From NCBI GenBank assembly GCA_032249735.1, contig JAVVHA010000009.1, positions 1 to 64,000 of the forward strand: a DNA stretch of 64,000 nucleotides, given 5' to 3'. The stretch's first letter is position 1; each line of letters begins with the position of its first letter. Position numbers and translations under genes: made by a program. Shown here piece by piece: positions 1 through 64,000 of the stretch. The notes beneath the pieces were generated by a model. It was not told where the DNA came from and made no database searches. It worked only from the letters and a program-made list of their open reading frames with translations. The DNA comes from Dehalococcoidia bacterium (GTDB lineage: Bacteria > Chloroflexota > Dehalococcoidia > SM23-28-2 > HRBIN24).

Positions 1-1
1 C

Positions 2-811
2 TCCGACGGCACCGAGGGGAACGGCTACAGCTGGTTCCCGAGCATCAGCGCCGACGGCCGCTACGTCGCGTTCGAGTCCATTGCCTCCAACCTGGTTCCT
101 GGGGACACCAATGGAGTGAGTGACGTCTTCGTGCACGACCGGTTGACGGGGCAGACCACCAGGGTGAGCGTGGCCTCCGACGGCACCCAGGGGCACAGCG
201 CCAGCGATCATCCGAGCATCAGCGCCGACGGCCGCTACGTCGCGTTCGAGTCCTTTGCCTCCAACCTGGTGCCCGGGGACACCAATGGCAAACGGGACGT
301 CTTTGTGCACGACCGGTTGACGGGGCAGACTGCCAGGGTGAGCGTGGCCTCCGACGGCACCCAGGGGAACGGCGACAGCATATATCCAAGCATCAGCGCT
401 GACGGCCGCTACGTCGCCTTCGTGTCCGGTGCCTCCAACCTGGTGCCTGGCGATGCCAATGGCAACATTGACGTTTTCATAGCAGCGGCTGCGGAGCCTA
501 CAGCGATGAGGCTGCAATGGGGCGATGTGAACTGTAGTGGCGATGTGGACGCCGTGGATGCCCTCCAGCTCCTGCGCCATACGGTTCAGCTTCCGGTCTC
601 GCAACAGGAACCCTGCCCCGACATCGGTGTCACTGTATCGGTGGACGGCACTCCCAGGCTCTGGGGCGACGTGGACGGCAGTGGGGATGTGAACGCTGTG
701 GATGCTCTCAAAATCCTGCGCTACGTGGCCATGCTGCCGGTGCAACAGCAGCCCGGGACGCCACCCATAGGCAGGGAGGTAGAGGTCGGTCCCTCTGGAG
801 GGTCGGAATAG
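2..811 (+). CDS. Secreted beta-propeller protein with C-terminal dockerin-like EF-hand pair (5' end outside window)
   Basis: The reading frame is open from the first bases of the window, so the protein is cut at its N-terminus; 269 residues are visible. The first part consists of near-identical units of 58 residues (174 bp; DVFVHDR begins at 122 and again at 296) with the motifs SISADGRYVAF and SNLVPGD. These are typical of TolB/WD40-like propeller blades. They are followed by two EF-hand-like units, WGDVNCSGDVDAVDAL and WGDVDGSGDVNAVDAL, which resemble type I dockerin repeats with Asp/Asn/Ser ligands. In clostridia dockerins bind cohesins. In Chloroflexota such pairs are common at the ends of secreted proteins and their partner is generally unknown. 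The TAG stop at 809-811 is followed in the same frame by another calcium-binding domain (next entry). The role is inferred to be extracellular or surface-bound. Confidence 0.85.
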   Translation, partial: SDGTEGNGYSWFPSISADGRYVAFESIASNLVPGDTNGVSDVFVHDRLTGQTTRVSVASDGTQGHSASDHPSISADGRYVAFESFASNLVPGDTNGKRDVFVHDRLTGQTARVSVASDGTQGNGDSIYPSISADGRYVAFVSGASNLVPGDANGNIDVFIAAAAEPTAMRLQWGDVNCSGDVDAVDALQLLRHTVQLPVSQQEPCPDIGVTVSVDGTPRLWGDVDGSGDVNAVDALKILRYVAMLPVQQQPGTPPIGREVEVGPSGGSE

Positions 812-961
812 CGCTGCGACCCGTCATATCCGACGGTGTGCATTCCGCCACCACCTCCCGACCTGGACTGTGATGACATCCCCTATCGCAATTTCGTCGT
901 GAGGCCACCAGACCCCCACAGGCTTGACCAAGACGGTGACGGCATAGGATGCGAGGAGTAA
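812..961 (+). pseudogene. Excalibur-type calcium-binding domain in frame behind a TAG stop
   Basis: Directly after the TAG at 809-811 the same frame stays open to a TAA at 959-961. It encodes about 49 residues: a Cys/Pro-rich linker (CDPSYPTVCIPPPPPDLDC) and then DQDGDGIGCEE, the DxDxDGxxCE signature of the Excalibur calcium-binding domain. Excalibur domains usually sit at the C-terminus of secreted proteins, often nucleases. There is no start codon with a ribosome binding site of its own at the beginning. The domain is therefore either the lost C-terminus of the upstream protein, removed by one nonsense mutation, or it is made only by stop-codon readthrough. A fragment fused by chance is less likely because the frame and spacing are intact. 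Confidence 0.7.
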
Positions 962-978
962 AAGAGGAGGGGGAGGGT

Positions 979-1152
979 GTGAGGAGCGTTTATCGTATCG
1001 TTTCTCTCTACTGGCTCCTGCGGGCCGCCGTCCGTGGCCCCGGGAGCCTCCTGCGCTACCTGATGCGCAGGGAGATAAGGCGGGCCACCTTCCGGGCCCT
1101 GAACCGGGCCTTTAGGGCCACGGGTCTCTATGGGCCCCGAAGGAGACGGTGA
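979..1152 (+). CDS. Small basic protein of unknown function
   Basis: A 57-residue arginine-rich protein. I chose the GTG at 979 because AAGAGGAGG at 962-970 lies at the right distance; a longer form from ATG 949 would overlap the Excalibur frame. The sequence has an amphipathic or partly hydrophobic start (YRIVSLYWLLRAAV) and then a strongly basic helix (RREIRRATFRALNRAFRATGLYGPRRRR), compatible with nucleic-acid or membrane contact. I recognise no family. It is followed 6 bp later by another small plus-strand gene, and both point away from the minus-strand genes of the element, so the pair may be an early or control unit of the element or may mark its left edge. Confidence 0.5.
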   Translation: MRSVYRIVSLYWLLRAAVRGPGSLLRYLMRREIRRATFRALNRAFRATGLYGPRRRR

Positions 1153-1158
1153 GCTAGT

Positions 1159-1365
1159 ATGAGGCCCATGAAGCTCAGGCTCAGGCCGGGGTGGCGGCGG
1201 GCCGTTCTCCTCCACCTGGCGGGCTTTCCTTTCCCCGAGGTAGCCCGGGCCACGGGCTATACCTACGGTGGGTTGCGCCATCTCCTGCGCCACCCCAGGA
1301 TGCGGCAAGAGCTACCCCGCCTCCTGGAGGAGGCGGCCGCCTTGCGGAGGCGTCACAGGTCTTGA
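1159..1365 (+). CDS. Small helix-turn-helix-like protein
   Basis: A 68-residue protein starting at ATG 1159 (or ATG 1168), with AGGAG at 1141-1145 upstream. The core FPEVARATGYTYGGLRHLLRHP reads like a helix-turn-helix in which the recognition helix follows ATGYT, similar in layout to homeodomain-like HTH segments of phage terminase small subunits and transposase N-termini. The C-terminus (ELPRLLEEAAALRRRHRS) is a short charged helix that could dimerise. It sits 6 bp after the previous small gene and just left of the GTCCAT repeat array at 1432-1511, which could be a binding target. The DNA-binding role is inferred from sequence pattern only. Confidence 0.5.
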   Translation: MRPMKLRLRPGWRRAVLLHLAGFPFPEVARATGYTYGGLRHLLRHPRMRQELPRLLEEAAALRRRHRS

Positions 1366-1430
1366 CCACCTCGGCATCGGCGGGCTACACTTCCAGCTGG
1401 AGCCCCGACTTCATTGGCCTCCGAGGGATT

Positions 1431-1511
1431 TTCCGTCCATATCCGTCCATTTTCGTCCATTTTTGTCCATGCTCTGCGCATGTTTCGTCCATTTTTGTCC
1501 ATGCCCTGCGC
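1431..1511. repeat. 10-bp phased GTCCAT direct repeats
   Basis: GTCCAT occurs at 1435, 1445, 1455 and 1465, exactly 10 bp apart, and again at 1487 and 1497. The units read TTCCGTCCAT, ATCCGTCCAT, TTTCGTCCAT and TTTTGTCCAT. The last two units plus GC(T/C)CTGCGC recur, so 1451-1479 and 1483-1511 form a 29-bp direct repeat with one mismatch. One unit per helical turn suggests cooperative protein binding on one DNA face, as in iterons, partition sites or recombinase arm sites. It lies between the plus-strand small genes and the end of the minus-strand nuclease gene. Confidence 0.8.
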
Positions 1512-1619
1512 CTACCCCGCTCATAGCCCTGCGCCCCGCAGCCGGGGGCTTGCCAAGCCCAGGCCCCGCCGTTACACTCCCATGCTGCAGCACCTCAGCT
1601 GCCCCTCAGGGATTTTCCT

Positions 1620-1680
1620 TGCATTAGTCTGCATTTTCATGCATTTTTCTGCACCCTTCCTGCGTTTTTCTGCACACTTT
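1620..1680. repeat. Second 10-bp phased array, TGCA(T)TTTTC units
   Basis: TGCA occurs at 1620, 1630, 1640 and 1650, and variants follow at 1661 (TGCG) and 1671 (TGCA). The units are TGCATTAGTC, TGCATTTTCA, TGCATTTTTC, TGCACCCTTCC, TGCGTTTTTC and TGCACACTTT. Part of the array is also the 3' end of the nuclease gene on the minus strand and gives its repeated C-terminus (VQKNAGRVQKNA). The period matches that of the array 130 bp to the left, but the unit sequence differs, so this may be a second protein-binding array of the same element. Confidence 0.7.
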
Positions 1681-1990
1681 CGCTCTCCCCATCCCCTCGC
1701 CACGACGCCAAGGCCTCTAGGGGCATGAGGGCAAACCGCCGGGCCCGCCTACCCTGGCCTGGGGCGTGCACCAGCACCACCAGGGGTAGCCTCCCTGTGG
1801 CCCTTGCCCCCTCCTCAGCCTGGGCGATGGCCGCAAGGAGCCACTGGGGGAGGGTGCGCCGGGCCTTGACCTCGACGGCCCAGGAGGGGGAGAGGACGTC
1901 AGGGGCCCGCCGGCCGATGTTGGGCAGGCGCTCCCCGCCCAGGGCCCTGGCCACCAACCTCTCATGCCTCTTCCAGCGGGGCTCACTCAT
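1637..1990 (-). CDS. Small PD-(D/E)XK nuclease, Holliday-junction-resolvase-like
   Basis: A 117-residue protein starting at ATG 1990, preceded by AAGGGGG and overlapping the stop of the upstream exonuclease by 8 bp. The order RWKRHERLVARALGG, PDVLSPSWAVEVKAR, then QAEEGA and LVVLVHAPG matches the PD-(D/E)XK nuclease core: an N-terminal helix with Glu, PD, and E-x-K on adjacent strands, as in archaeal Hjc-like resolvases and the VRR-NUC group. It would cut branched or recombination DNA during element replication or integration. The C-terminal VQKNAGRVQKNA tail is encoded by a repeat array, so its exact end may be dispensable. Resolvase versus another nuclease of the same fold is not decided by the sequence. 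Confidence 0.65.
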   Translation of the reverse strand: MSEPRWKRHERLVARALGGERLPNIGRRAPDVLSPSWAVEVKARRTLPQWLLAAIAQAEEGARATGRLPLVVLVHAPGQGRRARRFALMPLEALASWRGDGESESVQKNAGRVQKNA

Positions 1991-2795
1991 AGAGCCCCCC
2001 TTGCAGGGCCCGCCATAAGGTGAGGCAGGCAAGGAAACCCTCCCTGGCCTGAGGGAGGAAGACCCGCTTCTCCCCGTAGCCCTTCTCCCGCAGCCCCACC
2101 ACGTAGGCCTCCCCTACCGGGCGGCCCGTCATCTCCTCCAAGGCGATGGCGTAGGCCCCCAGTTGGAGGGCGGCCTCGGGCCAGATGCCACCCGTTTTCC
2201 AGTCCACCAGGGTCAGCACTCCATCGGCCCCGCAGGTGATTAAGTCGCAGGTGCCAGCGAAGCCGTGGCGCTTACTCACCAACACTTGCTCTGCGGCCAC
2301 GAGGCGGAGACCATAATCGGCAAGGAAACTCAGGGCCGCCCGCACCCAAGCCTCCCACTCGGGGGGATAAGGCTTCCCCTCAAGGGCCAAGGCGATGGCC
2401 CCATGCACCTGGGAGCCCTTCTGGGCAGCTATGTCTCGCTGCCTCTCTGGCTCGCTCTCCGCCAGCTGCAACGCCTCCTCTATATCCGCCCCACTGGCCA
2501 CCAGCTCCCGCACCGTCTCAATAATGGTGCGCCGGGCCCAGGACGCCAGGCCGGGCCTCATCAACACCGAGAGGACGGTAGTTGTCGAAGGATAGGAGAC
2601 GCCGTCTATCACATAAAAGCGCCCCTCCGTCCCTTCGAACCGCCAGACTGGCAAACGGGGGATAACCAGGGGGTCATCGCCCCTCCGAGACTTAGGGAGG
2701 ACGTCTCCCTTTTGTGCAAGGCCCCGCCGAGGCCGCCACGACCCCTTGAGGCGACGGGCAGCCCCACAGGCGAGGCCACTCTGCCCAGATGTCAC
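1983..2795 (-). CDS. RecB/Cas4-like PD-(D/E)XK exonuclease
   Basis: A 270-residue protein. I use the GTG at 2795, which has GGAGG eight bases upstream and a 4-bp GTGA overlap with the stop of the zinc-ribbon gene; GTG 2804 sits inside the SD and is less likely. The signature is in the second half: GFAGTCDLI, then LVDWKTGG, then EAALQLGAYAIALEE. This is the RecB-family order GxxDxx, DxK and QLxxYA found in phage exonucleases and Cas4-like proteins. It probably resects DNA ends for recombination-dependent replication of the element together with the small nuclease downstream. The N-terminal 40 residues are basic and unassigned. Confidence 0.75.
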   Translation of the reverse strand: MTSGQSGLACGAARRLKGSWRPRRGLAQKGDVLPKSRRGDDPLVIPRLPVWRFEGTEGRFYVIDGVSYPSTTTVLSVLMRPGLASWARRTIIETVRELVASGADIEEALQLAESEPERQRDIAAQKGSQVHGAIALALEGKPYPPEWEAWVRAALSFLADYGLRLVAAEQVLVSKRHGFAGTCDLITCGADGVLTLVDWKTGGIWPEAALQLGAYAIALEEMTGRPVGEAYVVGLREKGYGEKRVFLPQAREGFLACLTLWRALQGGLYE

Positions 2796-3019
2796 CGAAC
2801 CCACCTCCTAGCTCCTTGCGCCAACGGCCCTCCTTGGGGCCTACTCCCCTCCCACAAAGCCTTCACTACCCAAGAAGGAAGGCGTGGGGGTGAGAAAACG
2901 TAAAAACAACGGCGGCATTGAACTCTAATTCGCAATATTTCGCCCTCATTGCCGCAGCGAGGGCATAAATAATGGACACCGGGCGGCAGTGGCTGCGGGG
3001 CCTCGAGTTGCCAGGCCAC
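2792..3019 (-). CDS. Small zinc-ribbon protein
   Basis: I place the start at GTG 3019 (75 residues), where a purine-rich GTAGGGGAGGGGAGG precedes it. A longer reading from GTG 3088 would make the inverted-repeat iterons coding (K-V-V repeats) and is less credible. The core CPRCGNEGEILRIRVQCRRC has two Cys pairs 15-20 residues apart, the layout of a zinc ribbon. The role is probably DNA or RNA binding or protein contact in the element. It sits between the iteron array and the exonuclease, to which it is translationally coupled by a GTGA overlap. Confidence 0.6.
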   Translation of the reverse strand: MAWQLEAPQPLPPGVHYLCPRCGNEGEILRIRVQCRRCFYVFSPPRLPSWVVKALWEGSRPQGGPLAQGARRWVR

Positions 3020-3056
3020 GGCCTCCCCTCCCCTACCTTCGCTTGGAGGGGGTGAC

Positions 3057-3192
3057 TTCACGGGTTTCACGACTTTCACGACTTTCACGTATATCTGTTT
3101 CCCCCTTTTTCTTCGAACTTACCATTAGTAAGCACACCAAAAAAGAGACAACAGATATACGTGAAACCCGTGAAAGTCGTGAAAGTCGTGAA
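3057..3192. repeat. Large inverted repeat made of 9-bp iterons; candidate origin or control site
   Basis: The left arm (3057-3098) has TTCACG at 3057, 3066, 3075 and 3084, exactly 9 bp apart, ending in TATATCTGT. The right arm (3151-3192) is the inverted form: ACAGATATA and then CGTGAA at 3160, 3169, 3178 and 3187. The units are TTCACGACT with one TTCACGGGT variant per arm, placed at different positions, so the arms are not simple copies. A 52-bp AT-richer spacer (3099-3150) with poly-C/T and poly-A tracts separates them. The array lies in the gap between the primase/helicase gene and the zinc-ribbon gene. Iterons beside a replication initiator are a standard origin layout; a regulatory site is the alternative. 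Confidence 0.85.
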
Positions 3193-3203
3193 CCGCAGGG
3201 GCC

Positions 3204-5510
3204 TCATGGCTCCTCTTCCTCCTCGACGATGGTTGGGGTGGGCCCATGTCGCCAGCACCACCAACTGCCCTGGCCATCCTCGGTGTAGTCACCTGGGCGT
3301 CCGCATTCGGCGCAGCGGGGGCCTTGTTGGGGATCTGGGGCTTCCTCCTGTGTTCGGAGGCCGATGCCTTGCCAGCACCATGTGACCTTGCCCTCCACCG
3401 TGCGTTGCACCTCCCGCACCTGGGGTCGCAGCTCCCTGATGCGGCGGGTGAACTCATGGGCGGTAGGCGTGGGCAGGCCATGCCCCATGGCGTAGCGAAC
3501 GTAAGCCCGCAACAATTCCTTCTTGCTCACCACCGCCTCGGCGTGGGTGAAGGTGAATTCATCCAGCCAGCTCCCAATGGGGTCGGTGGCCTCCCGGAAC
3601 TCCCGCCAAGCCGCCTGCATGGAGGGGGTGACGGTTAGCCCCTTCTCTTGCACCCGGGGCAGGACTTCGAGGGCCCGATTCAGAAGTCCTGAAAGCTCAC
3701 CTGGTTGGGTCAGCCGCTCCAGGAGGACGTGCTGGGGCACCTCCCGCTCTGTGCCTCGAAAGAGCCGTTCAAAGGGGACGATTACCCATCGACTGAAGAA
3801 GGCCTCGCTGGCATCGGAGGCCCGGGGTGGATGATTGGCTGAGAAAATCAGCCGGCAGAAGGGGTGGAAGCGAAATTGGTCTCGGTATTTGTGCTCGGCC
3901 ATTAATTCATCGCCTCCCACCAGGGCCTTGAATACAGCTGTGGAAGCCAGGTGCTGGGAGGGCAGGTCGCTACAGATGTTGGCCAACTTCCCCCCCAGTT
4001 GGCCGACAGCAAACCTATTTACCTCCAACTGGTGGAGGGAGAGGCTGGAGACGTTGGCCTTGCCCAAGAAGGCCCGCAGGAGGGCGAGGAAGGTAGACTT
4101 CCCCGTTCCTCCCTCACCTAATAGCAAGACTGCTTTCTGGGGCCAGGGGTGAGGGAGCATGAGCCAGGCCACCAGCTCCCAGGGGACGCCAGCCTCATAG
4201 GCGTCCTCAGGGAAGACCTCCTTGCAGAAGGCCTCGATGGCTGGGCAGGAGGCTGAGGGGTCATAGCGCACGGGGAGCTGGATTGGCGAGAGGAAGTCGG
4301 GGCTGTGAGGGGAGAGCTCCCCCGTCCTCACATTCAGGAGGCCATTCAGAAGGTTGATGGTGTCCAGGGGCGGCCTCTCCCAGAGGGAGGGAGCTTTGGC
4401 TAGTAGGAGTTGGATGGTGTTGCTGACCAGCTCCCCTCGGAAGCGGTGGGCCTCGCCCCACTCCTCCAGAAGCTCCCGCACTCGCCTCCTTACCCACTTC
4501 TCGCCGTCAGGGCGGTAACAGCCATCCTGGTAGACGTAAAGGGCGTCTCCCAAGTCCCTGGCGAAGTGGGCCTCCTTCTCGAGGGCCACGGCCAGGGCGT
4601 GGGCGGTGACCCTACTGGGCGGGGGTGTAACAGGCGAGGGCAGTTCAACGGCTGGCCTCGCCCCTCTCATGAGCGTCTCCATCTCCTGGCGAAAGCGGAC
4701 CCTGTCCCGCTCACACCAGCGGAACAAACCATTGGGGTCTTTGACGTGCTCTGGGGCCTCTATCACTAGCAACCCGGGCACGTCGGATGCCACCTTGTGG
4801 GGGAGGCGGTCGGCGTCCGGCTCCTTCCACAGGTAGACCTTTTCGATGCCTTCCAGGTATCGAGCCCACTCGGGCTGCCAGGAGTCCTTACCTGGGAGCC
4901 CTAAGGCGGGGAGGCCACAAAGCCACAGCGTGGCCGTGTCGGTCTCCCCTTCCACCAGCAAGAGGAAGCCCTTCTTCTTGGCGTCCTCCAATCTGTCGAG
5001 GCCATATAGGCGGGCACGGGCGCCAGGTTCCCACTTGAACCTGGGGCCCTCCTCATTGGTGAGGGCAAGGCGGTAGCGTTTGGCTACGACCTGCCCCCTC
5101 TCGTCCCGATAGGGGATGCATACGGCCGGCTGGCCGCCCTTGCCGCCAGGAGGCCAGTGGGCATCGTGCCATCCCAATTCTTTCAGGAAGCCCAGGGGCA
5201 ACCCCTTGGCCTCGGCCAACTCCTCCAGGCGGAGACCCTTCCTGTGGTTGGCCCCGTTCCCGTTGCTACCGATGACGCCCAATTCCCTGAGTTTGGCTAT
5301 CACTTCCCTCCTGTCGTGGCCGGCGAAACATCGGCCGATGAAGGGCTCCCCTTTTTCATTCAGCCCTTGAAGGCCCAACGATGGGTGCCTGTCGCCATGG
5401 CGGTGTCCTGGCAGGGGGCAGTGGACGGCCCCCTTGCCTCGCTTGGCCGCCTTATGGCACTCGCAGTGGGGGTTGGTGCAGAGAAGAGGCTGGAGGCGGA
5501 TGGCGTTCAT
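3204..5510 (-). CDS. Phage/plasmid primase-helicase (zinc finger, Toprim, D5 and SF3-type ATPase)
   Basis: A 768-residue protein from ATG 5510, preceded by GGAGGGGGTGAGGGC and overlapping the previous stop by 4 bp. The N-terminus has a zinc finger (CTNPHCECHK, HCPLPGHRHGDRHPS). About residues 180-230 contain a Toprim-like stretch (GFLLLVEGETDTATLW, ALGLPGKDSW). The middle is D5-like, and the C-terminal half is a superfamily 3-type helicase with Walker A GEGGTGKST, Walker B-like ANICSDL and the arginine-rich segment SANHPPRASDASEAFFSRW. The last 40 residues form another Cys4 ribbon (CAECGRPGDYT, WWCWRHG) and an acidic tail. It would open and prime the element's replication origin. The iteron array directly behind its stop is the natural target. 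Confidence 0.9.
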   Translation of the reverse strand: MNAIRLQPLLCTNPHCECHKAAKRGKGAVHCPLPGHRHGDRHPSLGLQGLNEKGEPFIGRCFAGHDRREVIAKLRELGVIGSNGNGANHRKGLRLEELAEAKGLPLGFLKELGWHDAHWPPGGKGGQPAVCIPYRDERGQVVAKRYRLALTNEEGPRFKWEPGARARLYGLDRLEDAKKKGFLLLVEGETDTATLWLCGLPALGLPGKDSWQPEWARYLEGIEKVYLWKEPDADRLPHKVASDVPGLLVIEAPEHVKDPNGLFRWCERDRVRFRQEMETLMRGARPAVELPSPVTPPPSRVTAHALAVALEKEAHFARDLGDALYVYQDGCYRPDGEKWVRRRVRELLEEWGEAHRFRGELVSNTIQLLLAKAPSLWERPPLDTINLLNGLLNVRTGELSPHSPDFLSPIQLPVRYDPSASCPAIEAFCKEVFPEDAYEAGVPWELVAWLMLPHPWPQKAVLLLGEGGTGKSTFLALLRAFLGKANVSSLSLHQLEVNRFAVGQLGGKLANICSDLPSQHLASTAVFKALVGGDELMAEHKYRDQFRFHPFCRLIFSANHPPRASDASEAFFSRWVIVPFERLFRGTEREVPQHVLLERLTQPGELSGLLNRALEVLPRVQEKGLTVTPSMQAAWREFREATDPIGSWLDEFTFTHAEAVVSKKELLRAYVRYAMGHGLPTPTAHEFTRRIRELRPQVREVQRTVEGKVTWCWQGIGLRTQEEAPDPQQGPRCAECGRPGDYTEDGQGSWWCWRHGPTPTIVEEEEEP

Positions 5511-5992
5511 GCCCTCACCCCCTCCAGCTGGCGCCCCTCCAGGGCCTGGATTAGCTCCAGTAAGTCCACCGTGCGCTTGGCGTAGGGCCACCATCGCCAC
5601 GGCACGGGCTTTGCGTCCCGGAGGGCGATATATCGCTCACCTCCCCTCACTGGGGCCCGTAACAGCTCAAGGAGGGCGATCTCCCAACACAGACGGCGCA
5701 AATCGTCCCGCACTAGCCAGGCCTGGACACCTAGGCGACATAAAATGCGCACGGCCAAGTCGGGGAGGGAGACAGAGGCTGGCAGCATCCGCCACCGATA
5801 GGGCGTGGCCAAGGTGGGTTGGCCGCCCAGCGCAACGAGCTTGCCTAAGACGATACGCCTGCCGCCCTTGCGCCAGGTGAGGGCCAGGGGGGTATAATGG
5901 CATGGGAGCCCTCGGCAGGGACTCCCCTTTCCAGGCCCGTGCCCCCTCCCCCAGGTGGCACCCGGGCCTTTATTATTGTGTCGTCGGAGCAT
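5507..5992 (-). CDS. Element protein of unknown function
   Basis: A 161-residue protein. I chose ATG 5992 because GGGAGGTGAG precedes it by a good distance; this makes a 20-bp overlap with the RHH gene upstream. The protein is basic at the start and has LPDLAVRILCRLGVQAWLVRDDLRRLCWEIALLELL in pieces that look helical, followed by RYIALRDAKPVPWRWWPYAKRTVDLLELIQAL. I recognise no family. Coupling by ATGA to the primase/helicase suggests a replication-associated role such as a loader or initiator accessory, but this is only positional inference. Confidence 0.6.
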   Translation of the reverse strand: MLRRHNNKGPGATWGRGHGPGKGSPCRGLPCHYTPLALTWRKGGRRIVLGKLVALGGQPTLATPYRWRMLPASVSLPDLAVRILCRLGVQAWLVRDDLRRLCWEIALLELLRAPVRGGERYIALRDAKPVPWRWWPYAKRTVDLLELIQALEGRQLEGVRA

Positions 5993-6206
5993 CGGTCTCA
6001 CCTCCCAACTGGGGCTGGTGCTCTTCGGGGCCCGCCGCCTCCGGCCCGGCAAAGCTCGGGCGGCGGGCTTCTTCTTGCTGAAGCTCCCGGAGGGCCTGTT
6101 GCACCAAGATGGCCACTTGGCAGGCAGGCCTCCGCAGCTCTTTCTTGGCTAGCCTTTTGACTGCAGCCCACACCTCGTCCGAGAACCAAACCCTGACGTA
6201 TGGCAA
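5973..6206 (-). CDS. Ribbon-helix-helix (Arc/MetJ-like) protein
   Basis: A 77-residue protein. I start it at TTG 6206 because GGAGGTGAG lies eight bases upstream and because this puts the strand PYVRVWFSDE at the very N-terminus, as usual for RHH proteins. A longer frame runs up to 6281. The pattern VRVWFSDEVWAAVKRLAKKEL and then QVAILVQQALREL gives the beta-helix-helix order of Arc/CopG/MetJ regulators. The C-terminal 30 residues are Pro/Glu-rich and probably disordered. It likely represses or activates element genes or helps copy control; short iterons in the element are plausible targets. Confidence 0.65.
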   Translation of the reverse strand: MPYVRVWFSDEVWAAVKRLAKKELRRPACQVAILVQQALRELQQEEARRPSFAGPEAAGPEEHQPQLGGETDAPTTQ

Positions 6207-6297
6207 CGCTCTCACCTCCAATCTGGACGTTACAAGAGCCGGGGGTGGCCAGACAATGGAATTTTGGGAAGAGGAAGCCAAAATTCCGCTTATGAGC

Positions 6298-7167
6298 TTA
6301 AGTGATTCTCCGGAGGGGGAGGCCTATGAGTTTGGCGAGGGACACCACTCTCTTGCGGAGCAGGTCGAGGTCGTCGTGTTGGGAGTAGAACCCGGCCTCA
6401 ATGGCCAACTCCATCAGCTTCTTCCACGTGTCCCTGTGCACCACCCGCAAATAGAGGATGTAGGCCAGCCACTCTTCATGCCCCTTGCGATACCTCGGGC
6501 CCGGCTTCCACAAGAATGCCCCAACATCCTCTTCGTAAAGCCTGGCCTGTTCCAGGATACTCTCCCGCACCTCCCGACATATGGCCTCGATAACCTCCTC
6601 CAGCCACTTTCGGTCCTGTCTCACGGGGTCGTAGAGGAACGGAAGAGGGTGAGGGGGGAATATCCATGGCTGGCGCTCTACCACCCGCACCGTTGTGCCC
6701 TCGACCTTGTGGACTCCCACCTCTATCGGCAGGCCTGGGGTGGGCAGGAACTCGGCGAAGCCACCCAGCTCCAGCCTCGGCCGTTTCCCCTTGCTCTTCC
6801 CCCAACGCAGGTGCAAGGCGTAGCTCCAGCGCAGGTCGTCCCAGGTGCGCTCTGGGAGGGGCCAGCGGGATAGGAATGCCTCCACCTCCCTGCGGAGGGA
6901 GGCGACCAGGCGGTAGTGTCGCTCTAAGGGGGTGTCCTTATCCTTATAGGCCTCGGCCAGCTCCGACATCAAGTCGAGGCTGCCGTGCTGGGCTTCATCC
7001 CACGTTCGCCGTCCCTCACTTGTAAGGGGGTCGGGTGCTCCCAACTCCTCCAGTTTGGTGAAGAGGGCGGCCAGGTCAGCCGTGAATGCCTTGTCCTCGT
7101 TGAGGCGGGCGTAGTAGAAGCCGGTGACCCGCCAGGCCAGTTCCGCCCGGCTCATGCGGTGTGGCAA
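6298..7167 (-). CDS. Unrecognised element protein, 289 residues
   Basis: The start is TTG 7167: the strong SD GGAGGTGAT lies just upstream with 7-8 bases spacing, and an ATG (7155) further in has no such site. The protein is rich in charged helices and aromatic residues (WDDLRWSYALHLRWGK, YRKGHEEWLAYILYLRVVHRDTWKKLMELA) and ends in DDLDLLRKRVVSLAKLIGLPLRR. There is no nucleotide-binding motif, Cys cluster or membrane segment. It is the first gene of the minus-strand replication block, downstream of the integrase gene, and the two hairpins at 7209-7259 separate it from the integrase. The function is unknown. Confidence 0.6.
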   Translation of the reverse strand: MPHRMSRAELAWRVTGFYYARLNEDKAFTADLAALFTKLEELGAPDPLTSEGRRTWDEAQHGSLDLMSELAEAYKDKDTPLERHYRLVASLRREVEAFLSRWPLPERTWDDLRWSYALHLRWGKSKGKRPRLELGGFAEFLPTPGLPIEVGVHKVEGTTVRVVERQPWIFPPHPLPFLYDPVRQDRKWLEEVIEAICREVRESILEQARLYEEDVGAFLWKPGPRYRKGHEEWLAYILYLRVVHRDTWKKLMELAIEAGFYSQHDDLDLLRKRVVSLAKLIGLPLRRIT

Positions 7168-7208
7168 GTCTCATCACCTCCTACCAGGTGCTGCGAGGGA
7201 GACCGGGC

Positions 7209-7259
7209 CCCCTGCGTGGTAGGCCGCAGGGGCTTGCGGGCGGTGGCCAGCCGCCACCC
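7209..7259. terminator. Two GC-rich hairpins between integrase and replication genes
   Basis: CCCCTGCG (7209-7216) pairs with CGCAGGGG (7225-7232), and GGGCGGTGGC (7238-7247) pairs with GCCGCCACCC (7250-7259) except for one mismatch and one wobble. They lie after the integrase stop on the minus strand and before the next gene. There is no T-run, so these could be factor-dependent or hairpin-only terminators, or structured binding sites. Confidence 0.4.
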
Positions 7260-7338
7260 GGTCCCACCTGTGTCTTCCATGATACCGCAGTGCTAGCTAG
7301 CCTGCGCCCTTCGCCTCCCCTGAGCCCAGGAGTCTCTA

Positions 7339-8403
7339 TCACGCACCCAGCGCCCTGTCCACCAGCTCCGCCGCCCTCCTGTCCATCTCTGAGAGAGCGT
7401 GGGCGTAGACGTCCAGAGTAACGGAAGCCTGGGTGTGGCCAAGCCTACGCTGCAAGGTTTTCACGTCCAGGCCAGAGGCGGCAAGGAGGGTGGCGTGGCA
7501 ATGTCTCAAGTAGCGGGCGGGCCTCCTGGGCACCCCTGCCCTCTCGCACAGCTCCCTCATAACGTTGCTCACCTGCTTGCTGGAGGGTGGTTTTTCTGCC
7601 CAGAAGAGATGGACACTATTTCGGGGCAGCCTTCTTAGCAGCGCCACGGCCGAAGCGGGGAGGGTCACTATCCTCTCGCCCGCTTTGGTCTTGGGCTTGC
7701 CGATGTGCCAGGTGCTCCCCGCCCAGGTGACGGAACGCCTCACTCGCAAAGCCCCGGCAGCCCAGTCAACATCCTCCCATCTTAGGCCTAGCAGCTCACC
7801 AACCCGTAGGCCTGCCATGAGCATGAGGGCTAAGCCCCAGGCGAGGGGCCGCCCGTCCTCCAGGGCAGCCTGCAGGAAGCGCTTCATGTCCTCCAGCGTC
7901 CAGTCCCTGGCCTCCCTGGGTTGGTGCCGTGGCCGTGGCACCCTCTGCATAGGGTTGTAGCCCAGGAGGCCCCGGCGCACCGCCTCTTCGAGGCAGGCAT
8001 GAAGGGTGGCCCAGCACAGCTCCAGGGAGCGACTGCCCATCCCCTCCCGCTGCAGCTCCTCCAGGGCAGCGGCCAGATGTAGGGGCTCCAGGCGGGAGAG
8101 CCGGAGCCTGCCCATGCGCAACAGGAGGGGCGAGAGCACCTGCCGCCTCCGCCTCAAGGTGGTGGGGCGCCACCTGGCCTCCCCCTCACGCAGCCACAGG
8201 TCGCACCACTCTCCTAGGGTCAGGCGCAGGGGAGGGGCGAGCTGTCCCCGCCGGTGTCTCTCTATGAGGGCCAGCAGCTTCTCCTGGCACTCCCGCCTGG
8301 TCCTGCCTGACACCCAATAGCGGTGCCCGCCCAGCCTGATGGCCGCCTGCCAACCCCGGCCTTTGCGGCGGTAGGTGCCCTCGTGGTTGCCCCGCCTAGG
8401 CAT
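7339..8403 (-). CDS. int: Tyrosine-recombinase integrase
   Basis: A 354-residue phage-type integrase. I use ATG 8403 (MPRRGNHEGTYRRKG), which has GGGAGGGGAG upstream; the frame continues to 8520 but that part would overlap the tRNA and its promoter. The N-terminal arm-binding region is basic (GTYRRKGRGWQAAIR), a SAM-like core-binding domain follows at about 60-150, and the catalytic part has Arg in AGLRVGELLGLRWEDV, the H-x-x-R-type box in LRHCHATLL, His in LGHTQ and the nucleophile Tyr in LDVYAHAL. It would integrate and excise the element. It reads away from the tRNA gene that it probably uses as attachment site. Confidence 0.92.
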   Translation of the reverse strand: MPRRGNHEGTYRRKGRGWQAAIRLGGHRYWVSGRTRRECQEKLLALIERHRRGQLAPPLRLTLGEWCDLWLREGEARWRPTTLRRRRQVLSPLLLRMGRLRLSRLEPLHLAAALEELQREGMGSRSLELCWATLHACLEEAVRRGLLGYNPMQRVPRPRHQPREARDWTLEDMKRFLQAALEDGRPLAWGLALMLMAGLRVGELLGLRWEDVDWAAGALRVRRSVTWAGSTWHIGKPKTKAGERIVTLPASAVALLRRLPRNSVHLFWAEKPPSSKQVSNVMRELCERAGVPRRPARYLRHCHATLLAASGLDVKTLQRRLGHTQASVTLDVYAHALSEMDRRAAELVDRALGA

Positions 8404-8448
8404 GGTTTCTCCCCTCCCGACCTGCGGCTCTGGGGGCGAGGGCGGGCT

Positions 8449-8468
8449 GGCACCATTTGGGCACCATT
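8449..8468. repeat. Direct repeat GGCACCATT, 11-bp spacing, beside integrase
   Basis: GGCACCATT occurs at 8449-8457 and 8460-8468, one 11-bp step apart, between the integrase start and the tRNA promoter. Short direct repeats near an int gene often are arm-type binding sites for the integrase, but they could also be an operator for int. Confidence 0.45.
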
Positions 8469-8498
8469 GGGAGGGCTTTCGGGGAGCGGTGCCGTTGC

Positions 8499-8504
8499 TA
8501 TACT
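8499..8504 (+). promoter_or_regulatory. Probable -10 box of the tRNA-Thr promoter
   Basis: TATACT at 8499-8504 ends 11 bases before the first tRNA base, the expected distance for a -10 box. The -35 region (about 8475-8481, CTTTCG) is poor. If the element integrated at the 5' part of the tRNA, this promoter would be supplied by element DNA. Confidence 0.45.
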
Positions 8505-8515
8505 CTAATGCGGGG

Positions 8516-8590
8516 GCCACCGTAGCTCAGTGGCAGAGCAGCGGTTTCGTAAACCGCGGGCCGTGGGTTCGAATCCCACCGGTGGCTCCA
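8516..8590 (+). tRNA. tRNA-Thr (anticodon CGT), CCA encoded
   Basis: The acceptor arms GCCACCG (8516-8522) and CGGTGGC (8580-8586) pair completely. The D-arm has TAGCTCAGTGGCAGAGCA, the anticodon stem GCGGT/ACCGC encloses the loop TTCGTAA with anticodon CGT, and the T-arm has the canonical GGTTCGAATCC. The discriminator T and CCA (8588-8590) are encoded. The integrase gene on its 5' side makes it the probable attachment site. Confidence 0.95.
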
Positions 8591-8620
8591 GTGAGCCCGC
8601 CGGAAGCCCAGGAGGCGAAG

Positions 8621-9142
8621 ATGGGTGCTAGGAGCAGTACTCAGGAGCTGGAGCATGCGCAGGCGGTGCAGGATATCGCCCGCCTCCGCTTCCCCTTCCC
8701 TACTTCTGGCCGTCCCTACCTCAAGACCTACACCAACCACCCCCAGCGTACCATGGGCGTCCGCACCCCTAGAGGTACGGTGGTATACCCCGACATTGTG
8801 GTGGTGCGCCACCCCGAGAACGAGACGGTCATGCTAGGGGAGGTGGAGACGGCCGATACCGTCAACGAGGACGAGGCCCACGAGTGGAAGTTGTTCGCGG
8901 AGTTAGCCCCTCTCTACCTCTACGTGCCTGTGGGATACGCTGACGAGGCCCGTAGGCTGTGTAAGAAGCTAAAGATACCCATCGTGGGATTGCGCAGCTG
9001 GCGCTACCTCCAGGGCCAGCAACGGCTGGAGATAAACGATGTCTTCACCCAGTGGACTGGCCTGGAGGACTTGGCCCCCGAGCCCATCAAGGGGTTCCTC
9101 AAGCGGTACCTGGAGTTCCGCGAGCGGGAGATGGCCCGCTAA
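8621..9142 (+). CDS. Conserved PD-(D/E)XK-like protein of unknown role
   Basis: A 173-residue protein from ATG 8621, with AGGAGGCGAAG directly upstream. The core VVYPDIVVVRHPENETVMLGEVETADTVN has Asp on one strand and Glu-x-Glu on the next, and EAHEWKLFAELAPLYLYVP follows. This resembles a restriction-endonuclease-like fold with an altered E-x-K site (E-V-E). It may be a nuclease of repair or defence type or an inactive relative. It ends convergently with the DUF1786 gene (4-bp overlap) and starts 30 bases after the tRNA, so it may be co-transcribed with it. Confidence 0.6.
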   Translation: MGARSSTQELEHAQAVQDIARLRFPFPTSGRPYLKTYTNHPQRTMGVRTPRGTVVYPDIVVVRHPENETVMLGEVETADTVNEDEAHEWKLFAELAPLYLYVPVGYADEARRLCKKLKIPIVGLRSWRYLQGQQRLEINDVFTQWTGLEDLAPEPIKGFLKRYLEFREREMAR

Positions 9143-10236
9143 GAGAGGCCCAGGGCGGCCAAAACCTCTTCCCGGTGCTGAGGATATCTCTCGGCAAAGC
9201 CCCACAGGAGCCCGAAGCAGCCAGCCAACATCATGTCTCCGTGGGGGACGGCGAAGTAGGGCCCAAGCCTGCTCCCCCGTAGCTTGCCCCGCTGGGGCCC
9301 CGTCACCGCCAGAAAAGGCCTTCGCCCCCCGGAGCGGTCGGCATAGAAGACGCCATGGCCGTGGGTGGCGAACACCTCCTCATGGGTGAGAGTGCCGTGC
9401 ACCAGCCTCTGCGCCAGTTCTTCGATCTGTTGGCCGGAAAGGAGGCCAGTATGGTGTTCGAAGAGGGAATAGATATAGGTGCCCCGCAAATGGAAAGCCA
9501 AGGCGTGCATGTTGCCCAGGTTGATGATGAGCTGCTCCCCATGGCTAGCCACCTGAGGGTCCTGAAGAGCGCCCAAGGCGGCGGCGGGCCCCGTGTCCAG
9601 AAAGACGGTGGGCACACCCTCGCGGGAGGCAAGGCGGAGCATGGCCCGGGCCCGCGTCAGGTAATCAGGCACCTCCTCAGGCAGCATGGCGAACCGGCGC
9701 AAGTCGTTGCCGGCTTCCACCACTTGCCGCAGGTGGTCGAAGCGAAAGAGGCGGTCGGAATATCCAGGAGGGGCAGCCCCATGGTCCAGGCAGGCCAAGG
9801 CCAGGCCTCCCCACTCCCCCTCTACCTCGAACAGCGAAAGGGCCTGGCGAATGGCCTCCATGTCCAAGTCCTTGAGTTCGATGCGAGCGGCCCGTCCATC
9901 TAAGGCCTGGGCCTCATCCTCGGAGACGATGGTCACCCCCATGGAGCGCACCTGATCGAGGTCGTCGTCGAAGGTCTGGGCTGCCTCGGGGGTGGCGAAG
10001 GCGGGAAGGCCGGCCTGGAGGTGGCGCTGCAGGGCCCAGTGACAGGGCCCACCGCCCTGGATGGTGCCCACTAGCACTACCGGCCTCCTCTCCAAGGTGG
10101 CGCGGCGGATGCGGCGGGCGGCCATCTCGGTGGGCGAGGGGAGGATGAGCTGGATACAGTTCTCGATGGGCTGAGTGGTGTCGAACAACAGGATGTCCTG
10201 GGTGCCGGTGCCCACGTCGATGGCCAGGATGCGCAT
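9139..10236 (-). CDS. DUF1786 family protein (actin-like ATPase fold)
   Basis: A 365-residue protein from ATG 10236. The N-terminus RILAIDVGTGTQDILLFD and the later LDTGPAAALGAL and INLGNMHALAF are phosphate-binding turns of the sugar kinase/actin/Hsp70 fold, and the whole length matches DUF1786. Some members are annotated as pyruvate-formate-lyase-activating-like, without good experimental basis. The function is unknown. It follows the hydrolase gene by 8 bp, so both are probably the last genes of the greA-serS run. Assignment is by my recognition of the N-terminal pattern. Confidence 0.7.
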   Translation of the reverse strand: MRILAIDVGTGTQDILLFDTTQPIENCIQLILPSPTEMAARRIRRATLERRPVVLVGTIQGGGPCHWALQRHLQAGLPAFATPEAAQTFDDDLDQVRSMGVTIVSEDEAQALDGRAARIELKDLDMEAIRQALSLFEVEGEWGGLALACLDHGAAPPGYSDRLFRFDHLRQVVEAGNDLRRFAMLPEEVPDYLTRARAMLRLASREGVPTVFLDTGPAAALGALQDPQVASHGEQLIINLGNMHALAFHLRGTYIYSLFEHHTGLLSGQQIEELAQRLVHGTLTHEEVFATHGHGVFYADRSGGRRPFLAVTGPQRGKLRGSRLGPYFAVPHGDMMLAGCFGLLWGFAERYPQHREEVLAALGLS

Positions 10237-10244
10237 CCTACTGG

Positions 10245-11153
10245 CTATGATACCACCTGGCCCAGGAGATGGAGTCGGAACCAGTCCCTTGCCGCCTCCG
10301 AGGTCTGCTTAAAGAACTTGCCATAGACATCGAAGTGACCACCAGGCACTAGAAGGAGCTTTTTGGGCTCCAGGGCGCGGTTATAGGCCTCCAGGGCCAA
10401 ATCGGCCACTGCCAGATGGTCGTAGGCGGCCACGATCATCAGGAGGGGCGTGGGGCTGATTCTGTCCACGAACAAACCCGGCTCATACTCCAGTAGCATC
10501 TCTAGGGAACGAAGGGTCACCTCGTTGCGCCAGGATGGGGCCCGTTGGGCTGCCTCGGTGAACCACTGGTAGGCGTCCTGGGTGGGGAGGGCGCAGGGTG
10601 TGGTCAGAGGGTCCTGTGCCACTACGGGGATGGTGGCCGGGGGCTCCCCCCGCAGGCGGGCCTGGCGGTCGGCCTCAAACAAGGGCTCGGCCTGGGCCGC
10701 CAGGTCGGCCCGCACCAGGCGCTGGCGGTTACGGTAGCCACTTATGAGGGGGACTTGGGAGACCACGCAGCGCACCCGCCTATCCAGGGCCCCCACCACG
10801 ATGGCGTGGCCTCCCGAATACGAGGAGCCCCAGACGCCGATGCGTTGGCCATCCACCTCCGGCAGGGTGCGGGCAAAGGTGATGGCGTGGCGGTAGTCGC
10901 GCATCTGGGCCCAAGGGTCTATCTCCTGGCGGGGATAGCCATCGGAGGCGCCAAAGTTGCGATGGTCGAAGACCAGCACCCCCAGGCCGCCATCGCAGAA
11001 TACCTGGGCGTAGTCGTCCAGGAACATCTCCTTGACGGCCGAGAAGCCGTGGGCCATGACCACCGTGGGCACTGGGCCCTGCGCCCCATCGGGGTAGTAG
11101 AACCAGCCCCTGAGGGTCACTCCCTCGGCGTTGAACTCGATGTCCCTGCGCAT
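10245..11153 (-). CDS. Alpha/beta hydrolase (dienelactone hydrolase / S15 peptidase-like)
   Basis: A 302-residue protein from ATG 11153. It has the oxyanion segment VVMAHGFSAVKEMFLDDYA, the strand LGVLVFDHRNFG, the nucleophile elbow GSSYSGG (Ser in G-x-S-Y-S-G), an Asp region AAYDHLAVADLA and the catalytic His in PGGHFDVY. It is a cytosolic soluble hydrolase without signal peptide. The substrate cannot be read from the sequence; relatives act on esters or short peptides. It lies 34 bp after the UPF0016 gene on the same strand. Confidence 0.8.
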   Translation of the reverse strand: MRRDIEFNAEGVTLRGWFYYPDGAQGPVPTVVMAHGFSAVKEMFLDDYAQVFCDGGLGVLVFDHRNFGASDGYPRQEIDPWAQMRDYRHAITFARTLPEVDGQRIGVWGSSYSGGHAIVVGALDRRVRCVVSQVPLISGYRNRQRLVRADLAAQAEPLFEADRQARLRGEPPATIPVVAQDPLTTPCALPTQDAYQWFTEAAQRAPSWRNEVTLRSLEMLLEYEPGLFVDRISPTPLLMIVAAYDHLAVADLALEAYNRALEPKKLLLVPGGHFDVYGKFFKQTSEAARDWFRLHLLGQVVS

Positions 11154-11187
11154 GGTCCCCTCCTGCCGCCGTTGGCCGGCAGGCCCA

Positions 11188-11460
11188 TTATATCTTGTTC
11201 AGGAGGATGAGGAGGCCCACAGCGATGAAGGCCACTGCCGCCACCCTCTCTACCCATTCGGTGGGGACGTAGCGGCCGCCCACGAGGCCCACGGCCACGG
11301 CTATAGCCGTGGCCAGGGCGAAGGCGGCGGTGGCCCCAACCAGGATGGGCACAAAAGTGCGCTCCTTAGCGGCAAGGGCCAACACTGCCAACTGGGTCTT
11401 GTCCCCTAGCTCTGCCAGGAAGATGAGGGAGAAAGCAGTAGCCAGCACCTTCCACTCCAT
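11188..11460 (-). CDS. UPF0016/GDT1-family half-size cation transporter
   Basis: A 90-residue membrane protein from ATG 11460, preceded by AGGAGGT. It contains the family motif AELGDKTQLAVLALAA (E-x-G-D-K-T/S) and three hydrophobic helices (about residues 1-20, 35-60, 70-88). Full-size relatives such as TMEM165, Gdt1 and MneA/MntX export Mn2+ or Ca2+ and contain two such halves. A single-half protein would have to pair as a homodimer or with a second half gene elsewhere; none is adjacent. It lies 21 bp after serS. Confidence 0.8.
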   Translation of the reverse strand: MEWKVLATAFSLIFLAELGDKTQLAVLALAAKERTFVPILVGATAAFALATAIAVAVGLVGGRYVPTEWVERVAAVAFIAVGLLILLNKI

Positions 11461-11481
11461 AGGTCTACCTCCTGGGACGGT

Positions 11482-12801
11482 CTAGGCCTCAGGGGCGATG
11501 ATCTCCTGGCCTCCCATGTAGGGGCGCAGGACCTTGGGCACCACCACTGTGCCATCGCGCTGCTGATAGTTCTCCAGTATGGCGATCATGGTGCGGGGGA
11601 GGGCGAGGCCTGAGCCGTTGAGGGTGTGCACGAACTCCGGCCGTGCTCCCCGCTCGCGGCGGAAGCGGATGCCGGCGCGGCGGGCCTGAAAATCGGTGCA
11701 GTTAGAGCACGATGACACCTCCAGCCACTCTCCGGAGCCGGGCGCCCAGGCCTCGATGTCGTAGGTCATAGCGGCGTTGAAGCCCAGCTCGCCAGTGCAA
11801 AGCAGCACCACCCGATGGGGTATGCCCAGGGCCTGCAGGAGGGCACAGGCGTCCTCCACCAGGGCGTCCAGCTCTTCCCCCGAACGCTCGGGCTCCACGA
11901 ACTTGTACAGTTCCACCTTGTCGAACTGGTGGACGCGCTTGATGCCCCGCACCTCCCTTCCGCCTGCGAACTTTTCGCGGCGGAAGCAGGGGGTGTAGGC
12001 CACGTAGTAGATGGGCAGGGCGCCTGGGGGGAAGATCTCGTCCCGGTGGAGGTTGGTGAGGGCCACCTCGGCGGTGGGCAGGAGCCAGAGGTCCTCCTGG
12101 GCATCGTGATACATGAACTCGGCGAAGACGGGTAGCCAGCCTCCCTTCCACATGCACTCCTCCCGCACCAGGGCCGGGGGGTAGACCTCCCGATAGCCGC
12201 GGGCAGTGTGGAAGTCCAACATCCAGGAGATGAGGGCCCGCTGTAGCCGTGCCCCTGCCCCCCGCAGGACGTAGAAGTGGGAGCCAGCTAGCTTGACCCC
12301 GGCATGGAAGTCGATGATGCCCAGGCGTTCCCCCAGCTCCCAGTGGGGCCGCGGTGAGAAGTCGAACGCTGGGGGCTCCCCCCACTGGCGCACCACTACG
12401 TTGTCCTCCTCTCCTTCGCCTTCGGGCACCCTCTCGTCGGGTATGTTGGGCAGTTGGAGCAGGAGGTTCTGCAACTGGGGCTCCAGCTCCTTCAGGCGCG
12501 CCTCCAGCTCCCGCAGGCGTTGGGAGATAAACGAGGAGCGGGCCATGAGGTCGTCGCGGCGGTGTTGGGCGTGGCGTCTCTCCTGCGTGGGGGTCTGGGG
12601 GTCCTGGATGAGGCGGGAAAGGTGGCCCAGCTCCTTAGAGAGGGCGTTGCGCTCCGCCCGTAGGGTCTCGGCCTCGTGCAGAAGGCGGCGCCACTCCTGG
12701 TCCAGGGCTATGACCTCATCCAGGGGGGCCTGGGCGCGCCGCTTGCGCAGGGCCTCCCGCACTACCTCTGGCCGCTCGCGGATGAGCTGGATGGGCAGCA
12801 T
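11482..12801 (-). CDS. serS: Seryl-tRNA synthetase
   Basis: A 439-residue protein of normal length. The N-terminal 110 residues form the long coiled-coil tRNA-binding arm (LRAERNALSKELGHL, RLRELEARLKELEPQLQNLL). The class II catalytic domain follows with motif 2 CFRREKFAGGREVRGIKRVHQFDKVE and motif 3 GLALPRTMIAILENYQQ. It attaches serine to tRNA-Ser. It starts 2 bp after the nudix gene stop and is therefore in the lysS operon. Confidence 0.96.
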   Translation of the reverse strand: MLPIQLIRERPEVVREALRKRRAQAPLDEVIALDQEWRRLLHEAETLRAERNALSKELGHLSRLIQDPQTPTQERRHAQHRRDDLMARSSFISQRLRELEARLKELEPQLQNLLLQLPNIPDERVPEGEGEEDNVVVRQWGEPPAFDFSPRPHWELGERLGIIDFHAGVKLAGSHFYVLRGAGARLQRALISWMLDFHTARGYREVYPPALVREECMWKGGWLPVFAEFMYHDAQEDLWLLPTAEVALTNLHRDEIFPPGALPIYYVAYTPCFRREKFAGGREVRGIKRVHQFDKVELYKFVEPERSGEELDALVEDACALLQALGIPHRVVLLCTGELGFNAAMTYDIEAWAPGSGEWLEVSSCSNCTDFQARRAGIRFRRERGARPEFVHTLNGSGLALPRTMIAILENYQQRDGTVVVPKVLRPYMGGQEIIAPEA

Positions 12802-12802
12802 C

Positions 12803-13294
12803 TCACCTGCTCTCCCGGTGAGCGATGCGGAACCCCTCTAGGGCCAGGATTCGCACGTCCTGGGGCACGGGGGCCGCCAGGCCACAGGCCCCCATGGGCT
12901 CTAGGACGCGGTCGCGCAGTAGGTCCTCCTGACTTGCCCAACAGAGGAGGGTGCCGGGGGGAGGGCAGAGACGGGCGCCAGGAAGGGGGCGGCAGAAGTA
13001 GATGAGATCGATATGTTGATGGGGCTCCCCGGGCTCGGCGGCGTCCTCCACGAGGATGGTAAAGGGGGGTTGCACCTGCCCCGGATACGAGAATGGGAAG
13101 GTGGGAGCAGTGGGTATGACCTCCACCTCCAGGCCCGTCTCCTCCCTGACCTCCCGCAGGACAGCAGTCACTGGGTCCTCATGGGGCTGTAGGTGACCTC
13201 CTGGGGGCACCCACATCTGAAGTTTGGGGTGCCACAGGAAAAGGGTGCGTCCCCCATCCAGTACAAACCCGGTGCAGGTGAAGTGACGCCTCAT
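12803..13294 (-). CDS. Nudix hydrolase
   Basis: A 163-residue protein with the Nudix box GGHLQPHEDPVTAVLREVREETGL (read as GX5EX7REUXEEXGU, with the three Glu ligands present). It starts at ATG 13294 with a 4-bp ATGA overlap with the end of lysS. The N-terminus (TCTGFVLDGGRTLFLWHPKLQMWVPPG) suggests a housecleaning nucleotide pyrophosphatase. The substrate is unknown. Its place between the two aminoacyl-tRNA synthetases is probably an operon accident. Confidence 0.88.
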   Translation of the reverse strand: MRRHFTCTGFVLDGGRTLFLWHPKLQMWVPPGGHLQPHEDPVTAVLREVREETGLEVEVIPTAPTFPFSYPGQVQPPFTILVEDAAEPGEPHQHIDLIYFCRPLPGARLCPPPGTLLCWASQEDLLRDRVLEPMGACGLAAPVPQDVRILALEGFRIAHRESR

Positions 13295-14766
13295 GGGCCC
13301 TTCTCCCGCAGGGCAGGGAAGAGGATAACCTCCCGAATAGAGCCTTGGCCAGTGAGGGCCATCACCAGGCGGTCGATGCCGATGCCCAGGCCGCCGGCGG
13401 GAGGCATGCCATGCTCTAAGGCCACCAGGAAGTCCTCGTCGGCCACCTCCACCTCTTCGTCAGCAGCGGCGCGGCGGCGGGCCTGCTCCAGGAAGCGCTG
13501 GCGCTGCTCCACCGGGTCGTTAAGCTCGCTGTAGGCGTTGGCCACCTCCCTTCCCGCGATGAAGAGCTCAAAGCGCTCGGCTAGCCTGGGATCCTCTGGC
13601 TTCCGTTTGGCTAGGGGGGAGAGCTCGATGGGGTAGTCCACCACGAAGGTAGGCTGGAGGAGGTGGGGCTCCACCAGGTTGGAAAGGATCTCGTCGATGG
13701 TCTTAGCCCGGTCCCAGTGGGGCTGGATGGGCAGGCCGCAGGCGGCGGCCGCTGCCTTAAGGGAGGTGGCATCAGGGTGGGCATCGATGTCGATGCCCGT
13801 ATGCCGGAGGATGGCCTCCCGCAGGGTGAGACGCTGCCAGGGTGGTGAGAAGTCCAGGACCACATCGCCATAGGGCACTTGGAGGGTGCCCAGAGCCTCG
13901 CGGGCGGTATAGACCACCAGCTCCTCGGTGAGGACCATGATCTCACGGTAGTCGGCATAGGCCTGGTAGGCCTCCAGCATGGTGAACTCTGGGTTGTATT
14001 TGGCGGAGGCCCCCTCATTGCGAAAGACGCGCCCCAGCTCATAGACCCGCTCGTAACCACCCACCAGGAGCCGCTTCAGGTGGAGCTCCAGGGCGATGCG
14101 CAGGTATAGATGTCTGTCCAAGGCGTTGTGGTAGGTAACGAAGGGCCTGGCTGCCGCCCCTCCCGCCTGGGGCTGGAGGACGGGCGTCTCCACCTCTAGG
14201 AAGCCCTTTTGGTCGAGAAACCTGCGCACAGCCGCCACGATGCGGCTGCGAACTCGGAATATCTCCCGCACCCATTCGTTGGCCATCAGGTCGAGGTAGC
14301 GCTGGCGGTAGCGGGTCTCGATGTCCTGGAGGCCATGCCATTTCTCGGGGGGCGCCCTAAGGGCCTTGCACAAAAGGGTATAGGAGCGGGCCTGCACTGT
14401 GGGCTCGCCGGTGCGAGTGCGGAACATCTCCCCTGCTACGCCGAGGAAATCCCCGAGGTCGAGGTCTTGGAGGGCGTCATAGGCCTGGGGGCCCAGGATG
14501 TCCTGGCGGTGGTAGGTCTGGATACGTCCGGAGCTGTCGCGTAGGTCGATGAAGGTGGCCCGCCCCATGTGACGCATGGCGGTTATCCTGCCGGCCACCA
14601 CCACTGAGGGGGGGCTAGATCCGTGGGCCTCCGCCTCCTGGAGGGCAGCTATAGCCTCCTGAGCGGTATGGGTGCGGTGGAAACGGTGGGGATAGGGGTC
14701 GATGCCCCGGGCCCGCCACCGCTCTACCTTGGCCAAGCGGTGAGAGATTACATCTTCCAGGTCCAC
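13291..14766 (-). CDS. lysS: Lysyl-tRNA synthetase, class II
   Basis: A 491-residue protein. The N-terminal OB-fold anticodon domain (about 50-140) contains VAGRITAMRHMGRATFIDLRD. The catalytic domain has motif 1 RSRIVAAVRRFLDQKGFLEVETP, motif 2 FRNEGASAKYNPEFTMLE and motif 3 GGLGIGIDRLVMALTG, and AYSELNDP is also typical. It charges tRNA-Lys. It follows greA on the minus strand after an 81-bp gap with a hairpin. Confidence 0.97.
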   Translation of the reverse strand: MDLEDVISHRLAKVERWRARGIDPYPHRFHRTHTAQEAIAALQEAEAHGSSPPSVVVAGRITAMRHMGRATFIDLRDSSGRIQTYHRQDILGPQAYDALQDLDLGDFLGVAGEMFRTRTGEPTVQARSYTLLCKALRAPPEKWHGLQDIETRYRQRYLDLMANEWVREIFRVRSRIVAAVRRFLDQKGFLEVETPVLQPQAGGAAARPFVTYHNALDRHLYLRIALELHLKRLLVGGYERVYELGRVFRNEGASAKYNPEFTMLEAYQAYADYREIMVLTEELVVYTAREALGTLQVPYGDVVLDFSPPWQRLTLREAILRHTGIDIDAHPDATSLKAAAAACGLPIQPHWDRAKTIDEILSNLVEPHLLQPTFVVDYPIELSPLAKRKPEDPRLAERFELFIAGREVANAYSELNDPVEQRQRFLEQARRRAAADEEVEVADEDFLVALEHGMPPAGGLGIGIDRLVMALTGQGSIREVILFPALREKGP

Positions 14767-14792
14767 AGCTTTTCAGCCACCAGAAGGCGCTA

Positions 14793-14815
14793 GGCGGGGC
14801 CCCAGCGGCCCCGCC
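14793..14815 (-). terminator. GC hairpin between greA and lysS
   Basis: GGCGGGGCC (14793-14801) and GGCCCCGCC (14807-14815) form a 9-bp perfect stem with a 5-base loop. There is no clear U-run after it on the minus strand, so it may attenuate rather than end greA transcription, or act as an mRNA processing or stability element. Confidence 0.5.
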
Positions 14816-14847
14816 TGCCCATTTTAAGGGCAATGTGCCATCCCTTT

Positions 14848-15315
14848 CTAGCTTATGGCGGCTATGGTCCAGCGGCGGACACCTGCTGGCACCTTTACCT
14901 CCACCACCTCACCCACGCTTCGGCCCAGAAGGGCCTGCCCTACGGGGGATTCATTGCTGATGCGACCTTCCTTAGGGTCGGCCTCGGCGCTGCCCACGAT
15001 GGTGTAGCGGAAGACCCTCCCCTCCTCATCCATAAGGGTGACGGTGGAGCCTAGGGTCACTGTCTGAGAGCCGTGGTGTTCCTCGATAATGATGGCGTTC
15101 TGAATGATGCGCTCCAGCTCCCGGATCTCCCCCTCCACCATGGCCTGCTCGTTCTTAGCGTCCTCGAACTCGCCGGAGGCCTCGGAGCCGGCCAACTCCC
15201 GTGCTTCCTGGATGCGTTTGGCCACCTGGGGGCGGCGGACGTTGATGAGGTAGTCCAGCCGCTGCTTAAACCGGGCCAGCCCCTCTCTGGTGATAGGTAT
15301 AGGCTTGTTCGTCAT
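14848..15315 (-). CDS. greA: Transcription elongation factor GreA
   Basis: A 155-residue protein from ATG 15315, preceded by GGGGTGAG. The frame continues upstream to 15558, but that part is a transposase remnant. The N-terminal coiled coil (EGLARFKQRLDYLINVRRPQVAKRIQEARELAGSEAS in part, then GEFEDAKNEQAMVEGEI) carries the acidic tip that rescues backtracked RNA polymerase. The C-terminal FKBP-like domain has GSTVTLMDEEG and ISNESPVGQALLGRSVGE. It is the first gene of the synthetase operon. Confidence 0.95.
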   Translation of the reverse strand: MTNKPIPITREGLARFKQRLDYLINVRRPQVAKRIQEARELAGSEASGEFEDAKNEQAMVEGEIRELERIIQNAIIIEEHHGSQTVTLGSTVTLMDEEGRVFRYTIVGSAEADPKEGRISNESPVGQALLGRSVGEVVEVKVPAGVRRWTIAAIS

Positions 15316-15465
15316 GTTGGAGCTCACCCCTTGTGGTAGTTTAAGGAAAAAAAGGTCTGGGGATCGTCCCCACTTGCGAGGACACTGCCATTTTAGCTCA
15401 AGGATGGCGGCCTGTAAAGGGCTATTCCGCTGTCCTTCAGGTATACGTTCGGACGGGTTCATGGA

Positions 15466-15709
15466 CCGTCGTGCGTCATAGCTCCCACGGAGCTCCTCAC
15501 GCAACCTCTCCCGCGTCAGCAGCCCTGAACTATAGGCCAAGAGCGGGAGGCTCACCATTTTCTCCGTTCGCTCGCCTCTTGTTCATCGCCTTGCCCAGCC
15601 CCAGCAAGCCCTTCAGGTCTCGGAAGCCCTCCTCCACCTTCCTGCGCTGTCGATGCAGCTGGAGGGCCAGCTCCAGGTTGGTGAACAGTCGCAGATGTTC
15701 CCTGAGGAC
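15466..15709 (-). pseudogene. IS4-like transposase C-terminal remnant, frameshifted
   Basis: One minus-strand frame encodes LHRQRRKVEEGFRDLKGLLGLG and KAMNK, the end of a DDE transposase catalytic domain including the Y-x-R-W/R-x-x-E-type helix with its Glu. About 15555 the frame shifts by one base into KMVSLPLLAYSSGLLTRERLREE, the usual hydrophobic C-terminus of this family. The N-terminal two-thirds are absent, so it is a dead insertion sequence. It sits immediately upstream of greA, and the extended greA frame is an artefact of it. Confidence 0.7.
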
Positions 15710-16103
15710 CCCGCGTGACCCTGACCAGATTCCCCCCGCCCCTACCCTTCTAGAGGGCGCCACGGCGGAGGTGGCTCTCATCCGGGCGCAGGCCGGGCGG
15801 CAAGGATCGCCCACAGGATGGCGGCGGCCTTCCTGGCCTCCTCCGGCCGATGGAATACCTCCTGGGCAAAGGGCAACAGGTCCTATTTTCCAAGGGGCAA
15901 GACCGCCATCGCTGCCACTTCTTCACCCCTCACAGCACCACCGCCTGTCCAAAGTCAAGTCCAGGGCTCAGCATATGCTACTTGACAGGACACGGACGTG
16001 ACAGAGTTGGGCGTGCGGTCGTCATCCCGTTTATGGGCTTAGCTCCTGCCGAGGCGCCAAAGTGGTCGCATAGTCAACTTGCGAGGTCTCCCCCTCCATA
16101 CCA
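15710..16103. other. Non-coding, decayed stretch
   Basis: About 390 bp between the transposase remnant and the ppsA remnant. I see no credible gene. It contains one copy of CTTGACAGGACAC (15981-15993), listed separately; reading that repeat as an insertion-sequence right end fits the transposase remnant to its left. Confidence 0.5.
15981..15993 (+). repeat. 13-bp repeat CTTGACAGGACAC, copy 1
   Basis: The same 13 bases occur inverted at 28432-28444 and 32920-32932. The sequence includes a perfect TTGACA. Two readings are possible: terminal inverted repeat of a decayed insertion sequence, or the -35 region of a promoter with an extended conserved flank. Here no -10 box follows at 16-18 bp, so the insertion-sequence reading fits this copy better. 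Confidence 0.55.
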
Positions 16104-16589
16104 TGGCGGTGGATGATGGCCGAGGTGCCCTCCAACGTCCTCATCCTGGAGTAGTTCCTGGACGTGGGCATCGACGGCATCAGCATCGGCTCCAACGATC
16201 TGACGCAGCTGCTGTTGGGGGTGGACCGGGACAGCGCTATGCTGGCCCAGGAGTTCGACGAGCGCAACGAGGCGGTCATGGAGGCCCTCCGCATACTGGT
16301 GCGGGGGGCTCTACGGCGAGGAGTCACCGTCTCCATCTGCGGCCAGGCCCCCAGCGACTTCCCAGAGCTGACCCGCAAGCTGGTGGAGTGGGGCATCACC
16401 TCCATCTCCATCAACCCAGACGTCATCGACAGCACGCGGGAGTTAATAGCGGCAGTGGACAAAGCTGGACGGCTGGCGCCAGGCCGCAGCGGCGACCCGC
16501 TGACGCCTACGCCCCTGGCCATAGCTCCTGGACATAGCAGCGGTGCCCGGGCAGCAGGGCCCGGGCATCTACACGCGGGCGAGCCCTGA
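16104..16589 (+). pseudogene. ppsA: Phosphoenolpyruvate synthase 3' fragment with internal stop
   Basis: The frame reads WRWMMAEVPSNVLILE, then a TAG at 16152-16154, then FLDVGIDGISIGSNDLTQLLLG and VDRDSAMLAQEFDERNEA. Later come SICGQAPSDFPELTRKLVEWG and SISINPDVI. This is the C-terminal TIM-barrel of PEP synthase: SIGSNDLTQ carries conserved active-site residues and CGQAPS the catalytic Cys region. The N-terminal domains are missing, there is an in-frame stop, and the last 35 codons (from about APGRSGD) are unrelated low-complexity sequence. It is a broken copy, not a gene. Confidence 0.8.
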
Positions 16590-16644
16590 CCGCGAGCCGC
16601 CCCTGGTGCCCTATGCCCGAGTGAGATAATGGGGGTAGTGCGCG

Positions 16645-16673
16645 TTGTTCTAGGCCAACGGGGGTGCTAATAT
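16645..16673 (+). promoter_or_regulatory. Possible promoter of tatA and the two-component genes
   Basis: TTGTTC (16645-16650) and TAATAT (16668-16673) are 17 bp apart, 40 bp upstream of the tatA start. The -35 match is weak (3 of 6), the -10 moderate (4 of 6). Confidence 0.35.
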
Positions 16674-16712
16674 TGCTGTCCGAAGGGAGACGGGCACGCA
16701 GGGGGTGGTGGA

Positions 16713-16928
16713 GTGCCCGAAATTGGACTGCCCGAGCTCCTCATCATTCTGGGCATCCTGGTGCTCCTGTTCGGTGCGGGGAGGGTGGCGGAGCTGGGCG
16801 GGGCCCTGGGCCGTGCGGTGCGTGAGTTCCGGCGGGCGGTGCGCGAGGAGCCGGAGGAACAGCAGACCCCTCCGGCCGTCGAGACCAACGGTGGTGACCA
16901 GGCCCGCCCCGGCTACTACCAGCACTAG
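16713..16928 (+). CDS. tatA: Sec-independent translocase protein TatA/E
   Basis: A 71-residue protein from GTG 16713, preceded by GGGGGTGGTGGA. It has the TatA layout: short N-terminus PEIGLPE, one transmembrane helix LLIILGILVLLFGAGRV, the hinge G, and an amphipathic helix ELGGALGRAVREFRRAVREE, followed by a disordered tail. TatA multimers form the pore of twin-arginine export at the cytoplasmic membrane. No tatB or tatC is adjacent. It is followed 22 bp later by the response regulator, so they may share a transcript. Confidence 0.92.
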   Translation: MPEIGLPELLIILGILVLLFGAGRVAELGGALGRAVREFRRAVREEPEEQQTPPAVETNGGDQARPGYYQH

Positions 16929-16950
16929 AGTTGCACATCCGGGGGCGGCC

Positions 16951-17673
16951 GTGGAGCGGCCAGCGTCCGAGTTTGCCTCGCCGCCTGAGGCCACCGGGCC
17001 AAGGGTGCTGGTGGTGGACGACGACGAGCGCCTGCTGCTGGCGCTGTCGCGGGGGCTGCGACTGCGCGGCTTCCAGGTGGCCCTGGCCGCGGACGCCTCC
17101 CAGGCGCTCCCATATCTTGAGGGCGGCTGGCCTCAGGTGGTGGTGCTGGACGTCATGCTCCCCGGCACCGATGGCCTCACCCTTTGCCAGTGGGTGCGCC
17201 AGAGCTCCGATGTCCCCATCCTCATGCTTACCGCCCGCGACTCGGTGCCCGACCGAGTGGCGGGGCTGGAGGCCGGCGCCGACGACTACCTGGTCAAGCC
17301 CTTCTCCTTAGACGAGCTGGTGGCACGGCTGCGGGCCCTGCTGCGTCGGGCAGCGGGCCGGCCCCGCTCCAGGCGGCTCACTTATGCCGATCTGGAGCTG
17401 GACCTGCGCTCCTGGCGGGCCAGCCGCGGCGGCCAGCTCCTGCCCTTGACGGCTATCGAGTTCCGCCTGCTGGAGCTCTTCCTGCGCCATCCCGAGGAGG
17501 TGATGAGCCGGGACGAGATCCTGGCTGCCGTCTGGGGCGACGACCCCGAGGTGGAGTCCAACGTAGTGGACGTGCACGTGGCCAACCTGCGCCACAAGAT
17601 GGAGGCCGGAGGACGCCCCCGCCTCATCCAGACAGTGCGGGGAGTGGGCTACGTCCTGCGGGCGGGTGAGTAG
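16951..17673 (+). CDS. OmpR/PhoB-family response regulator
   Basis: A 240-residue protein; I choose GTG 16951 (CGGGGGCGG upstream) because the frame before it overlaps tatA. The receiver domain has the acidic pair VLVVDDDE, the phosphoacceptor Asp in VVVLDVMLPGTDG, Thr in LMLTARD and Lys in YLVKPF. The C-terminal winged helix has LTAIEFRLLELFLRHPEEVMSRDEIL and VDVHVANLRHKM and RGVGYVL. It is the partner of the kinase directly downstream (3 bp gap). Confidence 0.92.
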   Translation: MERPASEFASPPEATGPRVLVVDDDERLLLALSRGLRLRGFQVALAADASQALPYLEGGWPQVVVLDVMLPGTDGLTLCQWVRQSSDVPILMLTARDSVPDRVAGLEAGADDYLVKPFSLDELVARLRALLRRAAGRPRSRRLTYADLELDLRSWRASRGGQLLPLTAIEFRLLELFLRHPEEVMSRDEILAAVWGDDPEVESNVVDVHVANLRHKMEAGGRPRLIQTVRGVGYVLRAGE

Positions 17674-17676
17674 CCC

Positions 17677-19059
17677 TTGTCGCTGCGGCTGCGACTGGCC
17701 CTCCTCTACACGCTCTTGCTGGGGATGGTGCTGGCCGTCCTGGGGGTGGTGACCTTCGTGCTGGTCTCCAAGCGCCTCTATGCCGCTGTGGACGAGAGCC
17801 TGCGGGCCGAGGCTGAGGCGGTGGAGCAGGCCCTGGCACCGGTGGACGCTCCCCTCACCCCGTCGCTGGTGCTAGAGCGCTCCCAGCGGCTGGCCCAATT
17901 GGCGGGCGAGCTCAGCACCTTCTATGTGCTCGATGCCGGCGGGCGGGTGCTCTACTCCTCGCTGCGGGCACCTCTGTCGGCTCCCGCGGGCAGCTTCTCC
18001 AGGTTACCCACCTTCGTCACCTACCGTGTGGGAGGACAAGCCATCCGCTTCTATACGGATCCGCTGCTGGACGGCGACCGCCTCCTCGGGGTCGTGGAGG
18101 TGGGGCAGTCACTGCGAGCCACCGATAGCGCCCTGAGCGAGATCCGCAACGTCATCGTCCTGGGCGGGGCGGTGGCACTGCTCCTGACGGCGGGGTCATC
18201 CTATCTGCTGGCCGGCCGCGCGCTCCTGCCGGTGCGACAGCTGGCTGCCCTCGCCCGCTACATCGAGCGCACGGGTGACTTCCACCGCCGGCTGCCTGAG
18301 CCGGCCACCCGCGGCGAGCCCAAGGAGCTGGTCTCGACGTTCAACGCCATGATCGAGCGGGTGGAGCGGACGCTGGCGTTGCAGGCCGCCTTCCTGGCCG
18401 ATTCCTCCCACGAGCTGCGCCGGCCCCTGACCGTCATCCGCACCAATATAGACGTCCTACGCTCCAACGACCTGACCAGCGAGGAGCAGAGGGCCTGCCT
18501 AGACGAGATGGCGGCCGAGGCGGAGGCCATGGCCAGGCTCATCGCCGACCTCCTCTTCCTCTCGCGGGAGGGGGAGCACGCCATCGAGCATAAGCCCGTG
18601 GACCTGAGCGCCCTTGCCCGCGAGCAGGCAACCCGCCTGGCCGAGCAGGCTCAGGGCCATCATCTTACAGTCCAGGTAGAGGACGGGGTTTGGGTGCTGG
18701 GCGACCAGGCCCGGCTCTCCCAGATGATGACCAACGTGCTAGAGAACGCCCTCGCCTACACCCCGGCTGGTGGGGAGGTGGCTCTATGCTTGGTCTGTCG
18801 GGAGGGGTGGGCCGAGCTGAAGGTTAGCGACAACGGCATCGGCATCCCGCCCGAAGAGCTGCCCCGTGTGTTCGAGCGCTTCTTCCGGGGGCGGGGGGCC
18901 AGAGCCATGCGGCCCCAGGGCAGCGGTCTGGGGCTGGCCATCGTCCGCCACGTAGCTGAGATCCACGGGGGGCAGGTGGAGGTCGAGAGTTCCCCTGGCA
19001 GGGGCACCACCTTAACCGTCCGCCTGCCGCTCCTTGGGGACGGCCGGCAGCGCCTCTAA
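17677..19059 (+). CDS. Sensor histidine kinase
   Basis: A 460-residue membrane kinase from TTG 17677, three bases after the response regulator stop. It has transmembrane helices at about residues 8-30 and 165-185 enclosing a periplasmic-side sensor of about 130 residues, then HAMP, the H-box SSHELRRPLTVI (Arg replaces the usual Thr after HELR), N-box NVLENALAYTP, G1 DNGIGIPPEE and G2 GSGLGLAIV. It should phosphorylate the regulator encoded before it. The signal is unknown. Direct repeats at 19066-19098 downstream are candidate targets of the pair. Confidence 0.92.
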   Translation: MSLRLRLALLYTLLLGMVLAVLGVVTFVLVSKRLYAAVDESLRAEAEAVEQALAPVDAPLTPSLVLERSQRLAQLAGELSTFYVLDAGGRVLYSSLRAPLSAPAGSFSRLPTFVTYRVGGQAIRFYTDPLLDGDRLLGVVEVGQSLRATDSALSEIRNVIVLGGAVALLLTAGSSYLLAGRALLPVRQLAALARYIERTGDFHRRLPEPATRGEPKELVSTFNAMIERVERTLALQAAFLADSSHELRRPLTVIRTNIDVLRSNDLTSEEQRACLDEMAAEAEAMARLIADLLFLSREGEHAIEHKPVDLSALAREQATRLAEQAQGHHLTVQVEDGVWVLGDQARLSQMMTNVLENALAYTPAGGEVALCLVCREGWAELKVSDNGIGIPPEELPRVFERFFRGRGARAMRPQGSGLGLAIVRHVAEIHGGQVEVESSPGRGTTLTVRLPLLGDGRQRL

Positions 19060-19065
19060 CCTTTT

Positions 19066-19098
19066 CCTAATCTTTGCCCTATCTTAATCCCAGCTTCA
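19066..19098 (+). promoter_or_regulatory. Three 11-bp tandem units, OmpR-type operator candidate
   Basis: The units CCTAATCTTTG, CCCTATCTTAA and TCCCAGCTTCA share A at position 5 and CTT at positions 7-9, with exact 11-bp spacing. OmpR/PhoB-class regulators bind such one-turn direct repeats. The site is right after the kinase gene and 28 bp before the sugar operon, suggesting that the pair controls that operon. Confidence 0.35.
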
Positions 19099-19125
19099 TG
19101 AACTGCCCCTTCATCCCTGGCTACC

Positions 19126-20292
19126 ATGACCCCGGGAATGAACGTGAAGGTACCAGCGGCCGCCATCCACTTCCCAGAGGAGGACCGGCAGTGGATCCTG
19201 GAACGCATCGATGAGGTGCTGCAGAGCGGGCGCCTCACCTTGGGCCAGCACACCCGTGCCCTGGAGGAGGAGTTCGCTCGTCTGTGCGGTGTGCGGTACG
19301 CCGTGGCTACCGCTAGCGGCACTGCCGCCCTGGAGATGGCACTACGGATCATCGGCATCGCCGGGCGGGAGGTGGTGATACCAACCAACACTTTCTTCGC
19401 CACCGCCGCCGCCGTCCTGCACGCGGGCGGCATCCCCCGCTTCGTCGATTGCGAGCCTGACTCCTTCGCCCTTGACCCCGTGGCACTGGAGAGAGCTATA
19501 GGGCCACGGACGGCGGCTGTCATCTTGGTCCACATCGGTGGCATCGTCAGCCCCCACATCGAGCGCATCGTCGAAATCTGCCGTCGGGCTGGGGTGCCGC
19601 TAGTGGAGGACGCCGCCCATGCCCACGGCTCCAGCTACCGGGGACGGCTGGCCGGCAGCTTCGGCCTGGCGGCGGCCTTCTCCTTCTACCCCACCAAGGT
19701 GGTCACCAGCGGCGAGGGGGGCATGCTGGTCACCGACGACGAGGGCATCTACCGCGAGGCCCTCATCTACCGTGACCAGGGCAAGGAACGCTTCGATAGC
19801 AACCGCCACGTGCGTCTGGGCTACAACTGGCGCATGAGCGAGGTCCATGCTGTCATCGGCCTGGCCCAGGTGCGGCGGCTGCACGAGTTCGTGGCCCACA
19901 GGCGGCGCATCGCCGCTATCTACGACCGAGAGCTGATTGGTCTGGCACCGTGGGTGGTTCCACTGCGGGAGCCGGAGGGGGTCTGCACCAACTATTACAA
20001 GTACATCTGCTGGTTCCGCGGGCTGCCCCGCGAGCTGCTGAAGGTGCGGCTGCGGCAGCGCTACGGGGTAGCCCTGAGCGGGGAGGTCTACGAGTTACCC
20101 TGCCACCGTCAGCCCTGCTTCGCCCCCTGGGACCCGGGCGCCCTGCCCTCCGCCGAGGAGATATGTGCCCGCCATATCTGTCTGCCCATCTCCGCCCGCA
20201 TGACGGAGGAGGACGCCCTCTACGTGGTGGGCTCCCTGCGGCAGGTGGTGGCCGAGCTGCTGGCCGAGGGCCAGGGGGGTGAGGGGGGATGA
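19126..20292 (+). CDS. DegT/DnrJ/EryC1 family PLP aminotransferase
   Basis: A 388-residue protein, the normal length of sugar aminotransferases. Markers are the substrate loop SGRLTLGQHTRALEEEFA, the cofactor-binding TASGTAALEMAL, PTNTFFATAAAVLHAGG, the PLP-stacking DAAHAHGS and the Schiff-base Lys in FSFYPTKVVTSGEGG, then GYNWRMSEVHAVIGLAQ. These enzymes transfer an amino group to a keto-sugar nucleotide. It is the first gene of a six-gene plus-strand operon and overlaps the next gene by 4 bp. Confidence 0.9.
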   Translation: MTPGMNVKVPAAAIHFPEEDRQWILERIDEVLQSGRLTLGQHTRALEEEFARLCGVRYAVATASGTAALEMALRIIGIAGREVVIPTNTFFATAAAVLHAGGIPRFVDCEPDSFALDPVALERAIGPRTAAVILVHIGGIVSPHIERIVEICRRAGVPLVEDAAHAHGSSYRGRLAGSFGLAAAFSFYPTKVVTSGEGGMLVTDDEGIYREALIYRDQGKERFDSNRHVRLGYNWRMSEVHAVIGLAQVRRLHEFVAHRRRIAAIYDRELIGLAPWVVPLREPEGVCTNYYKYICWFRGLPRELLKVRLRQRYGVALSGEVYELPCHRQPCFAPWDPGALPSAEEICARHICLPISARMTEEDALYVVGSLRQVVAELLAEGQGGEGG

Positions 20293-21224
20293 GGGTCGGC
20301 GTCACCGGCGGCTCCGGCTTCATCGGCTCCCATGTGGTGGATGCCCTGCTGGAGGCGGGGCACCAGGTGCGGGTCCTAGACCTGCGCCCTCCCCACCGGC
20401 CCGAAGCGGGGTTCCGGCGGGTGGACGTCCTGGACGCTGAGGGCTTGGCCGATGCGGCTGTGGGCCTAGACGCCCTCTTCCATCTGGCGGCCGTCGCTGA
20501 CGTCAACGACGTGGACCGTGACCCGGCTAGGGCGGTGGCGGTAAACGTGCTCGGGACGGCCAACGCCCTGGTGGCCTGCCTGCGGGCCGAGGTGGGCCGC
20601 TTTTTCCTGGCCAGCACCGTATGGGTCTACTCCTCGCTGCCCGAAGAGGTGGAAGCGCCTGTCGACGAGGACGCCCCCTTGGCAGTGGCAGCCGACCGCC
20701 ACGTCTACACCACCACCAAGCTGGCCGCCGAGATGCTCTGCCACGACTTCCAGCGCCGGCACGGCCTGCCCTGCACCATCCTGCGCTACGGCATCCCCTA
20801 CGGCCCTCGCATGCGCCCGTCCCTGGTCATCCCCACCTTTGTGCGCCGCGCCCTCCGGGGCGAGCCGCTGTTAGTGGCCGGCGACGGCTCCCAGAGCCGT
20901 CGCTTCCTGTACGTGGGCGACCTGGCCCGCGCCCACACCCTGGCCCTCTCGCCCCAGGCCGCCGGCCGCACCTACAACCTGGATGGCGACGAGGAGGTCT
21001 CCATCCTCCGCCTAGCGGAGACAGTCCTGCGCTTGACCGGCTCCTCTAGCCCCATCCAGTTCGTGCCTGCCCGGGGGGGCGACTACCGGGGCGTGGCCGT
21101 CAGCAACGAGAGGGCGCGGCGGGAGCTCGGCTGGCAGCCGCAGGTGCCCTTCGAGGAGGGGATGGCCAGGACGGTGGACTGGCTGGTGCAGCAGGAGGGT
21201 CTGGCCGCCACCAGGCAGCCATGA
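20289..21224 (+). CDS. NAD-dependent sugar-nucleotide epimerase/dehydratase (extended SDR)
   Basis: A 311-residue protein with the Rossmann motif VTGGSGFIGSHVVDAL, LFHLAAVADVNDV, the Ser/Thr site LASTVWVYSS and the catalytic pair YTTTK. RYGIPYGPRMRPSLVIPTF is the substrate-binding strand, and RRFLYVGDLARAH is typical of UDP/dTDP-sugar SDRs. It starts inside the previous stop (ATGA) and ends by a 4-bp overlap with the glycosyltransferase. The exact sugar is unknown. Confidence 0.9.
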   Translation: MRVGVTGGSGFIGSHVVDALLEAGHQVRVLDLRPPHRPEAGFRRVDVLDAEGLADAAVGLDALFHLAAVADVNDVDRDPARAVAVNVLGTANALVACLRAEVGRFFLASTVWVYSSLPEEVEAPVDEDAPLAVAADRHVYTTTKLAAEMLCHDFQRRHGLPCTILRYGIPYGPRMRPSLVIPTFVRRALRGEPLLVAGDGSQSRRFLYVGDLARAHTLALSPQAAGRTYNLDGDEEVSILRLAETVLRLTGSSSPIQFVPARGGDYRGVAVSNERARRELGWQPQVPFEEGMARTVDWLVQQEGLAATRQP

Positions 21225-23293
21225 AAGAGGCGTTGCCCTCTCACAGGCACGTCGCCCCAGCGCCCCGCTCTCGCCGGTTGGTGGCGGTGGTGCCTGCCTA
21301 CAACGAGGAGAGCACCGTGGCCCAGGTGCTGGAACGGCTCCACCCCCTGGTGGACCACATAGTGGCCGTGGACGACGGGTCCACCGATGCCACCCGCCAG
21401 CGGCTCCTGGCTTGGGCCGGGGAGAGGGAGGGCGTGCATCTGTTGCTGTTCGACCGCAACCGTGGCCTGTCCGCCGCCTACCGGGCGGCATTCCGCCTGT
21501 TAGCCAAGCTGCGGGAGCGCGGCGAGCTTTCAGACGACGACATCGTAGTGACAGTAGATGCCGATGGCCAGCACGACCCTTCCGATGTGGGGCGCCTAGT
21601 ATCGGCCCTGGAGGAGGACGGCTACGATGCCGTCATCGCCCGCCGCGACCTGAAGGGCTACAGCCTCCTTAAGCGAGCCGGCAACTGGCTCCTGTCTCTC
21701 TGGGCCTCCCTCTGGGCCGGCCGCCGCCTGCGGGACGTGGAGTCGGGGCTGCGGGCCTTCCGGTTAGGGGTACTGCTGGCCTGCTTGCCTTACTACCGGG
21801 GCTGGCGCTACAGCGAGACGGTGGAGCTGGCTGTGGTTCTCTGCCGTCTGGGCTACCGGGTGCTGGACGGGCCCCAGGTGACAGTGCCGGTGCGCCGCTC
21901 CCGAACCAGCATCGGCGATGGCCTGGTGGACTTCCTGGTCATGCCTCTGGCCTGGTGGCGGACCTGGGCGGGACATGGGCGGCCGGCCGGCCTCCCCCTG
22001 CTCATCTCCTACCTCCTCCCGCTGCCGTTCCTGCTGGGCGTCGCCTTCGTCGTCTTCGACCTGCTGTGGCATCCCCTCTTCCTGGGTGACGACTCGGCCC
22101 ACCACTACGCCCACATTTGGTTCGTGGGGCGCTACTTGGCCCAGCACCGCACTCTGCCCCTTCACTTCCCGCTGCTGGAGGGAGGGCGAGCCATGGCCTT
22201 CCCCTATGGCTTGCCCATCTATGTGGTCGGGGGCCTGCTGCATCTGGCCCTGGGAGACCGGGCGGTGGGGCTAATGATGGCCTTGGCCCTGGTGGGCGTC
22301 CTGGGGGCGGCAGCCCTCCTGCGTCCCGTCCTGCGACGACCGTGGCCCCTGGCCCTGCTGCTGTTGAACCCCTTCTTGGTGGACGCGGTCTACGCCTTCC
22401 AGCTCACCACCATATGGTGCGCGTGCTTCTTCCTGCTCTGGGCCTGGGCGGTCGAGTGGCGGCGGCCGCTGCTGGCGACTCCCCTCCTCTGGCTAACAGT
22501 GGCCTCCCACCCGGTGGTGGGCATCCCCGCCGTCGCCGGCTACTCATCCTATGCCTGGCTGCGAAGGCGGGAGGCCCTGCCCAGCGTGCTGGCGTCGGTC
22601 GCCCTGTCGGCCCCGGCCCTGGCCCCTGTCATCTGGATGACGTTGCACACCCCTGCCCTGTCGGAGGCCCCCCTTGGCACCGTCGCCGCCTCGGTAGCCG
22701 ATTCGTTGTCCCGCCGTCTGACCATCTTCGCACTGCCCATCGCTGCGGGGGAAGCTTGGCCCTGGCTGCGGCAGCGCTACCTGCCAGTCTTCGGGGCCGG
22801 CCTGGTGGCGCTTGGCATTGGCGTGGCGTTAGCAACGGGGCCTGTCCAGGTCCACCCTGGGGTGGGCAGCTACTATGGCGCCCTGCATGGCGAGCGCCAT
22901 ATCTACGATGAGTTCTTGGCCTCGGACGCCTTCCGGCCCGGCGCCGTCTACCGCGTGCTGGAGCCTAACGAGCGGGAGGACGGAATGTACCGCCTGATCC
23001 AGCATGGGGCGGTGCTGGCCCACGAGTTCTTCAGCGAGAGCGAGCAGCACCGCAACTGGCCCCCCCTGGCCGACTACCGCTGCTACCTGGCCCGTAAGGA
23101 AGTGGACTACGTGGCTGTGGAGAGGGACTTTCAGCGCCAGTTCCACACCAACGAGGCAGCCCTGCTGGGCGAGCTGCTTGCCCAGGGCGAGGCCCAGGTC
23201 GCCTACGTTGACCCGGCTGGCCGCTTCATTATCTATGACGTGTCGAGGGTCAAGGGCATAGGGTGGATGGGGGTGGGAGCTTGCCGGAGCTGA
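21221..23293 (+). CDS. GT2 glycosyltransferase fused to a multi-spanning membrane domain
   Basis: A 690-residue protein. Residues 18-230 are a family 2 glycosyltransferase of the dolichyl-phosphate-mannose-synthase type: VAVVPAYNEESTVAQVL, VAVDDGSTDATR, FDRNRGLSAAYRAAF, VTVDADGQHDP (the DXD equivalent) and RDVESGLRAFRLG. Residues about 258-570 are strongly hydrophobic with at least eight helices, including LFLGDDSAHHYAHIWFVGRYLA, an acidic motif after helix 1 as in GT-C enzymes. The last 110 residues are soluble (ESEQHRNWPPLADYRC, VDYVAVERDFQRQF). The fusion could make a lipid-linked sugar and use it in the same polypeptide. The acceptor is unknown. Confidence 0.85.
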   Translation: MKEALPSHRHVAPAPRSRRLVAVVPAYNEESTVAQVLERLHPLVDHIVAVDDGSTDATRQRLLAWAGEREGVHLLLFDRNRGLSAAYRAAFRLLAKLRERGELSDDDIVVTVDADGQHDPSDVGRLVSALEEDGYDAVIARRDLKGYSLLKRAGNWLLSLWASLWAGRRLRDVESGLRAFRLGVLLACLPYYRGWRYSETVELAVVLCRLGYRVLDGPQVTVPVRRSRTSIGDGLVDFLVMPLAWWRTWAGHGRPAGLPLLISYLLPLPFLLGVAFVVFDLLWHPLFLGDDSAHHYAHIWFVGRYLAQHRTLPLHFPLLEGGRAMAFPYGLPIYVVGGLLHLALGDRAVGLMMALALVGVLGAAALLRPVLRRPWPLALLLLNPFLVDAVYAFQLTTIWCACFFLLWAWAVEWRRPLLATPLLWLTVASHPVVGIPAVAGYSSYAWLRRREALPSVLASVALSAPALAPVIWMTLHTPALSEAPLGTVAASVADSLSRRLTIFALPIAAGEAWPWLRQRYLPVFGAGLVALGIGVALATGPVQVHPGVGSYYGALHGERHIYDEFLASDAFRPGAVYRVLEPNEREDGMYRLIQHGAVLAHEFFSESEQHRNWPPLADYRCYLARKEVDYVAVERDFQRQFHTNEAALLGELLAQGEAQVAYVDPAGRFIIYDVSRVKGIGWMGVGACRS

Positions 23294-24531
23294 CCTCCCT
23301 CGCTGCCCTTCCCTCCTTGTGGCGGGAGGTGGCCCGCTATCCCCGCCTGTGGGCCTGCCTAGGGGTGGGCTTTCTAGTGGACTGGGCCTTCGCTCTGGTC
23401 TTCCTAGTGGCATTGCAGGTCCAAGCGCCGTCCCACCTGTCGGGCGGGCAGGCCTTGGCAGGCTACGCCTTGGCCGCCTACGGGCTGGCTAAGCTCTCGG
23501 CCCAGGCCTGTGGTGGCCCCCTGCTGGAGGGACTCGGCCCCCGCTGGGGGCTTCGGCTGGGGCTGGCCACCGTGCTGGGCGGCATAGCCGCCCTCGCCGC
23601 CGCTGCCGAAGGGACAGGCGTGCTGCTAGGTGCCGCCGTCTACGGCGTTGGGGCCGGGCTGGTCTGGCCCTCCCTCTACGCCCTTGCCAGCGCCTCCTTC
23701 CCCTACGGGGAGCGGGGCCGCCTCAACTCTGGGATGGCCCTTGCCTCGGTGACAGCCATGGCTGCCGGCGTGGGGGTCGGGCTGCTGCTCCCCGAGTCCC
23801 TGCCCTTAGCAGCGGTGGTGGCCCCGGCAGCCGCCCTGGTGGCGCTGGCCGCTTTTCTCTCCCCCACCCTGGGGACTGGGCCCGCGCCGGGAGCAGGTCC
23901 GGCGAGGGTGCTTGTGTCCACCATGGTAGGCGCGGCGCTGCGGCCATCGGGCGCCGCTGTCACTGTCCTGCTGTTGTTGCAGACCACCGCCGTCGGTGCC
24001 CTGGCATCGGTGTTCCGCGCCTGGGGTAAGGAGCTGTTGGGGACATCCTTCCCCGTCCAGGCCCTGCTGCTAGTCCCGGCCGCTGCCGGTGGGGGGCTGG
24101 GGCTGGTCTGGGGTGGCCCCGCCGCCGACCGCCTCGGGCGCCTGCCGGTGATGGCCCTGGGCACATCGTTGGTGGGCCTGGTGGTCCTGGGGACCTCCTT
24201 CCTGCGCTCCCTGCCGGCGGTGGGGCTGGTGGCGGCCCTGGGTGGACTGGGTCTGGGCCTGGCCACCCCCACCTTTGGCGCTGTAGCTATGGACCTGGCT
24301 CGCTGGTGGAGGAGCGATGCCCTCCTGGCCTGGTTCCTAGCCGTGGAGGGGGCCGGCCACACCGTGGGGCCGGCCCTGGGGGGCCTACTGGAGTCCCTCT
24401 CGGGGCCAGCGCCGGTGCTGAGGTTCGCGGCCAGCCTTTTCCTCGCCTGCGCCGGTATCGCCCTCCTAGCCTGGGGACGGGGCTGGCAGCCGCTCCGTCC
24501 TGTCCTGGCCGGGGGAGGGAGCGAGGGGTGA
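23263..24531 (+). CDS. Major facilitator superfamily transporter
   Basis: A 422-residue membrane protein with about 12 hydrophobic helices. The start may be GTG 23263, inside the previous gene, or TTG 23281, preceded by GGGGGTGGGAGC. It has the loop 2-3 region ACGGPLLEGLGPRWGLRLGLA, the repeated loop AADRLGRLPVMALGTSL in the second half (the classical MFS motif A D-R-x-G-R) and GAGLVWPSLYALASASFP. The sequence does not reveal the substrate; the operon suggests export of a glycan precursor or a sugar. It overlaps the deacetylase start (TGATG). Confidence 0.85.
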   Translation: MDGGGSLPELTSLAALPSLWREVARYPRLWACLGVGFLVDWAFALVFLVALQVQAPSHLSGGQALAGYALAAYGLAKLSAQACGGPLLEGLGPRWGLRLGLATVLGGIAALAAAAEGTGVLLGAAVYGVGAGLVWPSLYALASASFPYGERGRLNSGMALASVTAMAAGVGVGLLLPESLPLAAVVAPAAALVALAAFLSPTLGTGPAPGAGPARVLVSTMVGAALRPSGAAVTVLLLLQTTAVGALASVFRAWGKELLGTSFPVQALLLVPAAAGGGLGLVWGGPAADRLGRLPVMALGTSLVGLVVLGTSFLRSLPAVGLVAALGGLGLGLATPTFGAVAMDLARWWRSDALLAWFLAVEGAGHTVGPALGGLLESLSGPAPVLRFAASLFLACAGIALLAWGRGWQPLRPVLAGGGSEG

Positions 24532-25280
24532 TGCCTCTGCGCCTGCTGCTGGCCCTCCCGCCCCTGGCCCTGGCCCTGCTAGGGGCAGGCTACTACGAGG
24601 CCATGACACCCTCGTCCCAACTCTACGGGAGGCTGGTGTCCCATGGCCCCCGCAGCCAGCCCCTGGTGGCCCTCACCTTCGACGACGGCCCCAATGGGGG
24701 GTGGACGTTGGCCGTGGCCAGGCTGCTGGAGGACCGGGGCGTGCGAGGCACTTTCTTCTTGGTGGGAGAGAACGTCGCTGCCGACCCGTCCACGGCACGG
24801 GAGCTAGTAGCCGGCGGGCACCTGGTGGGCAACCACTCCTACCACCACCGCAAGCGCGACGCCCTGCTGGACCCCTCTTACGCCGAGATGGGACAGGCCG
24901 AGGCAGCCATCCGCCGGGCAACCGGCGTATGTCCGGCCCTCTTCCGTCCTCCCAACGGCTTCCACACCCCCTGGCAGCTCAGGGCCGTGGCCCGTCGCGG
25001 CCTGCTGGCCGTCACCTGGGATGTCCAGCCGTCCGACTGGAAGGGGCCCTCGCCGGAGGAGTTGGCCCGAAGGGTGGTGGAGGGGGCACGTTCCGGCTCC
25101 ATCGTCCTCCTGCACGACGGCCTCGACACCAGGCAGGGGGTGGACCGCTCCCAGCTGCTGGCTGCCCTGCCGGCCATCATCGACGGCCTGCAGGCTAGGG
25201 GCTTCCGGCTGGTGCGGCTGGACGAGCTGCTGGGCGTAGCCCCCTATCTCCCCGACTGCCGCTGGGCGGAGGGAGCATGA
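24531..25280 (+). CDS. Polysaccharide deacetylase (NodB fold), membrane-anchored or secreted
   Basis: A 249-residue protein from ATG 24531, overlapping the MFS stop. It has an N-terminal hydrophobic segment (LRLLLALPPLALALLGAGY), then motif 1 LTFDDGP with catalytic and metal Asp, motif 2 NHSYHH with two metal His, motif 3 RPPNG, motif 4 DVQPSDW and motif 5 IVLLHDG. All catalytic residues are present. It would remove N- or O-acetyl groups from a surface glycan outside the membrane, matching the operon. Confidence 0.93.
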   Translation: MPLRLLLALPPLALALLGAGYYEAMTPSSQLYGRLVSHGPRSQPLVALTFDDGPNGGWTLAVARLLEDRGVRGTFFLVGENVAADPSTARELVAGGHLVGNHSYHHRKRDALLDPSYAEMGQAEAAIRRATGVCPALFRPPNGFHTPWQLRAVARRGLLAVTWDVQPSDWKGPSPEELARRVVEGARSGSIVLLHDGLDTRQGVDRSQLLAALPAIIDGLQARGFRLVRLDELLGVAPYLPDCRWAEGA

Positions 25281-26200
25281 GCCGTCGCGTGCTGGTGACG
25301 GGCGGGGCTGGCTTCATCGGCTCCCACATCGTGGAGGCCCTTCTGGCCCAGGGCTGGGAGGTGGAGGTGCTGGACAACCTGAGCGCCGGCTCCCCGGCCA
25401 ACCTGCCCCTCGGTGTTCCCCTCCACCGCGGCGATATACGCTCGCCCCAGGCCCTGGGCCGCTTGAAGGGGCGGTTCGAGGCGGTAGTCCACTGCGCCGG
25501 TCAGACTAGTGTCGCCTTCTCGGTCCGCCGGCCCGACCTGGACTGGCAGGTGAACGTGCTGGGGACAGCCAACCTGCTGCTTTGGGCAGCTGCCAGGAAG
25601 GTGAGCCGCTTCGTGTTCCTCTCCTCCGGCGGCGCCATCTACGGCGAGACGCCCAAACCGGCCTGCGAGGACGACCCGCCGCGGCCCCTCAGCCCGTACG
25701 GGCGCCACAAGTTGCTGGCTGAGATTCTGGTGCGGGCATCGGGCCTGCCCCATGCCCTCCTGCGGCCGGCCAACGTCTACGGCCCTCGCCAACGGGCAGG
25801 CGCCGAGGGAGGGGTAGTCCCCATCTTCCTGGAGCGGCTGCTCGTGGGTCGCCAGCTGGAGGTCCACGGCGACGGGCTTCAGCAGCGGGACTTCGTCCAT
25901 GTCGCCGATGTGGCGGCGGCGGCTGCTTTGGCCTTGCGCTGGCCCCAGGACGTCACCTGGAACGTGGCCACCGGCAGGGCTGTGACGGTGCTGGAGCTGG
26001 CCCACCTGCTGGCAGGGCTGCTGGGCCTGGAGCCGCGACTGCGCTTCCTGCCCCCACGGCCTGGCGACGTGCGTCGCTCCGTGCTGGACCCTTCCCGCCT
26101 CCTCTCCACTGGCTGCTGGGGGCCGCCCCTGCCCCTGGAGGAGGGGCTTCGCATCCTCGTGGCCCCTCTGCGCTGCCCTTCGGCCTTAATGCTCCAATAG
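25277..26200 (+). CDS. NAD-dependent epimerase/dehydratase (UDP-glucose 4-epimerase-like)
   Basis: A 307-residue extended SDR with VTGGAGFIGSHIVEALLAQ, DNLSAGSPANLP, VVHCAGQTSVAFSV, FLSSGGAIYGE and the catalytic pair YGRHK. RPANVYGPRQ and QQRDFVHVADVA are typical of UDP-galactose/glucuronate-type epimerases. It is the last gene of the operon and shares the fold but not close sequence with the epimerase at 20289, so the two probably act at different steps. Confidence 0.9.
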   Translation: MSRRVLVTGGAGFIGSHIVEALLAQGWEVEVLDNLSAGSPANLPLGVPLHRGDIRSPQALGRLKGRFEAVVHCAGQTSVAFSVRRPDLDWQVNVLGTANLLLWAAARKVSRFVFLSSGGAIYGETPKPACEDDPPRPLSPYGRHKLLAEILVRASGLPHALLRPANVYGPRQRAGAEGGVVPIFLERLLVGRQLEVHGDGLQQRDFVHVADVAAAAALALRWPQDVTWNVATGRAVTVLELAHLLAGLLGLEPRLRFLPPRPGDVRRSVLDPSRLLSTGCWGPPLPLEEGLRILVAPLRCPSALMLQ

Positions 26201-26237
26201 CCCTGGCGCCAGCGATAACCCTACGGGGAGTGATGTC

Positions 26238-26435
26238 ATGAAGCGCGTCCTTCCGTTGCTCGCTGCTGTCCTCCTGAGCGAGCTGATAGCCGTGGGCGTG
26301 GCCTGCGGCGGAGAGGAGGCCACCCCGACGCCGGTACGTGCGACCGCCGCCGTCCGCGTGCCCACACCCACCCCGCGCACGACATCTCTCCCCACCCCCA
26401 GGGTGCCGCGGGTCTCCCCGACCACGACCCGCTGA
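26238..26435 (+). CDS. Small Thr/Pro-rich lipoprotein
   Basis: A 65-residue protein from ATG 26238. The N-terminus MKRVLPLLAAVLLSELIAVGVAC is a lipoprotein signal ending in a VAC lipobox, and the mature part is only 43 residues of TPTPVRATAAVRVPTPTPR type, probably disordered. It may be a cell-wall spacer or the remnant of a longer lipoprotein whose domain was lost, since the following 110 bp contain nothing. Confidence 0.55.
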   Translation: MKRVLPLLAAVLLSELIAVGVACGGEEATPTPVRATAAVRVPTPTPRTTSLPTPRVPRVSPTTTR

Positions 26436-26546
26436 CGCGGCGCAGGTCCTGCTGGGGCCGGGGGCACCAAACCTGTGGGCCTGCGCCGGCGTCCCTGGCC
26501 TCAGCGGACGACAATTATCTGGCCTGCCATGCCCTGGGCCCGAGGG

Positions 26547-27011
26547 TCAAGGACCGCCCTCTCCCATATCCATGGCCCACCCCATGCCGAGCTCAGGGCT
26601 GCCCGTGTCCCGGCCCCGCTGCCGCAGCTCCTCTCGCGCCCGCCTGGCCAGCTCCAGGTAGTGGGTGCGCAGCCGCTCTAGCTCCCGGTCCGTCAGCTCG
26701 TCCAGGTCCAGGAGGGCGTTGTGGGCATGCCGCTCAGCCCTTATCAGCTCGTCCAGCTTCAGCTGCACGACCGCGCCGTCGTGGTTCTGAGTGTTCTGAA
26801 TGAGGAACACCATCAGGAAGGTGACGATGGTGGTGCCGGTGTTGATGACCAGCTGCCAGGTGTCGCTGAAGCCGAAAAGAGGCCCCGTGGCCGCCCACCC
26901 CAAGATGACCAGCACCGCCAGCGTGAACCCCAGGGGATGCCCGGCTGCCCTGGCCGTCCAGCGGGCCAGCCGCAAGAAGGGCGACTTGGGATACACGGGA
27001 TACCTCGCCAT
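26547..27011 (-). CDS. Low-affinity iron permease-like membrane protein
   Basis: A 154-residue protein from ATG 27011, with GGGAGGTGAGG upstream. It has two helices (HPLGFTLAVLVILGWAATGPLFG and WQLVINTGTTIVTFLMVFLIQ) followed by NTQNHDGAVVQLKLDELIRAERHAHNALLDLDELTDRELE. This helix-pair plus QNTQN...KLDELI pattern is that of the low-affinity iron permease (Fet4-related) family in bacteria, where the transport role is not well tested. It stands alone. Confidence 0.8.
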   Translation of the reverse strand: MARYPVYPKSPFLRLARWTARAAGHPLGFTLAVLVILGWAATGPLFGFSDTWQLVINTGTTIVTFLMVFLIQNTQNHDGAVVQLKLDELIRAERHAHNALLDLDELTDRELERLRTHYLELARRAREELRQRGRDTGSPELGMGWAMDMGEGGP

Positions 27012-27532
27012 TACCCTCACCTCCCTTTTCTAGGGCCATCGCCCAACCCCATGTTCCCACAGACCTCGGCGTCGGGCCACGAGGAGGACGATTCAGGCAC
27101 CCTGCCAGCACGCAGGCACCCCGAGCGGGACAGGTGCGGTGACCACGCGACCTGCTGCCCAAATGCTCCGCTCCAAGTATCAGAATCGCCACCCGCTGGC
27201 AGCCTCCTGAGACACCTTTTCACGGAGCGGGCATGACAACGGGAGGGGATATAGGGCTGGTGGGGGGCGTCGATGGAGTTAGGGGAGGTAGGCCTCAGGG
27301 CCCCGAGCGGAACTGCATGAGGCTCTGCAGGTGGAAGGACAGACGGACCTCGGGCGGCCCGTCCTGCCCCACCACCATGACCTTCCCCAGGCACTGGCCT
27401 TAGCGGTGGGTGGTGATGTGCGCCCTTCACGCCCTGCAGCAGCCGCGGGCTGAACTGGCCGGCAGGGGGCTAGACATCGTGGCCCAGCCCACCAGGCGCA
27501 TAGCTAGCAGGCCCATGACCGAGCCCCGCCGG
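27012..27532. other. About 520 bp without a clear gene; possible short gene remnant
   Basis: No convincing gene on either strand. On the minus strand 27295-27399 encodes a 34-residue piece (CLGKVMVVGQDGPPEVRL and then SFHLQSLMQFRSGP before a TGA) bounded upstream by a stop. Its composition looks protein-like, so it may be the last exon-like scrap of a deleted gene. I do not recognise it. Confidence 0.3.
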
Positions 27533-28381
27533 TTACGGCTTCACGGCGACAGCCGCCTGCACCACGAAGCAGGCGCTGAAGAGGCCCTGGCCGCTGAGGC
27601 CCGTCAGCTCCTGGGTCAGGGTCTGGGCGTCGCCCTCCTCTATGAGCCCAGCGTGGACGAACAGGGGCAGCTGCTCAACCAGGAAGGCACGCCAGAAGGG
27701 CCGCTCGTCGAGCCCCTGCGCGCCGCCCAGGTACCACTCGGCCCAGACGGGGCTGAGGCCGGCCGCCCACAGGTGCCGCTTGAGATTGGCGCAGACCATG
27801 TGGTCGTACACCGCCCGCGAGAAGATGGCGTTCAGAGCGTGGGCCAACCGGGGCGTCCGGGTACTGACGACAAAGTAGGGGTGCCACTCCACGGCCCCCA
27901 CGCGACCACCGGGCCGCACCGCCCGCGCCAGCTCCCGCAGGCCAGCCTCCGCCGGCCCTACGTGCAGCAGCACCTTGTCGCAGAAGGCGGCATCGAAGCT
28001 CCCAGCCTCCACGGGTAGGGAGCGGATGTCCCCCGATAGCAGCCGGGCACCCTCTATGCCCAGGCGCTGCGCGCGCTGCCTGGCGGCCTCCAGGAAGCCT
28101 TCGGTGGGGTCTACGCCAGTGTAGCGCACGCCTTGCCCCCATACGGAGAGCACGTCGGGCATGGCCACGCCGGTGCCGCAGCCCGCCTCCAGCACCTGGT
28201 GGCCTCCCCCCTCGGCCAGCCTGGTCAGCATGTCTAGGCGGGCCTGGCGGAAGGCCGGCTCGCTGGCCATGGCCTCCAGCACATGGGACAAGAGGCCCAA
28301 CACCTGGGGCGGTGCCTCGTTGAGGGTGCCGAAAAAGTCGCTGCCCCAGCCCTCCTTGCTCTTGCCCGTCTCGGTTGTCAT
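27533..28381 (-). CDS. SAM-dependent methyltransferase, class I
   Basis: A 282-residue protein from ATG 28381 (GGAGGTGAAAG upstream; a GTG at 28390 lies within that SD). The SAM-binding motifs are VLEAGCGTGVAMPDVL, YTGVDPTEGFLEAAR, LLSGDIRSLPVEAGSFDAAFC and ARAVRPGGRVGAVEW. The target could be a small molecule or quinone-like compound; the sequence does not say. A TTGACA-N17-TTAACT pair on the minus strand (the TTGACA lies within 28432-28444) could be its promoter. Confidence 0.85.
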   Translation of the reverse strand: MTTETGKSKEGWGSDFFGTLNEAPPQVLGLLSHVLEAMASEPAFRQARLDMLTRLAEGGGHQVLEAGCGTGVAMPDVLSVWGQGVRYTGVDPTEGFLEAARQRAQRLGIEGARLLSGDIRSLPVEAGSFDAAFCDKVLLHVGPAEAGLRELARAVRPGGRVGAVEWHPYFVVSTRTPRLAHALNAIFSRAVYDHMVCANLKRHLWAAGLSPVWAEWYLGGAQGLDERPFWRAFLVEQLPLFVHAGLIEEGDAQTLTQELTGLSGQGLFSACFVVQAAVAVKP

Positions 28382-28431
28382 CTCTTTCACCTCCGTTCGT
28401 GGCCGATGCCCGCAAGTTAATCCGTCCTGTA

Positions 28432-28444
28432 GTGTCCTGTCAAG
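28432..28444 (-). repeat. 13-bp repeat CTTGACAGGACAC, copy 2 (possible -35 of methyltransferase promoter)
   Basis: On the minus strand it reads CTTGACAGGACAC, and TTAACT follows the TTGACA at 17 bp, about 50 bp before the methyltransferase start. Both the promoter reading and the insertion-sequence-end reading remain open. Confidence 0.5.
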
Positions 28445-28617
28445 GGGGCGGCCTGAAACGCCGAGGGACGCTTCCCGACCGCTGCCGGTTCATGAGGCAG
28501 GACAGCAGCCACGCCGATGTCTTGGGATTGGGATCGCTGCGGGGGACAGTGGTGGCTCTGAACGTCCCGCCGGCGGCAGCGAGGGCCCTGCTACAATGAT
28601 GGACGGCGGTGGTGGCT

Positions 28618-29034
28618 ATGGTCAGGTTCTGCCCCAACTGCTGGCGCATGGTGGAGGAGGCGGTCGAGGCCTGCCCAGCCTGCGGCCACCGCCCCAAGTT
28701 GAGCGACGAGGAGTCCTACGAGGACAAGTTGCTTGCTGCGCTAGAGCACCCCGTGGCCGACGTGCGCATGGTAGCCGTGGAGGTGCTCGGGCAGCGCCGC
28801 AGCCGGCGAGCGGTGCCGGCGCTTTTCAAGTTGTTAGTCGACGAGGAGGCCGATTTCTACCTGCTGCGGCAGGTGGTTAAGGCCCTGGCCACCATAGGCA
28901 CGCCGGACGCCCTCCGCTCCCTCGGCTGGGCCGCCCGCCGCCATCCCTCGCGCCTGGTGAGGAACGAGGCTCGGACAGCCATAGCCGCCGCTACAGCACG
29001 CGAGAGGGACGTGAAGAAGCGGCCATGCCAGTAG
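28618..29034 (+). CDS. Zinc-ribbon plus HEAT-repeat protein
   Basis: A 138-residue protein from ATG 28618 (or GTG 28609). The N-terminus RFCPNCWRMVEEAVEACPACGHRP is a double CxxC zinc ribbon. The rest consists of HEAT/PBS-lyase-like repeats: DKLLAALEHPVADVRMVAVEVLGQRRSRRAVPALFKLL, then YLLRQVVKALATIGTPDALRSL and SRLVRNEARTAIAAA (each given as part of a helix pair). Such proteins act as scaffolds in protein contacts; the function here is unknown. It stands alone on the plus strand before the ppa remnant. Confidence 0.75.
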   Translation: MVRFCPNCWRMVEEAVEACPACGHRPKLSDEESYEDKLLAALEHPVADVRMVAVEVLGQRRSRRAVPALFKLLVDEEADFYLLRQVVKALATIGTPDALRSLGWAARRHPSRLVRNEARTAIAAATARERDVKKRPCQ

Positions 29035-29043
29035 GCGAGCTGA

Positions 29044-29301
29044 CGGCGAGGGAAGAAAAGCGGCAGCGACCAGAAGCTGCTAGCAGTGCCGCTGGCCCAT
29101 CCCAGGTTTGACGGGGTGCGCAGCATCGGCCATCTGCAGCCCCACTGGCTGGCCGAGTTCGAGAACTTCTTCGCCGACTACAAGGCGCTGGAAGGCAAAC
29201 AGACCACCATCGAAGGCTGGAGCGGGGTCGAAGAGGTCCGCCGCCTCCTGTGCAGTTACCCCCAGGCCGAGTGGAAGGCGGGCCCAGGCAAGGGCCATTA
29301 G
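29044..29301 (+). pseudogene. ppa: Inorganic pyrophosphatase C-terminal remnant
   Basis: The frame encodes DQKLLAVPLAHPRFDGVRSI, then HWLAEFENFFADYKALEGK and VEEVRRLL. This matches the C-terminal third of family I pyrophosphatase (D-K-x-L-A-V-P, P-R-F, H-F-F-x-x-Y-K-x-L-E-G-K). The N-terminal two-thirds with most metal ligands are missing and a TGA precedes the fragment (29041-29043). It is a dead gene piece beside the HEAT gene. Confidence 0.75.
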
Positions 29302-30074
29302 GGGACCGCTCCGTCGACATCGACTCCGCTTTGAGGGGGAAGGATGTGGCTTCCCAGCGACAAGAGGACGTCCCAGCCTTGGCACCAACCGACGGCGGCC
29401 ACAAGACAGGCACGGTCGTCAACGGTGTCGGTGCCCTTCCTCTCCCAGCGGAAGGACTGGGAGAACCTATGCACGCCTCTGAACAGGAGTCGGACGTAGC
29501 TCTCTTGAGCGTCCAGGTCCGCCCGGCCCCCTGTAATTGCTAGGAGAAGGTGCCTACGGCAGAGGACGGCCGTGCCCCTCCCGGCGCAGCGAGGACATAT
29601 CCACCTCCGCCAAAGAGGCGCGGTCTGCGCCAAGAAGGAAGCGACCCTTTCCATCTGCCTGCCCTGCGCCAGCAAGCGCCGCGGCGCCCGCGATGGCGAG
29701 TGAGGCCCGTACCCCAGGCGGCAGGCCAGGCACGGCTCCCTGTCCCGTAGGGCCCAGCGCAGGCGGAGGGGCCGCAACACCTTGGGGCCGCGGAAGGCCA
29801 GGCGCGCCCTATCCATCAGGTCTTCGTAGACGATGGCGGGCCCATGGAGACCCAGCCACCCCAAGAACGCCAGCGACGTGGCCAACCAGAGCAGGCCGTG
29901 GCGCTGGCAGAAGCCCCAGCTCCGGCGCAGAGCCCAGCGCGTCGCCGGCTCCATGATGCTCCCCCAGAATGAGAAGCTCCACAGGAAGTGAACCTCCCCA
30001 TCGGAGGGCCGCAGGCCCGCGGGCCAGCGTATGGGCTGGCCGTCACCGCCGCCGAAAGGAAGATCACCCATCAT
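29298..30074 (-). CDS. Cys/His-rich protein of unknown function
   Basis: About 258 residues if started at ATG 30074 (TAGGAGAC upstream); ATG 29954 is the shorter alternative with GGGGGAG upstream. Motifs are SWGFCQRHGLLW, a hydrophobic stretch WLATSLAFLGWLGLHG, AIVYEDLMDRARLAF, CLAC, WICPRCAGRG, LCRRHLLL and SFRWERKGTDT. The spacing of GFC-x-x-H, CxxC and C-x-x-H recalls the uncharacterised family with repeated CP-x-C...C-x-x-H units (similar to DUF6062) seen in Chloroflexota. It may bind metals. I cannot assign a function. Confidence 0.5.
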   Translation of the reverse strand: MMGDLPFGGGDGQPIRWPAGLRPSDGEVHFLWSFSFWGSIMEPATRWALRRSWGFCQRHGLLWLATSLAFLGWLGLHGPAIVYEDLMDRARLAFRGPKVLRPLRLRWALRDREPCLACRLGYGPHSPSRAPRRLLAQGRQMERVASFLAQTAPLWRRWICPRCAGRGTAVLCRRHLLLAITGGRADLDAQESYVRLLFRGVHRFSQSFRWERKGTDTVDDRACLVAAVGWCQGWDVLLSLGSHILPPQSGVDVDGAVP

Positions 30075-30602
30075 GTCTCCTACTGAAGCGGACGTACGCG
30101 CAAGAGCGCGGGTCCCCAGGGGAGGGCCAGATCCGGGCAGCGCTTGCACCGCGGGTGAGAGTGGGACCAGGTGGCACGTGACGTGGACGGCTGCCGCGAT
30201 CGAGCCCTGGCCTCATGCGCTCCACACATGGTCGTCGGCCTCGATAGTCCTGGCAAGGGCGCCGCTATACCAGCTCCTGGTTGACAAGGTGCGCCGACTG
30301 GGCCTGGCGGGCGTAGCATCCATCTCTGGCGGCACCGCCACCTCTCCCCAAAGGAAGCGCGGCGCCCTCCGCCAGGCCCTCTCTTCGCGCCCTTTTCGCT
30401 CTTCTGGCAACGCCAGTCCAGACGTCGACAGTAGGCATGTAGCCCTCCTAGGGGGGCGTGCGGACGAAAGCAGCAAGCCTGCCACGAAGAGCCCAGTTGG
30501 ACGCGTGACGCGGCCAGTACCCGCCGTCCTGGAGGTGCCGTCCGGGAGAGAAGGCTGCATCATGCGTGACAGGCCCCTTCAAGCCGCAGGCAAGGCGAGG
30601 CC
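30075..30602. other. About 530 bp non-coding; possible DUF190-like scrap
   Basis: No complete gene. On the plus strand about 30261-30330 reads APLYQLLVDKVRRLGLAGVAS, which resembles the PLY-x-x-L/I-V...GLAGAT signature of the PII-like DUF190 family, but nothing of the rest is preserved. An open frame running 30031-31011 through it is a shadow. Confidence 0.35.
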
Positions 30603-31181
30603 TCAGCGCCCAGGGGGTCCGCCCCACCTTCCCCTCAGCCAGCGCAGAACCCCCCTTCGCTCCTGGGCACCGGTCCGGAGCTTCCCATCCATCAGTTGTT
30701 CCCGCAGCCTGCGGTTCTCTGCCTCCAGTCTCCGCTTCTCCCCCTCCAACGTAGCGATCTCCGCCCGCAGCGCCTCCTCGTCCTGGCGAAACTTGGCCAG
30801 TCGCTGGGCGTACATACGGTTCTCACCCTCCAGACCGGCGATCCTGAGCTCCAGCGCCTGCTTCTCCTGCTCCAAGGTGAAGGCGCGGAACTTCATTACC
30901 GCATACATGCTGTGCATGGTCATCAGCTCGTCGGTCAGGCGCTGCACCTCCTGGGCCAACTCGTGGCCCCTGGTCATGGCCTCCCTCAGCCGCCGCTCGG
31001 CAAGGAGGTAGCTGACGCCGTAGGCGAAGACGATGCGCAACGCCTCATCATCGCTCCATCTGTTCTCCTGGGCCAGGGCCAAGGCCTTTCGTAGCAGGTC
31101 CCGTGGCACTGTGAAGTGCACCGTCTCCGGCCCCGAAGGATGGGCCTCTTCTCCCTGCCGGCGCTCCTCGTTCTCCTGCAC
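30603..31181 (-). CDS. Coiled-coil protein with possible N-terminal RHH segment
   Basis: A 192-residue protein from GTG 31181 (AGGAGGCGCT upstream). Residues 18-60 read VHFTVPRDLLRKALALAQEN, followed by a helix VFAYGVSYLLAERRL; the strand-helix-helix order could be a ribbon-helix-helix. Residues 65-170 are a continuous heptad coiled coil (LTDELMTMHSMYAV, LEQEKQALELRIAGLE, LRAEIATLEGEKRRLEAENRRL). The C-terminus is basic. It is 8 bp after the Usp gene on the same strand, so it belongs to the antiporter-Usp operon. The function is unknown. Confidence 0.65.
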   Translation of the reverse strand: MQENEERRQGEEAHPSGPETVHFTVPRDLLRKALALAQENRWSDDEALRIVFAYGVSYLLAERRLREAMTRGHELAQEVQRLTDELMTMHSMYAVMKFRAFTLEQEKQALELRIAGLEGENRMYAQRLAKFRQDEEALRAEIATLEGEKRRLEAENRRLREQLMDGKLRTGAQERRGVLRWLRGRWGGPPGR

Positions 31182-31189
31182 AGCGCCTC

Positions 31190-31615
31190 CTAACGGACTA
31201 CCAGCACCGAGCACTTGGCGTGGCGTACGATCTTGTCGGCGGTGCTGCCCAGGAACGTTCCCCAGATGCCCGAGCGACCGCTGTGGCCGATGACCAGCAG
31301 GTCGAACCCGCCCTGCTCGGCGAAACGGACTAAGGCCTGGGCGGGGTGACCTGCCACCACCCTTACTTTCAAATCCACCCCCTCCTCGGCGGCCAGGGCC
31401 GATGCCTGCCCATGCAGCAGCTGGAAGATGGCGTTCTGGCGCTCCTTCTCCTCGGCGAACTCGTCGATGGTCTCGGGCAGGTGAGGCAACCCCTCTTCCA
31501 CCGAAAGCGCCCAGACCTCGGCCCCTGCGCTCAGCCTGGCGAGGGCTAAGGCTACCCGCAACGCCTTCCAGGAGCCCTCTGAGCCATCAAATCCGACCAG
31601 AATCCTGGAGAACAT
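31190..31615 (-). CDS. Universal stress protein (single UspA domain)
   Basis: A 141-residue protein with the N-terminal strand ILVGFDGSEGSWKALRVALALA, VRVVAGHPAQALVRFAEQ and the ATP-binding loop VIGHSGRSGIWGTFLGSTADKIVRHAKCSVLVV (G-x2-G-x9-G-S type). The intact loop suggests ATP binding. It overlaps the end of the antiporter gene by 29 bp, so the two are translationally coupled, suggesting a cytoplasmic partner or sensor for the transporter. Confidence 0.92.
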   Translation of the reverse strand: MFSRILVGFDGSEGSWKALRVALALARLSAGAEVWALSVEEGLPHLPETIDEFAEEKERQNAIFQLLHGQASALAAEEGVDLKVRVVAGHPAQALVRFAEQGGFDLLVIGHSGRSGIWGTFLGSTADKIVRHAKCSVLVVR

Positions 31616-32795
31616 CGATCCTCAATTCCTCCCCCTGCTCGCTGGCAGACTTTCCTATCTCAGCAGCGCTAGGCAGAAAGAACTGCTGGGCGATGATGGT
31701 GGGCACCAGCGCGCTCAGCACCACCACCGTGACCAGCACCGTGTACTGGCCCTGGTCTATGACGCCCCTGTTGAGGCCGAACAGGGCCGAGATGGTGCCG
31801 AAGGTCAGCCCCGTCGACATAAGCAGGGAGGTATAGATGCCACTCCTGCGACCGAAACGGAAGAGCTCCGTGAGCGGCTGCACGCCCAAGAACTTAGTAA
31901 CCAGCTTCACCAGCAACAGGAGAGCTATGAGCCCGGCCCCAGATGCTATGGCCTCCCACTGGATGAGGGCGCCTGCCCGGAGAAAGAAGAAGGGGGTCAG
32001 GAGGCCGAAGGTGATGGCCCTCAGGCGCTGCACCATCACCCGCTCCACCGCCAACAGGTTGGCGGCGGCCATCCCCAACAGGTAGGCTGGCAGCACCGCC
32101 TCGCTCCCGCCCGCGACCGCCAGCGCGCCCAGGCCCAACAGCATGACGAACAGGAACCTAATCTCAGGCTCGCTGGCCCTACCCCTCAGGACAGGTATCA
32201 GTCTCCGCGACACAGCAGGGAAGGACAAAAACACCACCAGCATCGCAGCGGCAAATAGCAGCAGCCAGGCGCTGGCATGGGCGAACAGGGCACCCAGCAC
32301 CACCACCGTGCCTAGGTCGTTGACGAAGCAGGCGGCCAGGATCATCTTGCCCAGCTCCGTCTCGTTAAGCCCCGTTTCCACCATCACCGCATAGACCACC
32401 GCCACCGAGGTGGTGGATAGGGCCAGCCCCGCTATCTGGGCGGCACGAAGGTCCCAACCCACCGCCAGATGTGCGAACAAGAAGGCCCCCAAGAAGGGGG
32501 CGGCGAAGGCGACGATGCCGATGGAGAGGACCTCACGGCCCCTGCGGCGCAGGATGTGAGGCTCCACCTCAGCCCCGGCCAGGAAGGTGAGAACAACGCT
32601 GCCCAGGCCGGCCAGGAAGTTGGCCCACTCATTGGGCTTCAGGTGAAGGGCGTTGCCGGCGAGGGCGCCGATGACCAGCTCCACCAAGGCCACCGAGACG
32701 CCCAGTCGCAGGGACAATAGGCTAGCCAGAAAGGCCAACGCCATCCAGGCCGCACCGATGGCCTGGGGGCTTTGCAGCTCGTTGGGAACAGACAT
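31587..32795 (-). CDS. CPA2-family Na+/H+ (or K+/H+) antiporter
   Basis: A 402-residue membrane protein with about 12-13 helices. I use ATG 32795 because GGAGG sits 8 bases before it; the frame extends to ATG 32828, which lacks an SD. Family motifs are VVLTFLAGAEVEPHILRR, LALSTTSVAVVYAVM and CFVNDLGTVVVLGALF. The pair in the ion-binding helix is Asn-Asp rather than Asp-Asp, as in electroneutral exchangers. LTPFFFLRAGALI is also typical. The start and SD lie in the stem of a perfect 14-bp hairpin. Usp and coiled-coil genes follow. Confidence 0.9.
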   Translation of the reverse strand: MSVPNELQSPQAIGAAWMALAFLASLLSLRLGVSVALVELVIGALAGNALHLKPNEWANFLAGLGSVVLTFLAGAEVEPHILRRRGREVLSIGIVAFAAPFLGAFLFAHLAVGWDLRAAQIAGLALSTTSVAVVYAVMVETGLNETELGKMILAACFVNDLGTVVVLGALFAHASAWLLLFAAAMLVVFLSFPAVSRRLIPVLRGRASEPEIRFLFVMLLGLGALAVAGGSEAVLPAYLLGMAAANLLAVERVMVQRLRAITFGLLTPFFFLRAGALIQWEAIASGAGLIALLLLVKLVTKFLGVQPLTELFRFGRRSGIYTSLLMSTGLTFGTISALFGLNRGVIDQGQYTVLVTVVVLSALVPTIIAQQFFLPSAAEIGKSASEQGEELRIDVLQDSGRI

Positions 32796-32828
32796 GGCTC
32801 CTACCTCCTTCGTAGAGGTAGGAGCCAT
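32794..32828 (-). promoter_or_regulatory. Perfect 14-bp hairpin that covers SD and start of the antiporter gene
   Basis: ATGGCTCCTACCTC (32794-32807) and GAGGTAGGAGCCAT (32815-32828) are perfect inverted repeats with a 7-base loop (CTTCGTA). In the minus-strand mRNA the 3' arm holds the SD (AAGGAGG runs from loop into stem) and the AU of the start codon, so the folded RNA should block initiation. A temperature-, ion- or protein-dependent opening is a reasonable inference. Confidence 0.7.
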
Positions 32829-32919
32829 CAGCCGCAGTCCTAGCCTGCAGCGGTTCGGCCCCGCGGGGGCCAGGCGGACTCCATCGCCCTGTTGGCTAAT
32901 ATCATACCATCCCTTCGTC

Positions 32920-32932
32920 GTGTCCTGTCAAG
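32920..32932 (-). repeat. 13-bp repeat CTTGACAGGACAC, copy 3
   Basis: On the minus strand it reads CTTGACAGGACAC, with TATGAT after a 19-bp spacer, about 110 bp before the antiporter start. As an insertion-sequence left end it would face the transposase-like remnant at 33042-33287, which fits orientation. The spacer is longer than ideal for a promoter. Confidence 0.5.
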
Positions 32933-33041
32933 TGGTAGCGGGCTTAGCTTGCAAATCACGAGCCGCAGCAGACGGGTGGAGGGCTGAGGGGCCAGGGTCG
33001 TAGCAATGGCATTAAGAGGCGCAACAGCAGCCGCAAGGCCC

Positions 33042-33287
33042 CTAGCGCTGGCTTCCAGGTGGGCCCGCTTCTGGGCCATGGAGGAGCATCTCCTGGAGGT
33101 AGCCACCGGCGATCCTGGTCTTAATGGCCCCGGAGACGCCCGCCACCACTCCCCGCAACGGGTAGAGGGAGGGATGGAAGTGCCTCATGCCCAAGAGCCG
33201 CCTCTCGTCCCTCGGCTTTCCCCCTCCCTTGAGGGGGGTGTGCGCCACAAGCTCCTTCTGGGTGCTATCGCCACCAGCATGTGCCAC
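33042..33287 (-). pseudogene. Possible DDE transposase C-terminal remnant
   Basis: Eighty-one codons contain HTPLKGGGKPRDERRLLG, RHFHPSLYPLRGVVAGV and SGAIKTRIAGGYLQEML. The pattern R/H-F-x-P-S-L-Y...V...V-S/F-G-A-I-K-T-R is like the region before and around the catalytic Glu helix of DDE transposases, although that Glu appears changed (A-G-V-S where V-E-x-x-F is expected). There is no upstream part and no SD. The remnant lies between the 13-bp repeat at 32920 and the FakA-like gene. Confidence 0.45.
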
Positions 33288-33388
33288 GGGCAGCTATGAC
33301 CGGTGCATGGCCGCATCACCTGCCCTGCCGTTGTCTCTTGACGATGACCGCTATAGCAGCCCATCCCGACTTTCAAATAGCCTCAGGT

Positions 33389-35065
33389 CTATTCCAGGGA
33401 GGCGATGTAGTAATAGTGGGGCTGGCCGCCGTCCACCGTTTCCACTTCCAGGCCGGGATATTCCGATTGCAGGGAGTTGGCCAACGTCTGGGCGGTGTGC
33501 GGGTCCGTATCAGCCCCATAGTAAAGGGTGAGGAGGCCCTCTTGGACCCCTAGGACCTGGAGGGCCTTGCGCAGGGCTTCATCTGGGGTGGCGGCAGTGG
33601 CCATCAGCTGGCCGTCTACAATGGCCATTACCTCACCCTGGCGGACTTGATAGCCGCCGATCTGGGCGTCCCTTATGGCCCGGGCCACCTCTATGGTGCG
33701 TACGGAGTTGGCGGCCTCCTCCATAATCGGGACGTTTTCGTCCAAGCTCCGCTCGGGGTTGTAGGCCAGGAGGGCGGCGATGCCCTGGGGTATGGTGCGG
33801 GTGGGCACCACCGCCACCTGTTTCTGGGAGAGCTGGGCTGCTTGGTGTGCTGTGGGGATGATGTTCTTGTCGTTAGGCAGGATGATGACCTGGGGGGTGG
33901 GGCAGGCCTCGATGGCCTCCAGGAGCTGGCCCACGCTGGGGTTCATGGTGGGGCCGCCAGGCACTACCTTGGCCCCCATGGAGCGCAGCACCCCGATGAG
34001 GCCTTGGCCGTTAGCCACTGCCACAACCGTCGCCTGGGCCTGGAAGGCCTGGTGCCACTCCAGGAAGCGGTCGGCCTGCTGACGTATGTTGTCCACCTTC
34101 ACCTCCAGCAGCTCGCCGAGGCGGGTGCCCAGGCTTATGGCGGCCCCAGGGTCATCGGTATGGACGTGGGCGCGCAACATCCGCTCGTCACCTACCACCA
34201 CCACCGAGTCGCCCATGGCCTGGAGGCGGGAGCGGAGGTGGATTGGGTCAAGGCCTTCCCCCTGTAGGAGGAACTCGGTGCAATAACCATAGAGGGAAGG
34301 GGAGGCGGCGTGGAGCTCCTGCGCGTGGGCCACCCACTCCCGTTGCAGGCGGGCGACCCCCACAGCTGGCGCCTCCAGCGGTTCGCCCCGCAGGTGCCTG
34401 GCCATCCCCTCCAAGATGACCCAAAGGCCCTGGCCGCCGGCGTCCACCACCCCTGCCTCCGCCAGGACGGGCAGAAGCTGTGGCGTCCTCTCCACCGCCT
34501 CTCGGGCAGCCTCCGCCACCTTGGCCATGACGGTGGTCAGGTCCTTCTCCCCCGCCTCCACCAGGGCGCGGGCGGCCTGGGCTGCCTCCCGCGCCACAGT
34601 GATGACGGTGCCCTCCCGCGGCTGACCAATGGCTTGGCAGGCCAGGCGGGTCCCTTCTTCCAGGGCTTGGGCCAGGGCGGAAGCGTCCAGCGCCTCCTTC
34701 CCCTGACAGGCCTTAGCTAGGCCCAGCACCAGCTGGGAGAGGATGACCCCGGAGTTGCCACGGGCCCCCATGATGGCACCCCGCGCCAGAGCCTCCATGA
34801 AGAGGGAAAGGGCCACGGGTCGGGCTTCTGGCTCCAGCTTGGCTGCCTCTTGCAGGGTGGAGCGGAGAGTGAGGCTCATGTTGGTGCCCGTGTCCCCATC
34901 GGGGACAGGGAAGACGTTGATGGCATTAATCGCTTCTGCGTGGGCCTCAAGCCACGAGGCGGCGGCCCTTAGGGCTGCGTAGAGCTGGGCGGGGGAAAGG
35001 GCGGTCAGCGGAGCAACGTCCTTCTCCTCGTCTGTCTTGCTTGGGTCACGACCTGGTGATATCAT
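33389..35065 (-). CDS. FakA-like protein (DAK2/DhaL phosphatase-kinase domain plus DegV-like C-terminus)
   Basis: About 558 residues from ATG 35065; the SD is poor, so the start is uncertain. Residues 30-210 form a DAK2 domain: NAINVFPVPDGDTGTNMSLTL with the metal-binding Asp residues, GARGNSGVILSQ and DAGGQGLWVI. The rest is the FakA middle and C-terminal part (YGYCTEFLL, MGDSVVVVGDERMLRAHVHTDDPG, VVAVANGQGL, IILPNDKNI, VVPTRTIPQGIAALLAYNP). FakA phosphorylates fatty acids bound to FakB. No FakB is adjacent. It is divergent from rpmB, as is common. Confidence 0.9.
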   Translation of the reverse strand: MISPGRDPSKTDEEKDVAPLTALSPAQLYAALRAAASWLEAHAEAINAINVFPVPDGDTGTNMSLTLRSTLQEAAKLEPEARPVALSLFMEALARGAIMGARGNSGVILSQLVLGLAKACQGKEALDASALAQALEEGTRLACQAIGQPREGTVITVAREAAQAARALVEAGEKDLTTVMAKVAEAAREAVERTPQLLPVLAEAGVVDAGGQGLWVILEGMARHLRGEPLEAPAVGVARLQREWVAHAQELHAASPSLYGYCTEFLLQGEGLDPIHLRSRLQAMGDSVVVVGDERMLRAHVHTDDPGAAISLGTRLGELLEVKVDNIRQQADRFLEWHQAFQAQATVVAVANGQGLIGVLRSMGAKVVPGGPTMNPSVGQLLEAIEACPTPQVIILPNDKNIIPTAHQAAQLSQKQVAVVPTRTIPQGIAALLAYNPERSLDENVPIMEEAANSVRTIEVARAIRDAQIGGYQVRQGEVMAIVDGQLMATAATPDEALRKALQVLGVQEGLLTLYYGADTDPHTAQTLANSLQSEYPGLEVETVDGGQPHYYYIASLE

Positions 35066-35117
35066 GTTCTGTGCCCATTCTAGCGGCGGCATAGGAGACG
35101 GTAAAGGCAGGAAGGCC

Positions 35118-35333
35118 ATGGCCAGATGCCAGATCTGCGGCAAGGGCACCCACGTGGGGCGCAACATCCGGCACCAGTACGCCGGGCGATGGGAGCGTCG
35201 CGCCCCCAAGACCCCCCGCCTCTTCAAGGCCAACGTCCAGAGAAAAACCCTGGTCATCGATGGTCGTCCCCAGAAGGTGAAGGTCTGCACCTCCTGCCTG
35301 AGCGCTCTCCTCAAGAAGACCGCCTCCCTCTAG
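35118..35333 (+). CDS. rpmB: 50S ribosomal protein L28
   Basis: A 71-residue protein from ATG 35118, with AGGAAGG upstream. ARCQICGKGTHVGRNIRHQYAG and the later KVKVCTSCLSALLK give the L28 core with two CxxC pairs, so this is the zinc-binding form. It is divergent from the FakA-like gene with a 52-bp gap. Confidence 0.95.
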   Translation: MARCQICGKGTHVGRNIRHQYAGRWERRAPKTPRLFKANVQRKTLVIDGRPQKVKVCTSCLSALLKKTASL

Positions 35334-35413
35334 CCATTGACATTGCCGTTGCTGGAAGGTGTAGGGTGGGCCTCGGGGGCCACCCCCAAGGCCAAAGAAG
35401 GGAGGTGCTGGAC

Positions 35414-35599
35414 ATGGAGCCCGTCGTCCGCTACAGCCTGTGCCCTGACTGCGTCGCCTGCCCGGAGGTGGTCATCTACCCAGACCAGGTGATCATCGGG
35501 GAGGAGGGGAACCAGGTGCGTCTCACGCCCCGGGAGTGGACGCGGCTGGTGATGGCCGTGCGCAGCGGCGAGCTGGGGCCCATCTCGGCCGATCCCTGA
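35414..35599 (+). CDS. Small conserved protein with clustered cysteines
   Basis: A 61-residue protein from ATG 35414, preceded by GGGAGGTGCTGG. The N-terminal YSLCPDCVACPEVVIYPDQ has three Cys in a C-x2-C-x2-C arrangement, and the rest reads RLTPREWTRLVMAVRSGELGPI. It may bind metal with the MerR regulator gene 84 bp downstream on the same strand, which also has Cys clusters. I recognise no named family. Confidence 0.6.
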   Translation: MEPVVRYSLCPDCVACPEVVIYPDQVIIGEEGNQVRLTPREWTRLVMAVRSGELGPISADP

Positions 35600-35683
35600 T
35601 GTCGCGACTGCCTGCCCGATCGCTGTTAGACCTGCCCGGCCCGAGACCGTAGAGATGGGGCTGGCCCCCGAGGGGACGAGGCT

Positions 35684-36079
35684 ATGGGAGCGATGGTGAT
35701 AGGCGAGCTGGCGCGACGGGCAGAGGTGAGCGCCCGCACCGTTGGCTTCTACGAGGCCCTGGGCCTCCTGCCCGCCCCGCCCAGGAGCGAGGGCGGCTAC
35801 CGCCTCTACGGCGAGGAAGGCCTGCGCCGCCTGCGTTTCGTGCGTCGGGCACGGGAGCTGGGCCTTTCGCTGCGGCAGATCCGCCAGCTGCTGGCCCAGG
35901 GGTGTTGGTGCGACGATGTCCGCTCCCTGCTGGTGCGTCGCCTGGAGCAGGTGGAGGCGGAGCTGAGGTTGCTGGAGGAGCTGCGAGGGCGCCTGCGCCG
36001 GCTCCTGGACGAGTGGGACGAGGTCCGGGCCAGCGAGGACTGGACCTGCTACTGCCCACGCATCGAGCGCAGCGCCTAG
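35684..36079 (+). CDS. MerR-family regulator with C-terminal cysteines
   Basis: A 131-residue protein starting at ATG 35684 or 35693. The HTH is VIGELARRAEVSARTVGFYEALGLL with the wing RSEGGYRLYGEEGLRRLRFVRRARELGLSL (shown in part). The coiled-coil follows, and Cys residues occur at GCWCDDVRSLL and at the end (WTCYCPRIE). The Cys pairs match heavy-metal or redox sensors of the MerR/CueR/SoxR group. It overlaps rpe at the 3' ends (4 bp, convergent). The target genes are unknown. Confidence 0.85.
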   Translation: MGAMVIGELARRAEVSARTVGFYEALGLLPAPPRSEGGYRLYGEEGLRRLRFVRRARELGLSLRQIRQLLAQGCWCDDVRSLLVRRLEQVEAELRLLEELRGRLRRLLDEWDEVRASEDWTCYCPRIERSA

Positions 36080-36750
36080 GCCCGCATCTCGGCCAGGGCG
36101 GCCTGCAGGCGGGCCATGTTCTCCGCCACCGACGCCCGGTCGTTGAAGATGGCCGAGGCAGCCACTAGGGCCGTGGCCCCGGCTGCCACACACGCCGGGG
36201 CCGTCTCCGGCGATACACCGCCGTCCACCTCGATGTCCACCTCTAGGCCCAGCTCGTCCAGCAGGCGGCGAAGGCGGCGCATCTTGTCCAGGGCAGAGGG
36301 GATGAAGGGCTGGCCGGCGTACCCCGGGTTCACGCTCATCACCACCACCTGGTCCACATCTGGGAGGATCGCCTCCACGGCGCTTAAGGGGGTAGCAGGG
36401 TTGAGGCAGACGCCGGCCAACCGGCCCGTGCCCTTCACCTGCTGGACGATGCGGTGTAGATGAGTGGCGGCCTCCACGTGCACGTTGATGATATCCCCTC
36501 CCGCTTCCATGAAGGCCTCTATGTGGCGTTCGGGCTCCACCACCATCAGGTGGATGTCCAGGGGCAGGGAAGTGACGCGGCGCACGGCCTCCACGATGGG
36601 GAGGCCCATAGAGATGACGGGGACAAACCGGCCGTCCATGACGTCGATGTGGATGCGGTGGGCACCGGCGGCCTCCGCCTCCTTCACCTGCTCCCCCAAG
36701 CGGGCGAAGTCGGCCGAGAGGATGGAAGGGGCGATCTTCACCTGCCTCAC
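36076..36750 (-). CDS. rpe: Ribulose-phosphate 3-epimerase
   Basis: A 224-residue TIM-barrel protein with APSILSADFARLGEQV, HIDVMDGRFVPVIS, DIHLMVVEPERHIEAF, VMSVNPGYAGQPF and DIEVDGGVSPETAP; all metal and catalytic His/Asp residues are there. It interconverts ribulose-5-P and xylulose-5-P. It is the last gene of the arg operon, overlapping argH by 4 bp. Confidence 0.95.
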   Translation of the reverse strand: MRQVKIAPSILSADFARLGEQVKEAEAAGAHRIHIDVMDGRFVPVISMGLPIVEAVRRVTSLPLDIHLMVVEPERHIEAFMEAGGDIINVHVEAATHLHRIVQQVKGTGRLAGVCLNPATPLSAVEAILPDVDQVVVMSVNPGYAGQPFIPSALDKMRRLRRLLDELGLEVDIEVDGGVSPETAPACVAAGATALVAASAIFNDRASVAENMARLQAALAEMRA

Positions 36751-38147
36751 GTCTTCTCCTCCAGGATGCGGCGGGCCTGGGCTATCTGCTCACGCACCCT
36801 CTCGGGGGCCGTGCCCCCCGGATGGCGGCGGGCGGCTACGGAGGCGGCCGCATCCAGCGCCAGGGCATCTTCCTCAAACAGCGGGCAAAAGCGCCTCAGC
36901 TCCTCCAGCGAGAGCTGGCGAAAGTCCCTCCCCTCCCGCTGCAGGTGCGAGAAGAGCTCCCGTACCACTTGGTGGGCGCGACGGAAGGGGAGGCCTTTCT
37001 TGACCAAGTAATCGGCCAGGTCGGTGGCCAGAAGGGAAGGGTCGGCCGCTGCCTCCTGTAGGCGCTCAGGACGGAAGCGCAGCTGGGGGATCATGGCTGT
37101 GAAGAGGCGCAGGGTGGAGATGAGGGCATCGGCCGCTTCAAAGGTGGGCGCCTTGTCCTCCTGCAGGTCGCGGTTGTAGGCCAAGGGCAGGCCCTTGATG
37201 ATCCCCAAAAGGGCCGAGAGATGGCCAGTGATGCGGGCAGCCTTGGCCCGCGCCAGCTCGGCCATGTCCGGATTCCGCTTCTGCGGCATAATGGAAGACC
37301 CAGTGGCGAACTGGGAGGGCAGCTCCAGGAAGCCGAACTGGGGGCTAGCCCAAAGCACTATCTCCTCCGCTAGGCGCGAAAGGTGAACAAGGCAGGTGGC
37401 GGCGGCCGCTACGAACTCCACAGCGAAATCGCGGCTGGCGACGGCGTCCACGGAATTAGCAGCCAGGCGGGAGAACCCCAGCTCTCGCGCCAGGAACTCA
37501 CGGTCGATGGGGTAGGGAACTCCCGCCAGGGCACCCGAGCCTAGGGGGAGCTCGTCGGCCCGATGGAGGCAGTCCAACAGGCGCCCCCTATCCCGCTCCA
37601 GCATCCAAAAGTAGGCCATTAGATGATGGGAGAGGAGGAGGGGCTGGGCGGGCTGCAGGTGGGTATAGCCGGGCATCATCACCCCCAGATGGGCCTCGGC
37701 CAGGTTCACCAGGGCAGCCTGAAGGGCCTGCAAGGACGAGATGGCCTCGCGGCAGGCGTCCATAACGAAAAGCCTTAAATCGGTGGCGATGAGGTCGTTA
37801 CGGGAGCGGGCGGTATGGAGTTTGCCAGCCAGCTCCCCCACCTTCTCATACAGCCGCGCCTCGATATTCATGTGGATGTCCTCCAGCTCGTCGCGGAAGG
37901 GGAAGACGCCCGCCTCTATTTCTTCCCTTATCTCCGCCAAAGCCTGGACCAGCGCTTGGGCCTCCTCCTGGGATATGAGGCCTACATGGGCCAACATCCG
38001 GGCATGGGCCATCGAGCAGGCGATGTCGTACCGGTAGAGACGACGGTCGAGGGGATGGGAGAGGGAGTAGCGCAGGGCCATGGGGTCGAGCCCGGCGGCG
38101 GTGGGGCTTTGGGGCTGCGAAGGCTGCTGAGGCATGCCGGCCAACAT
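36747..38147 (-). CDS. argH: Argininosuccinate lyase
   Basis: A 466-residue protein; starts at 38147 (ATGTTG) or ATG 38135. Fumarase-superfamily markers are DIHMNIEARLYEKVGELAGKLHTARSRND in part, the signature GSSIMPQKRNPDMAELARAK and the HLQPAQPLLLSHHL region. It cleaves argininosuccinate to arginine and fumarate. The usual N-terminal W-G-G-R-F stretch is absent; instead there is a Pro/Gln-rich lead. A TATAAT on the minus strand (38146-38151) just before the start may be an internal promoter giving a nearly leaderless mRNA. Confidence 0.95.
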   Translation of the reverse strand: MLAGMPQQPSQPQSPTAAGLDPMALRYSLSHPLDRRLYRYDIACSMAHARMLAHVGLISQEEAQALVQALAEIREEIEAGVFPFRDELEDIHMNIEARLYEKVGELAGKLHTARSRNDLIATDLRLFVMDACREAISSLQALQAALVNLAEAHLGVMMPGYTHLQPAQPLLLSHHLMAYFWMLERDRGRLLDCLHRADELPLGSGALAGVPYPIDREFLARELGFSRLAANSVDAVASRDFAVEFVAAAATCLVHLSRLAEEIVLWASPQFGFLELPSQFATGSSIMPQKRNPDMAELARAKAARITGHLSALLGIIKGLPLAYNRDLQEDKAPTFEAADALISTLRLFTAMIPQLRFRPERLQEAAADPSLLATDLADYLVKKGLPFRRAHQVVRELFSHLQREGRDFRQLSLEELRRFCPLFEEDALALDAAASVAARRHPGGTAPERVREQIAQARRILEEKT

Positions 38148-38173
38148 TATATCGCAGCTAGGGGATCACCGCC

Positions 38174-39202
38174 TTAGGGCGATGGCGTGGTAGCGGGTGT
38201 GGACGTGGGCCCCGCTGTGGGGCTTGGGGACGGGGAGGGCGAGGGCACAGGCGTGTTCGGCGGGGTAGGCGTTGGCGAAGGGGTGGGGACAGGTGTGAGT
38301 ATGGGCGTTGGCGTAGGCGTGGGGGTACGCGTCGGGGTAGGAGGGGAGGGAGTAGGCGAAGGGGGTGGTGGAGGGGATGTCGGGGCAGGGGCCTGGGGTG
38401 GAGAGGCAAGGCCCAGAAGCTGGGCGAGAGTCACCAAGGTGTAGCCAGCATCTGCCAGGGCTGCGATGATATCGGGCGCCGCTGCGCACTCGCTGGAGGA
38501 GGCCGGGTGCAGCAGCACGATGGAGCCTGGCCGCACGTTGTGTAGTGTTAGGGCTACCACCTCCTCCTTGCTCTTGCCCCGCCATCCCTGGGCGTCCACG
38601 TCCCACATGACGATACGGTACCCGGCCGAGGCAGCGTCGGCGGCCACGAAGGCGTCGTACCTGCCATAGGGAGGGCGGAAGAAGGGCTTGGTCGAGAGGC
38701 CAGTGGCAGACCGCACCACGGCATCGGTCTGCTCCAGCTCCCAAAGCCTCTGTTCAGTGGGAATAAGGACAAAGTCCGGGTGCGAATAGGAGTGGTTCAT
38801 GATGACGTGGCCCTCCCGGGCCATGCGCTGCAGAAGATGGGGATGGGCCTGGGCCCATCGCCCCACCACGGCAAAGCTGGCCTTGGCCCCACGCAGGGCA
38901 AGGGCATCGAGGATGGGGGCCACGCAGCCGCCCCCCTCCACGTCGAAGGTGAGGGCCACCATGGAGCCTTGCCCCGGCACCCTGACCACCGGTGGAGGTA
39001 CCTGGTTCGGCGGGGGTGGGGCAGGCAAGGGGACGCTAGGCGTTAGGCTGGGCAGAGGGCTAGGAAGAAGGGCGAAGGCCGTGTCCAGAGGACCGGACAA
39101 GGCATCGGACGGCAACGTCGCGGGATGCTCTTCTGCTACCCGGGCGAAAATGGCTATCCCCAGGAGCCAGAAGGCCAAGGCCGCAGCCAGCTTTGCCCGC
39201 AC
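38174..39202 (-). CDS. Membrane-anchored polysaccharide deacetylase-like protein with Pro/Thr/Ser tail
   Basis: A 342-residue protein from GTG 39202. It has an N-terminal anchor (KLAAALAFWLLGIAIFARVA), a Pro-rich linker, then a NodB fold: ALTFDVEGGG in motif 1 (Val-Glu where Asp-Gly is usual), NHSYSHPD in motif 2, RPPYGRYD in motif 3, MWDVDAQGW and IVLLHPAS. The C-terminal 85 residues are (S/T)P repeats such as PTPTPTPILTPVPTPSPTP, encoded by a repetitive stretch (38190-38400). It is inserted between HAD and argH genes. Confidence 0.8.
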   Translation of the reverse strand: MRAKLAAALAFWLLGIAIFARVAEEHPATLPSDALSGPLDTAFALLPSPLPSLTPSVPLPAPPPPNQVPPPVVRVPGQGSMVALTFDVEGGGCVAPILDALALRGAKASFAVVGRWAQAHPHLLQRMAREGHVIMNHSYSHPDFVLIPTEQRLWELEQTDAVVRSATGLSTKPFFRPPYGRYDAFVAADAASAGYRIVMWDVDAQGWRGKSKEEVVALTLHNVRPGSIVLLHPASSSECAAAPDIIAALADAGYTLVTLAQLLGLASPPQAPAPTSPPPPPSPTPSPPTPTRTPTPTPTPILTPVPTPSPTPTPPNTPVPSPSPSPSPTAGPTSTPATTPSP

Positions 39203-39208
39203 CTCTAA

Positions 39209-39988
39209 TTAAGAAACGTCTTTGGCCAGCAGCGGCAGCTCTAAGAGCTCGCTTATGGTGTCTATCACGTAGTCGGGGGAGACCTCAGCTGACTCATCGG
39301 GGTAGTCGGTGGTCTCCTCCACGGGCTCCCCCTTGGGTGGGCGCCGCCAGATGGCCGTCATACCCAAGGCCTTGGCCCCGGCCACGTCTGCCCTTAGGGA
39401 GTCGCCCACGAAGGCCACATCCTGGGGCTCAAGGCCCATCTCCTCCAGGGCTAGCTGGAAGATGCGGGGATGGGGCTTGAGGTAGCCCACTAAGCAGGAG
39501 ACCACCACCGTCTCGAAGAAGGGGCGGATCCCCAGGTCGTCCAGCTCCTGCCAGAAGCGGGGCCCGGCCCAGCCCCGGTTGGTGACTGCCCCCATGCGAT
39601 AGCCCCGCTCCTTGAGGGCCCTTAGGGTGGGGATGACATCGGGATAGAGCTGGCGGCCCAGGAACCTGCCCCCCAGGTTCCAAGCGTCCCATAAGGCCTC
39701 CGCTTGCTCCCTAGTGAGCTCAAGACCATGGGAGGCAGCCACCTGGCGGCATATCTCCGGATAGTCAGGGCTCCGCAGGTCCCCTTGAAAGGCCTCTTCG
39801 GTGGCTGCCTCTATGGCCATGCGGATGTCGCGGGCCAGGAACCAGCGCCGGCCCTCCATCTTGTAGCCCCAGCGGCGCACCAGACGGGAGACGCGGTCGA
39901 TAGTCTCAGCGCGGATCACCGGCGGCGGGGGCATATTAGGGAAGTGCCAGAGGGTGTCTCCTAGGTCGAACAGAATGGCGATGGGCAT
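39209..39988 (-). CDS. HAD-superfamily hydrolase
   Basis: A 259-residue protein from ATG 39988, preceded by GGGAGGAATAGCC. The HAD motifs are I ILFDLGDTLW (Asp nucleophile present, second Asp present in DxGDT form), II AVTNRG, III KPHPRIFQLAL (Lys) and IV VAFVGDSLRADVAGA. It is a small-molecule phosphatase, substrate unknown. It starts 2 bp after argG and continues the operon. Confidence 0.88.
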   Translation of the reverse strand: MPIAILFDLGDTLWHFPNMPPPPVIRAETIDRVSRLVRRWGYKMEGRRWFLARDIRMAIEAATEEAFQGDLRSPDYPEICRQVAASHGLELTREQAEALWDAWNLGGRFLGRQLYPDVIPTLRALKERGYRMGAVTNRGWAGPRFWQELDDLGIRPFFETVVVSCLVGYLKPHPRIFQLALEEMGLEPQDVAFVGDSLRADVAGAKALGMTAIWRRPPKGEPVEETTDYPDESAEVSPDYVIDTISELLELPLLAKDVS

Positions 39989-39990
39989 GG

Positions 39991-41187
39991 CTATTCCTCC
40001 CAACCCTGGGCTTGCGACTGAACGCGCGCCGGAAGGCCCCAGATGTGTATGAACCCTGGCGAGGCCCGGTGGTCGAAGCGGTCGCCGGCCTCATAGGTGG
40101 CCAGGGAAAAGTCGTATAGGCTGTGGGGGGAGCGTCGTCCCACGGCCACCGCCTGCCCCCGGAAGAGCTTCATGCGCACCGTCCCTGAGACATAACGCTG
40201 CGTAGAGCGGACATAAGCGTCCAGGTCCTGGCGATGGCGGGTGAACCAAAGCCCGTAGTAGACCAGCTCAGCGTACTCCTGGGCCACCTGGGCTTTGAAC
40301 CGCCTCTGCTGACGGGAGAGGGTGAGCTGCTCCAGAGCCTCATGGGCGGTGAGGAGGATAACGGCTGCTGGTGCCTCGTATACCTCACGGGTCTTAATGC
40401 CCACTAGCCGGTCCTCCACCATGTCGATGCGCCCCACCCCATGTTCTCCTCCTAACCGGTTGAGACGCTGCACCAGCTCCGTGGGGCTCAGCTCGTGGCC
40501 ATCCAGGGCCACTGGCACCCCCTCGTGGAAGGTCACCTCCACATAGGTGGGGCGGTCGGGCCACCGCTCAGGGGAGAGGGTCCACTGGAAGGCGTCCTCC
40601 GGCGGCTCCTGCCATGGGTCCTCCAGGGGTCCACACTCGATGGAACGACCCCACAGATTGGCATCCACCGAATATGGGCTCTTGCCCGCTAGGGGGATGG
40701 GGAGGCCCCGCTCCTGGGCGTACCGCACCTCCTCCTCCCGGTCCATGTCCCACTCCCGCACTGGAGCCACGATGCGAAGATCAGGGGCCAGGGCTTGCAC
40801 AGAGACATCGAAACGCACCTGGTCGTTTCCCTTGCCAGTGCAGCCATGGGCCACGGCTGTGGCTCCTTCTTGTCTTGCCGTCTCTACCAGGAGCCTAGCG
40901 ATGAGGGGGCGGGAGAGGGCGGTGGCCAGGGGATAATGGCCTTGATAGACGGCCCCAGCCATAAGGGCCCGGAAGGCGTAGTCCCTGAGGAAGGAGTCAC
41001 GAGCGTCGCGCCAGATGAACTTGACGGCGCCGGCGGCCAGGGCCCGTGCCTGTATCTCCTCGCGGTCTCGGTCTAGGCCCACGTCCACCGTAAGGGCTAT
41101 CACCTCATACCCTCTCTCGGTGAGCCAACGGGTGGCCACGGTGGTGTCCAGGCCCCCCGAGTAGGCCAGCACCAGCCTCTCTGCCAT
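39991..41187 (-). CDS. argG: Argininosuccinate synthase
   Basis: A 398-residue protein with the N-type ATP pyrophosphatase loop LAYSGGLDTTVATRWL, VAHGCTGKGNDQVRF, PVREWDMDREEEVRYA, PYSVDANLWGRSIECG and GRIDMVEDRLVGIKTREVYE. It condenses citrulline with aspartate. It starts 3 bp after argD. Confidence 0.97.
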   Translation of the reverse strand: MAERLVLAYSGGLDTTVATRWLTERGYEVIALTVDVGLDRDREEIQARALAAGAVKFIWRDARDSFLRDYAFRALMAGAVYQGHYPLATALSRPLIARLLVETARQEGATAVAHGCTGKGNDQVRFDVSVQALAPDLRIVAPVREWDMDREEEVRYAQERGLPIPLAGKSPYSVDANLWGRSIECGPLEDPWQEPPEDAFQWTLSPERWPDRPTYVEVTFHEGVPVALDGHELSPTELVQRLNRLGGEHGVGRIDMVEDRLVGIKTREVYEAPAAVILLTAHEALEQLTLSRQQRRFKAQVAQEYAELVYYGLWFTRHRQDLDAYVRSTQRYVSGTVRMKLFRGQAVAVGRRSPHSLYDFSLATYEAGDRFDHRASPGFIHIWGLPARVQSQAQGWEE

Positions 41188-41190
41188 CCC

Positions 41191-42378
41191 TCATCCCTCC
41201 TCTAGGCGGGATATGCACCGCTCGAGCACCTCCACCCCCTGAGCCAGCTGATGGTGGGAGATGACTAATGGGGGTGCGATACGCACCACATGGGGGCGCA
41301 CGGCATTCAACAGCACCCCCTCGCGGAGGGCCGCCAGGACCAGTTCCTGGGCCACGTCTTGGGAGAGCTCCACGGCCCAAAGCAGGCCTTTGCCCCGCAC
41401 CTCTCGCACCAACGGATGGCGCTGGGCCAGCTCCGTCAGCAGGCCTCGCAGGAACTCCCCCTTTTGGGCCACTTGGGAGGGGATGTCCTCCTCCAACATG
41501 GTGCGGAGGACGGCTAAGGCAGCGCGGCAGGCCAGGGGGTTGCCGCCGAAGGTGGAGCCATGGTCGCCGGGACCCAGGACGGCGCACTCCTCGCGGGCCA
41601 TGAAGGCGCCGATGGGGAACCCACCGCCCAGGCCCTTGGCTACGGCCATCACATCTGGCGGGGCGTTATAGAGCTGATGAGCAAAGAGGGCACCGCAACG
41701 CCCCATGCCCGTCTGCACCTCGTCCAGCATGAAAAGTATGCCTGCCTCCTGGCACCAAGCCCGCACCGCCGGCAGATAATCGTCCGGGGGGACGATGACT
41801 CCGTTCTCTCCCTGTATCGGCTCTAGCAGGACAGCGGCGGTGCGGCGCCCCGTGGCCCGCTTGATGGCCTCCACGTCGCCAAAGGGCACCCTCACGAACC
41901 CCTCAGGCAGGGGAGCGAAGGGGTCGGCATAGGGGCCACCGCCGGCAGCCAGGGTGGCCAGGGTACGGCCGTGGAAGGCCCCTTGGGCAACTATGATCTC
42001 GTAAGCCCCGTCCCTTCGCTCTTTGCCCCACTTGCGGGCCAGCTTGATGCATCCCTCCACAGCCTCCGCCCCCGAATTGCAGAAGAAGATGCGGCTCAGG
42101 CCAGTGGCCTGGCATAGGAGCTGGGCCACCTCCACCTGGGGAACGGTGTAGAAGAGGTTGGAGACGTGCATGAGGGTCTGGCACTGCTCCTTTATGGCCT
42201 CTACCAACGCTGGATGGCCGTGTCCCAGGCTAACGCAAGCTATGCCTGCCACTAGGTCCAGGTAGGAACGCCCCTCCACATCGTATACGTAACAGCCCTC
42301 GCCTCGCACCAAGACTACGGGGAGGCGCTTGGCCACCGGGAAGAAGTAGCGCCTCTCCTGCTCCAAGATGTAGCTCAT
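41191..42378 (-). CDS. argD: Acetylornithine aminotransferase
   Basis: A 395-residue class III aminotransferase: DLVAGIACVSLGHGHPALVEA, FCNSGAEAVEGCIKLARKWG, GAFHGRTLATLAAGGG, LLEPIQGENGVI, FMLDEVQTGMGRCG with PLP Asp and VAKGLGGGFPIGA with the Schiff-base Lys. It follows the Usp gene by 2 bp. It transfers the amino group to N-acetylglutamate semialdehyde. Confidence 0.93.
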   Translation of the reverse strand: MSYILEQERRYFFPVAKRLPVVLVRGEGCYVYDVEGRSYLDLVAGIACVSLGHGHPALVEAIKEQCQTLMHVSNLFYTVPQVEVAQLLCQATGLSRIFFCNSGAEAVEGCIKLARKWGKERRDGAYEIIVAQGAFHGRTLATLAAGGGPYADPFAPLPEGFVRVPFGDVEAIKRATGRRTAAVLLEPIQGENGVIVPPDDYLPAVRAWCQEAGILFMLDEVQTGMGRCGALFAHQLYNAPPDVMAVAKGLGGGFPIGAFMAREECAVLGPGDHGSTFGGNPLACRAALAVLRTMLEEDIPSQVAQKGEFLRGLLTELAQRHPLVREVRGKGLLWAVELSQDVAQELVLAALREGVLLNAVRPHVVRIAPPLVISHHQLAQGVEVLERCISRLEEG

Positions 42379-42380
42379 GG

Positions 42381-43289
42381 CTATGCTCTGGGAGGCACCA
42401 CCAGCACGGGGAGGTGGGTTTCCCGAACCACGGCTTCAGTGACACCCCCTACCACCTTGAGAAGGCCGCGGCGGCTACGGCTGGCCATAACGACCATGCT
42501 GGGCCCGTTGCGCTCGGCCCAGGAGACGATGGCCTGCACCACCGGCCCACCCATCACGTCCCAGTCGGCCTGCAGCCCTTGGTCCAGCAGGCGATGGCCC
42601 ACGCCCGCCAGGTAGCTGCTAGCCAGGACATCCAGGCGTCGGTGATAGGCAGCAGTAGGGTCCCAGAGGACCACAGCGCTAGTGCCTATGGGCACCTCTA
42701 GCCCCATGGGCAGCACCTGCACAAGAGAGATGGGGATGGAAAGGCGCCGCGCCAGCTCCTCGGCATAGGGAAGGGCCACTTCGGCCCCTTCCGAGCCGTC
42801 CAGGGGTACCACGATGCGGCTGACCCGCTGAGGGGCCGTCCAGAAGCCCCGCTGACGTCGCGGCTTCACCATGAGCATGGGGATAGAGGAGCTCTGCAGG
42901 ACGCGGCTGGCCACGCTGCCGATAACCGTGCCAGGTAATATGCCCCGGCCCCGCGTGGACATGGCTATGAGGCTGTATCCCCCCTCTTGGGCTAGCTGGA
43001 CGATGACCTCAGCGGGATGGCCGTGGGCCACCCTCACCTGGGTGGTGACCCCGGCATCCCTCAGGGGATGGGCCAGCTCCTCCAAATACTCGGTAACGAC
43101 GGGCACCGCCTGCTCCCGCTGGGCTTGCACGCCCTTGGCCACCTCTTCATCGGTCGCCTCCACTGGCGACTCCAAGATATGGAGGAGGGTGACTTGCATG
43201 CCCAGCTTGGCCGCCAGGGGCGTGAGGGTTTTGAGGATGGCCTCTGAGCGAGGAGAGCCGTCTAGGGGTACTAAGGCGCTCTCAAACAT
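42381..43289 (-). CDS. Tandem universal stress protein (two Usp domains)
   Basis: A 302-residue protein. Domain 1 (1-145) begins with ALVPLDGSPRSEAIL and has the loop MSTRGRGILPGTVIGSVASRVLQSSSIPMLMV. Domain 2 (155-300) begins with RIVVPLDGSEGAEVALPYAEELA and has MASRSRRGLLKVVGGVTEAVVRETHLPVLVV. Both keep the G-x-x-G-type nucleotide loop in recognisable form. It lies inside the arg operon between argB and argD, without a known link to arginine synthesis. Confidence 0.92.
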   Translation of the reverse strand: MFESALVPLDGSPRSEAILKTLTPLAAKLGMQVTLLHILESPVEATDEEVAKGVQAQREQAVPVVTEYLEELAHPLRDAGVTTQVRVAHGHPAEVIVQLAQEGGYSLIAMSTRGRGILPGTVIGSVASRVLQSSSIPMLMVKPRRQRGFWTAPQRVSRIVVPLDGSEGAEVALPYAEELARRLSIPISLVQVLPMGLEVPIGTSAVVLWDPTAAYHRRLDVLASSYLAGVGHRLLDQGLQADWDVMGGPVVQAIVSWAERNGPSMVVMASRSRRGLLKVVGGVTEAVVRETHLPVLVVPPRA

Positions 43290-43321
43290 CGTCTACCTCC
43301 AGGCCTGGGATCGTCATAAGT

Positions 43322-44089
43322 TTAGCCTATGCGTGTCCCTATTGTCTTCCCCTGTAAGCACTGGAGGATCGTCCCCTCCCGTCTTCCGTCGGCGATGATG
43401 GCGCAGGCGCCGGCCGCCGCCGCCTGCAGGGCGGCCTCCACCTTGGGAACCATGCCCCCGGAGACCTGGCCGGAGGCGATGAGGGCGCGGGCCCGGCGGG
43501 GCGTGAGGTGAGGCAGCGTCTTCCCCCCAGCCATGACGCCGGGAACGTCAGTGAGGAGGAGCAAGGGAGCGGCGAGGGAGGCGGCCACCGCCCCCGCCGC
43601 CAAGTCAGCGTTGACGTTGAGGATGCGGCCAGTGGGGCCTTCATCGCCCCACTCGAGGGCCAATGGCGCCACCACAGGCATGAACCCCTCTTTCAGGAGG
43701 AGACGGATGAGATGAGTGTTGACCCAGGTCACCTCCCCCACCAGGCCCAGCTGGGGACGGACGATGCGGGCCCCCAATAGAGGGCCATCGGCCCCCGAAA
43801 GCCCCAGGGCGGGCACGTCCCGCCCTTGTAAGGAGGCCACTAATGTCTTGTTCACCAGCCCGGACAGGACAGCTGCCACCACCTCCAGGGCCTGGGGGTC
43901 GGTGACCCGCTGCCCTTCGTGGAAGAGGACAGGGCAGCCCAAGCGGTCTAGCCAGGAGGAGATGATGGCTCCACCCCCGTGGATGACCACCGGGCGTCTG
44001 CCTTGTCGCCAAAGGGTGGCCAGGTCGTCCAGGGAGGTGTCATGCTCCCCCAGGGTGGAGCCCCCCAGCTTGATGACCACTGTCTCCAC
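43322..44089 (-). CDS. argB: Acetylglutamate kinase
   Basis: A 255-residue protein. I choose GTG 44089 because GAGGTGA lies 7 bases before it; GTG 44098 would start inside the SD. Markers are VVIKLGGSTLGEHD, VVIHGGGAIISSWLDRLG, GLVNKTLVASLQG, LLLTDVPGVMAGGK and GGMVPKVEAALQAAAAG. It phosphorylates N-acetylglutamate. It starts 10 bp after argJ. Confidence 0.95.
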   Translation of the reverse strand: METVVIKLGGSTLGEHDTSLDDLATLWRQGRRPVVIHGGGAIISSWLDRLGCPVLFHEGQRVTDPQALEVVAAVLSGLVNKTLVASLQGRDVPALGLSGADGPLLGARIVRPQLGLVGEVTWVNTHLIRLLLKEGFMPVVAPLALEWGDEGPTGRILNVNADLAAGAVAASLAAPLLLLTDVPGVMAGGKTLPHLTPRRARALIASGQVSGGMVPKVEAALQAAAAGACAIIADGRREGTILQCLQGKTIGTRIG

Positions 44090-44099
44090 GGCTCTCACC

Positions 44100-45311
44100 T
44101 CATGTGGTGTATAGGCTGTTGAGGCGGACGTAATCCTCCGTCAGGTCGGAGCCCCAGGCCACGGCCCTCGCCTCACCCAGGCCCAGGTGGGCTCGCCACT
44201 TTACTTGCGATGCCGAGAGGAGGGCGCGAGCGCGCGCGTCGTCAAAGGGCTGGGGCCGCCCGCGGCAAAAGACGCAGATATCCTCGCCCTGGGGGTCTAC
44301 CAGCCATAGGGTGAGGGAGTCCAGGTCTAGCTGGCAGCCGGAGTTGCCCAGGGCGGCCACCACCCGTCCCCAGTTGGGATCGCCACCCTTCACGGCTGTC
44401 TTGACCCCGAGGGAGCGCACCACCTCGCGGGCGGCGCGGCGGGCGTCTTGAGGGGAGGCAGCGCCCTCCACCTCCATCTCGATGACCTTGCTGGCTCCCT
44501 CGGCATCCATCACCATGGCGCGGGCCATGTCCTGGCATAGGAGGCAGAGGGCGCTGCGGAAGGCAGGGCCCAAAGGATGGTCATCGTCCATGGCTTTCCC
44601 CTCGCCGTTGGCCAGGGCCACCACCATGTCATTGGTGCTGGTATCGGAGTCCACATCGATCATGTTGAATGAGACGTCCACGGCCTCCCGAAGGGCGTGC
44701 TGAAGGAAGGGCTGAGCCACAGGGGCATCGGTGGTGATGAAGCAGAGCATGGTGGCCAGGTTGGGGTGGATCATGCCCGCCCCCTTGGCCACCGCCCCCA
44801 GGCGGTAAGGGCCCACCCGGTAGGCCCCATACTTGGGGCGGGTGTCAGTGGTCATGATGGCCAGGGCGAAGTCCCTTCCCCCGTGGCGGGTGAGGGGTAG
44901 GGTGGCGATGGCGGCCGCGATCTTATCCATAGGTAGGAAGGTGCCGATGACGCCTGTGGAAGCCACCACCACGTCTTGGGGGCGCAGGTTGAGACGCTGG
45001 GCGGCCAGGCGGGCCATCTGGCGGGCGTCCTCCAGGCCTTGGGCCCCGGTGGCGGCGTTGGCGCATCCGGAGTTGGCCACCACCGCCTGCGCCCGCCCAT
45101 CGGCCAGGTGCTCCATAGTCACCAGGAGGGGGGCGGCCTTGACACGGTTGGAGGTGTAGACGGCAGCAGCCACGCAAGGCCTCTCGGAAAAGAGGAGGCC
45201 AAGGTCAGGCTTGGTCGGGTTGTAGCGAATTCCGGCGTGAATCCCTCCCGCCAGAAACCCTTGGGGAGTGGTGACGCTTCCTTCTTCTGTGATCTTGACG
45301 ATCTCGCTCAT
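44100..45311 (-). CDS. argJ: Glutamate N-acetyltransferase / amino-acid acetyltransferase
   Basis: A 403-residue protein with the self-cleavage site in KGAGMIHPNLATMLCF (cut before Thr), GGIHAGIRYNPTKPDLGLL, NSGCANAATGAQGLEDA and DVSFNMIDVDSDTSTNDMVVALANG (in part). It recycles the acetyl group from N-acetylornithine to glutamate, and a bifunctional ArgJ can also replace argA. That would explain why no argA is needed in this operon. Confidence 0.96.
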   Translation of the reverse strand: MSEIVKITEEGSVTTPQGFLAGGIHAGIRYNPTKPDLGLLFSERPCVAAAVYTSNRVKAAPLLVTMEHLADGRAQAVVANSGCANAATGAQGLEDARQMARLAAQRLNLRPQDVVVASTGVIGTFLPMDKIAAAIATLPLTRHGGRDFALAIMTTDTRPKYGAYRVGPYRLGAVAKGAGMIHPNLATMLCFITTDAPVAQPFLQHALREAVDVSFNMIDVDSDTSTNDMVVALANGEGKAMDDDHPLGPAFRSALCLLCQDMARAMVMDAEGASKVIEMEVEGAASPQDARRAAREVVRSLGVKTAVKGGDPNWGRVVAALGNSGCQLDLDSLTLWLVDPQGEDICVFCRGRPQPFDDARARALLSASQVKWRAHLGLGEARAVAWGSDLTEDYVRLNSLYTT

Positions 45312-45321
45312 GGTCGCCTCC

Positions 45322-46362
45322 TCATGGGAAGAGGGCCAGGGCCTCTAGCCCCATGGTCTCGGGCAGCCCTAGCATCAGGTTCATGTTCTGGATGGCCTGG
45401 CCCGCCGCTCCCTTGACCAGGTTGTCTATGGCGCTAACCACCACCAGGCGCTCCCCCTCGGCATCTATAGTGGGGTATATCAGGCACAGGTTGGAGCCCA
45501 GGGTATGCTTGGTAGCTGGTGGCTCGCTGCTAATTTGGACGAATGGCTCGCCCTCGTAGAAGCTCTGATAGAGGTCGCGGAGCGCCCTGCGCCCCGCCTC
45601 CCCGGGAGGGAGGGCGCCTGGGCGCAGGGGGGCATAACAGGTGGTGAGGATGCCCCTGGTCATGGGCACCAGATGGGGGACGAAGGTAAGGCGAGGGCGC
45701 ATTCCATCGGTGGTCAAAGATGCTAGCTCCTGGGCCATCTCCGGCAGGTGGCGGTGGCCCCCAAGGCCGTAGGCGCTGACGCTTTCGTTGACCTCTGAGA
45801 AATGGTAGCGCAGATCCACTGTGCGTCCAGCGCCCGAGACGCCCGATTTGGCGTCCACCACCAGGTCTGGCTCCACGATACCCTCCCGCAGGGCGGGGGC
45901 CAAAGCCAGGATGGCCCCCGTGGGATAGCAGCCGGGGTTGGCTACCAGTCGGGCACCCCGCAGGCGGTCCCTATTGAGCTCGGTGAGGCCATATGCCGCC
46001 AGGGGCAAGAAGGCCGGCGCTGGGTGCTCTATCCCATACCAACGGGTGTACTCTTGGGGATCGCGCAGGCGGAAGTCGGCCGAGAGGTCGATGACTCGCA
46101 CCCCAGATTCAAGATAAGGGAGGAGGGCCTGGGCGCTGGCCCCATGGGGGAGGGCTGAGAAGAGGATGTCCACCCTCTCTTCCACCCGCTCAGCCACGGT
46201 AAGGCTCAGGTGCGACAGGTGGGGGAAGAGTTGGCTAAGGGCCTTGCCGGCGCCGGAGCGGCCGGTGGCGGCCACCACCTGCACCTGGGGGTGGAGGGCC
46301 AGGATGCGGGCCAGCTCGGCCCCGGCGTACCCTGTCACGTTGAGGATGGCGGCTCTAAACAT
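45322..46362 (-). CDS. argC: N-acetyl-gamma-glutamyl-phosphate reductase
   Basis: A 346-residue protein from ATG 46362, with a strong SD GGAGGTG before it. It has the NAD(P) loop NVTGYAGAELARIL, ATGRSGAGKALSQLF, the active-site Cys in ANPGCYPTGAILAL, AKSGVSGAGRTVD and FVPHLVPMTRGILTT. It is the first gene of the operon, about 155 bases downstream of a clear sigma-70-type promoter. Confidence 0.96.
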   Translation of the reverse strand: MFRAAILNVTGYAGAELARILALHPQVQVVAATGRSGAGKALSQLFPHLSHLSLTVAERVEERVDILFSALPHGASAQALLPYLESGVRVIDLSADFRLRDPQEYTRWYGIEHPAPAFLPLAAYGLTELNRDRLRGARLVANPGCYPTGAILALAPALREGIVEPDLVVDAKSGVSGAGRTVDLRYHFSEVNESVSAYGLGGHRHLPEMAQELASLTTDGMRPRLTFVPHLVPMTRGILTTCYAPLRPGALPPGEAGRRALRDLYQSFYEGEPFVQISSEPPATKHTLGSNLCLIYPTIDAEGERLVVVSAIDNLVKGAAGQAIQNMNLMLGLPETMGLEALALFP

Positions 46363-46391
46363 GTTCACACCTCCGCTGCCCACAAAGTTCA

Positions 46392-46421
46392 GGGCCCCAC
46401 CACCTATTGGCGGTGGGGCCC
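46392..46421 (-). terminator. Strong hairpin in the argC leader (attenuator-like)
   Basis: GGGCCCCACCACC (46392-46404) pairs with GGCGGTGGGGCCC (46409-46421) with one mismatch and a 4-base loop. It lies in the leader between promoter and argC SD. Only a short, weak U-stretch (ACTTTG) follows. It may attenuate, bind a regulator as RNA or stabilise mRNA. I see no ARG-box and no T-box. Confidence 0.5.
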
Positions 46422-46523
46422 CTAGCCAAACCTATGCCAAGGAGCGACTATGGCCCCCCGCCAGCCCGGCCTCGGGCCCATCGTCGTGGCCGGCGGAAGG
46501 CCTCGCCTTTCATGACATTTCTT

Positions 46524-46552
46524 ACCATAGGGCCTCTCTTGTGCACTGTCAA
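46524..46552 (-). promoter_or_regulatory. Sigma-70-type promoter of the arg operon
   Basis: On the minus strand TTGACA (46547-46552, perfect) and TATGGT (46524-46529) are 17 bp apart. The predicted start is near 46517, giving a leader of about 155 bases. The -35 box overlaps the stop of the enoyl-CoA hydratase gene (46549-46551). Confidence 0.7.
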
Positions 46553-47334
46553 CCTGTTGGCGGTGGCTCCAGGGGGGGAGGCCTCTCCCCCCGGGCATAC
46601 CGCTCCAGCCATTCCCTCATGGCCGGGTCACGAAGGGACTCGCGGTGGAGATAGGCCTCCAGCTGCAGCCCCTGCTCCAGGGGGAGGGAGAAGCCCCATA
46701 GGGCAGCCAGCCGGTCCAGGCGCATGGACGTCTGGGGGTACTCGGCCATGCGCTGGGCCACCTCTAGGGCGCGGGAGAGGGCCTGGCCTGCAGGCACCAG
46801 CTCCTGTACCAGCCCCATCTGGTAGGCGCGTTGGGCGTCGATGAGGACGCCCGACAGGATGAGGTAGAGGGCGTTGCCCAGGCCCACTACCCGGGGCAGA
46901 CGCTGCGTTCCCCCATCCACCAGGGGGACGCCCCAGCGGCGGTTGGTGACGCCGAAGCGCGCGGTGGTGTCGGCGATGCGGAAGTCACACCAAAGGGCCA
47001 GCTCCAGGCCCCCTGCCAGGCAGTAGCCGCTGATGGCGGCGATGGTGGGCTTCCCTACGTCGGTGATGCGGGTGAGCCCCATGGGCCCGCTACGGTCGGC
47101 CCCTGGGCGGGATGCCAAGGTATCGATGGCCTTGAGGTCGGCACCGGAGCAGAAGTGACCGCCGGCGCCTGTGAGGACCATGGACCGCAGCTGGGGATCG
47201 CGGCGGAACGCCTCGGCCGCCTCCTCCAGGAGGGCAGCCGCCTCCCCGTCTACACAGTTGCGCACCTCAGGGCGGTTGATGGTAACCACCAGGACGGGGC
47301 CCTGGCGCTCCACTAGGACCTTGGGTGCTTGCAC
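46549..47334 (-). CDS. Enoyl-CoA hydratase/isomerase family protein
   Basis: A 261-residue protein from GTG 47334 (weak SD); the frame extends to 47418. Crotonase markers are VLVVTINRPEVRNCVDGEAAALLEEA, the oxyanion strand LTGAGGHFCSGADLKAID, KPTIAAISGYCLAGGLELALWCDFRIA and FGVTNRRWGVPLVDGGTQRLPR (in part). The catalytic Glu at GGLELAL is present; the second Glu of hydratases appears replaced by Asp (VDGG). It may be a hydratase or isomerase of acyl-CoA breakdown. Confidence 0.88.
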   Translation of the reverse strand: MQAPKVLVERQGPVLVVTINRPEVRNCVDGEAAALLEEAAEAFRRDPQLRSMVLTGAGGHFCSGADLKAIDTLASRPGADRSGPMGLTRITDVGKPTIAAISGYCLAGGLELALWCDFRIADTTARFGVTNRRWGVPLVDGGTQRLPRVVGLGNALYLILSGVLIDAQRAYQMGLVQELVPAGQALSRALEVAQRMAEYPQTSMRLDRLAALWGFSLPLEQGLQLEAYLHRESLRDPAMREWLERYARGERPPPLEPPPTG

Positions 47335-47522
47335 GACGCAGCCGAGCCTACCAACTGAAGGGCCTGGCGTCAAGGGGATGAAAAAAGGGATGGGGCCTGC
47401 GACCGGAGGGCGGGCCATTCTCTCGGGGCGGCCGCAAGCCCCATTCCCTTGTCGCTTTCAGCATAACGTCGCTATAGCGCCGCGTCTGTCGGGCGAAACC
47501 TGATTCTGCGTCCAGCTTTCCC

Positions 47523-48173
47523 CTAATTCTCTTTCAGGAGGCCACGGCGGAGGGCGAACTGGACCAACTCTGCCCGGCGGCGAAGGCCCAGCTTCTCCAT
47601 AAGCCTTTGCCGATATGTGTCCACTGTCTTGGAGCTGATGCCCAATTGCTGAGCTATCTCCTGATTGGTGTATCCTGCCGCCGTCAGCCGTAAGACTTGC
47701 ACCTCACGGGAGGTGAGGGCGTCCAGGGGGTCGCGGTGGGGCTTGCCTCCCGCCAGGTACTCCCCCAGGAGGCGGCGCACGGCGGAAGGATAGAGGAAGA
47801 CCTCACCCCGTGCAGCTAGCCGCACGGCCTCCACCAGGTCGGTATCGGTGGCGCTCTTGACCACGTAGCCACACGCGCCCACCTGTAGGGCCCTCAGGAG
47901 GTACTCATCTTGGGCATGGACCGTAAGGATCACCACCTGAGTGGGGACGCCCAGGCTGCGGATGGCTTTGGTGGCCTCCAGGCCGTCCATCTCTGGCATG
48001 GAGATGTCCAGCACTGCCACTTGTGGTCGCAGCTGGCGGACCATCTCCACAGCTTCCCGGCCAGTGGAGGCCTCCCCCACCACCTCCATATCAGGCTCCC
48101 GGGAGAGGAGGGCCTTGATGCCTGCCCGCACCACGGTATGGTCGTCGGCCAGCAGTATGGTTATCTTCGCCAT
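47523..48173 (-). CDS. NarL/FixJ-family response regulator
   Basis: A 216-residue protein. The receiver has LLADDHTVVRAGIKALL, the phospho-Asp in VAVLDISMPEMDGLEA, VILTVHAQDEYL and YVVKSATDTDLVEA. The C-terminal LuxR HTH is LTSREVQVLRLTAAGYTNQEIA and SKTVDTYRQRLMEKLG. It follows its kinase by 6 bp. Confidence 0.95.
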   Translation of the reverse strand: MAKITILLADDHTVVRAGIKALLSREPDMEVVGEASTGREAVEMVRQLRPQVAVLDISMPEMDGLEATKAIRSLGVPTQVVILTVHAQDEYLLRALQVGACGYVVKSATDTDLVEAVRLAARGEVFLYPSAVRRLLGEYLAGGKPHRDPLDALTSREVQVLRLTAAGYTNQEIAQQLGISSKTVDTYRQRLMEKLGLRRRAELVQFALRRGLLKEN

Positions 48174-48179
48174 GTCCGT

Positions 48180-49163
48180 TTACCCTCTGGTATTAATTGG
48201 CACCTCAGCGCGCACGATGGTGCCTCGCCCGGGGCGCGAACGGACGCGGAGGCGGCCCCCCACCAAAGCTAGACGCTCCTCCATGCCCATGATGCCCAAA
48301 CCCCTTTGACCATCGCCCAGTACTTCGGGCAGGGAGAAGCCGCGCCCATTGTCCTTCACCTCTAGGATCACGCGCGCACCGCGATATCGCAGGACGAGCC
48401 ATGCCTCGCTGGCATTAGCGTGCTTGGCCACGTTGGAGAGGGCCTCTTGGGCCACGCGGTATAGGGCCAGCTCCACCTCCGGCGGCAGGCTGGGCAACTC
48501 CCCAAGGTGAAGATGGACGGGCAGCCCCCAACGCTGCGAGAACTCCGCTACGTGGGCACCGAGGGCGGATGTCAGGCCCAGGTGGTCGAGGGCGCTGGGG
48601 CGCAGGGCCTGGGCAATGCGGCGCACTCCCTCCAGGGCGGCGGAGACCAGTTCCCGCAGCTCGGCCAAATGGGAGGCAAGGGAGGGATCCACCTCATCCT
48701 TTAGCAGATTCAGGCGCACCAGCAGGGCAGTGAGGATCTGGGCCGTATCATCGTGGAGCTCGCGAGCTACCCTCTTGCGTTCCTCCTCCTGGGCCTGAAG
48801 GATAAGGGCCGATAGGTGGCGCAATCGCTCCTGTTGCTTCCGTGCCTCCCAGAGGAGTCGGCCCATCTCCTCCAGAAGCCCTAGCACATAGCTGGAGTTG
48901 CCACACCTGAGGCACTCCGCCGGCGGCGCCGGGAGATGGGGAGCGCCATGCACCAAATTATAAATGCCATCCCCTCCTTGGGCCACCAGCCCCAGCTCCT
49001 CCAGCGCCCTTAGGTGGCGCTGCATGGCTCTGGGAGAGCTTCCCAGCCGCGCCGCTAGCTCCTCCGCCGTGGCCGGGCCCTCTGCCAAAGCGGCTAGGAC
49101 GCCTATCCGCGGGGGCGGCGACTTACGGATGCCTACCTCCCTTTGTCGGGTACCATCGTCCAT
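48180..49163 (-). CDS. NarL-type histidine kinase with N-terminal winged HTH
   Basis: A 327-residue soluble kinase. Residues 15-75 form an ArsR-like winged helix: IGVLAALAEGPATAEELAARLG, PRAMQRHLRALEELGLV and AQGGDGIYNL. A CLRCGNSSYV pair follows, then a coiled coil (EARKQQERLRHLSALILQAQ), the HisKA_3 phosphoacceptor EERKRVARELHDDTAQILTALL and an HATPase with EALSNVAKHANAS, VKDNGRGF and GLGIMGMEERLALVGG. There are no membrane helices. A DNA-binding domain in a kinase is unusual. It is divergent from coxB, so oxidase control is a fair inference. Confidence 0.92.
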   Translation of the reverse strand: MDDGTRQREVGIRKSPPPRIGVLAALAEGPATAEELAARLGSSPRAMQRHLRALEELGLVAQGGDGIYNLVHGAPHLPAPPAECLRCGNSSYVLGLLEEMGRLLWEARKQQERLRHLSALILQAQEEERKRVARELHDDTAQILTALLVRLNLLKDEVDPSLASHLAELRELVSAALEGVRRIAQALRPSALDHLGLTSALGAHVAEFSQRWGLPVHLHLGELPSLPPEVELALYRVAQEALSNVAKHANASEAWLVLRYRGARVILEVKDNGRGFSLPEVLGDGQRGLGIMGMEERLALVGGRLRVRSRPGRGTIVRAEVPINTRG

Positions 49164-49282
49164 TCCTTTGCCATTTTACCATCCCTTAACCACCCCTTTT
49201 GTCGGCCAAAACCTTACGGCACTTGGGGGCTTTGCCTGACTGACCAGGAGCCGGCTGACGATTATTGTGATGTCGAAAGCCT

Positions 49283-49298
49283 TGTGATTAAGGGCACA
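49283..49298. promoter_or_regulatory. CRP/FNR-like half-palindrome in front of coxB
   Basis: TGTGA (49283-49287), six bases, GCACA (49294-49298) is one mismatch from the TGTGA-N6-TCACA consensus. It lies in the kinase-coxB divergent gap, 25 bases before the oxidase start. A second TTGTGA occurs 19 bp earlier. Confidence 0.3.
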
Positions 49299-49323
49299 TT
49301 CTCTGCTGCAAGGAGGGCTTAGG

Positions 49324-50082
49324 TTGCGCCGAGATGTGGTGGTAGTGGCAGCGCTGTGGCTAGTGTTGACGGTGTTAGGGGAGGTGCTAGCCTTCGCCTT
49401 CGATTTCCAGCCAGTTCCCGTGTCCGACAAGGGGGAACACATCAAGGATGCCGTACGCATCCTCACCTATTTTGCCATCCCTGTCCTGACCTTTGTGATA
49501 GTAGCACTTATTTATAGCATCCTCCGCTTTCGTGCGCCCGGACCAGAGGCCGACGGGATGCCTGTGCGCTCGCACATAGTGCCTTGGGTCTGGTTGGCGG
49601 TCACATCTGGTCTGGCGTTTACCATCATGGTCTTCCCTGGACTTTTGGGCACCATTGAGGTGACGTCATCGGCGCATCAACACGGATCTGGCGGGCAAGC
49701 GAGCGCCAGGGCTGGCGGCGCCTTGCTGGTGCAGGTGGAGGGGCTGCAGTGGACGTGGCTCGTCCACTACCCCGACCAAGGGGTGAAGAATGCCCGCGAG
49801 CTAGTCCTACCGGTGGGGCAGCAGGTGATGCTAGAGGTGACCTCCCGCGATGTGCTGCACTCCTTCTGGGTCCCCGCCTTCATGCTGAAGATAGACGCCA
49901 TACCTGGCGTGGTCAACCACGTTACCTTCACCCCCACGGAGGTGAGCTCATACGAGGAGAACAGCCTGTTGCGGCTGCAATGCGCAGAGCTCTGCGGCCA
50001 GGCCCACGCCTGGATGGTCATCCCTGTGCGAGTGGTGGAGCCAAAGGAGTTCGAACGCTGGGTGGCGGGACAGCGCAAGTAG
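49324..50082 (+). CDS. coxB: Cytochrome c oxidase subunit II
   Basis: A 252-residue protein from TTG 49324 (GGAGGGCTTAGG upstream). Three helices (about 4-24, 46-69, 85-110) precede the CuA cupredoxin domain. The CuA ligands are in RDVLHSFWVPAFML and CAELCGQAHAWM, complete (His, two Cys, Glu carbonyl, His, Met). There is no fused cytochrome c domain. It accepts electrons from cytochrome c or a small Cu protein on the outer membrane face. Confidence 0.95.
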   Translation: MRRDVVVVAALWLVLTVLGEVLAFAFDFQPVPVSDKGEHIKDAVRILTYFAIPVLTFVIVALIYSILRFRAPGPEADGMPVRSHIVPWVWLAVTSGLAFTIMVFPGLLGTIEVTSSAHQHGSGGQASARAGGALLVQVEGLQWTWLVHYPDQGVKNARELVLPVGQQVMLEVTSRDVLHSFWVPAFMLKIDAIPGVVNHVTFTPTEVSSYEENSLLRLQCAELCGQAHAWMVIPVRVVEPKEFERWVAGQRK

Positions 50083-50092
50083 GAGGAGGGCT

Positions 50093-51958
50093 ATGACGAC
50101 GGCTGAGCATGCCGAGCGCATAGGGCTGTGGCAAGGCTTCTACTATGTGCGCCGTGGCGTCCTTTGGGGGCTCATCGGGTTCGGCCTAGGGGTGGGGCTG
50201 GCTGCCCTCTTCCGCACGGCTGCCGGCTCCTCCCCTTGGTGGCTGGAGCATAACTTCGCTGTGGGCTACGTGTTGGGGCTATTGGGCTGGCTGCTGGGGG
50301 TGGGCATGTGGGAGCGGTGGGTCAAGGAGTGGCTGGGCCTCCCCACCCAGCCCAATCCCCACGGCTGGATGCGCTACTTCGCCTTCACCACCGACCATAA
50401 GGTCATTGGCGTCCAGTACCTGGTGACCTTTGTGGCGGTGTTCCTCATCGCTGGCCTTTTGGCCATGCTTATGCGCTATCACCTCATGGACTCCCAGGGG
50501 GCGTTGTTCAACGGTGGCGTCTACAACCAGGTGATGAGCCTGCACGGCATCTTGATGATCGCCGTGGCGGTGGCAGTCATCATCGGTGGGTTCGGCAACT
50601 TCCTGGTGCCCCTCATGATCGGGGCGCGGGACATGGCCTTCCCCCGCCTCAATGCCCTCACTTATTGGCTTATCCCTCCTGTGGCTGTCCTTTTACTGAC
50701 GGCCCAAGCCGTGGGGGGCTGGGACACGGGATGGACGGCCTACCCACCATTAGCGGTGCGCAACGCTGCTGGCCAGCTCTTCTTCAACCTAGCCATCATT
50801 ACCTTCGGCCTCTCCTCCATCTTGGGCGGTCTTAACTTCCTGGTGACCATAAGCTTTTTGCGGGCGCCAGGGATGACGTGGGGAAGGCTGCCGATATTCG
50901 TCTGGTCCATATTCTCTGCTTCCATTATTGCCCTTATCTTCACCCAGGCCTTCGCCGCCGCCATGCTCATGGAGGCGGTGGACCGTCTGGCGGGGACCAA
51001 TTTCTTCAACCCCGGTGACCCCTTGCTGTATCAGCATGTGTTCTGGTTCTACTCGCATCCCGCGGTATACATCTTCATCCTGCCGGGGTTTGGGATACTG
51101 CTAGAGGTGCTGACCCACTTCTCCCGCAAGCCCCTCTTCGCCTATCGGTGGGCGGTGGCGGGGTTTTTGACCATCGTGGCCATAAGCGGCATCGTGTGGG
51201 CCCACCATATGTTCGTCACCACCAGCGAAGTGGCCTTCCTAGGGGCCTTTTTGGTGACGACAGAGGCCATCTCCATTCCCACGGGGCTGGTGTTCCTGTC
51301 GGCCCTGGGGACCATATGGATGGGGAGGCTGTGGCTGACGCCCCCCATGCTGTTCGCCTTAGGGGCGCTGTTCAACTTCCTCATCGGGGGCATCACGGGC
51401 ATATATCTGGCCGATGTGCCCAGCGACATCCAACTATCGGACACCTACTTCGTAGTGGCCCACTTTCATTACACCATCATCGGTGGCGAGATATTCGCCC
51501 TCCTGGCTGCCATCTACTACTGGTTCCCCAAGATCACAGGGCGCATGTACCACCAGGGGCTGGGCAAGCTCCACTTCTGGCTCACCTTTTTGGGCTTCAA
51601 CCTCACCTTTCTGCCCATGTTCTGGGCGGGCCTTCACGGCATGAACCGGCGCATCGCCATTTACGACCCAGCCCTGGAAGGGGTGAACGTGTTTGCAAGC
51701 GTCGCTGCCTTCGTCATGGGGGCGGGCTTCCTGGTCTTCGTGGGAAACATGGTGTGGTCATGGGTGCGGGGCAAGGTGGCGGAGGCCAACCCCTGGCGAG
51801 CGCGCACCCTGGAGTGGCAGGTGCCCTCACCACCGCCAGAGGAGAACTTCCCTGCCCCGCCGGTGGTGGTGGGGGAGCCCTATGAGTATGGCGTGCCGGG
51901 GGCTGGGCCCCACGTCGTCCTGGCCCCTGCCGGCGGCGACTGTGGGAAGGAGGTGTGA
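50093..51958 (+). CDS. coxA: Cytochrome c oxidase subunit I, A2 type
   Basis: A 621-residue protein with about 14 helices, including an N-terminal one before the usual 12. The heme/CuB ligands are in MSLHGILMI, FWFYSHPAVYIFILPGFGI (CuB His and cross-linked Tyr), WAHHMF and VAHFHYTIIGG. YSHPAVY lacks the Glu of the A1 D-channel and has the Tyr-Ser pair of A2 oxidases such as those of Thermus and Rhodothermus. It reduces O2 to water and pumps protons. It starts 10 bp after coxB. Confidence 0.97.
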   Translation: MTTAEHAERIGLWQGFYYVRRGVLWGLIGFGLGVGLAALFRTAAGSSPWWLEHNFAVGYVLGLLGWLLGVGMWERWVKEWLGLPTQPNPHGWMRYFAFTTDHKVIGVQYLVTFVAVFLIAGLLAMLMRYHLMDSQGALFNGGVYNQVMSLHGILMIAVAVAVIIGGFGNFLVPLMIGARDMAFPRLNALTYWLIPPVAVLLLTAQAVGGWDTGWTAYPPLAVRNAAGQLFFNLAIITFGLSSILGGLNFLVTISFLRAPGMTWGRLPIFVWSIFSASIIALIFTQAFAAAMLMEAVDRLAGTNFFNPGDPLLYQHVFWFYSHPAVYIFILPGFGILLEVLTHFSRKPLFAYRWAVAGFLTIVAISGIVWAHHMFVTTSEVAFLGAFLVTTEAISIPTGLVFLSALGTIWMGRLWLTPPMLFALGALFNFLIGGITGIYLADVPSDIQLSDTYFVVAHFHYTIIGGEIFALLAAIYYWFPKITGRMYHQGLGKLHFWLTFLGFNLTFLPMFWAGLHGMNRRIAIYDPALEGVNVFASVAAFVMGAGFLVFVGNMVWSWVRGKVAEANPWRARTLEWQVPSPPPEENFPAPPVVVGEPYEYGVPGAGPHVVLAPAGGDCGKEV

Positions 51959-51961
51959 GCT

Positions 51962-52186
51962 ATGCAGGAGGAGCGCCCAAGACGCCTCTTGCTAGGCCTT
52001 GCCACCCCTGAGCAGGTGACTTGGTTTATGGTGGCGTGGTTAGGCGTTCAGACGGCGGTGGAGTACGTCCTGGCCCAGGTCCTGGAGGCCAACCTGCCCA
52101 TCATGCTAGTCATAAACATCCTGGAGGCAGCGAGCATCATCTACTTCTTCCAGCACGTCTATAGGCTGTGGCGGGAGGACGAGTGA
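51962..52186 (+). CDS. Cytochrome c oxidase small subunit (IV-like)
   Basis: A 74-residue protein starting 3 bp after coxA (GAAGGAGGTGTGAGCT upstream). It has two hydrophobic helices, VTWFMVAWLGVQTAVEYVLAQVL and LPIMLVINILEAASIIYFFQHVYRL (each in part), and charged ends, the format of bacterial subunit IV. It overlaps the next start by one base (TGATG). Confidence 0.75.
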   Translation: MQEERPRRLLLGLATPEQVTWFMVAWLGVQTAVEYVLAQVLEANLPIMLVINILEAASIIYFFQHVYRLWREDE

Positions 52187-52824
52187 TGGCCGAGGCGGCT
52201 GTTCCCTATGCCATACCTGTGGCCACTAAGCGCCGCATATACCAATGGGGCCTGTGGCTGTTCTTCCTCTCAGAGGCCTTTCTGTTTGGGTCGGTGGCGT
52301 CCAGCCGCTTCTTCTTGGCGGGGCTGGAGCGCTCCCACCTCAACCAGGCGCTGGGGCTGGCCATAACTTCGGTCCTCCTCACCAGCTCCGTCTTCGCCTA
52401 CCGGGCGGAGGTGGCCTGTGCCCGGGGCGATGGCCCGGCCTTCCTGCGCAACCTGGCCATGACTATGGTCTTGGGCCTCGCCTTCCTGGGCGGTGTAGGT
52501 GTGGAGTGGTCCACCGCCGAGTTCACGCCCTCGGAGCCCTTCGGGACGGCCTTCTTCGCCATGACAGGCATTCACTCTTCCCATGTGGCTTCGGGCATCT
52601 TCATCTTCCTCATCATCATGTATCACGCCCTGAGGGGGCGGTTCATACCCGAGGGGTGCACATGCCGCCGCATCTGGCCTTGGCGCTCATGCGAACACCC
52701 TAAGACGCGGCCCACCTGGGAGCAGATGTGGCCAGTGGAGGCGAGCATCAAGTACTGGCACTTTGTGGACGTGGTATGGGTGTTCTTCTACCCCATCCTC
52801 TACCTGATAAGCTGGCCCACTTAA
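52186..52824 (+). CDS. coxC: Cytochrome c oxidase subunit III
   Basis: A 212-residue protein from ATG 52186 (GGGAGGACG upstream). About five helices are seen, with the family markers WLFFLSEAFLFGSVASSRFF, FGTAFFAMTGIHSSHVASGI (His pair of the III family) and the C-terminal IKYWHFVDVVWVFFYPILYL. It stabilises subunit I. It is the last oxidase gene of this set. Confidence 0.92.
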   Translation: MAEAAVPYAIPVATKRRIYQWGLWLFFLSEAFLFGSVASSRFFLAGLERSHLNQALGLAITSVLLTSSVFAYRAEVACARGDGPAFLRNLAMTMVLGLAFLGGVGVEWSTAEFTPSEPFGTAFFAMTGIHSSHVASGIFIFLIIMYHALRGRFIPEGCTCRRIWPWRSCEHPKTRPTWEQMWPVEASIKYWHFVDVVWVFFYPILYLISWPT

Positions 52825-52830
52825 GGGAGT

Positions 52831-52836
52831 TATAAT
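52831..52836 (+). promoter_or_regulatory. Possible -10 box of the radical SAM genes
   Basis: A perfect TATAAT at 52831-52836, 30 bases before the radical SAM start. No good -35 is seen upstream in the coxC end. Confidence 0.35.
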
Positions 52837-52866
52837 AGCTAGCGCCAGGGGGAAGGGGAGGGGGGT

Positions 52867-54099
52867 GTGCTCTCGGTTACCAGGCTTCTGGGCGGTGAGG
52901 TGAGGCCGGGTGACGTGCTGCGCTATGGGGAGGCCCGGCCTCCGCACCTGTTGCACTTCGCCCCCGAGAAGCGCCCTGTAGTGGTATGGAACCTTACCGC
53001 CCAGTGTAACCTCCATTGCATGCACTGCTATGCCAATGCCCACAGGCGCCCCCTGCCGGGGGAGTTGACCACTGTAGAGGGAGAGAGGCTCCTTGATGAC
53101 CTGGCGGACATGGGGGTGCCGGTGGTCCTCTTCTCTGGCGGCGAGCCCCTTATGCGACCTGACATCTTCCATCTGGCGGCATATGCGCGACGGCGAGGCC
53201 TGCGTACCGTACTGTCCACCAACGGGACCCTCGTCGACGCTGCGATGGCTCGCCGCATCGCCGACGCCGGATTCAGCTACGTGGGGGTTAGCTTGGACGG
53301 CCTGGAGCCGGTGCACGACCGCGTGCGCGGGCAGCGGGGGGCCTTTCGTCAGGCCCTGCAGGGGCTCTCCCTCTGCCGCCGCCTGGGCCTGCGGGTGGGT
53401 ATCCGCTTCACCGTCCACCGCAAGAACGTGGACCAGCTGCCCCACATCTTCGACCTGGCCGAGGCGGAGGGGATAGACCGCCTGTGCGTCTACCACCTGG
53501 CCTACGCCGGCCGGGGGGAGAAGATTCGACACTTAGACCTCTCGCCTTGGGAGACTCGGCAGGTGATAGATTACATCTTCCGAAGGGCGGAAGCGTGGGC
53601 CGCCCGCTCCTCCCCAGTGGAGGTGTTGACGGTAGACAACCACGCCGATAACGCCTACCTGCTCATGTGGGTGCAGGCCCGGCACCCGGAGCGGGCAGAA
53701 GAGGTCCATCGCCTCCTGCTGTGGAACGGGGGCAACCAATCGGGGGTAGCTGTGGCCTCCATCGACCCCCTGGGCCACGTGTGTGTCGACCAGTTCTCCT
53801 GGCACCGGCCCCTAGGCAATGTGCGGGAGCGGCCCTTCAGCAGCATCTGGAACGACGATAGGCATCCCCTGCTGAAGGTGTTGAGGCAGCGCCCGCGGCC
53901 CATCGAGGGCAGGTGCCGTCATTGCCGGTTCTTGCCCATCTGCAACGGCAACCTGCGCGCTCGCGCCGAGAGCTATTTTGGCCACTTCCTGGCCCCCGAC
54001 CCAGCCTGCTATCTCACGGACTGGGAGATCGGGCTTTCGGGGCAGGAGGCTTGGGAAGAGGCGCGGCGCTGGCCCGTGCCTGTGCAGGAGGTGGCATGA
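52867..54099 (+). CDS. AhbC/NirJ2-like radical SAM/SPASM protein (heme biosynthesis type)
   Basis: A 410-residue protein from GTG 52867 (GGGGAGGGG upstream). The cluster motif is CNLHCMHC, with VVLFSGGEPLMRPDIF, STNGTLVD and SYVGVSLDGLEPVHDRVRG. The C-terminal part has EVLTVDNHADNAYL, LLWNGGNQSGV, NVRERPFSSIW and the SPASM-like Cys set CRHCRFLPIC. This matches AhbC/NirJ2, which remove acetate side chains from didecarboxysiroheme (alternative heme or heme d1 route). The substrate here is inferred from the family. Confidence 0.8.
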   Translation: MLSVTRLLGGEVRPGDVLRYGEARPPHLLHFAPEKRPVVVWNLTAQCNLHCMHCYANAHRRPLPGELTTVEGERLLDDLADMGVPVVLFSGGEPLMRPDIFHLAAYARRRGLRTVLSTNGTLVDAAMARRIADAGFSYVGVSLDGLEPVHDRVRGQRGAFRQALQGLSLCRRLGLRVGIRFTVHRKNVDQLPHIFDLAEAEGIDRLCVYHLAYAGRGEKIRHLDLSPWETRQVIDYIFRRAEAWAARSSPVEVLTVDNHADNAYLLMWVQARHPERAEEVHRLLLWNGGNQSGVAVASIDPLGHVCVDQFSWHRPLGNVRERPFSSIWNDDRHPLLKVLRQRPRPIEGRCRHCRFLPICNGNLRARAESYFGHFLAPDPACYLTDWEIGLSGQEAWEEARRWPVPVQEVA

Positions 54100-55217
54100 T
54101 GGCCCTCTCACCTCAGGCCCGCCAGGAGAGGGACGCCCATGATGCCATGTTGGCCCAGGCAGACCTTCACCAAAGCCCCTTTACCATCGCCTGGGAGGTG
54201 ACGCGGGCCTGCCCCTATAGATGCCGTCACTGTCGGGCCGAGGCCCAACCTCGGCGGCACCCATTGGAGCTGACCACTCAGGAGGCCTTCCACTTGGTGG
54301 ACCAAATAAAGGGGTTTGGCGACCCCATACTGGTGGTCACCGGTGGCGACCCCATGATGCGCCCAGACCTGTTCGATATCTTGGCCTATGCCTCCTGTCG
54401 TGGGCTGCGGGTAGCCCTTACCCCCACCACCGGCAGGGTAACGGCCCGGGCACTGGCCCGCGCTCGTCAAGCGGGGGTGCGCCGCATCGCCATCAGCATC
54501 GATGGCCCAACGCCAGAGGTGCACGACGCCTTCCGTGGGATGCGCGGCTCATTTCGTACCGCCATGCACATCGCTTTGGAGGCCCGCCAGCAGGGCCTAC
54601 CCCTGCAGGTGAACACCACCCTCACCCGCCTCAACTTCCACCTATTGGAGGCTATGGGCGAGATGGTGGCAAAGTTGGAGGCTGTGCAGTGGAGCATCTT
54701 CTTCCTGGTGCCCACGGGGCGTGCCCTGCTGGAGGACATGCTCTCGCCCTACCAACATGAGGAAGCCTTCCATCGCATCTACGAGCTGGCGCAGGCCGCC
54801 CCCTATGACGTGAAGGTGACCGCTGCCCCCGCCTATCGCCGGGTGGTGATCCAGCGCGGAGGGGGGAAGGGGCTAGCCACGGTGGCTGGAGCAGGGTACC
54901 GCTTTCAGGACGGCCTCCACCGCCCCAGCGTAGGGGTCAACGATGGTAAGGGGTTCCTTTTCATCTCCCACGTGGGAGAGGTGTATCCCTCTGGGTTCTT
55001 GCCCCTGGCGGTGGGCAACGTGCGGCGGGAATCGATCGTGGAGCTGTACCGTAACGCCCCTCTCATGCGCCATCTCCGCGACCCCACTATGCTCAAGGGG
55101 CGGTGTGGGCGGTGCCCTTATCGAGAAGTATGCGGGGGCTCCCGCGCCCGCGCCTACGCCCTCACTGGCGACCCCTTTGCTGAGGACCCCACTTGCATCT
55201 ACGATCCCCCCTCGTGA
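54099..55217 (+). CDS. TIGR04053-like radical SAM/SPASM protein (AhbD relative)
   Basis: A 372-residue protein; start ATG 54099 or 54096, AGGAGG just upstream, overlapping the previous stop. The cluster motif is CPYRCRHC in AWEVTRACPYRCRHCRAEA. The other motifs are VVTGGDPMMRPDLF, ISIDGPTPEVHDAFRG, LQVNTTLTRLN, IFFLVPTGRALL, NDGKGFLFISHVGEVYPSG, LKGRCGRCPYREVCGGSRARAYALTGD (in part) and TCIYDP. AhbD makes the last step of the siroheme-dependent heme route. It ends convergently (19-bp overlap) with the NnrS-like gene. Confidence 0.82.
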   Translation: MALSPQARQERDAHDAMLAQADLHQSPFTIAWEVTRACPYRCRHCRAEAQPRRHPLELTTQEAFHLVDQIKGFGDPILVVTGGDPMMRPDLFDILAYASCRGLRVALTPTTGRVTARALARARQAGVRRIAISIDGPTPEVHDAFRGMRGSFRTAMHIALEARQQGLPLQVNTTLTRLNFHLLEAMGEMVAKLEAVQWSIFFLVPTGRALLEDMLSPYQHEEAFHRIYELAQAAPYDVKVTAAPAYRRVVIQRGGGKGLATVAGAGYRFQDGLHRPSVGVNDGKGFLFISHVGEVYPSGFLPLAVGNVRRESIVELYRNAPLMRHLRDPTMLKGRCGRCPYREVCGGSRARAYALTGDPFAEDPTCIYDPPS

Positions 55218-56515
55218 TCGCGCTGCAACATGGCCTGGGCCAGGGCGATGGCGAAGGTGGCCACCGCCGTCCAGGCCAGGGCCCCTCCCCAGCCAGCGAG
55301 GTGATCGGCCACACCCCACTCCCCCCTCATCCAGGACCCCAAGGCTCTCAGCGTGGTGGCCGAGGGCAAGGCTACCAAGGCGACCCTTACTGCCCAACGG
55401 TAGCCAAGGCCTCTCTGACGCGCCAGGGCGAAGGGGGGCAGCACCAGGTAGGCCATCCCTAGGATCATGGTGGTGATGGTGCCCGTCCCTAGCACGTGGC
55501 GGATGGCGTCCAGCCGTGGCAGCTCTAAGGGAGCGATGTGGGCCAGGGAAAGGGCTCCCATGGTCGTCAGCATCACTCCCCCCAGGGCGAGCCAGCCCAT
55601 AGCCATCTGCACCAGCCTGCCTGGCTCACGCGATAGGGCCCGCAGGCGCAGAGGCGGGCGCCAGAAGGCGCTCAAGAGCGCGGGGGAGGCGAGGCCCAGG
55701 CCCATGAGCATGTGTGCTGTCGCTTCCAGCTCCAAAGTAGTGGCGTCGGGGTGGGCGTCCCTCCAGAGGGCGACAGTCAGGTAGAGGAAAAGGCCGGCCT
55801 GAAGGGGAGCCCATATCGCCCACAACGTGGGGCCTTGCAAGAGTTGCCTCCCGAAGAAGATGAACACAGTGCGCAACGAGACTCCTATCACGGCGCATAG
55901 GACGAAGCCCACCATCTCCATGGTGACTAGGGCCTGGTTCCGGCCGAAGGGGTACATGGCGGGCCCCATCCCTGGCACGGCGAAGGCCCAGGCCAGGGCC
56001 AAGGCCTTGGCCATCAGCAGCCACCAGGCCATAGATGCCAGGTGGGGGGTGAAGGGGGCTCCAGGGCGGTGCCAGAGGCGTCGCCCCACCTGATAGGCGA
56101 ATATGGCTGCCCCCGTGGCCTCTAGCCCTCCCGACGCCAGTAGCAGGCCCTTCCCCACCTCCCCTGTGGCTAGGGGTTGGCCCATCACCCGCACCATCAC
56201 TCCGGTGCCCAGGGCCAAAAAGGAGGCGAAGAAAGGGAGAGGAGCAACAGGGGAGGACGCCGTGAACCTAGGCACCAGCCTATACGCCATGCCCATGATG
56301 AATAGACCTGCCCAGCCCATGAGCTGGGCGTGTCCATGGGCCTGGACGAGGGCCCCCAGCCTTCCCCCGGCTCCCCATCCCACTGCGCGAGCGAAGGCTA
56401 CGGTTGTCCCAAGGGCGAAGCCTGCGGCCAAGGAGATGGCGATGGCCGTGCAGATGGGCAGCAGATAGCTTCCTACCGTCTCCTCCCGCGCACGCTGCAA
56501 ATATGCCCTGGCCAA
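55199..56515 (-). CDS. NnrS-like heme-copper/NO-associated membrane protein
   Basis: A 438-residue protein. I take TTG 56515, with AAGGAGG upstream; the frame runs to 56794 but that part is antisense to the next gene. About 12 helices are seen, with the NnrS-type motif AHGHAQLMGWAGLFIMGMAYRLVPRF, then FGRNQALVTMEMVGFVLC, ATAHMLMGLG and IRHVLGTGTITTMILGMAYLVLPP. NnrS binds heme and copper and protects against NO in denitrifiers. It stands tail to tail with the radical SAM genes. Confidence 0.8.
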   Translation of the reverse strand: MARAYLQRAREETVGSYLLPICTAIAISLAAGFALGTTVAFARAVGWGAGGRLGALVQAHGHAQLMGWAGLFIMGMAYRLVPRFTASSPVAPLPFFASFLALGTGVMVRVMGQPLATGEVGKGLLLASGGLEATGAAIFAYQVGRRLWHRPGAPFTPHLASMAWWLLMAKALALAWAFAVPGMGPAMYPFGRNQALVTMEMVGFVLCAVIGVSLRTVFIFFGRQLLQGPTLWAIWAPLQAGLFLYLTVALWRDAHPDATTLELEATAHMLMGLGLASPALLSAFWRPPLRLRALSREPGRLVQMAMGWLALGGVMLTTMGALSLAHIAPLELPRLDAIRHVLGTGTITTMILGMAYLVLPPFALARQRGLGYRWAVRVALVALPSATTLRALGSWMRGEWGVADHLAGWGGALAWTAVATFAIALAQAMLQRDHEGGS

Positions 56516-56541
56516 AAGCGCCTCCTTGCCGTCATTATGGC

Positions 56542-57672
56542 CTAGTGACCAGGGGGGACACCACCAGCGCGCAGGCGCTGTCCGTCCCACCAGTAGGGGA
56601 TGCGCACCGGCGGGAGGGAGGGCGCATCGTCCCGGTCGCCGGGGGCGTAGTTGGCATAAGTGACGACGATCTGTCGCCTCTGGCGCTCGGCCTCCACGGC
56701 CACTATGGCGCGGGAGGGGCGTAAGGTGTCGGTGCCCAGGTAGGAGTCGTTCAGGAAGAAGTGGACCTTCTGGCAGTAAAAGTGGGATGGACAATAGGAG
56801 TGCACCGCCAGGAAAAGGCCCCCCTCGGTCTCCACGTGCGCTTCCAGGTTAGTGGGAATGAAGCCCTCCAGGCGGATGCGGGCGCGCGCCAGGGCCAATA
56901 GGGTTGCCACCGCTGCCCGCTGCGGTGGCTCGACGGGAGAGATGGCCGCCAGGGCTGGGCGTGCCGATGAGGCGGCCACAGCTAAGGCCAGGCCAGGCAC
57001 GTCACGCACCCGGGCCACGGCGATGCCCACCAGACGACCACACAGGTCCACCACGGGGGCACCAGCAAACCCCGAGGCCAGCTCCTGGGCCAACTGGACA
57101 TAACGCACGCCTCCCATCTCCAGGTATCGGAAGATGGAGGCGTCATGAGCAGTGAGGGTGTCTTGCGGGCCCCGCCCATATCCCAGAACTATCACCCCTT
57201 CCCCCTCCTGGGGGTCTGCTGGGGCCCATGTCAAGGAAGGAAAGGGGCCCACGGGTTCCACCATCAATAGGGCCAGCCCCACCTCGGTTGCCTGGCCAGC
57301 CACTCTGGCCGCTACCGTATCTCCCGAGGGTAGGACAAGGGCTACCACCTCGTCATCCCGCACCAGGTCGGCGGCCGTCACGGCCCTGCCACGAGGGTCG
57401 ATGATGGCTGCAGTACCCGTGGCCGTGGACGTCACCACGGCGACAGTAGCTGGACGCGCATGGGCAAGGGCCTCCGGACGGTCCTGGCAGGCGTCCCTGA
57501 CCAAGGGTGATGGGGACGGCATTATGGTGGGGGTCACTGGCTCTATTAGGATAGGGGCTTTCTGCTCGCAGGCTGCTAGCACCAGGGTGGCGGCCGCCAT
57601 CATCTTCCAAAAGAAATGCGGGCCCAGGTGCGCCTGCCAAGAAGGGGGATGCCACGGCAACATGGATGGCAT
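56542..57672 (-). CDS. Degenerate trypsin/HtrA-like lipoprotein
   Basis: About 376 residues from ATG 57672 (AAGGAG 13 bases upstream); GTG 57687 is possible. A lipobox LVLAACEQ follows a hydrophobic stretch. The fold is trypsin-like: VAVVTSTATGTAAIIDPRG, then VTAADLV where the catalytic His normally is in TAAHV, and GFAGAPVVDLCGRLVGI where GNSGGP is expected (Ser replaced by Ala). At least two of the three catalytic residues are lost. The C-terminus has a separate beta-domain with CPSHFYCQKVHFFLNDSYLG. It may be an outer-face binding protein. Confidence 0.75.
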   Translation of the reverse strand: MPSMLPWHPPSWQAHLGPHFFWKMMAAATLVLAACEQKAPILIEPVTPTIMPSPSPLVRDACQDRPEALAHARPATVAVVTSTATGTAAIIDPRGRAVTAADLVRDDEVVALVLPSGDTVAARVAGQATEVGLALLMVEPVGPFPSLTWAPADPQEGEGVIVLGYGRGPQDTLTAHDASIFRYLEMGGVRYVQLAQELASGFAGAPVVDLCGRLVGIAVARVRDVPGLALAVAASSARPALAAISPVEPPQRAAVATLLALARARIRLEGFIPTNLEAHVETEGGLFLAVHSYCPSHFYCQKVHFFLNDSYLGTDTLRPSRAIVAVEAERQRRQIVVTYANYAPGDRDDAPSLPPVRIPYWWDGQRLRAGGVPPGH

Positions 57673-57710
57673 AAGGAATGCTAGCACTCCTTATAGGGGC
57701 GTGGGAAGCC

Positions 57711-60089
57711 CTAGGCCCCCATGGGCCTGTACGCTAAAACCCCATCCCGCTCCAGGGCCTCTAATTCCTCCTCCCCCAGCCCGAGGAGACGAGAGAGGAC
57801 AAGCCGATTGTGCTGGCCCAACGTGGGCGCTGGGGTCTGGGGGGTGGGGGTCCCGTCCAACCGCCAAGGGGAGCCGGGATATAGGCGACGGCCCGCTTGA
57901 GGGTGGGGCACGGCCCGCCAAAAGCGGCGGGCCCGCAGGTGGGGGTCTGAGAAAAGGCCGGGGGCATCGTAGAGGGGGGCAGCTGGCACCCCCACCCGGA
58001 TGAGGTTCCCCCACACATCCTCCTGCTCCTGCTGCGAGGTCCACTGGGCTAGCACATGATCCAGCTCATCCTGGCGTGCCAGGCGTTCCTCCGTCGTCAG
58101 GGAGGCCATATGGAGCAGGGGTTCCCCTGCCAGCTTACAGAGGGCCTGCCACTCCTCGTCGGTGCGCACGGCGATGGCTACCCAGCGGTCCTCCCCTTGG
58201 CAGGGGTAGATGCCATGGGGGGCCCATATGGGGTGGCGGTTGCCCATGGGCCCCTGCACACGTCCATTCCACACGTAGTCCAAAATATAAGGGGCCATGA
58301 AATAGGTGGTGGACTCCCGCTGCGAGAGGTCGATATGGATGCCGCGGCCTGTGCGCCGACGATAATGGAGGGCAGCTAATACGGCAACAAACCCATGGAA
58401 GGCGGCCAGGGGGTCGGACACGTTGATGCCTGCGTTTTGCGGTGTGCCGTCCTCGTATCCGGTGAGGCTTATGAGCCCGCTAGTAAGGTCGTTGGTGGCG
58501 CCATAGCCCACGTAATGTCGCTCGGGGCCGGTGAGGCCTTGGGTGGGCATGGAGAGATAGATGATGTCGGTGCGCCTCCTCCTCACTGCTGAGTAGTCCA
58601 GGCCGAAGGGGGCCAGGGCCCCTGGCGACAAGTTCTCGATGATGATATCGCAGCGGGCGGCTAGTTCTTGGGCCAACTCGCGTCCCCGCGGGTGGTCCAG
58701 GTTCAGGCAGACCCCCCATTTACCCCGGTTGCGGTCGTTGAAATAGGCGTGCCGGTTCCAGGGCTCCTCCCCTGGCTGGCCGTTAGGGTACACCCCTTCG
58801 GCCGGGTGGGAGGGGCGGGCGGGGCCCCGCATGAGGTCTGGGCGACGGGCCGTCTCCAGCTTTATCACCTCTGCCCCCGCCTCCGAGAGAAGACGGCCGC
58901 ACAGTGGCCCAGCCCACACCACTGCCATCTCTAGCACCCTTATCCCCTTCAGGGGCGGGGAAGGGTGTGGGGGAAGACCAAGGGGGAGGGGCAGTAGCGT
59001 GCGGGCCTGCTTACTGTGACGCCCAAGGGAGGGGGCTAAACAGGGACGCCACTCCACACCTTTGGCACGGAAGGGGGCGTAGGGGAGGGTGAGCTCCCCG
59101 GCCTGGGGATGACGCACCTTCCGGAAGAAGCGACGGGCCCGCAGCTGACGGGATTGCAGTAGGTCGTCCACCCGGTGCAGATAGCCAAAAGGCAGGCCGC
59201 GGCGCTGGGCCTCCTCCACCACCTCCTCTCGTCCCTTGTCGGCCAGCCAGCTCAGGATGGCGGCGTGCATCTCATCGGCGTAGCGAGTGCGGGCAGACAT
59301 ACTCTGGAATTTAGGGTCGTCCAGGGGTGGGCCTACCCATCTTAGGAACTCCTGGTAGGCCTGGGCCAGACCGGTGATAACTCCCACGTAGCCGTCGCGG
59401 CAGGGGTAGATGCCCCATCCGGCCACTCCCCCCAGATTGCCTCGCCGCTGCCAGACCACTCTACGGTAGGACCAGATCATGGGGGCGTGCTCCATGGTGG
59501 TAAGGGCCGCTTCCCATATGGAGAGGTCCACGAGGGCGCCACAACCCTCCTGGTAACGGCGCCAAAGGGCGGCCAAGGCAGCCCCCGCCGCCAGCTGTCC
59601 TGCTGCCAGCTCCGGGATGGGGAGACCCACCCGCAGAGGCGGGCGATAGGGCTCCCCTGAGATATACGAAAGCCCCATAAGGGCTTGGAGGGTCAGATCG
59701 GTGGCCGGCAGCTCCTTATATGGGCCTGTAACGCCAAAGGGGGTCACCACCACCACAACGTGGCCGCGGCGCGCCCAGCGACGGACCCCTAACCTACGTG
59801 CCCACTCCCTGTCCGCCAGGATGATATGACAAGCGGCGGCTAGCCGGCGGGCAACCCCTGGCCCCTCCATCACGCTTTTCTTGCCGCCGTTGTAGAAGAG
59901 GTGGTAGGCGCTCTTTTCCTTGTGGGGTACATCGCCGGGGAAGGGGCCCACAAGGCGCAGGGGGTCGCCCTCCGCCGGCTCCAGCTTCCACACCTCTGCC
60001 CCCAGACGGGCCAGAAGGTGGCCAGCATAGGCCAGGGCTAGCCCCTGCCCGGCCTCCAGGACGCGCACGTCCGACAGCCAGGTGGCCAT
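57711..60089 (-). CDS. Tandem-fused class III CoA-transferase (CaiB/BaiF family)
   Basis: A 792-residue protein of two homologous halves. The N-half (1-370) begins VRVLEAGQGLALAYAGHLLARLGAEV and has VDLSIWEAALTTMEH. The C-half (380-792) begins IRVLEMAVVWAGPLCGRLLSEAGAEVIKLE and has DIIIENLSPGAL, GRGIHIDLSQREST (catalytic Asp) and GVPAAPLYDAPGLFSDPHLRARRFW. Both Asp positions are kept. Class III enzymes swap CoA between carboxylates. A covalent double domain could form the interlinked dimer in one chain. It is 4 bp after the next CoA-transferase gene. Confidence 0.9.
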   Translation of the reverse strand: MATWLSDVRVLEAGQGLALAYAGHLLARLGAEVWKLEPAEGDPLRLVGPFPGDVPHKEKSAYHLFYNGGKKSVMEGPGVARRLAAACHIILADREWARRLGVRRWARRGHVVVVVTPFGVTGPYKELPATDLTLQALMGLSYISGEPYRPPLRVGLPIPELAAGQLAAGAALAALWRRYQEGCGALVDLSIWEAALTTMEHAPMIWSYRRVVWQRRGNLGGVAGWGIYPCRDGYVGVITGLAQAYQEFLRWVGPPLDDPKFQSMSARTRYADEMHAAILSWLADKGREEVVEEAQRRGLPFGYLHRVDDLLQSRQLRARRFFRKVRHPQAGELTLPYAPFRAKGVEWRPCLAPSLGRHSKQARTLLPLPLGLPPHPSPPLKGIRVLEMAVVWAGPLCGRLLSEAGAEVIKLETARRPDLMRGPARPSHPAEGVYPNGQPGEEPWNRHAYFNDRNRGKWGVCLNLDHPRGRELAQELAARCDIIIENLSPGALAPFGLDYSAVRRRRTDIIYLSMPTQGLTGPERHYVGYGATNDLTSGLISLTGYEDGTPQNAGINVSDPLAAFHGFVAVLAALHYRRRTGRGIHIDLSQRESTTYFMAPYILDYVWNGRVQGPMGNRHPIWAPHGIYPCQGEDRWVAIAVRTDEEWQALCKLAGEPLLHMASLTTEERLARQDELDHVLAQWTSQQEQEDVWGNLIRVGVPAAPLYDAPGLFSDPHLRARRFWRAVPHPQAGRRLYPGSPWRLDGTPTPQTPAPTLGQHNRLVLSRLLGLGEEELEALERDGVLAYRPMGA

Positions 60090-60093
60090 GGAC

Positions 60094-61416
60094 CTAGACG
60101 GTGATGCCGTAGATACGCTGGGCCTCCCTCTTCAGCTCGCCCCGGAAGTCCGGGTGGGCTACGGCGATGAGCTCGCCTATGCGCTCCCGCAAGGTCTTGC
60201 CCCTCAGGGTGGCGATGCCTTGCTCGGTGACCACGTAGTCCACCAGCGTGCGGGGCACGGTCACGGCCGTCCCCTCTGGGAGCACGGGGACGATGCGACT
60301 CCGCCTTTGGCCATCGATCATGTGGCTGGAAGGGAGGACGCTGATTGAGCGGCCGCCAGGAGAGTAGCGGCCAGCGATCATGAAGGCCAGCTGGCCGGCT
60401 GTCCCCGTCCAGATCTGAGGCCCAATGCCCTCGGAGGCCACTTGCCCTGTGAGGTCCACCATAAGAGCATTGTTGACGGCCACGAAGTTCTCGAACCGGG
60501 TGAGCATACGTATGTCATCGGTGTAGCCGAAGTCGTATAGCTCGAAGACGGGGTTTTCATGGATCATGGCCATCTCCTCAGGTGGCAGGGCTACCAGGGC
60601 GCTTCCCACCACCTTCCCCTGATGGAGGGTCTTATAGCGGCCCGTCACCACCCCCTCCTGCACCAGTTGGGCCACACCACCGGTGATGATCTCCGTCTGG
60701 ATGCCCAGGTCGTGCTTTCCGTGGAGGTAGAGGGCTAGGGCAGAGGACACCGTGCCTATGCCGATTTGGACGGTGTCCCTGTCCCGGATGAGCTCCTGGG
60801 CCACCAGGGTACAGATGACCTCTGTGGCCGCCACCTCTTCCTCCGTGCGAGGGGGCAGGGGCAGGGTGCCCGTCTGTTGGCGGGCCTCGCAGAAGAGGTC
60901 GATCTCCGAGATGTGGATATAGTTCTCACCGCCTGTGCGGATGAACTCCTCGTGCACTTCGGCGATGACCTTCTTAGCTTTCTTGCTCCAGCTCTTGGAG
61001 AGCCATACGCCGGGGCCAAAGCTGCAGTAGCCATGGCGGTCGGGCGGCGAGACGGGCACCAGGAACCAATCGGGCTCTTCAGTGAACCCCGGGGGCACCT
61101 CGTAGGAACGCCAGGCGCCAAACATGAGGTATTCCACCAGCCCCTTCCTGACCTGTTGGCGGTTGGCAGGGGTGGCGTAAAGGTCGTGCACTTCGAAGGC
61201 CTCCCGGTCCCCCTCCTCCTGGATCCAGGGGAAGAGGCCCGCGGGGTGGTCTATGCGCACGTTGTGTAGCTCCCCTCGCCTTTGGTAGAGGGCCTGACAA
61301 AGGGTGAAGGGGGTACAGGTGAAGGGGGAGGCTACCACCGTATCACCGCTCTTGATGTCCTTGACGGCCTCTTCAGGGCTCACCAGCTTATGGCCTACCA
61401 TGCTTCGCCAGTCCAC
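60094..61416 (-). CDS. Acetyl-CoA hydrolase/transferase (4-hydroxybutyrate CoA-transferase-like)
   Basis: A 440-residue protein from GTG 61416 (AAGGAGGGTCAGCC upstream); the frame extends to 61473. Family I CoA-transferase features are DTVVASPFTCTPFTLCQAL, PVSPPDRHGYCSFGP, the IGIGTVSSALALYL and GIQTEIITGG strands, and AVNNALMVDLTGQVASE with the catalytic Glu expected near VASEGIGPQ. It ends with YVVTEQGIATLRGKTLRERI. It probably shares a pathway with the double class III enzyme; the acid is unknown. Confidence 0.93.
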   Translation of the reverse strand: MDWRSMVGHKLVSPEEAVKDIKSGDTVVASPFTCTPFTLCQALYQRRGELHNVRIDHPAGLFPWIQEEGDREAFEVHDLYATPANRQQVRKGLVEYLMFGAWRSYEVPPGFTEEPDWFLVPVSPPDRHGYCSFGPGVWLSKSWSKKAKKVIAEVHEEFIRTGGENYIHISEIDLFCEARQQTGTLPLPPRTEEEVAATEVICTLVAQELIRDRDTVQIGIGTVSSALALYLHGKHDLGIQTEIITGGVAQLVQEGVVTGRYKTLHQGKVVGSALVALPPEEMAMIHENPVFELYDFGYTDDIRMLTRFENFVAVNNALMVDLTGQVASEGIGPQIWTGTAGQLAFMIAGRYSPGGRSISVLPSSHMIDGQRRSRIVPVLPEGTAVTVPRTLVDYVVTEQGIATLRGKTLRERIGELIAVAHPDFRGELKREAQRIYGITV

Positions 61417-61499
61417 GGCTGACCCTCCTTGCCTTGCTAAAGGGATCGATGAGCGATGACTATGGTAGCCCAATTTTATCGGCTTGGCGTGGCCTCATG

Positions 61500-62072
61500 T
61501 CAAGGAGCCCGGGGGCGGTAAGTGATTTCGATGGTGGCCTGGCGCCCCACTTGACGGCGGAAGGCGCTCCCCTCTGCCTCTGTCTGGAACCAGACCACCA
61601 CATACCACCCGCTGAGGTAAGGGTGTATGTCCTCGCACACCAGCTCCTGGGGCCAGCCGTGGATGCGGAACCGGGTGCCGAAGGGCATGAGGAGGGGGTT
61701 GCATGCCGCCGCCCCCGCATGCACCTTCTTGCCGCTGGCCATGAGGCCACACGCCCCGTCGCCCTCGCAGGTGGTGTATAAGATGAGCACGTTGGTCACT
61801 ACCTCTGAAGGTGAAGGGGTGGGGGAGGGAGCGACGAAGGTAGGCTGGGGCGATGGGGTGACAGGGATTGGCGTGGGAGATGGGGCGACTACCTGCTGCC
61901 CGACCGGAGATGGGGTGGCAGCAGGGGCATGAGTGGGGACAGGCTCAAGGACGCCGGACGAGGGCCCACCCGGCCGATAAAAGAGGCCCCACCACGTCAG
62001 AGCCCCTGCCAAGGCCAGCATCGCTGTTATCGCCAGGCGCCCCGCCGGAGTCAGATTCCACCACCAACGCAC
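61500..62072 (-). CDS. Membrane-anchored protein with RlpA/3D-like beta-barrel domain
   Basis: A 190-residue protein. Residues 12-32 (LAITAMLALAGALTWWGLF) anchor it. A Pro/Ser/Thr linker (TPSPVG, SPTPIPVTPSPQPTF) follows. Residues 95-185 have the 3D/RlpA pattern: YTTCEGDGACGLMASGKKVHAGAAACNP in part, FGTRFRIHGW and CEDIHPYLSGWYVVVW. 3D domains cut or bind peptidoglycan. The key Asp of lytic 3D domains seems replaced (CEDI), so activity is uncertain. It acts outside the membrane. Confidence 0.75.
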   Translation of the reverse strand: MRWWWNLTPAGRLAITAMLALAGALTWWGLFYRPGGPSSGVLEPVPTHAPAATPSPVGQQVVAPSPTPIPVTPSPQPTFVAPSPTPSPSEVVTNVLILYTTCEGDGACGLMASGKKVHAGAAACNPLLMPFGTRFRIHGWPQELVCEDIHPYLSGWYVVVWFQTEAEGSAFRRQVGRQATIEITYRPRAP

Positions 62073-62259
62073 CGTCTACCGATGGAATGCCATCCCCCCG
62101 CTCCGTTTCTACAGCACCGCCTGCTGAGGGCACAATCCCTCTCGGCTCTCGTGATGGCCACAGAGGACGCCAAAAAGGCCACTGCCGGGCCACAATCTCG
62201 ACCGAAAGCCAGGTTCTTGCCAGGACAATCGAACGCAGGGCTTCACTAGGCTAGGAGAG

Positions 62260-63705
62260 CTAACGGCTGTAGGTAAACCAGACCACGGGCCAGGATATAT
62301 CGTCCGCTCTGGAGGCCGAACGGGCCGTTACTCCGTCGTAGTAGACATCGATGAGGGCCTGCAGCCGAGTATCGTCGAAAACGGTGAGGTTAAGAGGCGC
62401 TCCCTCTATTACGAGGGTGGTGCCTGCCGGCAACGTGGGGATGGCCCGTCGGAGGGCGGCAACGAACAGGACGTTCTCGCGTCCTGCCTCGTGAACCCCA
62501 AGCACCAAGTGCACGTTAGCCAAGAGGACGGCCGTGACCACCGCCGCTGCTATCGCTCCTACCCCCAGCCGCCACCACCATGGTTGGACCCTGGCCGCCA
62601 GTCCATGGACGGCCGGAGGCAGCACACCTGCGGCCCATAGCGCCAACGGGGCCCCCGCTAGGTACATGGTGCGGCCGAAGGCGCCCATGACGAGGGTAGC
62701 GTCAGGGGCTAGGGTCAGAATGAACCACGCCAGGGCGACCACCGGCAGGCTGCGGATGGGGCACCAGCGCAGCGTCGCTACCGCTGCCAGGACAAACAGG
62801 GCTGAGCCAATCAACAGCGCCAACTCCGCCAGGCCGGTGAACGGTGGTCGATAGCACCCTACGGAGGACTCGCAGGCTGGTGCCATTGCCATGCCCAACA
62901 TGGCGCCGTAGTTGGCCCATATGTGCCAGCCGAGGGTGAAGGCCCCCGCCTTTTCGTAATGCGCCCGCACCCAGAGGTGGACCCCCACCAACGTCATCGC
63001 CAACATGCCAATGGGGAGCCAGGCTGCCATCTCCCGCCGGGATAGTGACCTGCCATTGTCCCTTTGCCGGAGCCAGGCCAGAGCCGGGTACACCGCAGCC
63101 AGTGGCACCGCGGTGGGGTGCAGGAGAGAGGCCACCAGGAAGAGTCCTATGGCCGCCCCGAGCTCCAGCTTGGAGCGACGTTGGACCCAACCCAGCCAGC
63201 AGAGCAAGCTCCCGATAGCGGGGAGCGCGGCCACCACCCGGTTAGCCCCGCTGACCCAAGCGACGGCCATAGCATAGGCAGGATGGAGGGCGAATATGGC
63301 CGCTGCGACGTTGGCCTGCCAGGTCAACAGGCCGAGACGGAGCCCTAGGCGCCGTACTAGTAAGGCCGTGGCGAGATGGAGCGCTATGGCCACTGCATGG
63401 TAAGGCACCCCGTGGAGCCCAAACAGTTCATACTGAATCCGGAACCAGAGGGGCCAAAGGGGCCGGTACCGGTCCAGCTCGGGCAGGGATCCGATCGCTC
63501 TGATATCGAATGCGCGACGAGCGTAGGCCCAGAACCCCATGTCCCGCGCCGAGGCCAGAAACCACCAATCATCGGAGGCAAACCATCCGTTGAGGGCGAG
63601 GGCCTGGACACCAACGGCGAAGACACATACTGCTGCCAGGAACCAGGGGGAACCAGCGAACCTTGGAAAGGCAGAACCCGGAGTCCTCTCGTATCGGGCC
63701 ATCAT
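62260..63705 (-). CDS. GT-C-like polytopic glycosyltransferase or mannosyltransferase
   Basis: A 481-residue protein from ATG 63705 (or the next ATG, 63702). There are about 10-12 helices. After the first helix stands NGWFASDDWWFLASARDMGFWAY: an acidic Asp-Asp motif in the first extracytoplasmic loop, as in GT-C enzymes. YRPLWPLWFRIQYELFGLHGVPYHAVAIALHL is like protein-O-mannosyltransferase relatives. The C-terminus is soluble (LPAGTTLVIEGAPLNLTVFDD in part). It could use lipid-linked sugars for surface glycans. It stands alone, divergent from the partial GT2. Confidence 0.75.
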   Translation of the reverse strand: MMARYERTPGSAFPRFAGSPWFLAAVCVFAVGVQALALNGWFASDDWWFLASARDMGFWAYARRAFDIRAIGSLPELDRYRPLWPLWFRIQYELFGLHGVPYHAVAIALHLATALLVRRLGLRLGLLTWQANVAAAIFALHPAYAMAVAWVSGANRVVAALPAIGSLLCWLGWVQRRSKLELGAAIGLFLVASLLHPTAVPLAAVYPALAWLRQRDNGRSLSRREMAAWLPIGMLAMTLVGVHLWVRAHYEKAGAFTLGWHIWANYGAMLGMAMAPACESSVGCYRPPFTGLAELALLIGSALFVLAAVATLRWCPIRSLPVVALAWFILTLAPDATLVMGAFGRTMYLAGAPLALWAAGVLPPAVHGLAARVQPWWWRLGVGAIAAAVVTAVLLANVHLVLGVHEAGRENVLFVAALRRAIPTLPAGTTLVIEGAPLNLTVFDDTRLQALIDVYYDGVTARSASRADDISWPVVWFTYSR

Positions 63706-63933
63706 CTCTCAGACGGTGAGACGTTGGCGGAGGCTTCAGCAGACGTCACCTGTTCCACAGGGCGCGGGCCGGCGATTCGCTACAATGAGATATTACGATG
63801 ACGCGGCTGTCGTCGCCAGGGCACCCTCGTGTGGTCAGTTGAGGCTGGGGGCTGAGCCTCTGTCTGGCGCTTTGGCCATATGCGTTCTCCCTCTGGCCCG
63901 TAGGCCCCGCAAACGTCTTGAGGATGACCTCCT

Positions 63934-64000
63934 ATGAGGCCCAAGGTAACAGCACGAGGGTTGCCCAGTGCCTTGGTGCCAGCTGTTATCCCCCTCTACT
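63934..64000 (+). CDS. Start of a family 2 glycosyltransferase (3' end outside window)
   Basis: ATG 63934 opens MRPKVTARGLPSALVPAVIP and then LY at the window edge. P-A-V-I-P-L-Y is the usual first strand of GT2 enzymes (VPAYNEE-type loop would follow). An SD GAGG lies about ten bases before it. Too short to be certain. Confidence 0.55.
   Translation, partial: MRPKVTARGLPSALVPAVIPLY

Follow-up and report, generated by a model that had tools for sequence, protein, structure and literature searches.

The array at positions 3057-3192 of the window, i.e. the whole 64,000-nucleotide stretch that was analysed, is very probably the replication origin of an integrative element, used by the Rep protein encoded next to it; we put the probability of this reading at about 0.88. 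An origin next to the D5-like primase/helicase gene had already been proposed in a first-pass annotation of this DNA, and it is strongly supported by its position, the Rep family, the element context, the relatives of the locus and the validated origin of the island EcCICFT073, which was used as a positive control. The same annotation knew of no described origin with this architecture, which does not hold, since the published organisation of PICI and SaPI origins matches it (PMC6092414; PMC7581432). The architecture is thus already described for PICIs, and 3057-3192 is a further case of a known kind of origin.

The array is built from two facing iteron sets, one on the left (3057-3089, + strand) and one on the right (3160-3192, - strand), and in both of them four TTCACG units follow one another in exact 9-bp steps and point to the core. 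The complete left arm (3057-3098) reads TTCACGGGT TTCACGACT TTCACGACT TTCACG TATATCTGT and the right arm (3151-3192, - strand) TTCACGACT TTCACGACT TTCACGGGT TTCACG TATATCTGT, with a spacer of 52 bp from arm to arm and 70 bp between the innermost TTCACG units. The GG/AC variation concerns unit positions 7-8 and affects a different unit in each arm, the GGGT variant being unit 1 in the left and unit 3 in the right. Layout, coordinates and the shifted variant had all been described correctly in the first-pass annotation; its shared box at the inner end of each arm is also real, its true length being 10 bp (TATATCTGTT, matching between the arms).

Between the innermost units lies a 70-bp AT-rich core (3090-3159), the probable melting region, which contains the mirrored TATATCTGTT boxes (3090-3099 and 3150-3159), T/A tracts and, on the dyad centre, the inverted repeat CTTAC-CATTA-GTAAG (CTTACCATTAGTAAG, 3118-3132). 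The spacer was rightly called AT-rich, with a GC content of 38% vs 61-64% in the neighbourhood, and a degenerate dyad with the same centre extends into the core, 98 of the 136 positions being symmetric, a feature that the first-pass annotation had overlooked. The array lies 11 bp past the rep stop codon (3204-3206, - strand), that is, behind the primase gene as had been claimed. Runs of four identical hexamers at a fixed step were obtained in 0 of 1000 dinucleotide shuffles of 2901-3400, even in one arm, and elsewhere in the window such a run is present at one place only, in tiles covering 1431-1511. In the 1.73-Mb genome the triple motif is found only at the two arms, the reversed-pattern control giving 0 matches.

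The second place belongs to a pair of direct-repeat arrays (1431-1511 and 1613-1677) with steps of about 10 bp, all in one direction, located between a resolvase-like gene and a small ORF. They show TTTCGTCCA-type and then TTTTCTGCA-type units, both beginning with GGGATTTTCC, and could be regulator or recombinase sites.

The Rep gene (3204-5600, - strand, start codon uncertain) encodes a primase part, a D5_N/DUF5906 helicase of the P4 family and a C-terminal winged helix. Residues ~53-290 of the 798-aa ORF match families of phage DNA primases, D5_N and DUF5906 come next, and the protein scores 182.7 bits against TIGR01613 ('phage/plasmid primase, P4 family'; cut-off 108.7). The AlphaFold2 model of residues 329-798 (mean pLDDT 89.5) displays the helicase core and the winged helix at ~693-748 (3357-3524, - strand), the candidate iteron reader; the term winged helix is a reading of the secondary structure in the model, the RFX-type sequence matches being weak. 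SaPI5 Rep, the primase-helicase of PDB entry 7ola, is the best structural match of the model in the PDB and also the best profile match (E 8.5e-39), with a low sequence identity of ~21%. Close relatives by whole Rep were found neither in genome contigs nor in viral contigs. The protein closes (3204-3320, - strand) with a zinc-finger-like tail, CAECGRPGDYTEDGQGSWWCWRHG, followed by an acidic end; the confident part of the model stops before both.

Concerning the genomic context, Rep and the array sit on an element that is integrated, has its att sequence in two copies and has an empty site that is known. The att core at this end (8512-8557) is a 46-bp sequence identical to G000:C26:15371-15416; it covers the 5' half of the target gene, a tRNA-Thr (CGT; 8516-8590, + strand), and in a genome of the same genus (G401) the left flank from G000:C26 and the right flank from the window are joined without interruption, which together with the two att copies identifies the integration. 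The tyrosine integrase gene (7339-8520, - strand) has an uncertain start codon, and its listed ORF just overlaps the tRNA. On the same strand the order is integrase, a 289-aa protein, an RHH protein (5973-6281), Rep and the array, followed by a small zinc-ribbon-like ORF, a PD-(D/E)XK exonuclease (1983-2804, - strand), which is part of a replication/recombination module, and a weak Holliday-junction-resolvase match.

Among the PICI criteria, an integrase with a specific attachment site (the 46-bp att in tRNA-Thr) is present, and so is a pri-rep followed by a PICI-type origin. PICIs typically have as regulators a divergent Stl/Rpr pair or, in Gram-negative hosts, AlpA; they are small, carry no lytic phage genes and show induction and packaging that depend on a phage, with which they interfere. 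Searches of Pfam, NCBIfam and PHROGs gave no Stl or AlpA match among the visible integrase-Rep genes of this partly assembled element, where an RHH protein is present, and the portal (PF04860) and terminase (PF03237) families have no match in the genome, the element being incomplete at the contig end. The element would replicate in the manner of a PICI, and as a whole it may or may not belong to the PICIs. Because it runs off the start of the contig in the window, with part of it missing from the assembly, another origin may lie on the missing part, and the one-directional array at 1431-1511 should be noted in this context.

Several further observations concern the element and its surroundings. 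Beside the att core at both ends (8446-8500; G000:C26:15417-15500, L062) there is the same set of motifs, GGCACCATT in repeated form with an inverted GGTGCC, and these look like arm-type integrase binding sites. By inserting in the 5' half of tRNA-Thr (8495-8557) the element replaces the native region upstream of the tRNA, and it supplies a TATACT box immediately in front of that gene, which may serve as a substitute promoter. A second integrase of the same genome (G000:C23:1-3200, L067), closely similar over the C-terminal part, has a tRNA-like sequence next to it, together with a primase/D5_N gene that is truncated by the contig end, i.e. a sister element whose origin region is unassembled. 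An ORF for a Dockerin-/TolB-like surface protein (2-950), open at the contig start, falls in the expected element region and is either cargo or an assembly effect.

In PICI and SaPI origins an AT-rich core is located between two iteron sets just 3' of rep (PMC6092414; PMC7581432). The SaPI iterons, directly downstream of rep, are read by the C-terminal domain of Rep (PMC7581432), and it is this organisation that the present locus resembles. The origin of EcCICFT073, an island of E. coli CFT073 (L323), was tested experimentally, in E. coli DH5alpha, and is functional (PMC6092414). Its Rep belongs to TIGR01613 (110.2 bits vs the 108.7 cut-off) and aligns by profile with the present Rep family (E 9e-30), and past the rep stop we find two facing sets of TCTACC units spaced by 9 or 11 bp; when the array detector was run on EcCICFT073, the origin site was the only match in 49 kb. 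Common to both loci are the TIGR01613 Rep, facing sets directly 3' of rep, the 9-bp step, the AT-rich core and the setting in an integrase element. They differ in unit sequence (TCTACC vs TTCACG here) and in the gap between the detected sets (104 vs 70 bp here), and EcCICFT073 has mixed 9- and 11-bp steps with further scattered units, as well as capsid-type genes and a shown induction by phage. The phage record PI-Sepi-HH2 (L071), with facing 9-bp units, was set aside as a control in favour of EcCICFT073, since it may not be a PICI.

To see the locus within its family, 268 related-helicase loci from Chloroflexota genomes, plasmids, phages, genome contigs including archaea, and IMG/VR were grouped into 150 clusters at 70% identity. 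Facing chained hexamer arrays are found at 56 of 150 rep 3' ends, compared with 6 of 132 upstream and 5 of 654 distal windows, figures that are counts and not independent trials, as the clusters share descent, the distal windows of the same contigs being the matched control. A stricter 7-mer test gives 43/149 downstream, 5/138 upstream, 9/946 distal and 4/1490 in shuffles. A detector tolerant to mismatches (8-mers with one mismatch) yields 61/148 downstream vs 16/136 upstream, 33/432 distal and 16/296 in shuffles; since this background is high, the exact tests were relied on. By the count of chained hexamers, a detectable array is present in only ~37% of the related loci. An exact-hexamer scan left the Chloroflexota loci beyond the window nearly empty because it required at least five fixed-step copies, the arrays there being revealed by the chained detector and by reading. 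An alignment of 13 helicases was too divergent for a pattern search, smaller alignments being effective.

The arrays show steps mostly of 8-10 bp with a mode at 9, a median inner gap of 65 bp and a median centre 65 bp past the stop, and the present array is well inside these distributions. Compared with the rep gene, the AT content of the core is higher by 15 points in 38 well-delimited cases, and on the inward-reading strand the DNA just inside the iterons is T-rich. The 9-bp step was considered as a codon artefact and this was rejected, as the excess at rep 3' ends is not confined to 9 bp (52 per 100) but is seen equally at 8 bp (22) and 10 bp (32); distal windows have a weak 3-periodic signal, with 9 per 100 at 9 bp. 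At six loci (L036, L045, L050, L055, L083 and L251) the centre of the facing arrays falls inside the 3' end of the rep frame, and the 'GTAATC' repeats of L046, inside the rep ORF and near a contig end, were left out of the origin count. Where two array-bearing loci have similar C-terminal domains, they have an iteron hexamer in common in the same orientation in 13 of 566 cases and in the opposite one in 2 of 566, a bias that, in small numbers, fits a Rep C-terminal domain that would read oriented iterons.

The nearest Rep found, with 44% identity, is that of L036, from a genome of the same class (G312). Like the present locus, L036 has units with a CACG core, equally oriented and spaced by 9 bp, around a core of 70 bp, but its array is inside the 3' end of the rep frame, ~175 to 45 nt before the stop, and its ORF is without the primase part; the origin of L036 would seem to form part of the sequence coding for the Rep tail. 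The first-pass annotation had named absence of the array from relatives keeping the gene as a point against its reading. Many helicase-keeping relatives do have an array, including L036 with the same iteron core, whereas in L075 and L076, two other near relatives with the helicase, no array is seen.

These comparisons also bear on what else the array could be. It could act as an operator only, with the RHH protein, another small DNA-binding protein or Rep bound to the arms and controlling downstream transcription; iteron-like arrays can indeed serve regulators, the RHH gene is nearby and the downstream genes are transcribed through the array. We nevertheless consider this very unlikely, since a scan for sigma-70-type promoters found no such site at the array, the layout is tied to helicase gene 3' ends across unrelated neighbourhoods, rather than to promoters or the 5' side, and the equivalent layout is a functional origin in EcCICFT073. 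A dual operator may be an additional role of the array.

Even less likely is a structural origin of the pRN1 type, in which the symmetry, as cruciform or hairpin, would be recognised instead of the repeated units. The archaeal plasmid pRN1 depends on a stem-loop of 100 bp located 3' of its rep gene, which codes for SF3 helicase and winged-helix parts, and this origin is sufficient for replication together with the rep operon (PMC4234260). The present locus resembles it in having a long dyad (~100 bp in pRN1) 3' of a rep with primase, SF3 helicase and winged-helix parts, and the entire 136 bp form an imperfect dyad with a folding z of -9.9 vs shuffles. The pRN1 origin differs in being described as a stem-loop without iterons, and its primase domain is archaeo-eukaryotic. 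Against this reading, the GGGT unit differs here between the arms without compensation, the units repeat exactly along each arm, and both unit repetition and step are conserved in relatives; moreover, binding by Cch2 of SCCmec depended on direct repeats, its inverted repeat being dispensable (PMC7581432). Least likely of all is that the array terminates the rep transcript, the alternative that the first-pass annotation had itself raised, or stabilises it as an RNA hairpin: a long dyad at the gene 3' end with a predicted RNA hairpin of -94.7 kcal/mol would suit this reading, but a terminator fails because the T-run is missing after the dyad on the rep strand, where no terminator-like site was found either, there is no Rfam match, and termination would not call for 9-bp units repeated in facing sets.

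As a replication origin, the array would be of the theta type and served by the Rep encoded just before it. The winged helix at the Rep C-terminus would bind the 9-bp units, and the inverted sets would nucleate two Rep rings in opposite orientation, between which the 70-bp core with its mirrored T/A tracts would melt. The self-loading helicases would then travel away from each other, with priming by the N-terminal primase part, so that the excised circle would probably be replicated bidirectionally. A mirrored layout of this sort would be required by two self-loading rings that oppose each other. Cch2 of SCCmec moves 3'-to-5' (PMC7581432).

What is somewhat new is such an origin in Chloroflexota, and the recurrence of the plan and of its 9-bp step far outside PICIs. 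The facing layout occurs behind related rep genes in phages, plasmids and islands. As background, outside the evidence used here, a Streptococcus thermophilus phage has an origin downstream of a primase gene. Judging from the survey, the PICI origin plan seems to extend well beyond the published cases and to follow a simple 9-bp rule. We lean towards a geometric form of this rule, with ~9 bp per Rep DNA-binding domain, a T-tract, a 50-70 bp AT-rich core and, beyond the core, the mirror image; if true, origins would be readable directly from the sequence, and the iteron would be expected to follow the Rep C-terminal domain. With the 9-bp rule, many phage and plasmid origins could be tested directly, and a predicted origin with its initiator, for a mobile element of a poorly tractable phylum, is the minimum for testing a replicating vector.
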